Positions 1 through 40,125 of a DNA stretch of 40,125 bases are shown one piece after another. Each line of letters opens with the position of its first letter. Position 1 is the first letter of the stretch. The notes under the pieces are model-generated. The model did no database searches. It saw only the letters and a list, made by a program, of their open reading frames with translations, and had not been told where the DNA came from. The position numbers and the translations under genes are program-made. Source of the DNA: Oscillospiraceae bacterium (GTDB lineage: Bacteria; Bacillota; Clostridia; Oscillospirales; Ruminococcaceae); contig WRGW01000103.1 of NCBI GenBank assembly GCA_009786985.1, forward strand, positions 1-40,125, given 5' to 3'.

Positions 1-95
1 CCTGCTCGTGGCATAGCCACGACCTGTTGCTCTTGTTTTGCTTTCGTCAAGCAACCTGCTCGTGGCATAGCCACGACCTGTTGCTCTTGTTTTGC
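1..95 (-). repeat. Family D repeat array, two tandem 54-bp units after pgk
   Basis: Two identical 43-bp blocks (1-43 and 55-97) lie in a 54-bp period. On the minus strand each carries the box GCAAAACAAGAG (30-41 and 84-95), followed by a hairpin with stem TCGTGGC/GCCACGA and loop TAT. A second short conserved segment (GCTTGACGAAA) precedes the next box. The box at 84-95 directly follows the pgk stop codon TAA (96-98). The array runs off the window edge, so its full length is unknown. It could act as a transcript 3' end or terminator; this is inference. Confidence 0.8.
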
Positions 96-1304
96 TTACC
101 TATCTTGAATAACATCGATACCAGGAAGAACTTTACCTTCGAGGTATTCAAGGCTTGCACCTCCACCAGTCGAGATATGGCTCATCTCATCAGCGAATCC
201 GAGCTGTACTACAGCTGCTGCCGAATCGCCACCACCAATTATAGTAGTTGCATCAGTATCAGCGAGTGCTTGGGCAACCGCAATAGTTCCTTTTGCAAGA
301 GTAGGGTTTTCAAATACACCCATAGGACCGTTCCAGACTACTGTTTTTGCAGTTTTTGCAGCGTTTGCAAAAAGTTCACACGTCTTAGGACCAATATCAA
401 GCCCTAAAGAATCCGCTGGCATATTAGTTACATCAACGTATTCGGCTGGGATTTCAGCGTCAATCGGGTTAGGGAAACTACTCGCAATTGCAGTATCCAT
501 TGGTAAGAGTAAATTTTTGCCGAGCTTTTCAGCTTTAGCAATCATTTCTTTACAGTAATCCAGCTTCTCGTTATCCACAAGCGATTTCCCGACTTCCATA
601 CCCTTTGCTTTGAGGAAGGTGTATGCCATTCCTCCGCCAATAATAAGCGTATCGCATTTGTCTAACAAGTTAGAAATAACATTCAGCTTATCCGCAACTT
701 TAGCTCCACCAAGAATCGCTACAAAAGGACGTGCTGGATTTTCAACGGCATTTCCCAAAAACTCGATTTCTTTGTTCATAAGATAACCAACTGCGGTTTC
801 GCCAGTCATAAAAGAAGTCACACCAGCTGTTGAGCAGTGTGCTCTATGAGCTGAACCAAAAGCATCGTTCACATATACTTCTGCTATGCTCGCTAAGTCC
901 TTACTGAACGCTTCACCATTTTTACCTTCCTCTGCTCTAAAGCGTGTGTTCTCAAGTAAAACGACATCGCCATCACTCATAGCATCGATTGCTTTACGAG
1001 CATTATCGCCAACTACAGCATCATCTGCCGCAAAGACTACGTTTTTACTGAGAAGTTCAGATAGCCTTTTAGCAACAGGTGCAAGTGTAAATTTAGAATC
1101 AGGTGCTTTAGGTTTACCAAGGTGAGAGCAAAGAATAATTTTTCCGCCATTTTCTATTAGTTTGTTAATCGTCGGTAAAGCTGCAACAATTCTATTGTCA
1201 TTAGTGATTGACCCGTCTTTTAGCGGGACGTTGAAATCACATCTAACCAATACTTTTTTGCCTTTTACTTGTAAGTTTTCTACATTCTTTTTGTTAAGTG
1301 CCAT
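96..1304 (-). CDS. pgk: Phosphoglycerate kinase
   Basis: Cytoplasmic glycolytic enzyme that transfers phosphate from 1,3-bisphosphoglycerate to ADP. The 402-residue product has the usual length for bacterial PGK and aligns end to end by eye. Visible marks are the N-terminal RCDFNVPL substrate-binding segment (residues 21-28), [11 protein letters not shown] in the N-domain, GGAKVADKL in the hinge/C-domain, and WNGPMGVFE and GGGDSAAAV near the C-terminus for nucleotide binding. AAAGGAG lies just upstream of the ATG, and a clear sigma-A promoter lies about 85 bp further up. It appears monocistronic in this window: family D repeats follow the stop immediately and repeat A separates it from alr. 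Confidence 0.98.
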
Positions 1305-1386
1305 TTATTTATTTCTCCTTTTATTAGCAGAGCATAATCGCTCTTAATTTACTGCATATATTGGGTATAACTGCATAGCTTAGTAC

Positions 1387-1415
1387 ATTATACCATAAAA
1401 ATCTGATTACGTCAA
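1387..1415 (-). promoter_or_regulatory. Sigma-A promoter of pgk
   Basis: On the minus strand, -35 TTGACG (1410-1415) and -10 TATAAT (1387-1392) are separated by exactly 17 bp, with an extended -10 TG. The predicted leader to the pgk ATG is about 75 nt. The 17-mer GATTTTTATGGTATAAT covering the -10 is identical to the one in the promoter at 2864-2892. Confidence 0.85.
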
Positions 1416-1451
1416 GCAATTCAATCATAAAATCACTCTAAAATTTCAGAA

Positions 1452-1611
1452 ATATTAATTCGCAACAAATGTCTTGACATTTTTGTGAATTAATATCTGC
1501 CCAGCTGTTTCGGTTGTTTGCCGTAGGCAAACGAGAAACAGGGGCATTTTGTGCAACGAAAGTCACGAGCGGCTTTGCCATGAGTGTTAAGACTTTCGTT
1601 GCGGAGTAATA
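1452..1611 (+). repeat. Family A repeat, copy 1 (160 bp, three hairpins)
   Basis: This is a 160-bp block that aligns without gaps to 36974-37133 with 7 mismatches by my count. It holds three consecutive palindromes: an AT-rich one (ATTAATTC...GAATTAAT), a CTGTTTC...GAAACAG stem enclosing GTTTGCC/GGCAAAC, and a long stem GCAACGAAAGTC...GACTTTCGTTGC with an inner CGGC/GCC hairpin. It ends 1-2 bp from the alr stop codon. No reading frame of note is present. Together with the pgk promoter it fills the 1305-1612 gap. It is probably a non-autonomous mobile or REP-like element; function unknown. Confidence 0.8.
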
Positions 1612-1612
1612 C

Positions 1613-2839
1613 TCAAAAAACCACCCTCGGAATACGTGTATTTAACATAGTCATTATTTCGTATGGAATAGTTCCGAGAGCATCAGCGATTTTCTTAACA
1701 CCAACTTCTTCGTGTTCCGCCGAATACAGCTCTACCGTTTCACCAACTTCTACGCCTTGAATGTCAGTGACATCTACCATGATATATTCCATACAAACAC
1801 GCCCACGAATAGGTGCTAATTGACCTTTAATCCAGACTTTGCCTTTGTTAGAGTGCATTCTACTATATCCATCAGCATAACCAACTGGAATTGTTGCGAT
1901 TCGCCTATACGAATCGGCGATATACGTTCTGTTGTAACTCACCGGAACGCCCACTGCAAGCTCTCTAATTTGAATTATTGTAGATTTGAATGTCAAAATC
2001 GGGCGTAAACGCAGGATTTCTTTTTCTTCAAGTAGTGATGCAATATCACTCTGCTCTTCGCCTGGATTTTTATCATACACCGCAGTTTTAGCCGTCACAG
2101 AATCATCATCTATCGACAATACAGACGTTCCAAATTCAAAATTGATTTTTTCAGTATCACCAGGGTAATATCCATACAAAGAAATTCCTGGGCGTACAAA
2201 AGAACCACCAAAATCACCATGCAAAAAAATTCCTCCAGAATTTTGTGAATGGTAAGGTAAATTATACAGGCTGGCATATTCGACAAGTTTTGTCTGTTGG
2301 TTTATAGTAAAATCCATATCATAATCATCAGCAGAATCAGCACAAGCAAAGTGGGTGAAAATCGATTCAGTAACAAGCCCTTGAATGCTCAGGATTTCTC
2401 TAAGCTCATCAATACTATCGATTCCAGTTCGGCTCATACCCGTGTCGAGTTTGACATGGCAACGTATAGTTCCCCCTCCGAAAATTCGCAATCGTTCAGT
2501 TAGTCGCCGTGCGTATTCAAGGCTACTGATTGCTTGAATAAAGTTCCCTGCAACAATCCTTGCCGCAAATGATTGATGTGTCTGACCAAGAATCAAAACA
2601 TCAGCATTAGGGGCGATTTCACGAACCTGTTCAGCCTCGCCAACTGTCGAAACAGCATATGTTTTTATACCGAGTTTTTTCAAGTGCGAGGTAATAATTC
2701 CGATTCCATGCCCATAACCATTAGCTTTGACTACTGCCATAATTTCTTTATCACCAGCATGGTTTTTAACAACTTTTATATTATTGGTAAGAGCGTCTAA
2801 ACTAATTTCCGCTCGCGTGACTTCAAAAAAATCGTTCAT
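1613..2839 (-). CDS. alr: Alanine racemase
   Basis: PLP-dependent enzyme converting L-alanine to D-alanine for peptidoglycan. The 408-residue product is slightly longer than the typical 370-390. The PLP-lysine motif AVVKANGYGHG is at residues 35-45 (K38). A TIM-barrel domain follows, with LDTGMSRTG, then the C-terminal beta domain with GVPVSYNRTY, which carries the second catalytic tyrosine, and RVCMEYIMVD. The segment around residues 245-275 (NPGEEQSDIASLLEEKEI) looks like a small insertion between the domains. GAGAGG precedes the ATG. The stop codon abuts repeat A. Confidence 0.97.
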   Translation of the reverse strand: MNDFFEVTRAEISLDALTNNIKVVKNHAGDKEIMAVVKANGYGHGIGIITSHLKKLGIKTYAVSTVGEAEQVREIAPNADVLILGQTHQSFAARIVAGNFIQAISSLEYARRLTERLRIFGGGTIRCHVKLDTGMSRTGIDSIDELREILSIQGLVTESIFTHFACADSADDYDMDFTINQQTKLVEYASLYNLPYHSQNSGGIFLHGDFGGSFVRPGISLYGYYPGDTEKINFEFGTSVLSIDDDSVTAKTAVYDKNPGEEQSDIASLLEEKEILRLRPILTFKSTIIQIRELAVGVPVSYNRTYIADSYRRIATIPVGYADGYSRMHSNKGKVWIKGQLAPIRGRVCMEYIMVDVTDIQGVEVGETVELYSAEHEEVGVKKIADALGTIPYEIMTMLNTRIPRVVF

Positions 2840-2863
2840 TTTCGTAAAATCCTCTCGTTACTC

Positions 2864-2892
2864 TTGATTTTTTTTGATTTTTATGGTATAAT
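2864..2892 (+). promoter_or_regulatory. Sigma-A promoter reading toward the LCP-like gene
   Basis: TTGATT (2864-2869), a 17-bp spacer and TATAAT (2887-2892), with an extended -10 TG. The first family D box starts 2 bp after the -10, so the transcript would begin inside the repeat array. The leader to the gene at 3149 would be about 250 nt and full of hairpins. Confidence 0.75.
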
Positions 2893-2893
2893 A

Positions 2894-3110
2894 GCAAAAC
2901 AAGAGCGGAGATGTCAGTGGCTCTGCCACTGAGCAGTCCGCTTGACGACTAGCAAAACAAGAGTGCGTTATTATGAGGTGGCTTCGCCACCTCATAGGGA
3001 TTAGCTCGACGGGAAGCACTCTTCAAGTTGCCTGCTCGTTTGGCAGAGCCAACGACACCCGCAACTCTCGCCTTGCAAAACAAGAGGATTCCCCGCAATT
3101 CTTGTTTTAC
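2894..3110 (+). repeat. Family D repeat array in the alr/LCP intergenic region
   Basis: Three GCAAAACAAGAG boxes are at 2894-2905, 2952-2963 and 3075-3086, with an inverted near-copy at 3099-3110. Between them lie hairpins: TCAGTGGC/GCCACTGA (2914-2932), TATGAGGTGGC/GCCACCTCATA with a TTC loop (2972-2996), and CGTTTGGC/GCCAACG around 3038-3055. A second conserved box, GCTTGACGAC or GCTCGACGGGAA, follows the first two hairpins. The array accounts for most of the 2840-3148 gap. It lies in the 5' leader of the LCP-like gene, so it may affect that transcript. Confidence 0.75.
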
Positions 3111-3148
3111 TTAGATGTATTTATAATAATTTATAGAGGTAACATCGC

Positions 3149-4072
3149 ATGAATATAATTAACTTTCTAAAAAGAGATGCACAGAAAAGCCAAATAGAAA
3201 AACGCAGGAGAAGCAACTGGTATATCTACCTAATCAGCTTTGCAGCAACCTTTGTATTGCTCGGGCTTTTTACACTGGCATTTAGAGATACCCTGTTTCC
3301 GCAAACCAGAAGTAGCACGGTTGACTGGCAAGGAATGTTGACCTACTCTCCAGATGCCGAACTCGACACGACAATCTTATTTATGCTAAGCGACGAACAA
3401 GGGAGTGTTCCTCACAAATATCTACTCTTGAACTATCGCCCACGTGATGAGGTGATTTCGATTGTTCCGTTAAGCCAAGACACACGAATCGAAACCAGAA
3501 ACAATAGCGAAAGGCTCGCAGACTTATATTCACGTGGCGGTGCAAATGTAACTAAGGCTGGAATCGTAAACACACTTGGCATACCAATCGAATTTTACGT
3601 GAAGTTTGACCGTGCATCTTTCACTGGATTTACTGCACCTTTAGGATTGTTTTCGGTGAATGTGCCATTTCCTTTTTCAGAAAGCGGACTCACACTTAAT
3701 GTCGGCGAACATCTTATTTCTGGCGGAGATTTGTTCACCTATATAACTTTCGCTGACTTCGCTGAAGTTGGAACACACTTTAATCTCGCAATCATAGGTC
3801 AATCACTAACGTCGTTCATAAACTCAAATCTCCGTAACATGGATGTTGAATCGATTCAAAGTGCATTCAACCGTGTCCTAAACAACGCATCTACTAATAT
3901 GACTTTTAGAGACTATATCTCATATCAACGCGCTTTATACCATACCTCTACTAACAGTATAAATCCTGCCGAATTTTACATCCCTACTGGCGAACAAGAA
4001 GACACTTTGTTTGTGATTTCAAACCAATCGATTGCCAACATCAACAGCAGATTTAATGTACAAACGGAATAG
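3149..4072 (+). CDS. Degenerate LytR-CpsA-Psr (LCP) family membrane protein
   Basis: The 307-residue product has one N-terminal TM (about 27-47) after a basic cytoplasmic tail, then an extracytoplasmic domain. LCP-like features are LDTTILFML (usually R.DTiml), IVPLSQDTRIE where LCP enzymes have SIPRDT, DLYSRGGANVTKAGIVNTLGIPIEFYVKFD, and the LGLFSVNVPFPF stretch matching LGGV.VdVP. LCP proteins attach wall teichoic acids or polysaccharides to peptidoglycan. Here the arginine of RDT and the later R..R pair, which bind the lipid pyrophosphate, are not found, so ligase activity is doubtful. AGAGG precedes the ATG. It is transcribed away from alr and ends at a bidirectional terminator shared with cheD. 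Confidence 0.6.
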   Translation: MNIINFLKRDAQKSQIEKRRRSNWYIYLISFAATFVLLGLFTLAFRDTLFPQTRSSTVDWQGMLTYSPDAELDTTILFMLSDEQGSVPHKYLLLNYRPRDEVISIVPLSQDTRIETRNNSERLADLYSRGGANVTKAGIVNTLGIPIEFYVKFDRASFTGFTAPLGLFSVNVPFPFSESGLTLNVGEHLISGGDLFTYITFADFAEVGTHFNLAIIGQSLTSFINSNLRNMDVESIQSAFNRVLNNASTNMTFRDYISYQRALYHTSTNSINPAEFYIPTGEQEDTLFVISNQSIANINSRFNVQTE

Positions 4073-4076
4073 CGAT

Positions 4077-4115
4077 AACAACAGCTACAGGGAGTTTAAT
4101 CCTGTAGCTGTTGTT
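4077..4115. terminator. Bidirectional intrinsic terminator between the LCP-like gene and cheD
   Basis: A perfect 15-bp stem, AACAACAGCTACAGG (4077-4091) with its complement (4101-4115), has a 9-nt loop. It is flanked by T-rich sequence on the plus side and by A/T on the other. It sits between two converging genes and separates the flagellar cluster from the housekeeping genes. Confidence 0.85.
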
Positions 4116-4128
4116 TAATTATAGATTC

Positions 4129-4602
4129 CTACAAATTCCATGCCCCTCTATTCGCTGATTTAATTATAACCGAACCGTCAGTTGCATTAACAATCATAGT
4201 ACGACCATAATCTTTTCCAGTATCTTGAGCGAGTACTGGAATTCGTAAAGACTGTAAGGTCGCTTTGACGGCAACGACATTTCTTTCACCGATGTTGAAC
4301 CTATCGTTAGCGAGCTTAAACATAATCGCCCCACCAGCGATTTTTGCTTTAATTGTGCTTTTAATTGCACCCATTTTAATCATCTTATTCAACATATCAG
4401 GGATTGCCGTGTCCGCAAATTTCATCCGTCCAGTTTCACTCGTTTCGTGATTTTGGCTATCTGGTAACATTATATGCGAAAGCCCAGCAATTTTATTCAT
4501 TTTATCGTAAAGACAAATCCCGACACACGAACCAAGTGCATAAGTCACAAGGGTATCGGGGGGGGTGACTATTTTCCAGTCTGAAATTCCAACACTTATC
4601 AT
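4129..4602 (-). CDS. cheD: Chemoreceptor glutamine deamidase CheD
   Basis: CheD deamidates receptor glutamines and is the partner that stimulates CheC. The 157-residue product is the normal size. The catalytic cysteine lies in YALGSCVGICLYD (C26) and the histidine in GLSHIMLP (H43), with a conserved threonine in the following helix (GRMKFADTAI region). I chose the ATG at 4602 because AAGGAAC lies 11 nt upstream; a TTG eight codons further up has no such site. It follows cheC, as in Bacillus, and is the last gene of the flagellar cluster. No receptor or CheA is in the window. Confidence 0.93.
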   Translation of the reverse strand: MISVGISDWKIVTPPDTLVTYALGSCVGICLYDKMNKIAGLSHIMLPDSQNHETSETGRMKFADTAIPDMLNKMIKMGAIKSTIKAKIAGGAIMFKLANDRFNIGERNVVAVKATLQSLRIPVLAQDTGKDYGRTMIVNATDGSVIIKSANRGAWNL

Positions 4603-4721
4603 TTTTATGACCGTTCCTTCTTGCACTAATGTTATACACTAACACACCAACACCCGATTTTCGCAACCATCACAATTGCCAATTATATAGTAAATAGCAA
4701 TATCACAACCACTAAGGAAAA

Positions 4722-5333
4722 TCAAATTCCCAACTTTTCAAACAAATTTTTCAACGATTTAACAGTAGGAATCAAAAGCATATGAGATTTCATTTTGACA
4801 CCATCAAATTCGATTACTTTGTCGATACAGAGCAATTTTTCTCCAACTTCACCAAACTCAATTACCGGAACGCTCATAATCGCACCAAACATATCTACAG
4901 TAAAGGATGGCGTATCTGTGCCGATTTGTAAGCCTGCAAGTGTCGAAATCGCATTGATATATGAGTGACTCATTATATTTCCGATTTCAGTTAGTGCTGA
5001 AATTTCATCGTCATTAAGAGTAAGCAAATCAACATTCTTCTCACCGAAAAATGAATTTAATATGTTTGCAACAAATTCATGCTCAACTATTAAAAGAATC
5101 ATTCCTTCAACTTCGTCTTTAAGTCGGACTAAAACCGCCGCAACAGTTTGTTCGGGATTACCACTATGTGCAATCGCATCTTGAAACGCTAAAAATCTCA
5201 CTTCAGGCATACTGATTACAATATCTCTACCAGTCATGGCACATAGAGCCGTCGAAGCGTTGCCTGAACCTATATTCCCGATTTCAGTCAAAACGTCTAT
5301 ATGAACTTCTTTTAAGTCTTCATATTTTTTCAT
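4722..5333 (-). CDS. cheC: CheY-P phosphatase CheC
   Basis: CheC removes phosphate from CheY-P and binds CheD. The 203-residue product has both active-site repeats of the family pattern [D/S]xxxExxN: DVLTEIGNIGSGNAS near residues 14-28 and SALTEIGNIMSHSYINA in the middle. Both are intact, so two phosphatase centres are predicted. The next gene downstream is cheD, about 120 bp away, and the next upstream is flgG, 47 bp away, all in the same direction. FliY in the same cluster carries the same kind of domain, so the cell has at least two CheY-P phosphatases. Confidence 0.94.
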   Translation of the reverse strand: MKKYEDLKEVHIDVLTEIGNIGSGNASTALCAMTGRDIVISMPEVRFLAFQDAIAHSGNPEQTVAAVLVRLKDEVEGMILLIVEHEFVANILNSFFGEKNVDLLTLNDDEISALTEIGNIMSHSYINAISTLAGLQIGTDTPSFTVDMFGAIMSVPVIEFGEVGEKLLCIDKVIEFDGVKMKSHMLLIPTVKSLKNLFEKLGI

Positions 5334-5380
5334 TATGAAATTTTCCTTTCACGTCCGCAAAACTCTTGCAAACTACGAAT

Positions 5381-6124
5381 TTATCGTAAGTTATTTACAA
5401 TCCTCATAAGTTCATCAGATGTTTGGATTACTCTTGCATTAAGTTGATACGAACGCTGTGTTTCAATTACTCGAACCATCTCGTTCGCCAAATCAACTGC
5501 TGACATTTCTAATGCACCAGGTACCATGCTTGCACCAGTATTAATTTCAGGTTGACCCGAACGCCCAGTCACTACAAAACGATTATTCTGTGCTTGGTCT
5601 AAACCCCAAATGTTCGGTACCGTAAATGTACCAATAACCTGATACAAAGAAGCATAATCGATTTCAGTGGTATACTCACCGTCATCAGTCATCACAAAAG
5701 GAATAGGGATTCTATTGCCATCAAAATCGAGTACAAAATCCCCAAATCCGTTTACAAGTTCCCATTCCCATTTTCCACCAGTGTTTGAAATTGTAAATCT
5801 ACCTTCACGGGTGAGGAAAGTATCGCCGTTTCTATCCATAGTCATAAAAAAGCTATCATCAGTGAACGCAAAATCAAGCGGCAAATCAGTAAAAGTGATT
5901 CCAGCTTGCGCCCATAACATATCTGTTTTGGCAATGCGCTGACCATGACCAGTTTGCCATTCATCACGGTTGTGATGCTGATGAGTATAAATCAAATCCG
6001 CAAAACTCGGACGGAGAGGTTTAAATCCAGTCGTATTAACATTGGCTATGTTATTAGAATAAATGTTCATAGCTTGTTGTTGCGTAATCAAACCAGTTCT
6101 ACCAGTAAAAAACGAGATATTCAT
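5381..6124 (-). CDS. flgG: Flagellar rod/hook-basal body protein (FlgG/FlhP type)
   Basis: Axial rod protein exported through the flagellar type III apparatus. The 247-residue product has the N-terminal rod motif QQAMNIYSNNIANVNTTGF (about 17-35) and the C-terminal motif SMVPGALEMSAVDLANEMV followed by ETQRSYQLNARVIQTSDELM. These two ends pair as a coiled coil in the assembled rod. AAGGTGG precedes the ATG. It is paired with the paralogous gene at 6198-6956, as flhO-flhP are in Bacillus. FlgF versus FlgG cannot be assigned firmly by eye. Confidence 0.85.
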   Translation of the reverse strand: MNISFFTGRTGLITQQQAMNIYSNNIANVNTTGFKPLRPSFADLIYTHQHHNRDEWQTGHGQRIAKTDMLWAQAGITFTDLPLDFAFTDDSFFMTMDRNGDTFLTREGRFTISNTGGKWEWELVNGFGDFVLDFDGNRIPIPFVMTDDGEYTTEIDYASLYQVIGTFTVPNIWGLDQAQNNRFVVTGRSGQPEINTGASMVPGALEMSAVDLANEMVRVIETQRSYQLNARVIQTSDELMRIVNNLR

Positions 6125-6197
6125 TAGTTAGACCACCTTATTATTTTTCTATTTGTACTTACTGTATTGTACCCACTCGTACAAAAAAAGTAAGAAC

Positions 6198-6956
6198 CTA
6201 TCTATTCATGTCCGCCAAATCAGCGACACGACTGTTGATTGTATCTAATCCTCTAAGAATTACGCTGTTCGCTTCGAACTGACGCTGAATTTCCATCAAG
6301 CGTGTAGTTTCGCGGTTAGGATCAACATTTGAACGCTCAAACGCACCTTGAATTATATCAAAGTTCGCATCAGCTGGAATCACATTAGTACCCACACCAT
6401 CATGTGCAAATAGATTGTCACGGACTTTACGTACATTTGCATCACTAGGAATATAAGTCAAAAGCAGAGTATCAATCACCTCATCGCTTTCAGAGTGAAT
6501 AATCACGCCTTCGGTTGTAACCCTAAAGTCATCATGCCCAATATAAATATCGCCAGAAATTCCCTGAACACGCCCTGAATCACCTAAAACCAAATACCCC
6601 ATGTTATCGAGTTCAAACTGCCCAGTACGGCTGTTGTAAGTATTCCCGAATCTATCAGTTATGTTAAAATAGACATCACCCCAAATCGCCAAATCAAAAC
6701 GACTATCAGTGAAATCAAGCGAACCTTGTTCTAAAAAAGTATGCGATTCTTCCACAAAAGTTTGCTGAAAACTACCTTCATGAACCGCACGCCGCCTTTG
6801 AACCCAAATCAGCTCATCTTGAAATGTATTAAGGCTTACTCTGTCTTTCCTAAACCCCGCAGTATTAATGTTAGCGACATTTTGTGCAACGGCATCTAAC
6901 TCACGCTGTTTAACAATCATCGCCTGTGCGGAATTATAAAAACCTCGTAAAAACAT
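6198..6956 (-). CDS. flgF: Flagellar rod/hook-basal body protein (FlgF/FlhO type)
   Basis: Second axial rod protein of the FlgG family, 252 residues. The N-terminal segment LDAVAQNVANINTAGFRKD (about 21-39) and the C-terminal GAFERSNVDPNRETTRLMEI plus RQFEANSVILRGLDT are the conserved rod ends. It lies directly downstream of fliA and has its own sigma-A promoter in the fliA-flgF gap. GGGGAAAGTGG precedes the ATG. It probably forms the distal or proximal rod with its neighbour. Confidence 0.83.
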   Translation of the reverse strand: MFLRGFYNSAQAMIVKQRELDAVAQNVANINTAGFRKDRVSLNTFQDELIWVQRRRAVHEGSFQQTFVEESHTFLEQGSLDFTDSRFDLAIWGDVYFNITDRFGNTYNSRTGQFELDNMGYLVLGDSGRVQGISGDIYIGHDDFRVTTEGVIIHSESDEVIDTLLLTYIPSDANVRKVRDNLFAHDGVGTNVIPADANFDIIQGAFERSNVDPNRETTRLMEIQRQFEANSVILRGLDTINSRVADLADMNR

Positions 6957-7002
6957 CCACTTTCCCCGACTTTCTTAATAAAATCTGATACCTATTCTGA
7001 AT

Positions 7003-7031
7003 ATTATATCACAAAAAAATACGCTTGTCAA
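7003..7031 (-). promoter_or_regulatory. Sigma-A promoter for flgF-flgG-cheC-cheD
   Basis: Consensus -35 TTGACA (7026-7031), 17-bp spacer and -10 TATAAT (7003-7008) on the minus strand. It sits immediately after the fliA stop codon, so these four genes can be transcribed without read-through from the long operon or the methyltransferase island. Confidence 0.9.
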
Positions 7032-7034
7032 GTG

Positions 7035-7796
7035 CTAATTCAAATTTTTGATATAATATTCTAACTTTTGTTTTAGCAAAATCATACATTTAGAGTGAAT
7101 TTGGCTAACGCGCGACTCCGTCACTCCAATAATATCTGCGATTTCACTCAGTTTAAGTTTCTCAAAATAATACAGACTGACAACTTGTTTTTCCCTAGGT
7201 TTAAGCCCGTCAATAGCTTCAGCGATTACACGCTTACGTTCTTCGAGATAAATCCGTGTGTCCACTCCGCCTGAATTACCAGCAACCCCCTGCCCTGCTG
7301 TGTTATAAAGGCTGATATTATCTTCATACAAAAGTTCTTCAAAAGAGAGCGTGTTAGTCATCGCTGTATCGGAAAGCATTTTCGTAAACTGAGCCTCCGA
7401 AAGTCCCATATACTCCGCAAGTTCTGCATTAGTAGGCGTTCGGTCGAGTTTGTGATACAAAACACCATACGCCTCATCCATCTTTTTCCCGAATTTACGT
7501 ACGCTTCTCGGAATCCAGTCCTGCTTTCGGATATAGTCAATAATCGCACCTTTGATTTTAAGTGTCGCATAGGTTTCAAACTTGACACCGCGCAATACAT
7601 CAAAAGTCTCCACCGCTGAAATCAAGGCGATTACACCTTCATTCACAAGGTCATCGACTTCATATCCCTTAGCGTACATATTTCTAAGAACAGCCGCAGT
7701 TTTGTTGACTAAATTCATGTGTTGTAACACGAGTTCATTACGGATTGTTACATCTGATGTCTCTTTGTATTTTTGAAATAATTCTTGATTGGTCAA
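7035..7796 (-). CDS. fliA: Flagellar sigma factor sigma-28 (FliA/SigD)
   Basis: Sigma factor for late flagellar and chemotaxis genes, 253 residues. Region 2 contains NLVNKTAAVLRNMYAKGYEVDDLVNEGVIALISAVETFD and YATLKIKGAIIDYIRKQDWIPRSVR, the signature of the FliA/WhiG family. Region 4 contains GLKPREKQVVSLYYFEKLKLSEIADIIGVTESRVSQIHSK with its helix-turn-helix. The start is a TTG supported by AAAGGAGG nine nt upstream. It usually follows flhG or che genes; here it lies downstream of the methyltransferase island, so its operon transcription must cross that island. No promoter of its own was seen. Confidence 0.95.
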   Translation of the reverse strand: MTNQELFQKYKETSDVTIRNELVLQHMNLVNKTAAVLRNMYAKGYEVDDLVNEGVIALISAVETFDVLRGVKFETYATLKIKGAIIDYIRKQDWIPRSVRKFGKKMDEAYGVLYHKLDRTPTNAELAEYMGLSEAQFTKMLSDTAMTNTLSFEELLYEDNISLYNTAGQGVAGNSGGVDTRIYLEERKRVIAEAIDGLKPREKQVVSLYYFEKLKLSEIADIIGVTESRVSQIHSKCMILLKQKLEYYIKNLN

Positions 7797-7822
7797 AGGA
7801 TTTTCCCTCCTTTGGCTTTATT

Positions 7823-7844
7823 TAAGTGCCTGTTCAGTATCTCA
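7823..7844 (+). repeat. Solitary end of the family C element
   Basis: TAAGTGCCTGTTCAGTATCT resembles the terminal inverted repeat of the full element at 15556-15722 (TAAGAGCCTGTTCAATATCT), with two differences over this 20-mer. No partner end is seen within the island. It marks the fliA-side edge of the foreign DNA and may be a leftover of the element that brought it. Confidence 0.5.
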
Positions 7845-7849
7845 TTTCA

Positions 7850-8054
7850 TCACCCATAAAGTTCTATAAGCTCGCTTGAGTTTATTTTTATTCCCACATT
7901 TTCAAGGTGATGTTTTCTTTTAGTGTGCAAATCCAGCAGAAGTTTCTTACGCTCCTTGTTTGGAGCAAAATGCACTTTTTTATGACATACCGGACATAAA
8001 GAAATCACATTTTCGATAACATCAATCACCGTTTATGATTCTATGAGTTGTCAT
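7850..8054 (-). pseudogene. HNH endonuclease remnant (C-terminal part)
   Basis: On the minus strand, AAGGAGAGG precedes an ATG (8052-8054) that reads MTTHRIINGD and then stops. The next frame continues VIDVIENVISLCPVCHKKVHF and ends HLENVGIKINSSELIELYG at 7850. The combined pattern, H-R-I-I ... D-V-I-E-N-V-I-x-L-C-P-x-C-H-K-K-x-H, is that of the HNH/McrA-like nuclease core with its CxxCH metal site. The N-terminal DNA-binding part is missing and a frameshift separates the two pieces. It is a remnant of a restriction-type nuclease, in keeping with the methyltransferases upstream. Confidence 0.65.
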
Positions 8055-8083
8055 CAAAACCTCTCCTTAACATTACGAATCGC

Positions 8084-8180
8084 TTTATTGAAAGTTCGGG
8101 GGGTAATACCCCGACGCTCTGCGTCAGTTCGTGCGAGCGAAGCGTGAAGGGTGAAGGACTGCCCTGCGGTGTTACCGAAC
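8084..8180 (-). repeat. Family B repeat, copy 1
   Basis: Read on the minus strand, this about 97-bp block matches the blocks at 17539-17643 and 37246-37343. It has terminal inverted segments (GTTCGGTAACACC...GGTATTACCCCCCGAAC), a CGCTTCGCTCG hairpin and a GACGCAGAGCGTC hairpin. It lies between the HNH remnant and an unrecognised small ORF and explains most of the gene-free stretch 8055-8183. Confidence 0.75.
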
Positions 8181-8183
8181 ATT

Positions 8184-8414
8184 TTAATCAACTAAATCTA
8201 TAATTTTTAAAGAAGTGAGCGAAATATCCATCATTATTGGCAACATCTCCTCAATCGTCCATTCAGTTGGTTTTGTATAAATAGATACTGCCTGTAGCAT
8301 AACAAGCTTTTCGTCAATAGGAATAGATATATTTTCACAATTATTTTGATTGATAGGTAAACTATAATTTGCAGCTGTTAATCTATCAATTCTATTCAAC
8401 AAAAGCATATCCAT
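8184..8414 (-). CDS. Small hypothetical protein, doubtful gene
   Basis: A 76-residue open frame; I do not recognise it. It is acidic and hydrophobic toward the C-terminus (TIEEMLPIMMDISLTSLKIIDL) with no TM segment or motif. Its ATG overlaps the end of the nuclease remnant in another frame and has no convincing ribosome binding site. It may be a shifted 3' piece of a longer lost gene of the island rather than a working gene. Confidence 0.3.
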   Translation of the reverse strand: MDMLLLNRIDRLTAANYSLPINQNNCENISIPIDEKLVMLQAVSIYTKPTEWTIEEMLPIMMDISLTSLKIIDLVD

Positions 8415-8700
8415 GTTTCAGCAAATGTGCGTTTATAAAAGTCTTGTTATCGAGATAAAGATACGCTGGCAAAAAGCCATCATCACATTGTAAACCCTGA
8501 GTTTTATCTTCTTTTAAGAAAACTTTTCTTCCCTTAAACTTATCCGTACATAAATTCAATAGCTTGATTTAGTTTTGAAACATCATTTTTGAAAAATAGT
8601 TTACAGCTTTATCATGTTTCTGTGCTTTTTCACCAAATATTTCTTTTGGACCTTGTCCTTTTATTTTTTCTTTAGTTAATCGGTCAGTTTGTCTTTTCAT
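8392..8700 (-). pseudogene. Staphylococcal-nuclease-like (SNase) gene with an in-frame stop
   Basis: An ATG at 8698-8700 with AGGAAGGGAC upstream opens a frame of 43 codons, hits TAA (8569-8571), and continues in the same frame for 58 codons to TAG at 8392. The joined product looks like the C-terminal two-thirds of a thermonuclease domain: FGEKAQKHDKAV before the stop, then FKGRKVFLKEDKTQG, GFLPAYLYLDNKTFINAHLL and KHGYAFVE. These match the family pattern GkkVyLe.D...GRlLAYvyl.dg.fvNeeLlr.GyA. The N-terminal catalytic strand with IDGDT and the first arginine are absent. The most likely reading is a decayed nuclease gene; stop read-through is less likely. It begins 12 bp after the methyltransferase at 8713. 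Confidence 0.6.
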
Positions 8701-8712
8701 TTTTGTCCCTTC

Positions 8713-9777
8713 CTACTTACAACATTTGTGTCTAATCAAAATTCTGAAATATGGGCATTTGCCGTTCACCGATAAATCTTTTCCATCATTACCTTTGCGA
8801 AATCCAACTATTTCAAATTGTTCTGGACAATATTTGTGGAGAAAAGAAATAGGGACACCCATTACGCCATCATAATCCGAAGGAATAGCATAGGTAAAAG
8901 GAACTTCAATCGCATCGTAATTGTCATATTTGTCGTAGATTTTTTTGCCTCTGATTGCTTTGTGGTTACTATGCTTAAAATTTTCCTCCATTGTCATAAG
9001 TTTAAGTTTTTTATGGCGACGACCATGTTCAAGATTTGTAAGCCAGATGGTGTTATTTGTAGAAACTATTCTATTACCGTGTTCATCTATTCTTGCTTCA
9101 GAACCATTTAGCGGATAATGTTTTGGTACTATAAATCCCTTAAAACTCCTCCCAAAAGCTAACCCCATCCACATACAGTTGTTTTTAATTAAAGGAAAAA
9201 TTTCTTTGTAAGTAATCGCATTCATATTACTGATGAGCAAAAACTTTTTCTCATACTTCATAAGTTGCCCCACGTATTCCCTAAATAGAGAAAACGGTGG
9301 ATTAGTAACGACAATATCAGCTTCTTTGAGAAGTGCCACACACTCATCAGAGCGAAAATCACCATCGCCATTTAATCGAGTCAAGATATTTTTCTTATTT
9401 CGCAAAAGCCATTCAACATCTGGTAAACCGACAGCACCATCACCAGTATAATCATCGACCTCAGTAATAACAATTTTGTGAGGAGCTTTTGTAGTCTTGT
9501 TTTCTACTGATTCGTCATCAAACAAGGAAAGCTGCGTATTCGCAATCGGCGAACCTGAATAACAAGTCGCAATCAGCTTTTTCAAACCCCACGAATTAAA
9601 CCCCATCGCAAAATACTTAAAGAAATTACTCTCGTAAGGGTCATCACAATTACAGAGAACAACTTTTCCTTTGAATTGTTCTTTATAGTACCGCAACTCT
9701 TTTTCAATATCTACTAATTGTGTATAAAACTCATCTGATTTTGCTTTTTTCGCTTTATCGAGCGTTCTTGTTGCCAT
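8713..9777 (-). CDS. Adenine-specific DNA methyltransferase, EcoRI family
   Basis: The 354-residue product resembles the M.EcoRI-type N6-adenine methyltransferase family. The N-terminal KSDEFYTQLVDIEKELRYY and LCNCDDPYESNFFKYF (residues 41-56) are typical of the family, and the catalytic NPPFSLFREYV sits at 159-169. GDGDFRSDE (137-145) and IVPKHYPLNG are also family-like. The frame is open upstream from a TTG; I chose the ATG at 9777 because GAGGGGG lies just before it. The leader carries a degraded copy of the flhA 3' end. No EcoRI-like endonuclease is adjacent, only remnants of other nuclease types, so it is an orphan or a decayed restriction-modification partner. Its target site cannot be read from the sequence. 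Confidence 0.88.
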   Translation of the reverse strand: MATRTLDKAKKAKSDEFYTQLVDIEKELRYYKEQFKGKVVLCNCDDPYESNFFKYFAMGFNSWGLKKLIATCYSGSPIANTQLSLFDDESVENKTTKAPHKIVITEVDDYTGDGAVGLPDVEWLLRNKKNILTRLNGDGDFRSDECVALLKEADIVVTNPPFSLFREYVGQLMKYEKKFLLISNMNAITYKEIFPLIKNNCMWMGLAFGRSFKGFIVPKHYPLNGSEARIDEHGNRIVSTNNTIWLTNLEHGRRHKKLKLMTMEENFKHSNHKAIRGKKIYDKYDNYDAIEVPFTYAIPSDYDGVMGVPISFLHKYCPEQFEIVGFRKGNDGKDLSVNGKCPYFRILIRHKCCK

Positions 9778-9785
9778 GTGACACT

Positions 9786-9861
9786 CACCCCCTCGTCTCA
9801 AAAATCAGCTTCAAACATTACTGCCCTTGAGCGTCCACACCACTAGTCAATTCTTTATTAC
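9786..9861 (-). repeat. Direct repeat of the flhA 3' end, copy beside the EcoRI-family methyltransferase
   Basis: Read on the minus strand this repeats the last codons of flhA, its stop and the downstream leader (true copy at 11386-11474). It still reads NKELTSGVDAQGQ-stop against NKGLPGGLPSGMDSQGQ-stop in FlhA. There is a 12-bp gap and about six substitutions in the best 61 bp. The stop codon of the upstream methyltransferase (9858-9860) lies within its first bases. The 3' part of the repeat supplies the GAGGGGG ribosome binding site for the methyltransferase at 8713-9777. Confidence 0.85.
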
Positions 9862-11381
9862 TCATCAAATCTTAACTGTTTGCCTTGCTCTTCAACAATT
9901 TTTTTAGATTGTTTTGTTACCCTTACAGTAGGCATTTCAAATCTTGCACCATTTAACATATCCCCGATTTTAACAATTTTGATTACTTCGATTTCTTTTT
10001 GATAGATATCACAATAATAAGTTCCTGCATTTACAGCATATTTTATCATTGGAGCGGTCGGTTCTTGTAAAGTCAAGAATATACCACATACAGCTTTTTC
10101 TATTTGTATCACACTATGAAAATCACGTATATCTCTTTCGCCTACTTTTCCCGATTTAACAGAGAATAAAACCAAACTTGGGTTGTATTTATCGTCTAAA
10201 ATACGCAATCTACCGTCAATTCCGCCGTCTGCACCTTTTTTATCATTTGGAATTGCATTATCATTTGAGTATGTCAACACTGCCCACATTTCAAACTCTT
10301 TACGTAATTTATCGCTTTCTTTTGCCAACGCATGAGCAGACTTCATGTCAAGCGGAACGCCTTTAATGTTTTTGTTTTGGATTATACTTTCGCCATAAGT
10401 ATCAATTAAGCGTTTCTTAATCACATAAATGCTTTGATATGTTATGTCAATTCCTATCCATTTACGATTTAATCGCTGTGCTACTGCTATTGTAGTTCCG
10501 CAACCACAGTAACAATCTAAAACCACATCACCCTCATTACTACTTGCTTTTATTATGCGTTCTAATAGCTTTTCAGGTTTTTGTGTCGGATATCCTAGTT
10601 TTTCTTTGTTGCTCCCTGCTAATATTGAAATATCCCATACATCTCTTGGTATTCCATGATTGATATTAAACCCTTTATTTTCATCTGTTGTATCGATTAT
10701 CGTAGTCTTACTTCCTGCAAAATGCTTATTGCTTACAAATCCGTTTTCATCTGCATATTTCCCCCAACGCTTTATTGTGCTTTCGCTTGGTGGAAAGTCT
10801 TTTCTATCGGGATTAAAATATGAATTTTTACCTTTTGTATAGAAAAATATTACATCATGGTCTTTGCCAAAATGAGATTTTAGTACTTTTAATGTTGACC
10901 TATAACTCCAAATTATCTCATTCTTAAAATCGCCACCTTGACTGCAAAATACAGCATCAAGCAACAATTTCAAATAATGACTTGCAGTAGTATCGCAATG
11001 CAAATAAAAGCTCCCTGTCGGCTTCAAAACACGATGTATTTCAGCTATGCGTAATGTCATTGAAACTATATATGCAAGCATACTGCCTTTGCCGAGTATC
11101 TTTGTCAATCCCTCAATCAAATCTATTGCTTGGTGAGGGAGTTTGTGTTTGTTTAACATTATTTCGTTTAATGATTTAACAGATTCAACATCCCAATCCC
11201 ACTTATCTACAAATGCTAATACTTGTGCTTTATCCTCTGTCCCTATGTTGTTATAAATTTGATTGTAATTTCGTTTTGAATTAAATGGCGGGTCTATATA
11301 ACATAAGTCAACGGTTTCGTCTTTAATATATTTACGCATTATGTCAAGATTATCTCCAAAGTATAATTGAGGATAATTCAT
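9858..11381 (-). CDS. Site-specific DNA methyltransferase (beta class) fused to a PD-(D/E)XK-like domain
   Basis: 507-residue product. Motif IV DLCYIDPPFNSKRNY (catalytic DPPF at 30-33) comes before motif X/I: TQKPEKLLERII (266-277) and VVLDCYCGCGTTIAVAQ (286-302), which binds SAM. This order marks a beta-type N4-cytosine/N6-adenine enzyme. After residue 350 a second domain shows GADGGIDG (383-390), LVLFSVKSGKVGERDIRDF (403-421) and GIFLTLQEPTAPM. This pattern is close to Mrr-like nuclease folds, with D389 and S407-x-K409 in the D...(E/Q/S)xK positions. The protein may therefore both modify and cut. The start at 11381 follows GAGGGGGG. The gene sits between direct repeats of the flhA end. Confidence 0.9.
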   Translation of the reverse strand: MNYPQLYFGDNLDIMRKYIKDETVDLCYIDPPFNSKRNYNQIYNNIGTEDKAQVLAFVDKWDWDVESVKSLNEIMLNKHKLPHQAIDLIEGLTKILGKGSMLAYIVSMTLRIAEIHRVLKPTGSFYLHCDTTASHYLKLLLDAVFCSQGGDFKNEIIWSYRSTLKVLKSHFGKDHDVIFFYTKGKNSYFNPDRKDFPPSESTIKRWGKYADENGFVSNKHFAGSKTTIIDTTDENKGFNINHGIPRDVWDISILAGSNKEKLGYPTQKPEKLLERIIKASSNEGDVVLDCYCGCGTTIAVAQRLNRKWIGIDITYQSIYVIKKRLIDTYGESIIQNKNIKGVPLDMKSAHALAKESDKLRKEFEMWAVLTYSNDNAIPNDKKGADGGIDGRLRILDDKYNPSLVLFSVKSGKVGERDIRDFHSVIQIEKAVCGIFLTLQEPTAPMIKYAVNAGTYYCDIYQKEIEVIKIVKIGDMLNGARFEMPTVRVTKQSKKIVEEQGKQLRFDE

Positions 11382-11385
11382 ACCG

Positions 11386-11474
11386 CACCCCCCTCGTCTC
11401 AAAAATCAGCCTCTTACATTACTGCCCCTGAGAGTCCATACCACTAGGAAGTCCGCCAGGCAACCCTTTATTAC
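11386..11474 (-). repeat. Direct repeat, original flhA 3' end and leader
   Basis: It contains the last codons of flhA, the stop, and the about 30-bp leader ending in GAGACGAGGGGGG before the methyltransferase start. It is the partner of 9786-9861. The 24-bp leader core is almost identical in both copies, differing by one C in the C-run. The coding part shows mainly silent or conservative differences, so the second copy either aged in place or came from a related strain's flhA. Confidence 0.85.
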
Positions 11475-13572
11475 CAAGAGTAATATTGCCGATTGACTGA
11501 ATCTGAACAATACTATCGATTTCATTATAAGAAAGCACAGTAATCCCTGGTATAAATTGTTCAACCAATTTCTTATAATACACACGAACAATCGGGCTTG
11601 TGAGAACGATTACTTGCGGTATAACATCACGAACTTTGTTGATTTCTTCGGTAGATACAGCCATAATTTCCTGAATAGTATCAGGGTCAAGTGCAAGATA
11701 ACTTCCTCGGTCAGACTTTTTGACGTTTGCGATAATCGTATCTTCAATCCGTGGGTCGAGGGTGATTACACGAAGCGAGTTAGCTTCAGCGAATCTCCTT
11801 GTAATCGTACGTTTGAGTGCTTGACGAACGTATTCAACCGCAATATCAATATCTTTGAGCGACGCAACATTTTCCGCCAACGATTCAAGAATCGTCTCCA
11901 TATCACGAATAGGAATACCCTCTTTAAGCAACATACAAAGAACTTTTTGCAGGTATCCAATCGATACAATGCTTGGAATAAGGTCTTCCACCACGGCAGG
12001 ATTGCTTTCTTTCATGTTCTCTACCATAGTTTTAACATCTTGGCGCGACAGAATTTCATGACAGTGTGTCCGCACGACTTCTGACAAATGAGTAATCATT
12101 ACAGAAACAGGGTCAATTAGAGTGTAACCCGCAACGTCAGCGACGACTTTTTTGTCCTCACTAATCCAGCGTGCAGGAATACCAAACGCTGGCTCAATCG
12201 TATCAATACCCTCTACTTGATTAACAACATCTCCATTATCAATCGCCAAATAATGGTCGGTAAGAATTTCACCACGTGTGACTTCTTCACCCTTGATTTT
12301 AATCAGATACTGGTTAGGGTTGATTTCAGGATTGTTGCGCATACGAACAGACGGGAAAACCATTCCCATTTCAGTGGCAAACTGCTTTCTGAAAAGAACC
12401 ACACGTTCAATAGTACTACCGCCACTCTTTTCATCTACCAAGTGCAGTAGCGAGTACCCGAATTCCATCTCAATTTGCTCAACATTAAGTAACTTGAACA
12501 CATTATCGATATTTCGATAATATCCCTCTTCACTAGCACTGCCATTAGCAGGCATAGCCTCCATTTCATCCATCTCGACTTGTTCGGCTAAGACTGCGTT
12601 TTCAATTTCTTGGCGTTTTAGCATTCTGCTAATCATGTATCCGAATATAATCAAAGACGTACCAATCAAGAATAAAATCATTCTCGGGAAACCTGGTAAA
12701 GCCATCAAAGCCAACACCGTCATACCCGCAATGTACATAATAGTCGGATTTTGGGTAAACTGTCTTCTTACATCAAAGTTGAAAGAACCTTCAGTTCCCG
12801 CTCTCGTAACGACCATACCAGTCGCAGTTGAAATCATAAGTGCTGGAATCATCGACGCTAATCCATCACCTACCGTCAAGAGGAAGTAGATGTCAGTAAC
12901 ATCGCCAAAAGTCATTCCATACATAACCATACCAATTATACCGCCCGCAATCAAGTTGACGAGGGCTGTGATAATCGACATAATAGCGTCACCTTTTACG
13001 AACTTAGTAGCACCATCCATCGCACCAAAAAAGTCAGCCTCACGCTGAATTTTTGAACGACGGATTTTCGCTTCCTCATCAGTAATAGCACCAGTATTGA
13101 GGTCAGCGTCAATCGCCATCTGTTTTCCTGGCATAGCGTCCAAAGTAAATCGTGCTGCAACCTCCGATACACGCTCTGAACCCTTAGTGATTACGAGGAA
13201 GTTGGTTATTACAATGATTATAAATACGATAAATCCGACAACAGCATTTCCGCCCATTACGAAGTTACCATAAGTCGCAATTACATTACCCGCCGCCGTT
13301 TCGCCAGTAGTTGCAGCATTAGTAAGAATCAGACGAGTGGTGGAAATGGTTAATGCTAATCGAAAAACCGTCGTAATCAGAAGAATAGACGGAAAAATCG
13401 AAAACTCAAGCGTTTCCTTGATATACATGGTCATAAGCAAGATAATAACTGCAAGAGACACATTTATAATCAAGAAAAAGTCAATCAAAGTGGTAGGAAG
13501 TGGTATTACTATAGCAAGCACAATTACAATGACAAATACTGCAAATATATTATTTAATAGCTTTTTAATCAT
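11419..13572 (-). CDS. flhA: Flagellar export gate protein FlhA
   Basis: Membrane export-gate subunit that forms a cytoplasmic ring docking export substrates and chaperones. The 717-residue product has about eight TM helices in the first 330 residues. The family signature RFTLDAMPGKQMAIDADLNTG lies in the large cytoplasmic loop, and the cytoplasmic domain fills residues 360-717. It follows flhB by 27 bp. Its last codons are duplicated downstream at 9786-9861. flhF and flhG, which normally follow, are replaced by DNA methyltransferase genes. Confidence 0.98.
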   Translation of the reverse strand: MIKKLLNNIFAVFVIVIVLAIVIPLPTTLIDFFLIINVSLAVIILLMTMYIKETLEFSIFPSILLITTVFRLALTISTTRLILTNAATTGETAAGNVIATYGNFVMGGNAVVGFIVFIIIVITNFLVITKGSERVSEVAARFTLDAMPGKQMAIDADLNTGAITDEEAKIRRSKIQREADFFGAMDGATKFVKGDAIMSIITALVNLIAGGIIGMVMYGMTFGDVTDIYFLLTVGDGLASMIPALMISTATGMVVTRAGTEGSFNFDVRRQFTQNPTIMYIAGMTVLALMALPGFPRMILFLIGTSLIIFGYMISRMLKRQEIENAVLAEQVEMDEMEAMPANGSASEEGYYRNIDNVFKLLNVEQIEMEFGYSLLHLVDEKSGGSTIERVVLFRKQFATEMGMVFPSVRMRNNPEINPNQYLIKIKGEEVTRGEILTDHYLAIDNGDVVNQVEGIDTIEPAFGIPARWISEDKKVVADVAGYTLIDPVSVMITHLSEVVRTHCHEILSRQDVKTMVENMKESNPAVVEDLIPSIVSIGYLQKVLCMLLKEGIPIRDMETILESLAENVASLKDIDIAVEYVRQALKRTITRRFAEANSLRVITLDPRIEDTIIANVKKSDRGSYLALDPDTIQEIMAVSTEEINKVRDVIPQVIVLTSPIVRVYYKKLVEQFIPGITVLSYNEIDSIVQIQSIGNITLGNKGLPGGLPSGMDSQGQ

Positions 13573-13599
13573 GCTACAGTAAGCTCCTTCATTAAAATA

Positions 13600-14730
13600 T
13601 TATTTAATATTATTGGAATTATTATTTTCATCAGCATTTTCGACACTCGGATTATCGAGTGTAATCCCTTTCGCTGTGTACATATCGGTAAGGATAATCG
13701 CAATCGCATTATACAAAGACGGTGGAACTTCGTCACCAACTTCAACGGTGTCATACAACTCGCGTGCTAACGGACGGTTTTCTGCAATATACACTTCATT
13801 TTCTTCACCTATGTTGATGATTTTTTGTGCTAACGAATCTTTACCTTTGGCGAGTACTTTTGGTGCAGACAGGCTAGTTTTTCTGTCATACTTAATTGCA
13901 ACAGCAAAGTGAGTCGGGTTACGGACAATCACGTCAGAATCAGGGACACTTTCAAGCATACGTTGACCAGCAATTTCTCGCTGCTTTTGTTTGATTTTGC
14001 TTTTAATTTGCGGGTCACCCTCAATTTGTTTATATTCGTCTTTAACTTCCTGTTTAGACATTTTGAGCTTTTTTTCATACTGCCACCACTGGAATATATA
14101 GTCACCAATTGAAATGAACGCAATAATCATCGCAATCAACATAACTAACGCAAAAATCTGCTGTGCGGCGTACAACACACCTTGTTGTGGCATACTATCG
14201 AGAAGCCGGTAATAGTCATTCATGTTACCGTAAACTCGAAAAAAAACCAGTGCCATAACCGCCGAAATAACAATCATACCTTTTACGACATTCACAAGCG
14301 TTTGCATCGAGAACAGCCGTTTAGCACCCTTAATCGGGTCAAGTTTAGAGAATTTCGGTCTAAGCGGTTTCATCGTGAACAAACCACGTGTCTGAACTAC
14401 CGAAACCAATACTGGAACTAAAAACCCTACTGCTAACAGCGGTGCTAAAATCAGAACAAAAGTCCTCATCACAAAACGTGCTGTTTCCATAAAATCTTCT
14501 ATTTGTAAAGAACGCTCAAACCCAACTCGTTGAAACGATTCATACGTTGCCAGTTGCCAGACATCAAACATATATCTTCCCACAATAAACAGTGTGAAAA
14601 AAATCAAAAGAATAAAAAAAGCCGTTGAAATTTCCTTGCTTTGAAGAACGTTACCCTCTTTTTCACGAGCATCTTTACGTTTCTTCGGCGTGGCCTTCTC
14701 GGTTTTTTCTTGTCCGCCACCTTCTCCCAC
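13600..14730 (-). CDS. flhB: Flagellar export switch protein FlhB
   Basis: Export apparatus membrane protein that switches substrate specificity from hook to filament. The 376-residue product has an N-terminal QEKTEKATPKKRKDAREKEG, four TM helices (about 34-52, 92-112, 150-168, 190-212), and the autocleavage site NPTH at 271-274 in VIVRNPTHFAVAIKYD. The C-terminus is rich in Asn (ENADENNNSNN). The start is GTG with a GGGGGG-containing site that overlaps the fliR end region, 5 bp after the fliR stop, suggesting translational coupling. Confidence 0.97.
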   Translation of the reverse strand: MGEGGGQEKTEKATPKKRKDAREKEGNVLQSKEISTAFFILLIFFTLFIVGRYMFDVWQLATYESFQRVGFERSLQIEDFMETARFVMRTFVLILAPLLAVGFLVPVLVSVVQTRGLFTMKPLRPKFSKLDPIKGAKRLFSMQTLVNVVKGMIVISAVMALVFFRVYGNMNDYYRLLDSMPQQGVLYAAQQIFALVMLIAMIIAFISIGDYIFQWWQYEKKLKMSKQEVKDEYKQIEGDPQIKSKIKQKQREIAGQRMLESVPDSDVIVRNPTHFAVAIKYDRKTSLSAPKVLAKGKDSLAQKIINIGEENEVYIAENRPLARELYDTVEVGDEVPPSLYNAIAIILTDMYTAKGITLDNPSVENADENNNSNNIK

Positions 14731-14735
14731 TTATC

Positions 14736-15527
14736 TTACCCCCCAAGCATATGCATTGTTTCAAACAGATTTTCAAACATTATGTCCATTATATTACGGA
14801 GAAAATCTGCCATTGCTGGTGTAATTGTCACAACCATAAACAAACCCATCATAACTCTCATCTGGATATTTACGATAAAAATCTGGATTTGTGGAACAGC
14901 TTTCATGATAACACCAACGCAGATTTGCAAAATCAATTGTGCTACAATTAAAGGCATCGCCATCGTGACCGCTAAAATCAGAATTTGTGCAAAAAAATTC
15001 GATATATTGTACGAAAAATACAGCCAGTTATCACTAAGTTCAAACCCGATTGGTATAATCTCATATGAGAGGTGAAATAACCTTATATAACTAAGATGTC
15101 CGCCCGCTATAAAGAAATATAAGACAAAAATATAATGATACAAACTCGCCATAATCGGCATTGTTATTCCAGTTGTTGGGTCAAACATTTCTGCCAACGC
15201 CAACATCATTTGATTGTCCATAAGTTTTCCGCCTAAAATTATGACAGAAAGCACCATGTTCACAATAAACCCGAACACAAATCCAAGTGCCGCCTCCAGA
15301 ATCAAAACACCAACAAAATGCGGGATTGACATCGGAATAAATCCAATTACATCTCCGATTGAACCCACCATAACAAAAGTAAGCACAACCGACATCGCAA
15401 TACGAACTTGAACGGGAACTGTTCCACGGCTCAATATAGGGTTGAATATGAAAATCCCGGTAACTCGTGCAAAAACAACGAGTATGCCGACAAAGTTATA
15501 TAAAATTAAATCCCATACTTCTTGCAC
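14736..15527 (-). CDS. fliR: Flagellar export gate protein FliR
   Basis: Export-gate core subunit, 263 residues, with about six hydrophobic helices, FARVTGIFIFNPILSRGTVPVQVRI near the N-terminus, and the typical C-terminal LQICVGVIMKAVPQIQIFIVNIQMR. The start is GTG with a weak GGCGGA site. A 230-bp gap holding a family C element separates it from fliQ, which is unusual because fliP-fliQ-fliR are normally tightly packed. Confidence 0.96.
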   Translation of the reverse strand: MQEVWDLILYNFVGILVVFARVTGIFIFNPILSRGTVPVQVRIAMSVVLTFVMVGSIGDVIGFIPMSIPHFVGVLILEAALGFVFGFIVNMVLSVIILGGKLMDNQMMLALAEMFDPTTGITMPIMASLYHYIFVLYFFIAGGHLSYIRLFHLSYEIIPIGFELSDNWLYFSYNISNFFAQILILAVTMAMPLIVAQLILQICVGVIMKAVPQIQIFIVNIQMRVMMGLFMVVTITPAMADFLRNIMDIMFENLFETMHMLGG

Positions 15528-15555
15528 AATATTTCCGCCATTTCTCCGCCATCTC

Positions 15556-15722
15556 TAAGAGCCTGTTCAATATCTCCAAACGAGCGGAATTTCGATTAAA
15601 TTTTTCGTTAGACAAGGCGAAATTTTTGCGAATATCCATTGATATTTAAGAAAATTTCAACGCAGTATGACGGCAAATTTACCGAAAATTTCGCCGTGAG
15701 CGAGATATTGAACAGGTTCTAA
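15556..15722. mobile_element. Family C MITE-like element between fliQ and fliR
   Basis: The inverted ends AGAGCCTGTTCAATATCTC (15558-15576) and GAGATATTGAACAGGTTCT (15702-15720) differ at a single position. The whole 165-bp block is an imperfect palindrome with arms of about 80 bp; inner arms include GGCGAAATTTT and AAAATTTCGCC, and the centre is AATATC-catt-GATATT. No coding capacity is present. The structure fits a non-autonomous transposon moved by a transposase elsewhere. A TA or TAAG-like flank may be the target duplication. Confidence 0.8.
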
Positions 15723-15757
15723 GCTATTATTCCCAATAATACTACATTTTCGACTTT

Positions 15758-16027
15758 TTATAAACCTACTTCCGACATTCGCCCAAAAATAAAAGTAACA
15801 TAATCTATAATCTGTTGCATCATCCAAGGACCAAATACAAGAAGTGCAATCGAAATCCCAATTAATTTCGGAGCAAAAGACAATGTCTGTTCTTGAATCT
15901 GTGTCGCCGCTTGTAAAATTGCGATTACAAGACCTATTCCCATCGCTGCAATCAACATCGGGGCGGCCAATCTAAAAGCAAGCCAAAGCCCAGCAGTAAA
16001 AATTTCTAATACTATTTCCTGAGTCAT
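15758..16027 (-). CDS. fliQ: Flagellar export gate protein FliQ
   Basis: Small export-gate subunit of 89 residues with two TM helices (about 17-38 and 52-73). The family pattern LIAAMGIGLVIAILQAATQIQEQTLSFAPKL is clear. AAGGTGG precedes the ATG. It lies between fliP, about 98 bp upstream, and a family C element. Confidence 0.96.
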   Translation of the reverse strand: MTQEIVLEIFTAGLWLAFRLAAPMLIAAMGIGLVIAILQAATQIQEQTLSFAPKLIGISIALLVFGPWMMQQIIDYVTFIFGRMSEVGL

Positions 16028-16125
16028 TTTTCCACCTTTTCTGAATTTTGACTAACCCGAATTTTCTCACAAATTTTAATTTTTGCAATGACTTGCAAAA
16101 CTTGTCCAAATTTTGAATAGCACAG

Positions 16126-17097
16126 CTACGTATTAAACGATTCAACAATCGTTCCAATCAACAATTGCCAACCATTCACAAGTATAAATAACATAAGTTT
16201 GAACGGCAACGAAATCATCGCTGGAGGAAGCATCATCATACCCATCGACATAAGCGTTGACGCAACTACCATATCTATAATCAAAAACGGAATAAATAAT
16301 AAGAATCCCATTTGGAACGCTCGTGCAAGTTCGCTTATCATAAAAGCTGGAATAACTACTCGCAGTGGCAACTGTTCCCGATAATTATATATGTCGATGT
16401 TATTCGTGAACTCATACATATACACGCGTTCACCAGAACTGTCATAATCAAACAAAGTCAGTTCTGCCATATCCATAAAGAAACGCAAACTATCATTAGA
16501 AGTTTGGCGTAACATAAAAGATTTCAGAGGTTCACCTGCAGCTTCAACCGCTTCCCATGCTGTGAGTTCGCCATTCACGTGTGGACGATAAGCCTCATCG
16601 TTAATTTCGGCGAACACTGGCCACATTATGAACATAGTCAAAAATAAAGCCAACCCGACCAAGATTTGATTCGGTGGTGTTGACTGTGTACTCATCGCAT
16701 TTCGCAAAAAACCTAATACGATTATAATCCGCGTAAACGACGTCATCATCAAAAGAATCGACGGTGCAACAGATAAAATCGTAATTAAAAGCAGAATTTG
16801 CAACGGTTGTGAGCCATCTACCCCAATTAAGTCATACAAAGCAGAACCCATATCGGGTGCATTTTCATCGGTAGTTTCAGTGGAATCATCAGTTTCGCTC
16901 GATTCTTCGCCGTCATCACTGACCACACTTCCATCGCCTACAACATCGGCAATTCCATTATCATCATTATCAGCCGCAGTAGGAGTTGTTGCAAAAATCG
17001 GCAGTGTAAACGCTACAATCACCAAAAAGACAACAACGGCTAATGAAACCCCTGTCTTACAAACTCTAAGAAATTTTTTAGTCTTCTGTGTTTGCAC
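16126..17097 (-). CDS. fliP: Flagellar export gate protein FliP with acidic N-terminal extension
   Basis: Core of the export channel. The 323-residue product is longer than the usual 215-260. After a signal-like hydrophobic segment (about 15-36) comes a Asp/Glu/Ser/Thr-rich stretch (about 41-80) before the conserved part begins at about 84. The conserved part contains SFTRIIIVLGFLRNAM and TPPNQILVGLALFLTMFIM, and ends with FQMGFLLFIPFLIIDMVVAS and a GMMMLPP motif. The large external loop carries an additional piece, FDYDSSGERVYMYEFTNNID. The start is GTG, overlapping the end of fliO by 20 bp. Confidence 0.95.
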   Translation of the reverse strand: MQTQKTKKFLRVCKTGVSLAVVVFLVIVAFTLPIFATTPTAADNDDNGIADVVGDGSVVSDDGEESSETDDSTETTDENAPDMGSALYDLIGVDGSQPLQILLLITILSVAPSILLMMTSFTRIIIVLGFLRNAMSTQSTPPNQILVGLALFLTMFIMWPVFAEINDEAYRPHVNGELTAWEAVEAAGEPLKSFMLRQTSNDSLRFFMDMAELTLFDYDSSGERVYMYEFTNNIDIYNYREQLPLRVVIPAFMISELARAFQMGFLLFIPFLIIDMVVASTLMSMGMMMLPPAMISLPFKLMLFILVNGWQLLIGTIVESFNT

Positions 17098-17497
17098 TGT
17101 TCACATCTTCTTTCTTTTTTTCTTGATTTGTTTGGCTTTTTTTCTTGATTCCCATACTCGCCGTCACAGTAGAAAGTATGTCAGAAAAAGGCATTACGTT
17201 TTGACCAAATTGTGTGTTGTTAAATGCTGTGCTGATGTATTCTTCTTCAGTTACATCTAAGTCAGCGAGTTTTTCGACTCTTTGAGCCGAAACACCAACT
17301 AAGACAAGTTTTCCGCAGACCGACACCACAAGCATCATCGAATCACGCCCTAAACCCACTTTGTCGATTACACGCAAACGCCCACCAGATGTGGTAATCC
17401 GTCTGTTAAGCATCCTGAGTCCAAAAAACAGCAGGAAAAACAGACCTAATACCCCCAACAGTGTCACCATCATTGTCAAAAATTGAGGCATTTTCAC
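17078..17497 (-). CDS. fliO: Flagellar biosynthesis protein FliO (FliZ type)
   Basis: 139-residue protein that helps FliP assemble. One TM helix (about 8-27, MVTLLGVLGLFFLLFFGL) is followed by a short SH3-like cytoplasmic domain: RLRVIDKVGLGRDSMMLVVSVCGKLVLVGVSAQRVEKLADL. The C-terminal tail is charged and lysine-rich. It is the first gene after the cheY terminator, so it probably has a promoter in the 17498-17670 region. A candidate TATATT lies there, but I could not pair it with a good -35. Confidence 0.9.
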   Translation of the reverse strand: MKMPQFLTMMVTLLGVLGLFFLLFFGLRMLNRRITTSGGRLRVIDKVGLGRDSMMLVVSVCGKLVLVGVSAQRVEKLADLDVTEEEYISTAFNNTQFGQNVMPFSDILSTVTASMGIKKKSQTNQEKKKEDVNSANTED

Positions 17498-17538
17498 CTC
17501 TCCTTAAAATATAGCGTTGTTATATAGCGAGTTAAAAT

Positions 17539-17643
17539 GTTCCAGTAACTAACACCACTGGGCAAGCCCTGCACCCCTCTCGCTTCGCTCAAGAAAACCG
17601 ACGCACAGAGCGTCGGGGTATTACACCCGAACTTTCAATAAAA
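17539..17643 (+). repeat. Family B repeat, copy 2
   Basis: It matches 8084-8180 (inverse orientation) and 37246-37343. Visible hairpins are CGACGC-acaga-GCGTCG, the CTCGCTTCGCTC segment, and complementary outer segments ending in CCCGAACTTTCAATAAA. It lies between fliO and the cheY terminator, in the operon gap 17498-17753. Confidence 0.75.
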
Positions 17644-17670
17644 TGCTTCGCATTTTCAACTTAACCAATT

Positions 17671-17741
17671 ATAAAAAAACAGCTAATAATAGAATAAGGG
17701 GAAAACCACCATATGTGTCCCTCCCCTTGGTTCTATTATTA
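17671..17741 (-). terminator. Intrinsic terminator after cheY
   Basis: On the minus strand, an 11-bp stem TAATAATAGAA (arms 17731-17741 and 17684-17694) continues, after a small internal loop, into AGGGG/CCCCT, and is followed within 3 nt by a run of seven T. It is 12 bp downstream of the cheY stop and lies inside the flagellar cluster, so it would split or attenuate the operon before fliO. Confidence 0.85.
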
Positions 17742-17753
17742 CGTTTAGGAATA

Positions 17754-18116
17754 TTATCCTAAAATTTTAGTAACAGTCTGTAAGATTCTGTCTGGTTTGA
17801 ACGGTTTAACGATAAAGTCAAGAGCACCAAGTTTAATCGCTTCTACAACCATCGCCTCTTGCCCCATCGCCGAACACATGATTACTTTTGCAGATGGGTT
17901 TTTGGTTTTAATTTCAGATAACGCTTCAATACCAGTTTTGTTAGGCATGGTGATATCCATAACTACAAGGTCTGGGCTTTCTGCATCGAACATTTGACAA
18001 GCTATTTCACCGTCAGCCGCCTCAATAATATTAGTGAAACCATTTTTAGTCAACGTATCACGAATGAGCATTCTCATAAAAGCAGCATCGTCAACTAGTA
18101 AGATTTTTTTATCCAT
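17754..18116 (-). CDS. cheY: Chemotaxis response regulator CheY
   Basis: Single receiver domain of 120 residues. The acidic pocket is D9-D10, the phosphorylation site is D54 (LVVMDITMP), the switch serine is S82 and the conserved lysine is K104 (FIVKPFK). Phospho-CheY binds FliM/FliY at the switch. It follows fliY by about 140 bp and precedes an intrinsic terminator. The kinase CheA is not in the window. AAGGTAG precedes the ATG. Confidence 0.96.
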   Translation of the reverse strand: MDKKILLVDDAAFMRMLIRDTLTKNGFTNIIEAADGEIACQMFDAESPDLVVMDITMPNKTGIEALSEIKTKNPSAKVIMCSAMGQEAMVVEAIKLGALDFIVKPFKPDRILQTVTKILG

Positions 18117-18247
18117 TTTTCTACCTTATACCTTTCTGTCTTTCTTACAAAGACACGAGATTATTTTGAAACCTTGTTGCTATAGTCTTTTGATAACTTG
18201 TTTTGGTTTTGACTTGGCTTCGAGGGTCGGCTGAAACGCCCCTACAG

Positions 18248-18259
18248 CTCTTGTTTGGC
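18248..18259 (-). repeat. Family D box abutting the fliY stop
   Basis: GCCAAACAAGAG on the minus strand begins with the G of the fliY stop codon TAG. A GC-rich segment with limited pairing (GTAGGGGC...GCCGACCC) follows up to about 18215. Only one box is clear here. Confidence 0.6.
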
Positions 18260-19443
18260 TATTCCTTGCCTAAAGAATCCATGAATTTTGATTTGATGAT
18301 TTCGGTGATTCTCACGGCGAAATTATCATCAATTACTACCACATCGCCTCGGGCAATCAAGTTTCCGTTTACAACGATATCAACAGGAGCACCTGCCTGA
18401 CGTTCAAGCTCGATAATAGTGCCTTGTGCGAACTCCAAAATTTCTTTCACACGTCTTCTTGTTTTGCCGATTTCTACTGAAATTTGCAACGGCACGTTCA
18501 TAAGCAGTTGTAAATTATCTTTTTGTTCGCTTGGTAAGTTTATGTCAAAATTCTCAAATTGATGCAATTGAGCGTTTTGAATGTTAATCGGCTGTTGCAT
18601 CGAATTACCTCCATACGGCTGTTGATAATATCCATAAGGTGCTGCCCCCATCGGCATCGTTCCTTGTGGTGGCGGATAAGCTCCCAGCGGTGGTGTCCCT
18701 CCTGGCGGCATTCCTTGTGGAGGCGGATATCCACCTCCTTGTGCTGGCATTGCACCAGCTGCTGGTTGCTGAGTTGTTGCTGCACCTCCAGTTTCTACAG
18801 ATGGAGCAACTTCTGGTTTTGCTTCTACTTCAGGTGGTTTATTGATTTCAACAAGACGGTCTGATAGTTCCTGAACTAATTCGCTTCTCATCACAGTCAT
18901 AAATTCGGAGTCAATTATATCTTCAATCGTTAGATGAAAGTTTACAGTCACAACTTCTTCGTCCTCTGCAAACTCCTCAGGTTCTACCGATGAAAAATCA
19001 ATTGAATCCATTACTCGTGGTTCAGGAGGTGAAATGTCAATATTCATATCAAGGAATTTAGACATCGCCGTTGAACATGAACCCATCATTTGGTTCATAA
19101 CTTCTGATACCGCACTAATGTTTAGCTCATCGAACTCAAAGTCTGGTTGGAGTTCAAGGGGTTGCCCCATAAGCTGATTCAAAATCATCTGAACATCATC
19201 TTGTTTCAACAACATGAGGTTTGCACCATCAATGCCTTTCGTGTAGACAATCTTCACACAAATAGCAGGTTCGAGTTCTTCCCTCTTTAATTCTTTAACT
19301 TTCTCAACGTTTACAGTAGGGGTGGTGATTAGTACCTTGGCATCGAGTAGTTCGGAAACAGCTGTTGCCGCACTCCCCATACCGACGTTCATTATTTCGC
19401 CGATTGCATCTTTTTGAATATCCGTAATTTCAATATTCGCCAT
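18259..19443 (-). CDS. fliY: Flagellar switch/CheY-P phosphatase FliY
   Basis: C-ring protein joining a CheC-type phosphatase to a FliN domain, 394 residues. Residues 1-130 carry both catalytic repeats: KDAIGEIMNVGMGSAA near 11-26 and SAVSEVMNQMMGSCSTA. The E and N residues are intact in both. A Pro/Gly/Gln/Tyr-rich linker (about 215-280, repeats of YPPPQG) follows. The C-terminal SpoA/FliN domain is NVPLQISVEIGKTRRRVKEIL and ends VVIDDNFAVRITEI. It lies between fliM and cheY, as in Bacillus. The linker is low-complexity and could vary between strains. Confidence 0.95.
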   Translation of the reverse strand: MANIEITDIQKDAIGEIMNVGMGSAATAVSELLDAKVLITTPTVNVEKVKELKREELEPAICVKIVYTKGIDGANLMLLKQDDVQMILNQLMGQPLELQPDFEFDELNISAVSEVMNQMMGSCSTAMSKFLDMNIDISPPEPRVMDSIDFSSVEPEEFAEDEEVVTVNFHLTIEDIIDSEFMTVMRSELVQELSDRLVEINKPPEVEAKPEVAPSVETGGAATTQQPAAGAMPAQGGGYPPPQGMPPGGTPPLGAYPPPQGTMPMGAAPYGYYQQPYGGNSMQQPINIQNAQLHQFENFDINLPSEQKDNLQLLMNVPLQISVEIGKTRRRVKEILEFAQGTIIELERQAGAPVDIVVNGNLIARGDVVVIDDNFAVRITEIIKSKFMDSLGKE

Positions 19444-19562
19444 TGATATGTTCGCTCCCTTTCATTTGTGTTATACGACTTTGGGCATATTTTCTGATAG
19501 TTCTCATTATATTTCGCATACCACGCATTATTTTTAATACTTTGCGATATATTCACGACACA

Positions 19563-20558
19563 TCAGAGGTCGTCACGCAACACGTTTTCGATTTTAATCG
19601 CTTTCTTGCTGTTGAAAATGCCGAGCTTGCCATCAAACCACGTTTGCCCGCCAATATTCAATTCTATATTACCGTCAATTCCTTTTCCGAGCGGTATTAT
19701 GTCGCCAGTTTGCAAATTCATCACGTCAATCATATCAAGGTTAGTTTCACCCAAGACAGCCGTAACGTTAAGTAATGACTGTGAAAGTGTGTTAATGATA
19801 CTTTCTTTGCGTTCTTCTTCGCGTGCAGCATCGCTTTTCCTTGCACCTTTAGAACTAAACGTTGCATATTTTTGCATCAAGCTATCAAGCTCAAGTGCGG
19901 GAATACACACCGAAACAACCGCTTTGGCATCGTTAATGTGAACCTCTAACACGGCAATCGCCATCGCATCATCATAACCTATGCTCGAAATAGCACGCGC
20001 GTTAGTTTCGATTCGATTGAGTTTCGGCGTTACACTCACATAGTTTTCCCACGGCTCTTGCAAGGTTTGCACCATATTACCAATAATACCTTTCATCACA
20101 CTGATTTCAATTTCAGTGAAATCACGGTCGGCTTCATCGCTCGCACCCCTACCACCTTGTAGACGGTCAATCATAGTATACGTAATCGAATTAGAAAGCT
20201 GAACGATTGCCGTAACATCATCAACATCGTCATCGCCTTCTATGCTTAGGCTTGCAAGCCCCATCATTACATAATCTGGCAAAGCGTTATTGAACTCGTA
20301 ATACTTTTGCTCCTCAACCGAAACCAAGGAAACTTTACAGTAGAGCCGCAACAACCCTGTGTAATATGACGACAAAAGTCGTGCATAGTTATCGAACACA
20401 TTGTTTAAGACTTTTAGACGCTCTTTAGTCAGCTTCTTAGGTGACTTAAAGTCATAGTCTTTCACCGTGCCTTTACTGTCGACAATCGAGCCTATATCTC
20501 CTCCAGAAGCACCGCTTAGCATAGCATCAATTTGTTCTTGCGTAAGAGTATCTGCCAA
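19563..20558 (-). CDS. fliM: Flagellar motor switch protein FliM
   Basis: C-ring component of 331 residues. The N-terminal TLTQEQIDAMLSG (about 4-16) is the CheY-P binding motif. The middle domain includes LKVLNNVFDNYARLLSSYYTGLLRLY and TYTMIDRLQGGRG, and the C-terminal SpoA domain includes VLGETNLDMIDVMNLQTGDIIPLGKGIDG. A piece of its own 5' coding region (20398-20432) is repeated upstream at 20690-20724. fliL, usual between motB and fliM, is missing. Confidence 0.96.
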   Translation of the reverse strand: MADTLTQEQIDAMLSGASGGDIGSIVDSKGTVKDYDFKSPKKLTKERLKVLNNVFDNYARLLSSYYTGLLRLYCKVSLVSVEEQKYYEFNNALPDYVMMGLASLSIEGDDDVDDVTAIVQLSNSITYTMIDRLQGGRGASDEADRDFTEIEISVMKGIIGNMVQTLQEPWENYVSVTPKLNRIETNARAISSIGYDDAMAIAVLEVHINDAKAVVSVCIPALELDSLMQKYATFSSKGARKSDAAREEERKESIINTLSQSLLNVTAVLGETNLDMIDVMNLQTGDIIPLGKGIDGNIELNIGGQTWFDGKLGIFNSKKAIKIENVLRDDL

Positions 20559-20689
20559 CTTACTTCACCGCCTTTTCACAATCTACCGTCATAAGACGGC
20601 TCTAAACACCCCCACCTTGCAGGCGGAAATCATAGTTTTGTTTGTTTTATAGTTAATCTGCGTTTCCAACTATATTTTCCATGTCTGTT

Positions 20690-20724
20690 ACATCTTTTAA
20701 GACTTTTAGACGCTCTGTCGTCAG
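20690..20724 (-). repeat. Duplicated 35-bp fragment of fliM
   Basis: This matches fliM positions 20398-20432 at 31 of 35 bases, including an unbroken 19-base core. It lies in the 174-bp gap between motB and fliM, where fliL would be expected, with a short open frame (LTTERLKVLKDV...) that resembles FliM LTKERLKVLNNV. It is a leftover of a local duplication or deletion. Confidence 0.65.
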
Positions 20725-20732
20725 GCATGAGT

Positions 20733-21734
20733 TCACGGAATCGTTGGAATCGCAAAGTCAAATCCACGCCCATCGCCAGGAGTAGGTTCTGGAACTTCAA
20801 ACACTTGGTCTAAAGCTGAACCGTATCTCTCGCGGATTAGTTGGTAAATATGTTGATTTCTATCAATCGTTGTAGGACAAGGACGCCTGTTTCCATGCGG
20901 TCCAGTCGTAATCAACGGGAAGAGATAATCAAACTCTAACATATCGAGCATTGCAACAGTATTTTCAGGCATATACTCGTTACGAGACAAAATCAATTCA
21001 ACACGCCTATTACGGTCGTTGCTCGAAACTGTCTCAGTCGGGTAATGTGGATTAAACGGTCCATGACCAACTGGCAAAAACTTTTCCGAACTAACCATAT
21101 TCAACTCATCATCTAAGTATATAGTCACTGCAGTGGCACGATTTGCCGAAAGCCTCCAGTGGTTCATATCACCCCACGATGATACGCCTGGTGGTGCTGG
21201 TGCTGTATGACCAGCTACTTCAGCGTTTGCAATAAATCTATTTATCGCACGAATCCCAGGTGCGATTGTCGCCAACGCAGCCTGCCCCTGTGGGAGCAAC
21301 GTGTAACTCTCGGGTTCAAACATGATTTCATCATTAAAACGAATATGCATTCGCCCTTGATTCATCTCGACTGAAACATCTTGCGTTAAATCGGCTTCGC
21401 TAATCGCTTCAGCTACCCAGTTGAACAAGTCATCAAAAGTCATAGGAAACGTTCCCGGAATACCAGGGGTTTCACCCTCACGTGCTGGGTCATCTGGACC
21501 AGTATTGTCATCTTGTTCGCCTTGAGGTTCTTCAGGTTCGACAACAACTCTCTCAACCACATCCCCAGAAAGGCTTGCGAACGATCGTAAAATCCACTGC
21601 ATTCTATTTTCATCGGGGACTGAGGCAGTATACATCATAACAAAGAAGCAAAGGAGCAGTGTTACCATGTCTGCGTACGTATTCAACCAACCATCAGTTT
21701 TTGCAGGTGGTTGTGGCTGTTTTTTTCTTGCCAT
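20733..21734 (-). CDS. motB: Flagellar stator protein MotB
   Basis: Stator subunit of 333 residues. One TM follows WLNTYADMVTLLLCFFVMMY, with the proton-binding aspartate D22. An acidic, proline-rich linker (about 60-95) and a C-terminal OmpA-like peptidoglycan-binding domain (AEVAGHTAP, LSANRATAVTIYL, SSNDRNRRVELIL) follow. The last 60 residues extend past the usual domain end. It follows motA by about 95 bp. GAGGAAGG precedes the ATG. Confidence 0.96.
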   Translation of the reverse strand: MARKKQPQPPAKTDGWLNTYADMVTLLLCFFVMMYTASVPDENRMQWILRSFASLSGDVVERVVVEPEEPQGEQDDNTGPDDPAREGETPGIPGTFPMTFDDLFNWVAEAISEADLTQDVSVEMNQGRMHIRFNDEIMFEPESYTLLPQGQAALATIAPGIRAINRFIANAEVAGHTAPAPPGVSSWGDMNHWRLSANRATAVTIYLDDELNMVSSEKFLPVGHGPFNPHYPTETVSSNDRNRRVELILSRNEYMPENTVAMLDMLEFDYLFPLITTGPHGNRRPCPTTIDRNQHIYQLIRERYGSALDQVFEVPEPTPGDGRGFDFAIPTIP

Positions 21735-21828
21735 AACTTTACCTTCCTCATTTCCTACTTATATAATTATAACATACTTATTGCGAAAATGCAACAGTTA
21801 ATTTTCGCCTTAATAATTTGAGAAGATT

Positions 21829-22617
21829 TTAAGCCTCAGCTTCTTTCTTCTCAGATTTTGCAAGCATAAACTCAAGTTTTTCTTTAATCAAACGTGGGTT
21901 AGAACCTGCCGCAATCGACATTACACCTTCAACGATGAGCTGCATACAGAAAACTTCTTTGTCGTGAGTGTTTTTCATAGCACTTCCCCATGGTGCAAAC
22001 ACAACGTTACCAAGTAATGAACCGTAGAAAGTTGTAATCAAGGCAATCGCCATAAGAGGACCTAATTGGTCATCTCCCCCCTCATTACCTAACGAAACAA
22101 GCATCAGTACAAGACCTACAAGCGTACCAATCATACCAAACGCTGGACCGAGCGCCAACCCTTTTTCAGCAAAGTTCCAAGCGATTGAGTGTCTATCGGT
22201 CATAAACTCAATTGAATCTTCAAGCATTGCACGAACTTTATCAGGGTCATTAGCGTCAACAATCAGCATAATAGCCTGTTTTAGGAACGGGTCTTCACAA
22301 GTATTAGCACCGTCTTCAAGAGCGAGTAGCCCTTTACTACGTGCAGTTACTGCGAACTTATCAATCTGTTCTATGTATGCCCGAGGGTCATACTTAGGCG
22401 GGAAAATCGTGATTTTAAGATACTTCGGAATATTTTTGAGTGTCGAAAGCGGGAACGATGCAATCAAACACGCAAACGTACCACCGATAACGATTAGGAT
22501 ACTTGGAGGGTCAATGAACAGTTGAATCTGATGAAAACCACCTTCACCACCGTTAAAGATACCGAATATAACCATTCCCCATGCGATTATACTACCTACT
22601 ATAAACGTAATATTCAT
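21829..22617 (-). CDS. motA: Flagellar stator protein MotA
   Basis: Stator subunit, 262 residues with four TM helices: two near the N-terminus (about 4-20 and 33-52) and two later (about 150-170 and 185-205, GPAFGMIGTLVGLVLMLVSL and IALITTFYGSLLGNVVFAPW). The cytoplasmic loop between them contacts FliG. It lies between flbD and motB. GAGGAAAAAAAGC precedes the ATG. Confidence 0.97.
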   Translation of the reverse strand: MNITFIVGSIIAWGMVIFGIFNGGEGGFHQIQLFIDPPSILIVIGGTFACLIASFPLSTLKNIPKYLKITIFPPKYDPRAYIEQIDKFAVTARSKGLLALEDGANTCEDPFLKQAIMLIVDANDPDKVRAMLEDSIEFMTDRHSIAWNFAEKGLALGPAFGMIGTLVGLVLMLVSLGNEGGDDQLGPLMAIALITTFYGSLLGNVVFAPWGSAMKNTHDKEVFCMQLIVEGVMSIAAGSNPRLIKEKLEFMLAKSEKKEAEA

Positions 22618-22682
22618 GCTTTTTTTCCTCTTCTACTTTTAGTGAATTATTAGCGAATTTATTAAAGCCTTTAACAAAAAGA

Positions 22683-22934
22683 CTATTCACTTTGATTTTT
22701 ATTGTGGTTTTCCACGTGATTTTCGTTACGATTCTTGCTTCGCATCCTGCGTTTTGAGTTTCGATTAAACTGAATAACTTTGTCAATAATTTCGTCAAGA
22801 CCTTCAGACACGATATAGGTATGTCCGTTATTCATGGTGATTACCGTGTCTGGAGTTTCTTGGGCTATTTCAATCATATTCTCGTTAATAAGAATCTGTT
22901 TTCCACTAATTTTAGTCAATAATATCACACGCAT
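22683..22934 (-). CDS. flbD: FlbD/SwrD family flagellar protein
   Basis: 83-residue small protein. The conserved part is residues 1-60 (MRVILLTKISGKQILINENM and PDTVITMNNGHTYIVSEGLDEI), and the tail is Arg/Asn-rich. In Bacillus the counterpart raises stator power. The position between flgE and motA is the normal one in Clostridia. AAAGGGGG precedes the ATG. Confidence 0.9.
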   Translation of the reverse strand: MRVILLTKISGKQILINENMIEIAQETPDTVITMNNGHTYIVSEGLDEIIDKVIQFNRNSKRRMRSKNRNENHVENHNKNQSE

Positions 22935-23120
22935 AACCCCCTTTTGCCTCTAAACACTGAGGAAGATTCCTCAAAAACCCTTCACCCTGCGGTGTAGAAC
23001 CTTCTTATTCTCTACTAAAGGGTTAAATAATGTCACAGAAGTATGTAAGATGTAAGGAGCGAAGCAAAGCTCCACTTACGGACATTTTGTTTAGCTCCTT
23101 ACACTACCAAAAACCTAAGT
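22935..23120. other. flgE-flbD intergenic region with hairpins
   Basis: This stretch holds a TGAGGAA/TTCCTCA hairpin (22958-22973) and a larger one with GGAGC/GCTCC and GTAA/TTAC pairs (23052-23079). GCTAAACAAAAT (minus strand, about 23084-23095) faintly resembles a family D box. No gene and no T-run terminator were seen. Confidence 0.4.
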
Positions 23121-25160
23121 TTATCGTTTCAGATTAACAAGCTCTTCGAGCATTGAGTCAGAAACAGTTATAATACGAGAGTTAGCCTGGAATCCACGTT
23201 GTGTGATAATCATATCCGAGAACTCTTGCGATAAGTCAACGTTTGACATTTCGAGAGCACCTGAAATGATTTGAGTTTCAGCCTCATCACGTGGGATTCT
23301 CACTTGAGCAGGTCCCGAAGCAAGCGTTTCTACAAAGTAAGAAGTACCTACTTGGCTCAAGCCCGCTGGATTAACAAACTCAACAATATCTACACGCCCG
23401 AGGAGCAGTAGTCCGTGTACTGGATGTGCACCATAGATTACACCATCTCTATCAATAAAGATGTCAGCAGTATCAGCAGTCTGCTCTGAGTGGAATGCAC
23501 CACCAGTTAGAGCGAGAGTACCAAGTCTTCTAAAAGCATCTTCAAAGAAGCTGTTTGCACCGCCAGACATACCAATTCTACGAGTAGTAGTTCCCATACC
23601 AGTAGTATCAAGAATATGTTCACCAGCATCAACCTGTACAGTTGATGGATGCATAATCGAAGTAAAACGGTCATCAGCTGGGTCGAGTGCAGTAATCGCA
23701 CCCTCTTCACCAGCAGGAGCACCAGCAGTAACTGTTATCATAAAGTTTTCTCTACCAGCAGCAGCTCTATCAATTACTTCTTGTAAAGCAACCAAACAAA
23801 CTTCATCATTAGGAACACGAACCGTTAGAACGTTGTTATTCCAAATAGCAGTAGGGTAGTTAAATCCAGCTGAATGGTCAGCGACAATATCAATACGGTA
23901 TCTATTACCGAACTCACCCGGTTGTTCAATGTGGAAGAACAAACGATTTTCCAATTCTTCAGTAACAATAGCTTCCCACGCAGTAACGTGTGCTGCTGTT
24001 ACGACGGCACCAGCAGTAGCAGCAGTACCACCAGCAGTAAGAATTTCCGCTTGTCTTGCAGTAAGGGTATTAGTTCCGTTTGCGGTAGGAGATGCTACTG
24101 TAAGTGCATTAGCAGTCCCTGGCATTTGGAAGTGATTGCCTGCATTTTGTGCAGCTGTTACCGCAGGAGTGCTAAGGAAATCAATTTCGATTTCAACAAG
24201 TGCTGGGTCAACCGCAACACCACCGATTCTAATCGCTTCACGTACTTGCTCTTGGAAGAGGTGTGAAACTTCTTCGATTACCGCTTGGTTAAACATAGCC
24301 ACGTGTGAGTGAGTAATAGTATCACCAGCCGTCAAACCTAAGTTAAAACGGTCATTTAGGAGTGATATTATTTCCGTACTATATTCCATATCGCCGAATG
24401 TAGCAGTACCATCTACCCACGGGCGTGCATTTGAAACGTCAGCCGCAGTGAGGTCAGTCGATAATCCAAGCAAAGCACGAACTGCTGAAGTTTCAAAGTC
24501 ATACGACAAGTCCATGAATACGTTCAAAGTTGAACCAGTCATAGTAGAGAACGGAGCATCAGACGGGATAATCGTAAGTGCTACGTTACCACCAGGACCA
24601 ATTCCGCCCGCTCTAATAACAATGTCGTGATTATTATTATCGCTTGCTCTAAATGTAGCTGTGTGGCTCGCTTGAGCATCCTCAATATCAGGGATTCTTA
24701 TGTTAATTCTTTGTTGCCCCGCCATAGAGTTGGTAGGGTCACCAGATACACCGAGAACAACGTTACCGTTAGGGTCAGTTAGGTTTCCGAAATCATCCAA
24801 AGAGAATCTACCTAGACGAGTGTAGAAAATTCTACCCATAGGGTCTTGTACTTGGAAAAAACCAGAACCTTCAAGAGCTAAGTCAAACACGCTGTCAGAG
24901 AACGTAATTCCAGACTGTGTCATAACCGTGCTAACCGTTCCGAGTTGTACACCGAGACCGATTTGCATCGGGTTTACACCACCCTGAGTAAAATCACCAC
25001 CACTCGCACGTTGTCTTGTTTGATAGTACACGTCACGGAAAGTTACAGTTGAACCTTTGAAGGCAGTTGTATTTACGTTTGCAATGTTGTTACCAATTAC
25101 GTCCATGCGTTGGTTATGGGTTCTAAGACCCGTTACTCCTGAAAATAAAGACCTAATCAT
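23121..25160 (-). CDS. flgE: Flagellar hook protein FlgE
   Basis: Hook subunit of 679 residues, much longer than enterobacterial FlgE (about 400). The N-terminal rod motif is GVTGLRTHNQRMDVIGNNIANVNTTAFKGS (about 8-37 in parts) and the C-terminal GALEMSNVDLSQEFSDMII with QRGFQANSRIITVSDSML is intact. The extra length is a central Ala/Thr-rich exposed region (about 330-410, repeated AATAGAVVTAAHV-like segments). AAAGGAAAA precedes the ATG. It follows the small flagellar operon protein and precedes flbD. Confidence 0.95.
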   Translation of the reverse strand: MIRSLFSGVTGLRTHNQRMDVIGNNIANVNTTAFKGSTVTFRDVYYQTRQRASGGDFTQGGVNPMQIGLGVQLGTVSTVMTQSGITFSDSVFDLALEGSGFFQVQDPMGRIFYTRLGRFSLDDFGNLTDPNGNVVLGVSGDPTNSMAGQQRINIRIPDIEDAQASHTATFRASDNNNHDIVIRAGGIGPGGNVALTIIPSDAPFSTMTGSTLNVFMDLSYDFETSAVRALLGLSTDLTAADVSNARPWVDGTATFGDMEYSTEIISLLNDRFNLGLTAGDTITHSHVAMFNQAVIEEVSHLFQEQVREAIRIGGVAVDPALVEIEIDFLSTPAVTAAQNAGNHFQMPGTANALTVASPTANGTNTLTARQAEILTAGGTAATAGAVVTAAHVTAWEAIVTEELENRLFFHIEQPGEFGNRYRIDIVADHSAGFNYPTAIWNNNVLTVRVPNDEVCLVALQEVIDRAAAGRENFMITVTAGAPAGEEGAITALDPADDRFTSIMHPSTVQVDAGEHILDTTGMGTTTRRIGMSGGANSFFEDAFRRLGTLALTGGAFHSEQTADTADIFIDRDGVIYGAHPVHGLLLLGRVDIVEFVNPAGLSQVGTSYFVETLASGPAQVRIPRDEAETQIISGALEMSNVDLSQEFSDMIITQRGFQANSRIITVSDSMLEELVNLKR

Positions 25161-25191
25161 ATTAAAGATTTTCCTTTCATATTCCCCAAAA

Positions 25192-25217
25192 TCTGCTTTT
25201 CAGTCAATCAAAGCAGA
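25192..25217. other. Hairpin upstream of flgE
   Basis: TCTGCTTT (25192-25199) pairs with AAAGCAGA (25210-25217) around a 10-nt loop, followed on the minus strand by TTTTGGGG. It lies just ahead of the flgE ribosome binding site and might be a weak attenuator or an mRNA-stabilising stem. Confidence 0.45.
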
Positions 25218-25331
25218 ATGTCTCTTTTGGTACATCGCACCATCAGACCGACTTTTTTGAGGTTGTTTATTAAAATTTATTTCGCATTTTATTTGATTGC
25301 CGTTTTGCCTATATTTGCCTTCAAGCTAAAG

Positions 25332-25343
25332 CTCTCGTTTTGC
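25332..25343 (-). repeat. Family D box abutting the flagellar operon protein stop
   Basis: GCAAAACGAGAG, one base off the common box, starts directly after the stop TAA (25344-25346). AGCTTTAGCT and a second-box-like GCTTGAAGGCAAA follow. Confidence 0.6.
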
Positions 25344-25754
25344 TTACATTATAATAGTCGAGTCAATGTTAGTAAAGACACTACCTTGTAAATCTGCACC
25401 TGCCATAGTTGTAATAACTTTGTTGTTTTTTACGCTGACTACAAACGCTGTTGAATCAACTAAAACTAAAGCATCATTACTCCCTTTACTTGCTGCCAAC
25501 TCAACTCCTCTGTTTAAGCGTTCGAGCTTTGAATTTGCTATTACATCGATATGTCTGCTCTCAATTCGACGCATTGCATGCCCTGAAAACTGCACACCAT
25601 CATTCGCTTTAGCAAGAATATCAGCAAAACTCTCGCCGTTTTCATTCAATCGACTAGAATCAGCTTCGGTTGGTTTATTGTCATGAATAGCACCGACATT
25701 ACCAGTAGTAACACTAATCTGCTGCCTGCTCTGCAAGAAGTCGTTAAGTTGCAT
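25344..25754 (-). CDS. Flagellar operon protein (TIGR02530-like)
   Basis: 136-residue protein found between flgD and flgE in Gram-positive flagellar operons. Typical segments are FSGHAMRRIESRHI, LERLNRGVELAASKGSNDALVLVD and TAFVVSVKNNKVITTM. Its role is not well defined; location suggests hook assembly. I chose the ATG at 25754 because AAAGGAGG lies upstream of it; a longer frame to 25829 would run through the hairpin after flgD. A family D box abuts its stop. Confidence 0.85.
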   Translation of the reverse strand: MQLNDFLQSRQQISVTTGNVGAIHDNKPTEADSSRLNENGESFADILAKANDGVQFSGHAMRRIESRHIDVIANSKLERLNRGVELAASKGSNDALVLVDSTAFVVSVKNNKVITTMAGADLQGSVFTNIDSTIIM

Positions 25755-25806
25755 AATAAAAGCACCTCCTTTACTATAATTTAACACTTGTTTTTTATAA
25801 AAATGA

Positions 25807-25835
25807 TAGGGCACGGCATGATTTACCATGCCCTA
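25807..25835. other. Hairpin between flgD and the flagellar operon protein
   Basis: TAGGGCA (25807-25813) pairs with TGCCCTA (25829-25835), with an alternative inner GGCATG/CATGCC pairing. A T-rich stretch follows on the minus strand. Possible mRNA processing or attenuation stem 12 bp after the flgD stop. Confidence 0.5.
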
Positions 25836-25846
25836 TATTTTCTTAC

Positions 25847-26518
25847 TTAGCCATCACCAGCAACCGTACCACCTGGTACTTGAGCTGATTCATCGAAATC
25901 GCCAGCGGCTTCAGGCGGTTCAACGATTGATACAGAGCTAAGCGGATACGCAACACCTTCAATGATGACGTTGATTGTACCACCTCTGATTTCAACACGT
26001 TCAACAATTCCAGTTTCAGAAATTGCAGTTCCATGTTCGTTGATAATAGCGACTGTTACATACTTACCGATTAGGCTTGTAGCGAATGCACCGTTATCAC
26101 CAGCCATGCCGTATCCTGGGTCTACTACCTGCATCACTCGGTCGAGTGGCCAACGCTGTCCGTTAATTACAAGGACAAATTCTCCACCAGTGAAATCAAC
26201 ACTCGAAACAATTCCAGTTTCAATCGCAAAACGTTCACCTGTTCCACTTGCAACTGATACAGTTCTGCCAATCATTGATTGTGCATAGTTAGCATTATTA
26301 AAGTACAACGCTTCCTGCTGAACTTGTAACGATGTGAAATTCGCCATATGCGATATAAAGTCCGTGTTAGACATAGGGTCTAACGGGTCTTGATTGGACA
26401 TTTCCGCAATCAAAAGCTGATAGAAAGTATCAATCGAGATTTCGTTACGTCTGTCATCTGCTAAGTGTGCGAATCTCTCGCGGTTCTGGATTATGTTACC
26501 TACACTATCTAAAGTCAT
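25847..26518 (-). CDS. flgD: Flagellar hook scaffolding protein FlgD
   Basis: Hook cap protein, 223 residues from the chosen start. The conserved N-terminal block is ISIDTFYQLLIAEMSNQDPLDPMSNTDFISHMANFTSLQ, followed by FlgD-type beta-domains (two repeats of GxxVSVASG/GKYVTVAI type). The frame is open to a TTG at 26593 overlapping the fliK stop, but AAGGAGG lies eight bases before the ATG at 26518, so I prefer that start. It ends just before a hairpin. Confidence 0.92.
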   Translation of the reverse strand: MTLDSVGNIIQNRERFAHLADDRRNEISIDTFYQLLIAEMSNQDPLDPMSNTDFISHMANFTSLQVQQEALYFNNANYAQSMIGRTVSVASGTGERFAIETGIVSSVDFTGGEFVLVINGQRWPLDRVMQVVDPGYGMAGDNGAFATSLIGKYVTVAIINEHGTAISETGIVERVEIRGGTINVIIEGVAYPLSSVSIVEPPEAAGDFDESAQVPGGTVAGDG

Positions 26519-26589
26519 GCCGATGTCCTCCTTAATTTTATTTAGTTCGTTATGTCTTTTATCTATCTCCCATGTTTGTCCCGTGTTTG

Positions 26590-28230
26590 TCAACCTGCCA
26601 TAAGTCGCATTTCCTCGACGATTTCAGCGAAACTAGCTGCTTTGTCCAAAGCATCCGCCTCATTTCCTTGGTCAGTACCTTCATCGCCTTGTTCAGAGCT
26701 TTGTTTGCCAGAACTACCCTCACCGTTTTCGAGATAATCAGACTTTGAGTCCAACTCATCAGCTATTTCAGTAGTAGCAACCACGACTTCATAACGTTCA
26801 ACAGTCATTCCGGTAATCCCTACCATTGCACGCACCGATTCACTCCTTGTAATGAGTAAATCACGTGCCTGCAGCGTCGCAGCGGTGATGACCACCGTGA
26901 TTTTTGAACCATCAACGAGGAGTTTGACTAAAACATCGCCAAGATGTTCTGGTTTGAGCATTACCTTAAATTCTTTGATTTCGCTCACTTGCAACATCTG
27001 TTCTTTAATCACAGAAGTCTGTGCAGTTTGCGTAGTCTGATTTTGAGAGCTATTTGCCAAATTATTCAGATTGTCACCCAGACCGTTTTTAGGATTACTC
27101 AGCAACGCCTGTTCGACTTGTGAAGCTGTTATAACAACATCTTCTTCCGAATACGCCAAAGCACCTTGAACACTCGTAGCAGTTTCGCTTACGTTCTTAG
27201 TATTTTGGGTATTTTGGGCATTCACAGAAGCACTAGCGTTTACATTTAATGCCTCAAGTTCAGAGACAATTGCTTCGCCAACTTGAGCTACAGCAGTTTT
27301 GTAAACTCCTGCATTTTCTGAATATGCTGAATTTACGGTTTTCGGGTTATTCACAACCCCTTGAACCGCTTTTGCCATTACTTCAGAGTTAGTTTCAAAA
27401 CCAGTTGTCGATTGTGTAACTCCAGTAGCTAAATTAGCTTCAACAGTTTGTTTTTCTGTATAGGATTCTATATTTTCTTGATTGTTTCCTTCAAGATTCC
27501 CAAGTGCATTCGGCACTTCAAGGGAAACACCATCTTTGGTAAGCAATTCGGCAGACAAAATTTGCGTAGATTCTGATTCTCCAGATTTAAGCGAGTACAA
27601 TGCCTCAGCTGCGATTTTCACAGCAGAAACTTCGTCCTCAGATTCTCCAGATTTTCTAAATCCAATCTCGCAACCATCTACGACATTTTTTTGAGTCGTA
27701 TTGCTTTCCTCAGTCCCGATGTCTGAAACTTCATCACACAAAAATCCCATGTTAATGAATAACTGCTCAAGCCCTTGTTCAAACTCTTCCACTGTTGCAA
27801 ACTGGTTTTCGAGATTTTCAACTCCGCCCAATTCAGCTAACAGATTTTGCAGATTCGATATTTCGATTGTATTCTCGTCAGAATTCCAAGTGTCACCCGA
27901 TACCGTCATCTCTGGTAAAAAAGGCAAAACAATAGTATTCGCACAGTCACCAGTTATCCCCGTAACTGAAGCGTTTTCACAAGTAAGACTCATATCATCC
28001 AATTCTTGCACTACTGTAGACTCACCTTGATTTCCCCGAACATTCTCTTGGGAACTCTTTTGATTTTTTAGACAAGACATAAATTCTGAAAAAGACATTT
28101 CGCCAGCATTATCTGAATCAGCACCGAACTGAAGCCCATCAGCTCCTCCTTGTTCTGAAACACCAGCAAGATTTTGTGCCAAACCTGCCAGACCTTGTAA
28201 CATTTTAATAGCATTACTATTCACGTTCAT
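26590..28230 (-). CDS. fliK: Flagellar hook-length control protein FliK
   Basis: 546-residue ruler protein that is secreted during hook growth and triggers the FlhB switch. The N-terminal two-thirds is low-complexity, acidic and Ser/Asn/Gln-rich. The conserved C-terminal domain is at about 405-480: VMLKPEHLGDVLVKLLVDGSKITVVI and LITRSESVRAMVGITGMTVERYEV. The tail is acidic. AAAGGAGGTG precedes the ATG, and a consensus sigma-A promoter lies 40 bp upstream. No motE/ylxF gene lies between fliJ and fliK. Confidence 0.92.
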   Translation of the reverse strand: MNVNSNAIKMLQGLAGLAQNLAGVSEQGGADGLQFGADSDNAGEMSFSEFMSCLKNQKSSQENVRGNQGESTVVQELDDMSLTCENASVTGITGDCANTIVLPFLPEMTVSGDTWNSDENTIEISNLQNLLAELGGVENLENQFATVEEFEQGLEQLFINMGFLCDEVSDIGTEESNTTQKNVVDGCEIGFRKSGESEDEVSAVKIAAEALYSLKSGESESTQILSAELLTKDGVSLEVPNALGNLEGNNQENIESYTEKQTVEANLATGVTQSTTGFETNSEVMAKAVQGVVNNPKTVNSAYSENAGVYKTAVAQVGEAIVSELEALNVNASASVNAQNTQNTKNVSETATSVQGALAYSEEDVVITASQVEQALLSNPKNGLGDNLNNLANSSQNQTTQTAQTSVIKEQMLQVSEIKEFKVMLKPEHLGDVLVKLLVDGSKITVVITAATLQARDLLITRSESVRAMVGITGMTVERYEVVVATTEIADELDSKSDYLENGEGSSGKQSSEQGDEGTDQGNEADALDKAASFAEIVEEMRLMAG

Positions 28231-28269
28231 AATTAACTCACACCTCCTTTCTAAAAAATATTACTCTTT

Positions 28270-28298
28270 ATTATACACTACTCTAAATAAAAAGTCAA
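28270..28298 (-). promoter_or_regulatory. Sigma-A promoter ahead of fliK
   Basis: -35 TTGACT (28293-28298), 17 bp and -10 TATAAT (28270-28275) on the minus strand, in the 199-bp fliJ-fliK gap. It would provide a second transcription start for the hook, motor and export genes downstream. Confidence 0.88.
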
Positions 28299-28429
28299 CC
28301 CTATTAAACACAATTTGCCAATAAATTTTGTATTTTTTTAATTTTCGTCATTTTGTTATAAATTAAGCAAATCTCAGCACAAAATTTGTCTATAATAGCT
28401 GTACAGCGATTTAGTTGTCATTGGATTTA

Positions 28430-28882
28430 CTAATTTGATATTTGTTTTCTGAAGCGTTCACCACTCACAAATTCTTCTATGAACAACTCTTCCTCTTTCA
28501 TTTCTGCATACTTATGCTCTTCAAACTGCCGTTCTTCCAACTTTTCGAGGGTGCTGACCTCTTTAGTCGCCTCGATTACAATTTGTAATTGTGTTTCGAC
28601 TTCGACCTGTTTTAACGCAATTTCACGCTTTAGCTCATGTACTTCCTGCTGTTTGAATGTAATAAATCGCTTGCGTGCGGCAAAATCCGCTGGTGCTATG
28701 CTTTTTAGCATGGCATACTCAAGCTCGTTGCTTTTCATATCAACCAATCGCATTAACTCATCGAGTTTTAGCTTCAACTGATTAAGCTCCTTCTGCAAAA
28801 TACCTAAGTTGTTTTTTTCGGATTCCAAGATTTGTTCTTTATAATTCTGGAGTTTTTCCATCGAAAACTGGAATTTTTTCAT
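28430..28882 (-). CDS. fliJ: Flagellar export protein FliJ
   Basis: 150-residue, mostly helical coiled-coil protein that links FliI to the FlhA gate. KFQFSMEKLQNYKEQILESEKNN at the N-terminus is typical, and the rest is Glu/Lys/Gln heptads. The ATG at 28882 is preceded by GGAGAGG; a longer frame exists without better support. It lies directly downstream of fliI. Confidence 0.88.
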   Translation of the reverse strand: MKKFQFSMEKLQNYKEQILESEKNNLGILQKELNQLKLKLDELMRLVDMKSNELEYAMLKSIAPADFAARKRFITFKQQEVHELKREIALKQVEVETQLQIVIEATKEVSTLEKLEERQFEEHKYAEMKEEELFIEEFVSGERFRKQISN

Positions 28883-28923
28883 ACACACCGCACCTCTCCA
28901 AAATACCAATTATAGACTACATT

Positions 28924-30396
28924 TTAAACCACTGCAGTTTGCCCTGCCCCCCCTGACGACGGCGAATAAGGCGAACCTTGTGCCTGTTGCAAGAGCTGTT
29001 CAGGCGTTGGTTGATTAGAAATACCAGCCCCACCCGACGCACCCAGCGTTCCAGACATCGCCCCAACTGGTCTTCGATTCCCAGCCTTATCAGCAACGAC
29101 TACTTGTTTTAACATCGCAACTGTTTCATCTAAATCGAATGATTCATTAACTTTTTGTTTCAAAAATGCGTTTATTTCATCGATTTTGTCAATCGCTTCA
29201 TCTAACTTGGGATTTGTACCCTTTTTATATGCACCGATTGTAATCAAATCGTAGTTATCATCATAAAGTGCCAACAAATCTCTTAGCCTGTTAGCTGCCT
29301 CATTATGGTCTTCCGGACAGATAATCGTCATAAGCCTTGAAATACTTCCAAGAATATCAATTGCTGGATAATGGTTTCGTGCTGCAATTTTCCTCGAAAG
29401 AATGATATGACCGTCAATAATACCTCTCACTGTATCAGAAATCGGCTCATTTGTATCATCACCTTCGACTAATACCGCATAAATTCCAGTGATACTACCA
29501 GTCTCAAAACTTCCTGCACGTTCAAGCAATTTCGGGAGTGCGGAATAAATCGACGGCGTATATCCGCGTGCAATAGGCGGTTCGCCAATCGAAAGCCCCA
29601 CTTCTCTTTGAGCCATCGCAAATCTCGTCAGGTTGTCCATCATCAAAAGAACATCTTTGCCTTGTTGCATAAAATATTCAGCAATTGCGGTTGCTGTAAG
29701 TGGACATTTGTTTCTGAGCATTGCAGGCTGGTCGCCAGTAGCGACGACTACAACAGAACGTGCCATACCCTCATCACCAAGGTCATTTTCGATGAATTCA
29801 CGAACCTCTCTCCCACGCTCACCTACAAGAGCTATTACGTTCAAATCCGCTTTAACTTTTCGTGCAACCATGCCCATTAGCGTAGATTTACCAACACCAG
29901 AGCCTGCAAAAATTCCAATTCTTTGTCCTTTACCAAGTGTAAGAAGTCCATCAATCGCTTTTACCCCCATCTCGAGCGGTTCAGAGATTTTGGGGCGTGT
30001 AAGTGGATTTACACTAATTCCAGTAATTGGTAAACTCCCTGTATATTCAATTTCACCTTTGCCATCGAGAGGTCTTCCAATTGCGTCAATAATTCGTCCA
30101 ACTAAATCTGGAGTAGTTTTTACCATGAGTTTTTCGCCAGTATTGTCAACAATACTACCAGGTCCGATTCCTTCGATGTCGGTATAAGGCATCAGTAAAA
30201 CTTTGCTTGAATTAAATCCCACAACTTCAGCATAGACAAATTCTTTCATATCTTTACTGAAAATTCTGCAAACATCACCAATGTTACAAGAAGGACCACT
30301 AGCCTCAATGGTCATACCGATAATTTTCTCGATTTTACCCATATTACGGCAGGAATCGAAAATATCTAATTCTTTACGGAAACCTCTTAAATCCAT
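28924..30396 (-). CDS. fliI: Flagellum-specific ATPase FliI
   Basis: Export ATPase, 490 residues. Walker A is GSGVGKST at 165-172 (K170), with VALVGERGREVREFIEND and the Walker B region DVLLMMDNLTRFAMAQREVGLS. The family length is about 435-440; here a Gly/Pro/Ser/Gln-rich tail of some 40-50 residues (about 440-490, containing GASGGAGISNQP) extends past the helical C-terminal domain. It is flanked by fliH and fliJ, as expected. Confidence 0.97.
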   Translation of the reverse strand: MDLRGFRKELDIFDSCRNMGKIEKIIGMTIEASGPSCNIGDVCRIFSKDMKEFVYAEVVGFNSSKVLLMPYTDIEGIGPGSIVDNTGEKLMVKTTPDLVGRIIDAIGRPLDGKGEIEYTGSLPITGISVNPLTRPKISEPLEMGVKAIDGLLTLGKGQRIGIFAGSGVGKSTLMGMVARKVKADLNVIALVGERGREVREFIENDLGDEGMARSVVVVATGDQPAMLRNKCPLTATAIAEYFMQQGKDVLLMMDNLTRFAMAQREVGLSIGEPPIARGYTPSIYSALPKLLERAGSFETGSITGIYAVLVEGDDTNEPISDTVRGIIDGHIILSRKIAARNHYPAIDILGSISRLMTIICPEDHNEAANRLRDLLALYDDNYDLITIGAYKKGTNPKLDEAIDKIDEINAFLKQKVNESFDLDETVAMLKQVVVADKAGNRRPVGAMSGTLGASGGAGISNQPTPEQLLQQAQGSPYSPSSGGAGQTAVV

Positions 30397-30425
30397 TCGT
30401 TCCTACCCTTTAATTTTTTCTTTAC

Positions 30426-31484
30426 TTAGTCTTCACTTTCTTCGTCTGAATCAATTTCGTCTGGTTTTATCTTAGAATTAATTGAATTAATTACATTAGT
30501 TTTATCAACTAATTTTTTTTCAAAAGGAATATCCGCAGAAGCATTTCTGAACTTGCCTTTTCCTATATTCTCTATCATTTTAAGTTGCGTCTGAATTCCT
30601 GCATCGGTAATTTCGCTTCCATTATCCAAAATCAATGTGCCTTTAGGAGCATCTTTTAGAATTTCAAACTCAACCACTTGTTTAGTATCACCCAAATTCC
30701 CGAAAACGCGAGAAAGCTCATCTAAATCAACATTCGCCGATTCCTCGACATCGATTTTTGATAACGAAACTTTCACAAAAGCAGAACCCCTAAATCCACG
30801 TGCCGTTTCTTTAAGCATTTTCGATATAACAGACTTGTCTTTCTGGTTCAAACTGTTGGCTGTGATTTTGTTAGAAATCGTAAAAATCAAGTCAAACAAC
30901 TGATTTTCGTACTCCTTAAAAATCTTGGCTTTTTCTTCCGGAATCCGTTCAAACGCCACTGTTAATTCGCGAAGCGTTTCGCCGCACTCTTCACGCCCTT
31001 TAGCAAATCCATCTTCGTGACCTGCTTTTTCACCAGCCTCATATCCGTCAGAATAGCCCGATTTTTCAGCTTCTTTACGAATATTTACTGCATCTTTTTC
31101 AGCAGCGTTTCTTACAAGTTCGGCGGTTTCAGTTGCCTCTTCAACCGCTTTGAACGAGTCAGCTTCAGCTTCTTCAAAAACTTTCTTGCATTTTTCCTCG
31201 TATTCCGCTTTCATTTGTGTACAAGCTTTTTTATGTTCAGCGACGATTTCATCAACGCGTTCTTCGAGTTTATCACGGTATTCTTGCTCAGTTTTTGCAC
31301 GACGTTCAGAAGATGATAATTCTTTTTTCTGCGCTTTAACACCCGACTCATTCTCGCCATTATCAATTGAACGTGTTTTAATTGTTTCATTTGGCGAAAA
31401 CATAATATTAGACGGTGCAATTCCGACTACACTGACAAAATCACCCTGCCCAGAACTCCCGGTCTGTTTGATAATACCACCCAC
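30426..31484 (-). CDS. fliH: Flagellar assembly protein FliH
   Basis: Regulator of FliI that ties it to the C ring, 352 residues and longer than the common 230-260. A charged coiled-coil region (about 50-160, many Glu/Lys/Ala heptads) includes GYSDGYEAGEKAGHEDGFAKG, a glycine-spaced repeat typical of FliH. The C-terminal V1/FliH-like domain contains VKVSLSKIDVEESANVD and GTLILDNGSEITDAGIQTQL. The last 40 residues are basic then acidic. Confidence 0.9.
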   Translation of the reverse strand: MGGIIKQTGSSGQGDFVSVVGIAPSNIMFSPNETIKTRSIDNGENESGVKAQKKELSSSERRAKTEQEYRDKLEERVDEIVAEHKKACTQMKAEYEEKCKKVFEEAEADSFKAVEEATETAELVRNAAEKDAVNIRKEAEKSGYSDGYEAGEKAGHEDGFAKGREECGETLRELTVAFERIPEEKAKIFKEYENQLFDLIFTISNKITANSLNQKDKSVISKMLKETARGFRGSAFVKVSLSKIDVEESANVDLDELSRVFGNLGDTKQVVEFEILKDAPKGTLILDNGSEITDAGIQTQLKMIENIGKGKFRNASADIPFEKKLVDKTNVINSINSKIKPDEIDSDEESED

Positions 31485-31512
31485 AAAATCACACCGCCCT
31501 TTTACTAAATAT

Positions 31513-31618
31513 TATTACTCCACAAAAAAGCCTTATTAAATCAGGCAAATCCTAATATAGGACTTTTCGTTGCTCCAAATGCCTCTGTTTCTCATCTGTC
31601 TACGGCAGACAACAAAAG
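31513..31618 (-). repeat. Family A repeat, copy 3 (diverged, inverted)
   Basis: Read on the plus strand this resembles the reverse complement of the other two copies. Matches include TATTACTCCRCAA, CTTTTCGTTGC, AAATGCCTCTGTTTCTC and CTACGGCAGACAAC. The middle (31526-31560) has drifted. It fills the fliG-fliH gap within the operon. Confidence 0.6.
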
Positions 31619-31661
31619 CCTATTTCATTAAAAACCTAGGCAAATAATCGAGTTAAACAAG

Positions 31662-32690
31662 TTAGGCAACAAAATCGTCCGCACCACCGCGGTTAATTTC
31701 GAGAACATTCTCATCTTCCAATCGGCGGATTGTTGCAACGATTTTCTGTTGTGCTTCCTCAACATCTCTCATCCTCACGTTAGATAGGTATTCAACGTCA
31801 GTTTGCGTGGTTTCACGCATACGAGAAGACATATTTGCATAAATGATTTCTGCAACCTCTTGGTTTGAACCTTTGATTGCAACCGCCAAATCTTTTGCAT
31901 CGATTTCTTTGAGGAACGTTTGAATAGCAATTGAATCGAGAAGTGCAATATCCTCGAAAACGAACATTTTTTTGCGAATCTCTTCAGCAAGTTTTGGGTC
32001 TTTTTGCAAAAGTTCGTCAAAGATGAATTTTTCAGTCGTTCTATCAACGCTGTTAAGAACATCAGCAACCCAACTAACACCACCGACTTCCATTGAATCC
32101 ATGGTCGCAAGATTTGCATACTTGCGTTCGAGCGTTTGTTCAATCGATTTAACAACGTCTGGAGCTGCCGAGTCCATTCTTGCCATACGCTCAACTACAT
32201 CAATTCTTATATCTTTAGGGAGTTCAGGCAATATAGCTGACGCTTGGTCGCTACGTGCGTAAGACAAAATGAGTGCAATTGTTTGCGGGTGTTCATTTTG
32301 AACAATCGCCAACAAGTTTTTGTAATCTGATTTACGAACAAATGCAAACGCTTTTGTTTTGAGTTGTTTAGTGATTTTATCAAACAACGCACTCGCTTGT
32401 TGTGAACCAAACGCTTTTTCCAAAACTTCACGTGCATACTCAACACCGCCCTCAGAAATAACTTTCTGGGTCAAACAAAGTTCATAAAAATCATTAAGCA
32501 CAGCCTCAACTTGTTCTGAAGGCCAATAATCTAATTTAGCAACTTCGAGTGTCAAATGCTCGATTTCATCGTCCGAAAAGTGCTTGAATACAGCAGATGC
32601 GTTTTCTGCACCAATCGACGATAATACCAATGCCGCTTTTTGAATAGAAGTCATATTGACTTCAACAGGCTTCTTTACTTCTTCTGGCAT
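31662..32690 (-). CDS. fliG: Flagellar motor switch protein FliG
   Basis: C-ring torque protein, 342 residues. The N-domain has MTSIQKAALVLSSIGAENASAVFKHF, the middle has NEHPQTIALILSYARSDQASAILPELP, and the C-domain has EEIRKKMFVFEDIALLDSIAIQTFLKEID and LAVAIKGSNQEVAEIIYANMSSRM, the charged face that meets MotA. I use the ATG at 32690 after GGTGGGG; an upstream in-frame start at 32735 lacks a site. It follows fliF. Confidence 0.96.
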   Translation of the reverse strand: MPEEVKKPVEVNMTSIQKAALVLSSIGAENASAVFKHFSDDEIEHLTLEVAKLDYWPSEQVEAVLNDFYELCLTQKVISEGGVEYAREVLEKAFGSQQASALFDKITKQLKTKAFAFVRKSDYKNLLAIVQNEHPQTIALILSYARSDQASAILPELPKDIRIDVVERMARMDSAAPDVVKSIEQTLERKYANLATMDSMEVGGVSWVADVLNSVDRTTEKFIFDELLQKDPKLAEEIRKKMFVFEDIALLDSIAIQTFLKEIDAKDLAVAIKGSNQEVAEIIYANMSSRMRETTQTDVEYLSNVRMRDVEEAQQKIVATIRRLEDENVLEINRGGADDFVA

Positions 32691-32804
32691 TTCCCCACCA
32701 TCCTTCACCCGAGTACGCAATAACAAACTCGCCACACGTACTCAAGAATTGTTTAGTTTTTACTAAGATTTTTGCCATATTCCATGTTAAGTTAAGAGTT
32801 ATAC

Positions 32805-34445
32805 TTAAGGTGTATCCTCGTCACGCAACCATGTTCTAATAAGTTGTGCGATGATTTCAGGGTTAGAGCGTGTGAACTCACGGATTTCACGTTTGAGTAC
32901 AACATCTTTGGTTTCGTTTTCGTCTAAAAGGCTCGGCAAATCGAAACCTTCTGGTTCTTCTTGAAGAGGTTGGAACGAATCTTCTCTCAAATAGCCACTC
33001 GGACCATCGACCGCAGGAATAAATCCTCTTGCACGAACCAAACGCTTTTTCTTAGAATTAGATGTAGTAATCGCCAAAATCAACAGAATAATCAACAGGA
33101 TGCCGAGTGGAACGATAATCCAAATCAAGACATTACGTGTGAAGATTCCATCTCTTCCTACTTCTGGTGGCGGAACAGGTGGGATAAAGAAGATTTCGGT
33201 AGCAAACGCAACCTCGTTTGCACCAGTTGCATTAGCAACAATTGCTTCCCATTCAGCCATTTGTGCTGGAGGCATTGGTTCACGATTTACTACTACCGAT
33301 GCCGATACATTGCGAATTCGTAAGCCGTTATCACGATAAGTTTCAACTCGGCGGCTAATTTCGTAGTTCATTTCACGGAGATTTTCAAGGAAAAATTCCT
33401 CGCCCGCCTCAAGGTCTGGGATTGTTGGATAACCTGGTGCAATGTCAGAGTTACCAAAAGTTCCAACTGGACCACCAATTAAAGCAGTACCACCTGCCGC
33501 CATTTTTTCGACTATGTTTCTAATTACACCACGGTCAGTCCCTGCAACCGGGATAAATTCTTCACTTTCTACCGTACGGTCTTCGCTGTTATCTAAAATC
33601 GCATTAACCGCAAGAGAGTAGTTACCAGGACCGTACACCCTTTCAAGCAAAGGTTGCAAGCTACGCAAAGCGTTCTCGGCAATAAGCTCTTTGAAAGACG
33701 CTTCCATCGCCATACGTTGCTGAAGAAGTGCGAGTTCGGAGCCTGGGTCAGTAATATCATCAGTCCCTGGTATAAGCGGCATACCGTTACCATCAGTTAC
33801 AGTAATATGGTCAGCATCAAGCCCTGGCACTGAGTTCAGAACAAACAAGTGAATACCTTCAATTTGGTCATTAGTAAGATATTCACCCATCCTAAGAGTT
33901 ACTCGCACAGACGCACGCGACTCCTCACGATTGTTTATCATTACAAAATTTCTTGTTTCAGGCACATGAAGGATTACCTGCGAACGCTCAACTTGTGGGA
34001 TTTCGTTTAAGTACTGTACAATCCAATCTTGCAATTGTTGGCGTTGTACTTCGGTAATCTGTGCACCAGTAGAGAACATATCGACACCGTCTCGCCAGAT
34101 GTCATTGTTTCCGCCCGGCCTTGGCAATCCAGCTTCACTAAGCGCTCTTAAACCTGCCATTCTTTGATTTTCACGAATAAAAACTTCATGATTGCGATTA
34201 ACACGGAATTCATCAATTTCCGCTTCAGCAAGTGCAATTTCCATCTGAAGTGCTTCATCACGGTCAGAAGCCCTAACAAGCAAAGACATCTCTGAGCTAT
34301 TCAAAACTACTGTAAGTATAATCGCAGTCAAAATCACCGCTGCTGCTACTGCGAGCGAAATAATCTGGGTTCTACGAGAAATGCCTGTCCATTTATCTTT
34401 GGCAGATACATAAATCAAAGAAACCTTACCTTTGAATTTTTCCAT
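32805..34445 (-). CDS. fliF: Flagellar MS-ring protein FliF
   Basis: Membrane ring scaffold, 546 residues. TM1 is about 24-46, then the periplasmic ring-building modules (REAGLPRPG-type ALSEAGLPRPG, and NEIPQVERSQVILHVPE), a low-complexity stalk, TM2 at about 440-462, and a cytoplasmic C-terminus that binds FliG. I chose the ATG at 34445; an earlier TTG has no ribosome binding site, though the one here (GGAAG, then AGGATT) is also atypical in spacing. Confidence 0.94.
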   Translation of the reverse strand: MEKFKGKVSLIYVSAKDKWTGISRRTQIISLAVAAAVILTAIILTVVLNSSEMSLLVRASDRDEALQMEIALAEAEIDEFRVNRNHEVFIRENQRMAGLRALSEAGLPRPGGNNDIWRDGVDMFSTGAQITEVQRQQLQDWIVQYLNEIPQVERSQVILHVPETRNFVMINNREESRASVRVTLRMGEYLTNDQIEGIHLFVLNSVPGLDADHITVTDGNGMPLIPGTDDITDPGSELALLQQRMAMEASFKELIAENALRSLQPLLERVYGPGNYSLAVNAILDNSEDRTVESEEFIPVAGTDRGVIRNIVEKMAAGGTALIGGPVGTFGNSDIAPGYPTIPDLEAGEEFFLENLREMNYEISRRVETYRDNGLRIRNVSASVVVNREPMPPAQMAEWEAIVANATGANEVAFATEIFFIPPVPPPEVGRDGIFTRNVLIWIIVPLGILLIILLILAITTSNSKKKRLVRARGFIPAVDGPSGYLREDSFQPLQEEPEGFDLPSLLDENETKDVVLKREIREFTRSNPEIIAQLIRTWLRDEDTP

Positions 34446-34521
34446 AATCCTAACAATCTTCCTTTTCTTTCTATACAAAAATAGAAATAAATTTTGTTAC
34501 TGTTTGCAAGTTAAGCTATAA

Positions 34522-34842
34522 TCAGAATTGCAATCTCATAATTTCATTGTAAGCATCTAACACAGAGTTACGAACAGTTACGAGTAAATCTGTAGCAATT
34601 TCAGCTTTTGTGATGTTTAACATCATTTGTTCAAGATTATCGGTTTCGCCAAGCATAATCGCAATCCTGTCTTGATTAGCGACTTGGTTTGTGTCGATAG
34701 CATCGCTCATTACGCGCGAAAAAACATCAAGAAAAGTCGGCTGTTCAGTATCAATACGTGAACCAGCATCATTTTGATTGTTTGTGTTATTTGTAGGCGT
34801 TCCAATCGAACCCACATGAGTAGTTATAGGTATAATATTCAT
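34522..34842 (-). CDS. fliE: Flagellar hook-basal body protein FliE
   Basis: 106-residue junction protein between the MS ring and the rod. The C-terminal pattern LEQMMLNITKAEIATDLLVTVRNSVLDAYNEIMRLQF is diagnostic, and the N-terminus is Asn/Thr-rich. AAGGTGG precedes the ATG. It lies between flgC and fliF. Confidence 0.95.
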   Translation of the reverse strand: MNIIPITTHVGSIGTPTNNTNNQNDAGSRIDTEQPTFLDVFSRVMSDAIDTNQVANQDRIAIMLGETDNLEQMMLNITKAEIATDLLVTVRNSVLDAYNEIMRLQF

Positions 34843-34888
34843 AATTCCACCTTTAATATTTTCAAAAATTTAAAATTTAGCGTTTTAG

Positions 34889-34964
34889 CCCTTGTTTGGC
34901 TTCCGTCGAGATACCCCACTCCAAACGAGCAAAGCCCGTTTTGCGGGGGATACTCTTGTTTTGC
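34889..34964 (-). repeat. Family D repeat unit after flgC
   Basis: The box GCAAAACAAGAG (34953-34964) directly follows the flgC stop TAA. Next come a GC-rich segment able to pair (CCCGCAAAACGGG...), the second conserved segment CTCGACGGAA, and a further box GCCAAACAAGGG (34889-34900). It has the same order as the pgk-side array but lies inside the flagellar operon between flgC and fliE. Confidence 0.75.
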
Positions 34965-35459
34965 TTACCCTCTGCCCATAGTAAGGCTTCTTTGAGCCAA
35001 ACTCGTAAGTGTGTTATACACCGATAAATTGTTCAAGAAAGATTGTGATGCCGCCAAAAAGTCCATTTGTTCTTCCGCCACATCTACATTTGGCATGAAG
35101 AAATAACCCTCTTCATTCGCATGAGGGTGAGTAGGGTCATATACTGGGGTGAACGGTGTTTGATGGTCTCTCACAACAGCAAATACCTGAACACCTCTAT
35201 TCGTATTCAGTTCTCTTCTTTCTGCAAGAGTCATGTTAAGTATTTCGCCAAAAGCTCTATCGCGTCGCCTTGCATCTATATTCCTGAAACCTTGCACCTC
35301 ACTAAATGTAGTGATTTGCCTTCTAAAAGGTTCACCTGCTTCAGTCATAGTAGTAGACGCATTAGCTACATTATGTCCAATTACATCCATTCTCAACCGC
35401 TGTGCCGACATAGCAGACACCGGAATAGTGAGATGTGGTAAAAAACTACCCGTTCCCAT
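34965..35459 (-). CDS. flgC: Flagellar rod protein FlgC
   Basis: Proximal rod protein, 164 residues. The N-terminal AMSAQRLRMDVIGHNVANASTT and C-terminal EEGYFFMPNVDVAEEQMDFLAASQSFLNNLSVYNTLTSL are typical. GAAGGAGGG supports the ATG at 35459, six codons inside the longest frame. It follows flgB by about 100 bp. Confidence 0.95.
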   Translation of the reverse strand: MGTGSFLPHLTIPVSAMSAQRLRMDVIGHNVANASTTMTEAGEPFRRQITTFSEVQGFRNIDARRRDRAFGEILNMTLAERRELNTNRGVQVFAVVRDHQTPFTPVYDPTHPHANEEGYFFMPNVDVAEEQMDFLAASQSFLNNLSVYNTLTSLAQRSLTMGRG

Positions 35460-35559
35460 GAATTTACCCTCCTTCAAAATCAGTGCTTAAATACTTCTTG
35501 CAAACTTTCACTTGTTGTTTTTTCCGATTATTACTATACTTCTTAATTTGTTTTGTTTA

Positions 35560-35934
35560 CTATTGTTTTCGCATAGCAGCCCTAAGCATTCTAAATTCCG
35601 CTTCAAGCTGAACCATCAACGATTCTTGCCTAAGTGCATTTTGACGCAATAAAGACGCTTGGAATTCAAAATCAACATTATTACCATCAGGTTGTCCACT
35701 TGTAATTTCATCTACAAATACATCATTTGTTCTGACATGAAGTTCTCTTTGAAATCTGTGGTCGGCGTTTCTATCCATTCTGTCGCGCAAAACTCCAGAA
35801 AAAGTTAAGTATCTTGATTTGAAACCAGGAGTGTCTATATTAGCAATATTATTAGCAATCACCCTCGTGTTAGCAGAGGTGAATTGCAAACCTTGTTCTA
35901 AAACTCTAAAGTGAGTTGTATTAAATAAACCCAT
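35560..35934 (-). CDS. flgB: Flagellar rod protein FlgB
   Basis: First gene of the flagellar cluster, 124 residues. The N-terminal QFTSANTRVIANNIANIDTPGFKSR and C-terminal LLRQNALRQESLMVQLEAEFRMLRAAM are typical rod ends. AAGGGGGG lies before the ATG at 35934; a longer frame starts nine codons up without a site. The cluster promoter lies 34 bp upstream. Confidence 0.95.
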   Translation of the reverse strand: MGLFNTTHFRVLEQGLQFTSANTRVIANNIANIDTPGFKSRYLTFSGVLRDRMDRNADHRFQRELHVRTNDVFVDEITSGQPDGNNVDFEFQASLLRQNALRQESLMVQLEAEFRMLRAAMRKQ

Positions 35935-35967
35935 TTTTATGCCCCCCTTGTTAATATTCACTTTTCT

Positions 35968-35996
35968 ATTATACTACACATTCGTCAAAAATTCAA
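35968..35996 (-). promoter_or_regulatory. Sigma-A promoter of the flagellar cluster
   Basis: -35 TTGAAT (35991-35996), 17-bp spacer and -10 TATAAT (35968-35973) on the minus strand, just before flgB. No sigma-28 type promoter was recognised anywhere in the window. Confidence 0.85.
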
Positions 35997-36016
35997 CATG
36001 AAATTACAATAAAATT

Positions 36017-36054
36017 TCACAAAAATTCATGCTTTTAAACGAACATTTTTGTGA
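36017..36054. terminator. Possible terminator between the membrane protein gene and flgB
   Basis: TCACAAAAAT (36017-36026) pairs with ATTTTTGTGA (36045-36054) around an 18-nt loop, followed on the minus strand by AATTTTATTG. The stem is AT-rich and the T-run weak, so termination may be partial. Confidence 0.45.
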
Positions 36055-36060
36055 GATTTG

Positions 36061-36801
36061 TCAAAAATCACGCAATCTTCGGCTTTTTTCTTCAACTTTT
36101 CGAGCTTTCACAAACGCTAATTCTTTGAATATATAAGGGTTTTCAGGTGGGAGAACTTCAAAACGCTCTTTAGCAGCTCTAATCGAAGCAACGATTGTTT
36201 TAGCACTTCCAAATTTACCAGGTATTATGATTTCACTCATCGACTTAAAGTCGTGTCCTTCTTGATAATAAAATTCATTAAATCTAAAATCGCCTTCTCT
36301 AAAATTATAGCCAAGGCGTTCGCTTTTTCCACTATAAACTCGAATTTTAGAATTCTTTAATTTAATCAAAATACGTTGGTTTTTGCGACTATTCTTGCGT
36401 GAATTTTCCAAAATTTCCGCTGACACAAACGTTTCCAGAGGAATTACAATTATTTTACGGAAGACGTTTTTCTGCCCAAAATGTGCATAGCTCCCTGCGT
36501 ATAAGCTAACTATAACATCTTTAAGACCAATTTCTATGTAGGTATACCTCGAATGCACTCTTATACAATATTCTGTGATTTCAATTAAAATACGTGTAAT
36601 TAACGAAAAAACAAATATAATACCCCCAACTACTAAAATAGCAGGAAATAATAACCCACTATTCATAAGATTATGAAGGCTGAGTAGCAAACAAATCGTG
36701 AGGAATATAGCCACAAACACAGCAGGGGCAGCAGTATATTCAAAAAAAGCACGAACTTTTTTTCTATACATATTAGCGTCACAATGGAAAAAATTCTTCA
36801 T
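36061..36801 (-). CDS. Unrecognised two-TM membrane protein
   Basis: 246-residue protein I do not recognise. Two hydrophobic helices are near the N-terminus (about 24-44 and 50-72, FVAIFLTICLLLSLHNLMNSG and LLFPAILVVGGIIFVFSLI). A basic cytoplasmic domain follows (IYIEIGLKDVIVSLYAG-like start, IIVIPLETFVSAEIL, ILIKLKNSKIRVYSGKSERLGYNF). This resembles membrane-attached PH/YdbT-like beta domains in layout only. The C-terminus is Lys/Arg/Glu-rich. AGGTGG precedes the ATG. It lies upstream of the flagellar operon in the same direction; any link with motility is inference. Confidence 0.75.
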   Translation of the reverse strand: MKNFFHCDANMYRKKVRAFFEYTAAPAVFVAIFLTICLLLSLHNLMNSGLLFPAILVVGGIIFVFSLITRILIEITEYCIRVHSRYTYIEIGLKDVIVSLYAGSYAHFGQKNVFRKIIVIPLETFVSAEILENSRKNSRKNQRILIKLKNSKIRVYSGKSERLGYNFREGDFRFNEFYYQEGHDFKSMSEIIIPGKFGSAKTIVASIRAAKERFEVLPPENPYIFKELAFVKARKVEEKSRRLRDF

Positions 36802-36923
36802 ACTTAACCACCTGATTTTTATGAATATTTATAGATTCTCTTTCAGTATAACATATTTTTTTCGTTTTGTATAGACGGTAATTCTTGTTAATTCAAAAAA
36901 ACAAAAAAAAATAGCAAAAACGC

Positions 36924-36952
36924 TTGATTTATTTCGTAAAATGTTATATACT
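36924..36952 (+). promoter_or_regulatory. Candidate sigma-A promoter toward the PilZ-GGDEF pair
   Basis: TTGATT (36924-36929), 17 bp and TATACT (36947-36952). It would give a leader of about 500 nt crossing family A, C and B repeats before the gene at 37466. No better promoter was found closer to the gene. Confidence 0.55.
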
Positions 36953-36973
36953 TAATAATGATTATGTTTTATT

Positions 36974-37133
36974 ATATTAATTCGCAACAAATGTCTTGAC
37001 ATTTTTGTGAATTAATATCTGCCCAACTGTTTCGGTTGTTTTCCGTCGACAAACGAGAAACAGGGACATTTTGAGCAACGAAAGTCACGAGCGGCTTTGC
37101 CGTGAGTGTTAAGACTTTCGTTGCGGAGTAATA
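36974..37133 (+). repeat. Family A repeat, copy 2
   Basis: It aligns without gaps to 1452-1611 (7 mismatches in 160). Two of its three palindromes are intact; the middle one (GTTTTCC/GACAAAC) has lost pairing, while the inner CGGC/GCCG stem is better than in copy 1. It is part of the 664-bp gene-free stretch 36802-37465, which otherwise holds two promoters and pieces of families C and B. Confidence 0.8.
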
Positions 37134-37144
37134 TTACCCATGCA

Positions 37145-37240
37145 CCTAACACTCGACATTTTCATTTGTCTTTTTATCGTAACACTGCGTTGGTTTTTCA
37201 TTAAATATCAGCGGATATTCGCAGAAAAATCGCCTTGTTT
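37145..37240 (-). repeat. Truncated family C element
   Basis: The plus strand from TTAAATATCA (37201) through GGATATTCGCA to CGCCTTGT (about 37238) matches the reverse complement of the middle of 15556-15722. A weaker match continues leftward over ACTGCGTTG. Both inverted ends are lost; the right side is cut by family B DNA. Confidence 0.6.
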
Positions 37241-37245
37241 GAAAA

Positions 37246-37343
37246 TGTTTGGTAACACCTCAGGGCAAGCCATGCACCCCTCTCGCTTCGCTCGAGAGAA
37301 CCGACACAGAGCGTCGGGGTATTCACCCGAACTTGTCAATAAA
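37246..37343 (+). repeat. Family B repeat, copy 3
   Basis: It matches copies 1 and 2: GGTAACACC, CAGGGCAAGCC, CACCCCTCTCGCTTCGCTCG, ACAGAGCGTCGGGGTATT and CACCCGAACTT. The CTCTCG/CGAGAG hairpin is perfect here. A 77-codon open frame across this block is an accident of the repeat. Confidence 0.75.
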
Positions 37344-37465
37344 AATTCTGCACGAAAATTTGTCAACCGTTAAGTGCAAGAGTAATAAAATATAATCGGT
37401 TGTTTCTAATGAGTTTTGTGGTATTGTTTATAAAACTGCATAACTCGGAAAGGTGAGAACGAATC

Positions 37466-38146
37466 ATGCCAAATCCTAAGCGAATTAAAAGCATTCAAAT
37501 CTTTGAAGGCAACCAAATGCTTCTTGAATTTAAGAAGAACTATTCTTTTGGCAAAAATAATACTGACGCTTTGAGCATACGTGGCAAAAAACTACCACGA
37601 TTTGAAGTTGGTCATCAGTTTGGGGTTGTATTCAACAACAAATCTGGAGAGAGAATCAGACATATCACTCATGTTGAATTTTCGTCTGACCGAACTCTGG
37701 ACTTACGCGTCAATTATAACGAAGAAGTTCGACTTGAAGACAAGCGACGTTTTTACAAAATCAAAACTGAAATCAACTGTCGCATTCTCAGTGCCACACG
37801 CGGGGAAGAGGTCGTGACATTTAAAACCTCAAACCTATATGGACGAATCCAAGACATAAACATAGGAGGCGTATTTATTGCCATTGATGATAACCTATGC
37901 TTCGAGAAAGAAGATTTGTTGACTTTTTCGACAGTTTTAGGCGAACATAAACTACGCACTACTGCGAGGATACTTAGAGTTCAAAGAGACAACGCTGGCG
38001 AAATCACTGGCTATGGTTGTGCTTTTATTGACATCAAACCATATCAAGAAGAGATGATTTCTTCCTATGTAACCAGAATCCAGATTGAAGAGCGTCAACT
38101 CGAAAGAGAAAAAGAACTGCTCGAGAAGGAGTTGTTTTTGAGATGA
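37466..38146 (+). CDS. PilZ-domain protein (YcgR-like), altered c-di-GMP motif
   Basis: 226-residue cytoplasmic protein. Residues 1-85 form a YcgR-N-like beta domain. The PilZ domain starts at about 92 with DKRRFYKIKTEINCRI (the RxxxR motif is R-R-F-Y-K, so its last arginine is lysine) and has DINIGGVFIAI for the D/NxSxxG motif (N in place of S). A charged helix (about 200-226, EERQLEREKELLEKELFL) follows. PilZ proteins of this layout act as c-di-GMP-dependent flagellar brakes or effectors; with these changes binding may be weak. The stop overlaps the next gene by 4 bp (ATGA), so the two are translationally coupled. Confidence 0.85.
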   Translation: MPNPKRIKSIQIFEGNQMLLEFKKNYSFGKNNTDALSIRGKKLPRFEVGHQFGVVFNNKSGERIRHITHVEFSSDRTLDLRVNYNEEVRLEDKRRFYKIKTEINCRILSATRGEEVVTFKTSNLYGRIQDINIGGVFIAIDDNLCFEKEDLLTFSTVLGEHKLRTTARILRVQRDNAGEITGYGCAFIDIKPYQEEMISSYVTRIQIEERQLEREKELLEKELFLR

Positions 38147-40017
38147 GCGTTTCACCCGAAACCCCCAAAAATAAGACCGAACAATCAGAATTCACTAAAC
38201 AAACTCACCCCGAACGCCCTATGTTTGAGCTTAAGATGCCTAAACAACCAAGGCTCAAAAAATCCAAAAGCCTTAAGGGTAGTTTTATAAAGTACATGGC
38301 ATTTTTTATAACTCTCCCTCTTGCTTTATCAGCACTTACTGGGCTTATTATGCTTTTATCACACACCACAAGCCAAGCTTCTGATACATCTGCAATGTTA
38401 GCTAATTCAAGAGGAGTTGGACTTTCTACAATTATAGCTGAATACATCTCTTTTTTAGACACGGCGGCAAATTTAGATATAGTCAGACTTTCAGCGATCG
38501 AACCCGAATCTCGTGCAAAAGCACGTGAATTTATAACAGCTTATGCTGAAAGTAAAATCGGAATTTATGACATCTTGCTCACCGACAATACTGGAATGAT
38601 TTTTGCAAGCCACACCGACAGCTATTCACCAGCTGAGTTTTTTCGTGACACCGACGCACTCACGACACTCGCACCGCTACCAACCCCTGTATCAGAATTT
38701 TACGACAATAACACAAGATTTTTTATAGCACGACCACTAACTGCAATTCAAGGAAGTACGGTTCTCGGATATATAGTAATCAAAGCCGACACAGCTCCGC
38801 TTGTTGAATATATGTTCGATATTACTTTGAATAACACAGAAATCGTTGCTACACCAAGAAGCCCTGTATCTAACGAAACTAACGAATCAGGTTTTACTCC
38901 TCAAAGTCGAAGCGTTCTTGCGATTTTCGACGAAAGTGGAAACATCGTAAGTTCTGAAGTTGAACAAGGTACTCTTCTAACCAACAGCGTAAATGCGTAT
39001 AACGCAGGAACTTTGTTCGCAGAACACGGCGAATCTCAGTTCGAGAGTGGCAGGCATTTCGGAACGATTAAAAACGTAGCTGGAACAAGATGGCGTTTGA
39101 TTTCACTAGAACCTATGGCAGATGCAACAAACACCGCTTGGGGCGTGTTTTCTATAGCGTTAGCGATTGCAGGCGGGCTTGGGATTATCAACTTAATTTT
39201 TATATTAGTACGTTTTAAGAACCTGTTTGCACCACTAAATCTTTTGACTGATACAATTCGTAAAGCTCATCCGAGTAATTATGATGAACCTCTGTTTGAA
39301 CCAATCAAAGCAGAAACACTTCAAACCACTCTAGGCAAGTTCGCCCAAAACGTAAAAAGTAGCGAATATATCGAATACGGCGAAATTATCAATGACTTAA
39401 ATTTAATTTTACAAAAAGCTGAAACAACATATAAAGAAATCAAAGCTAAAGAGCCACTCGAAAAAGATTTCAAGTTAGAATTTGACTACTTAACGGACTT
39501 ATATAGCCGCAACACTTTCGAGAAACTGTTAAAAAAAACACTCGAATTTTCGCCAAACCCTGAAAAGGCAACCGTGTTATTTGTAACACTAAACAATTTT
39601 AAAACAATTGATAAGCAATTTGGTCATAAAATCGGCAATGAAATAATCAGATTTACAGCTGAACATCTCAAAAATGCAATTGAAACAACATCATCTGCAT
39701 TAAAAGAAAGTCAAACTGGTTTCGCAGGGCGATACAGTGGAAGTGAATTTGCACTATGTATCCCCGAGCGCCCTTCAAATGTAGATGATGTTGACAGCAT
39801 CGAGCTACTTTGTAAAGAACTAATTGTCAAGCTGTATGAAGGATATTTTTGCGTCAGCGTTGCGACACAAATAAATATACCGATTAGCATCGGCGTTTCA
39901 TCGGTAAAAGGTACAAACTGCCCTAAACAGCTAATAGCTGAAGCAGATAAAGCATTATATTTTGCACAAAAAAATAACAAACAAGGTAAACCTAATTATC
40001 ATATCTACACTTCGTAA
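38143..40017 (+). CDS. Membrane sensor GGDEF protein, probably catalytically inactive
   Basis: 624-residue protein. TM1 is at about 46-70 and TM2 at about 331-357, enclosing an extracytoplasmic Cache-like sensor domain. A linker follows, then a GGDEF domain from about 444 (DYLTDLYSRNTFEKLLKKTL). The signature is S-G-S-E-F at 532-536 (GRYSGSEFALCIP), with serine where diguanylate cyclases have the catalytic D/E, and no RxxD inhibitory site. The later IPISIGVSSVKGTN and ADKALYFAQKNNKQGKPNY are conserved. It is likely a GTP- or c-di-GMP-linked sensor rather than a cyclase. It overlaps the PilZ gene by 4 bp, and a family D unit abuts its stop. Confidence 0.88.
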   Translation: MSVSPETPKNKTEQSEFTKQTHPERPMFELKMPKQPRLKKSKSLKGSFIKYMAFFITLPLALSALTGLIMLLSHTTSQASDTSAMLANSRGVGLSTIIAEYISFLDTAANLDIVRLSAIEPESRAKAREFITAYAESKIGIYDILLTDNTGMIFASHTDSYSPAEFFRDTDALTTLAPLPTPVSEFYDNNTRFFIARPLTAIQGSTVLGYIVIKADTAPLVEYMFDITLNNTEIVATPRSPVSNETNESGFTPQSRSVLAIFDESGNIVSSEVEQGTLLTNSVNAYNAGTLFAEHGESQFESGRHFGTIKNVAGTRWRLISLEPMADATNTAWGVFSIALAIAGGLGIINLIFILVRFKNLFAPLNLLTDTIRKAHPSNYDEPLFEPIKAETLQTTLGKFAQNVKSSEYIEYGEIINDLNLILQKAETTYKEIKAKEPLEKDFKLEFDYLTDLYSRNTFEKLLKKTLEFSPNPEKATVLFVTLNNFKTIDKQFGHKIGNEIIRFTAEHLKNAIETTSSALKESQTGFAGRYSGSEFALCIPERPSNVDDVDSIELLCKELIVKLYEGYFCVSVATQINIPISIGVSSVKGTNCPKQLIAEADKALYFAQKNNKQGKPNYHIYTS

Positions 40018-40123
40018 GCCAAACAAGGGCATAAAATGGGGGAATTCATTTCCCACACTTTATGCCTGACGTAGGAAAGCCAAACAAGAGCTAATCCCTA
40101 CGAGGTGGCTCTGCCACCTCGTA
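40018..40123 (+). repeat. Family D repeat array after the GGDEF gene
   Basis: The box GCCAAACAAGGG (40018-40029) starts directly after the stop TAA. A hairpin GCATAAA...TTTATGC (40029-40065), the segment CTGACGTAGGAA, a second box GCCAAACAAGAG (40079-40090) and an 11-bp hairpin TACGAGGTGGC/GCCACCTCGTA with a TCT loop (40099-40123) follow. The array runs to the window edge. Confidence 0.8.
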
Positions 40124-40125
40124 GA

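Follow-up and report, generated by a model that had tools for sequence, protein, structure and literature searches.

Within a flagellar operon, a DNA methylase gene (MT1) was found between two diverged copies of a short sequence block, one copy standing between flhA and MT1 and the other between MT1 and a second methylase gene (MT2). Our leading explanation, which we believe and doubt in about equal measure, is that MT1 was inserted between flhA and MT2 by a non-site-specific event with a long target duplication, and that this junction took up restriction-modification (R-M) genes at least twice. The MT1 locus is a sound and useful example of R-M gene mobility and not a categorically new one. 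The data do not support a dedicated cassette site that its own repeat rebuilds.

The stretch of DNA that was analyzed (the window, 40,125 nt) is contig C103 of a 1.81-Mb draft assembly in 112 contigs (genome G000). The minus strand, on which all features of the locus are located, reads fliO, fliP, a fliQ-sized ORF, fliR, flhB, flhA, block copy 1, MT1, block copy 2, MT2, a broken EcoRI-type nuclease gene, an HNH-like scrap, fliA, and two flagellar rod genes. The host genes are flhA upstream (FHIPEP, 11419..13572; PF00771, E 2.4e-245) and fliA downstream (sigma-28 type, 7035..7796; Sigma70 regions 2, 3, and 4). MT2 (8713..9777, 354 aa) is an EcoRI-type adenine methyltransferase (PF13651, 3e-135). 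Behind it, a decayed EcoRI-type restriction endonuclease (8193..8700) was revealed by tblastn against the EcoRI homologue of the relative G006, which is itself a PF02963 protein (profile search, 1.3e-118). The N-terminal and C-terminal pieces of the decayed nuclease are 43% and 68% identical to this homologue, respectively, and stops and frame breaks are present. The translation of the scrap at 7850..8040 contains the motif CPVCHKKVH and resembles the end of an HNH nuclease. A short GC-rich stretch is found in the decayed region as well (8095-8180, 62% as compared to 34% for 7800-8712).

At the fliA edge of the R-M block, next to the fliA leader, a dispersed 21-nt terminal-repeat sequence is present as a single end (7823..7843), and 21-nt inverted ends about 145 nt apart are located at 15555-15723, between the fliQ-sized ORF and fliR. 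With up to 2 mismatches, the 21-nt end has 31 matches in G000, 24 in G003, and between 0 and 4 per genome in seven further near genomes, while the reversed control gave 0 matches in the same genomes. The dispersed element with these inverted ends looks like a MITE.

MT1 (9858..11381, 507 aa) carries, in a single chain, a DNA N6/N4 methylase domain (PF01555, 2.5e-46) and a PD-(D/E)XK-type domain (Mrr_cat, PF04471, 1.6e-06). D389 and K409 are invariant in seven MT1-family members and the position two before K409 is Ser in six of them and Glu in one. From its sequence, MT1 is probably a methylase with an Mrr-like domain as a putative nuclease part. In a family alignment, the C-terminus of MT1 resembles those of its relatives, which end at about the same protein position. 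Thus, the stop codon in copy 2 is also where MT1 would be expected to end.

The first-pass annotation of this DNA had described a direct repeat around the methyltransferase gene, and this was confirmed. Copy 1 (11389..11474, 86 nt) aligns with copy 2 (9788..9861, 74 nt) with a 12-nt gap. The ungapped core returned by the repeat search, 9788-9846 against 11389-11447, spans 59 nt with 53/59 identical (90%), and the local alignment score of the two copies is 88, as compared to a maximum of 28 among 100 resampled sequences. A 21-nt core of the block, allowing up to 2 mismatches, occurs at only these two places in 71 genus genomes, and was not found in the 70 genomes other than the window's own. 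Copy 1 consists of FlhA extension codons, the stop, a spacer, and a ribosome-binding-site-like GAGGGGG before MT1. Copy 2 differs by about 10% and by the 12 missing nucleotides, which are in frame with the FlhA reading, and has its GAGGGGG before MT2; the last 22 nt of the copies are identical, and in both of them GAGGGGG ends the copy a few bases before the next ATG. Further details of the annotation were borne out. Exactly one gene is located between the repeats (MT1, with its start codon ending at 11381), the MT1 stop (9858-9860) lies inside copy 2, where the GAG-TAA end of MT1 coincides with the first bases of the copy, and copy 2 still reads as an FlhA end in the FlhA frame (SGVDAQGQ-stop). 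The annotation had seen no integrase, and a recombinase gene is indeed absent from the interval between the repeats.

The annotation had also proposed that a conserved flhA end was rebuilt, and this part did not hold. The FlhA of the window has 20 residues after the conserved GNI/GSI/GTI, whereas the 57 same-genus relatives that were fetched (one further FlhA-bearing relative, G084, was left out) have 2 (46 relatives), 3 (three), 4 (six), 5 (one), or 10 (one). Given these tail lengths, 2-10 residues against 20, the idea of a repeat derived from a conserved FlhA end was dropped. In 46/57 relatives, FlhA ends where the repeat begins, the repeated codons are not conserved, and the label "last codons of flhA" holds for this genome. 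The block is a lineage-specific FlhA extension with a leader and a ribosome-binding site, and contains no restored conserved tail. The block was also compared to the flhA-fliA spacers of relatives. The 16 comparisons gave p values of 0.056 and 0.067 for G003, 0.018 for G071 (copy 2, a 17-nt match), and 0.16 to 0.99 for the other 13; given 16 tries, no homology to these spacers is claimed.

FlhA is present in 59/71 genus genomes, the window's own included. The examination of 58 of these (G084 was again left out) yielded 57 intervals with both flhA and fliA, counting the window. As the annotation had suggested searching this interval in relatives, it is worth stating that it is shorter than 260 nt in 54/57 and that the three filled intervals are those of the window (3.6 kb) and of two relatives with other R-M loads, G021 (1.6 kb) and G066 (1.9 kb). 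These three come from one near clade of nine genomes, defined by an FlhA segment with 84% or higher identity to that of the window, and the next genome reaches 78% at most. The hypergeometric probability for filled junctions in 3/9 near-clade genomes and 0/48 others is 0.003, calculated by hand on a grouping made post hoc. The cargo in G021 consists of a TdeIII-type nuclease and a methylase, and that in G066 of a methylase and a 360-aa protein with a sub-threshold EcoRII-C match alone and no match in PADLOC or NCBIfam. Both inserts sit between the flhA stop and the fliA leader, with no such border repeat and no recognizable block copy. The empty junctions of relatives are short, but the block is unrecognizable there. 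For PF01555, we counted 10 matches in G000, seven in G003, six in G066, four in G006, one each in G010, G021, and G065, and none in G071 (G086 was left out; G067, outside the near clade, also has six).

These data bear on the suggestion of the annotation that the site is a cassette entry point for defense genes. Variable R-M cargo at the junction was indeed found, with three different loads in 3/9 near-clade genomes. However, the fillings of G021 and G066 lack both repeat and block, and R-M genes of the same kinds also occur at other junctions in sister species. The flhA-fliA junction is a tolerated or favored landing place and not a demonstrated cassette entry point. Insertion after a stop codon and ahead of the following leader would require no special targeting, because a packed operon would tolerate little else.

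R-M genes of the same kinds are found at different operon junctions in the sister genomes, which supports the insertion of MT1 (gene names in this paragraph were read from translations, except those given with a Pfam family). On contig C13 of G000, an MT1-type gene directly follows dnaG, and on contig C15 another precedes rpoD, with a HindIII-type nuclease (PF09518) and a methylase behind rpoD. G003 has a methylase, rpoD, a nuclease, and a methylase in a row. For comparison, rpoD follows dnaG within about 100 nt in 9/10 relatives and about 190 nt in one. In G066, an MT1-type gene that overlaps the stop of gatA precedes an aspartyl-tRNA-synthetase-like gene, and one MT1-type gene of G003 is located among transporter genes. 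MT2-type genes are found before his-type genes in G000 and beside the EcoRI homologue (PF02963) in G006, and G018 has an MT2-type remnant behind groEL. As judged by eye, one nuclease-methylase pair is present at three different places in G066, G003, and G000, with the nuclease broken in G000 and the methylase also in G081, and a TdeIII-like pair is present at flhA-fliA in G021 and at another place in G010. Not every R-M gene here fits this pattern; on G000 contig C29 a methylase lies near a recombinase-like frame, and contig C81 resembles an ordinary type III locus.

In G003 (L093, 4886-5221), a 111-aa frame that by eye is like a truncated Dam-type methylase lies between two transporter-ATPase-like genes and is a possible older landing. 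Contigs C13 and C15 (L069, L070) begin with a near-same methylase start, the first 97 nt being identical; such copies may have interrupted the assembly, and there may be more methylase genes than were counted.

A border repeat of the same design is found in G066, where a type II nuclease (PADLOC REase_II) and a methylase are located behind addA. A 29-nt repeat (29/29) flanks the insert; it spans the stop of addA (TGA), and the methylase stop lies in its copy 2. Copy 1 and the bases that follow it read TTGACT-17 nt-TATAAT, which is promoter-like. Among ten relatives, a sigma-like gene is located directly behind addA only in G010. It lies beyond the insert in G066, another ORF separates it from addA in G021, and the other eight relatives have different neighbors or an early end. 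In a comparable case from beyond the genus, Anabaena sp. 54 (L224), a RidA-like gene has its last codons, stop, and spacer repeated at a distance of 269 nt past an MT1-family methylase match. The tandem methylases of G003 have a tail, stop, and spacer in common (57/57), which is ambiguous since they are paralogues. Finally, two MT1-family genes at different sites in G000 have a common stretch of 33 nt, the last two bases of which lie beyond the start codon. The same letters form the end of an aquaporin-like frame at one site, and at the other no upstream gene includes them; the aquaporin was present in 1/17 genomes searched, G000 itself.

Tandem MT1-family methylases are a distinct pattern, observed at L094 of G003 (5280-8246) and also at L284, L292, and L280. 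At L094, the first 105 nt match at 103/105 and the last 57 nt at 57/57, while the protein middles are widely different, as if target-recognition parts had been exchanged.

To gauge how common flanking repeats are, 18 methylase loci were examined, of which five were above controls. One of these is the window's MT1, three are methylase paralogues in tandem, and the fifth is an artefact that arose because test windows overlapped. A scan of 233 mechanically called ORF tails at 26 loci (threshold 46, one shuffle per tail, highest control 29) returned 12 rows above threshold. A stop-spanning repeat across a methylase was found for flhA, for addA (twice, on both strands), and for one methylase's own tail (L094). 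The other rows were rejected, as those at L069, L070, and L094 are tandem methylase starts, the row at window position 20733 is a repeat 300 nt away, and four rows at L098 do not span the methylase (three within 120 nt, one 2.8 kb away). In the MT1 family, the best 80 of 372 relatives were considered, some of them near-clade loci that the analysis already covered, and 11 of the 76 tested had flanking repeats, which rules out such repeats as a family rule. Seven loci were inspected: L292, L280, L277, and L284 are tandem methylase copies, L224 is target-type, L239 has a long duplicated gene end with another gene between, and L232 has no clear type. L249, L261, L265, and L278 were judged on aligned letters alone. 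Most R-M insertions examined do not have such a repeat, which counts against the target-duplication reading.

If MT1 was inserted with a long target duplication, the first arrival would have been an EcoRI-type R-M pair, MT2 and the nuclease that is now broken. Later, MT1 would have entered between flhA and MT2, and this step would have duplicated a 70-90 bp junction block with the last flhA codons, stop, spacer, and ribosome-binding site, placing copy 1 before MT1 and copy 2, which holds the MT1 stop, before MT2. With the copies so placed, every gene of the operon would still be translatable, and the duplication would be the scar of the insertion. The order of events, the duplicating step, and translation from the copied ribosome-binding sites are what we infer. 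Insertion of R-M genes with long target duplication was reportedly described by Nobusato et al. in 2000 and Furuta et al. in 2010. Since the copies differ by about 10% and 12 nt, a direct duplication must be old, and the flhA-MT2 state was found in no genome of the collections, which hold one genome per species. A close rival, though one that we consider somewhat unlikely, is recombination between a strain with flhA-block-MT1 and a strain with flhA-block-MT2, in which the DNA paired on one side and was joined over a few bases on the other, each methylase keeping its own copy. This would leave the same picture and would explain the divergence without a long wait, the GAG-TAA end of MT1 at the first bases of copy 2, and the different R-M loads at the junction in relatives; neither proposed donor state was found, again with one genome per species. 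We see very little prospect for the tRNA-gene-like scenario of the annotation, in which an element integrates site-specifically into the end of flhA and restores the gene. Direct repeats at a gene 3' end and recurrent use of the junction would fit, but the lack of a recombinase gene between the repeats, the repeat-free fillings of G021 and G066, and the lack of conservation of the repeated codons in FlhA all argue against it. An assembly artefact from mixed strains is least credible: the draft is in 112 contigs and C13 and C15 end in a near-same methylase start, but two points argue against it, the 10% divergence between the copies and the passage of MT1 into copy 2 at a place where no more than a short word matches the start of copy 1.

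The origin of the block can also be read differently. The block could be a leader carried by methylase genes that the first insertion appended to flhA, with FlhA extending into it. Its start at the FlhA end of 46/57 relatives and the 33-nt leader shared by two MT1-family genes elsewhere in the genome point this way, but MT1 and MT2 belong to unrelated families and yet have the block in common, and the block core is nowhere else in the 71 genomes, so we consider this improbable. The likeness of the G003 spacer would favor host DNA instead but is not significant (p 0.056). A broader proposal, doubtful in our judgment, follows from the 33-nt leader that the G000 genes have in common: R-M genes of this clade might move bare, with the 3' tail of the preceding host gene and its ribosome-binding site as a portable leader. 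Each landing would leave or import a copy of a gene end and keep the invaded operon running, and flhA-fliA would be a recurrent dock.

The route by which R-M genes lacking a transposase pass from one genome to another is an open question. In this clade, many R-M landings are found within household operons, and for some of them a sister has the empty site. Two landings keep a border repeat with a host stop and an expression-signal-like sequence, and the duplicating step can thus be compared case by case. The pattern suggests that operon function filters which landings survive. Methylase genes that move with the tail of a former neighbor as leader would, if true, be a possible new twist.

Three known systems are relevant to the locus. 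MT1-family tandems with repeated ends occur in G003, G000, Chromatium okenii, Thiospirillum jenense, and a Synechococcales MAG; in the window, however, the neighbor MT2 is of an unrelated family and the repeat is not the end of a paralogue. Integrative elements at tRNA or other gene 3' ends likewise have direct repeats of the gene 3' end around the insert, whereas the insert in the window is a single gene with no recombinase between the repeats, and no common core is present at the independent insertions in G021 and G066. The locus fits, with reservations, the published insertion of R-M genes with a long, variable target duplication (PMC3031569, PMC1643837, PMC3154945). The window differs from it in that the block sits within an operon and includes the stop of the upstream gene and a ribosome-binding site, that the copies have diverged, and that no single-copy ancestor is available. 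As in that published insertion, the inserted genes are R-M genes (PF01555, PF04471, PF13651; PADLOC type II methyltransferase models), direct repeats of the target lie at both borders, no transposase is needed, and the junction is empty in relatives.
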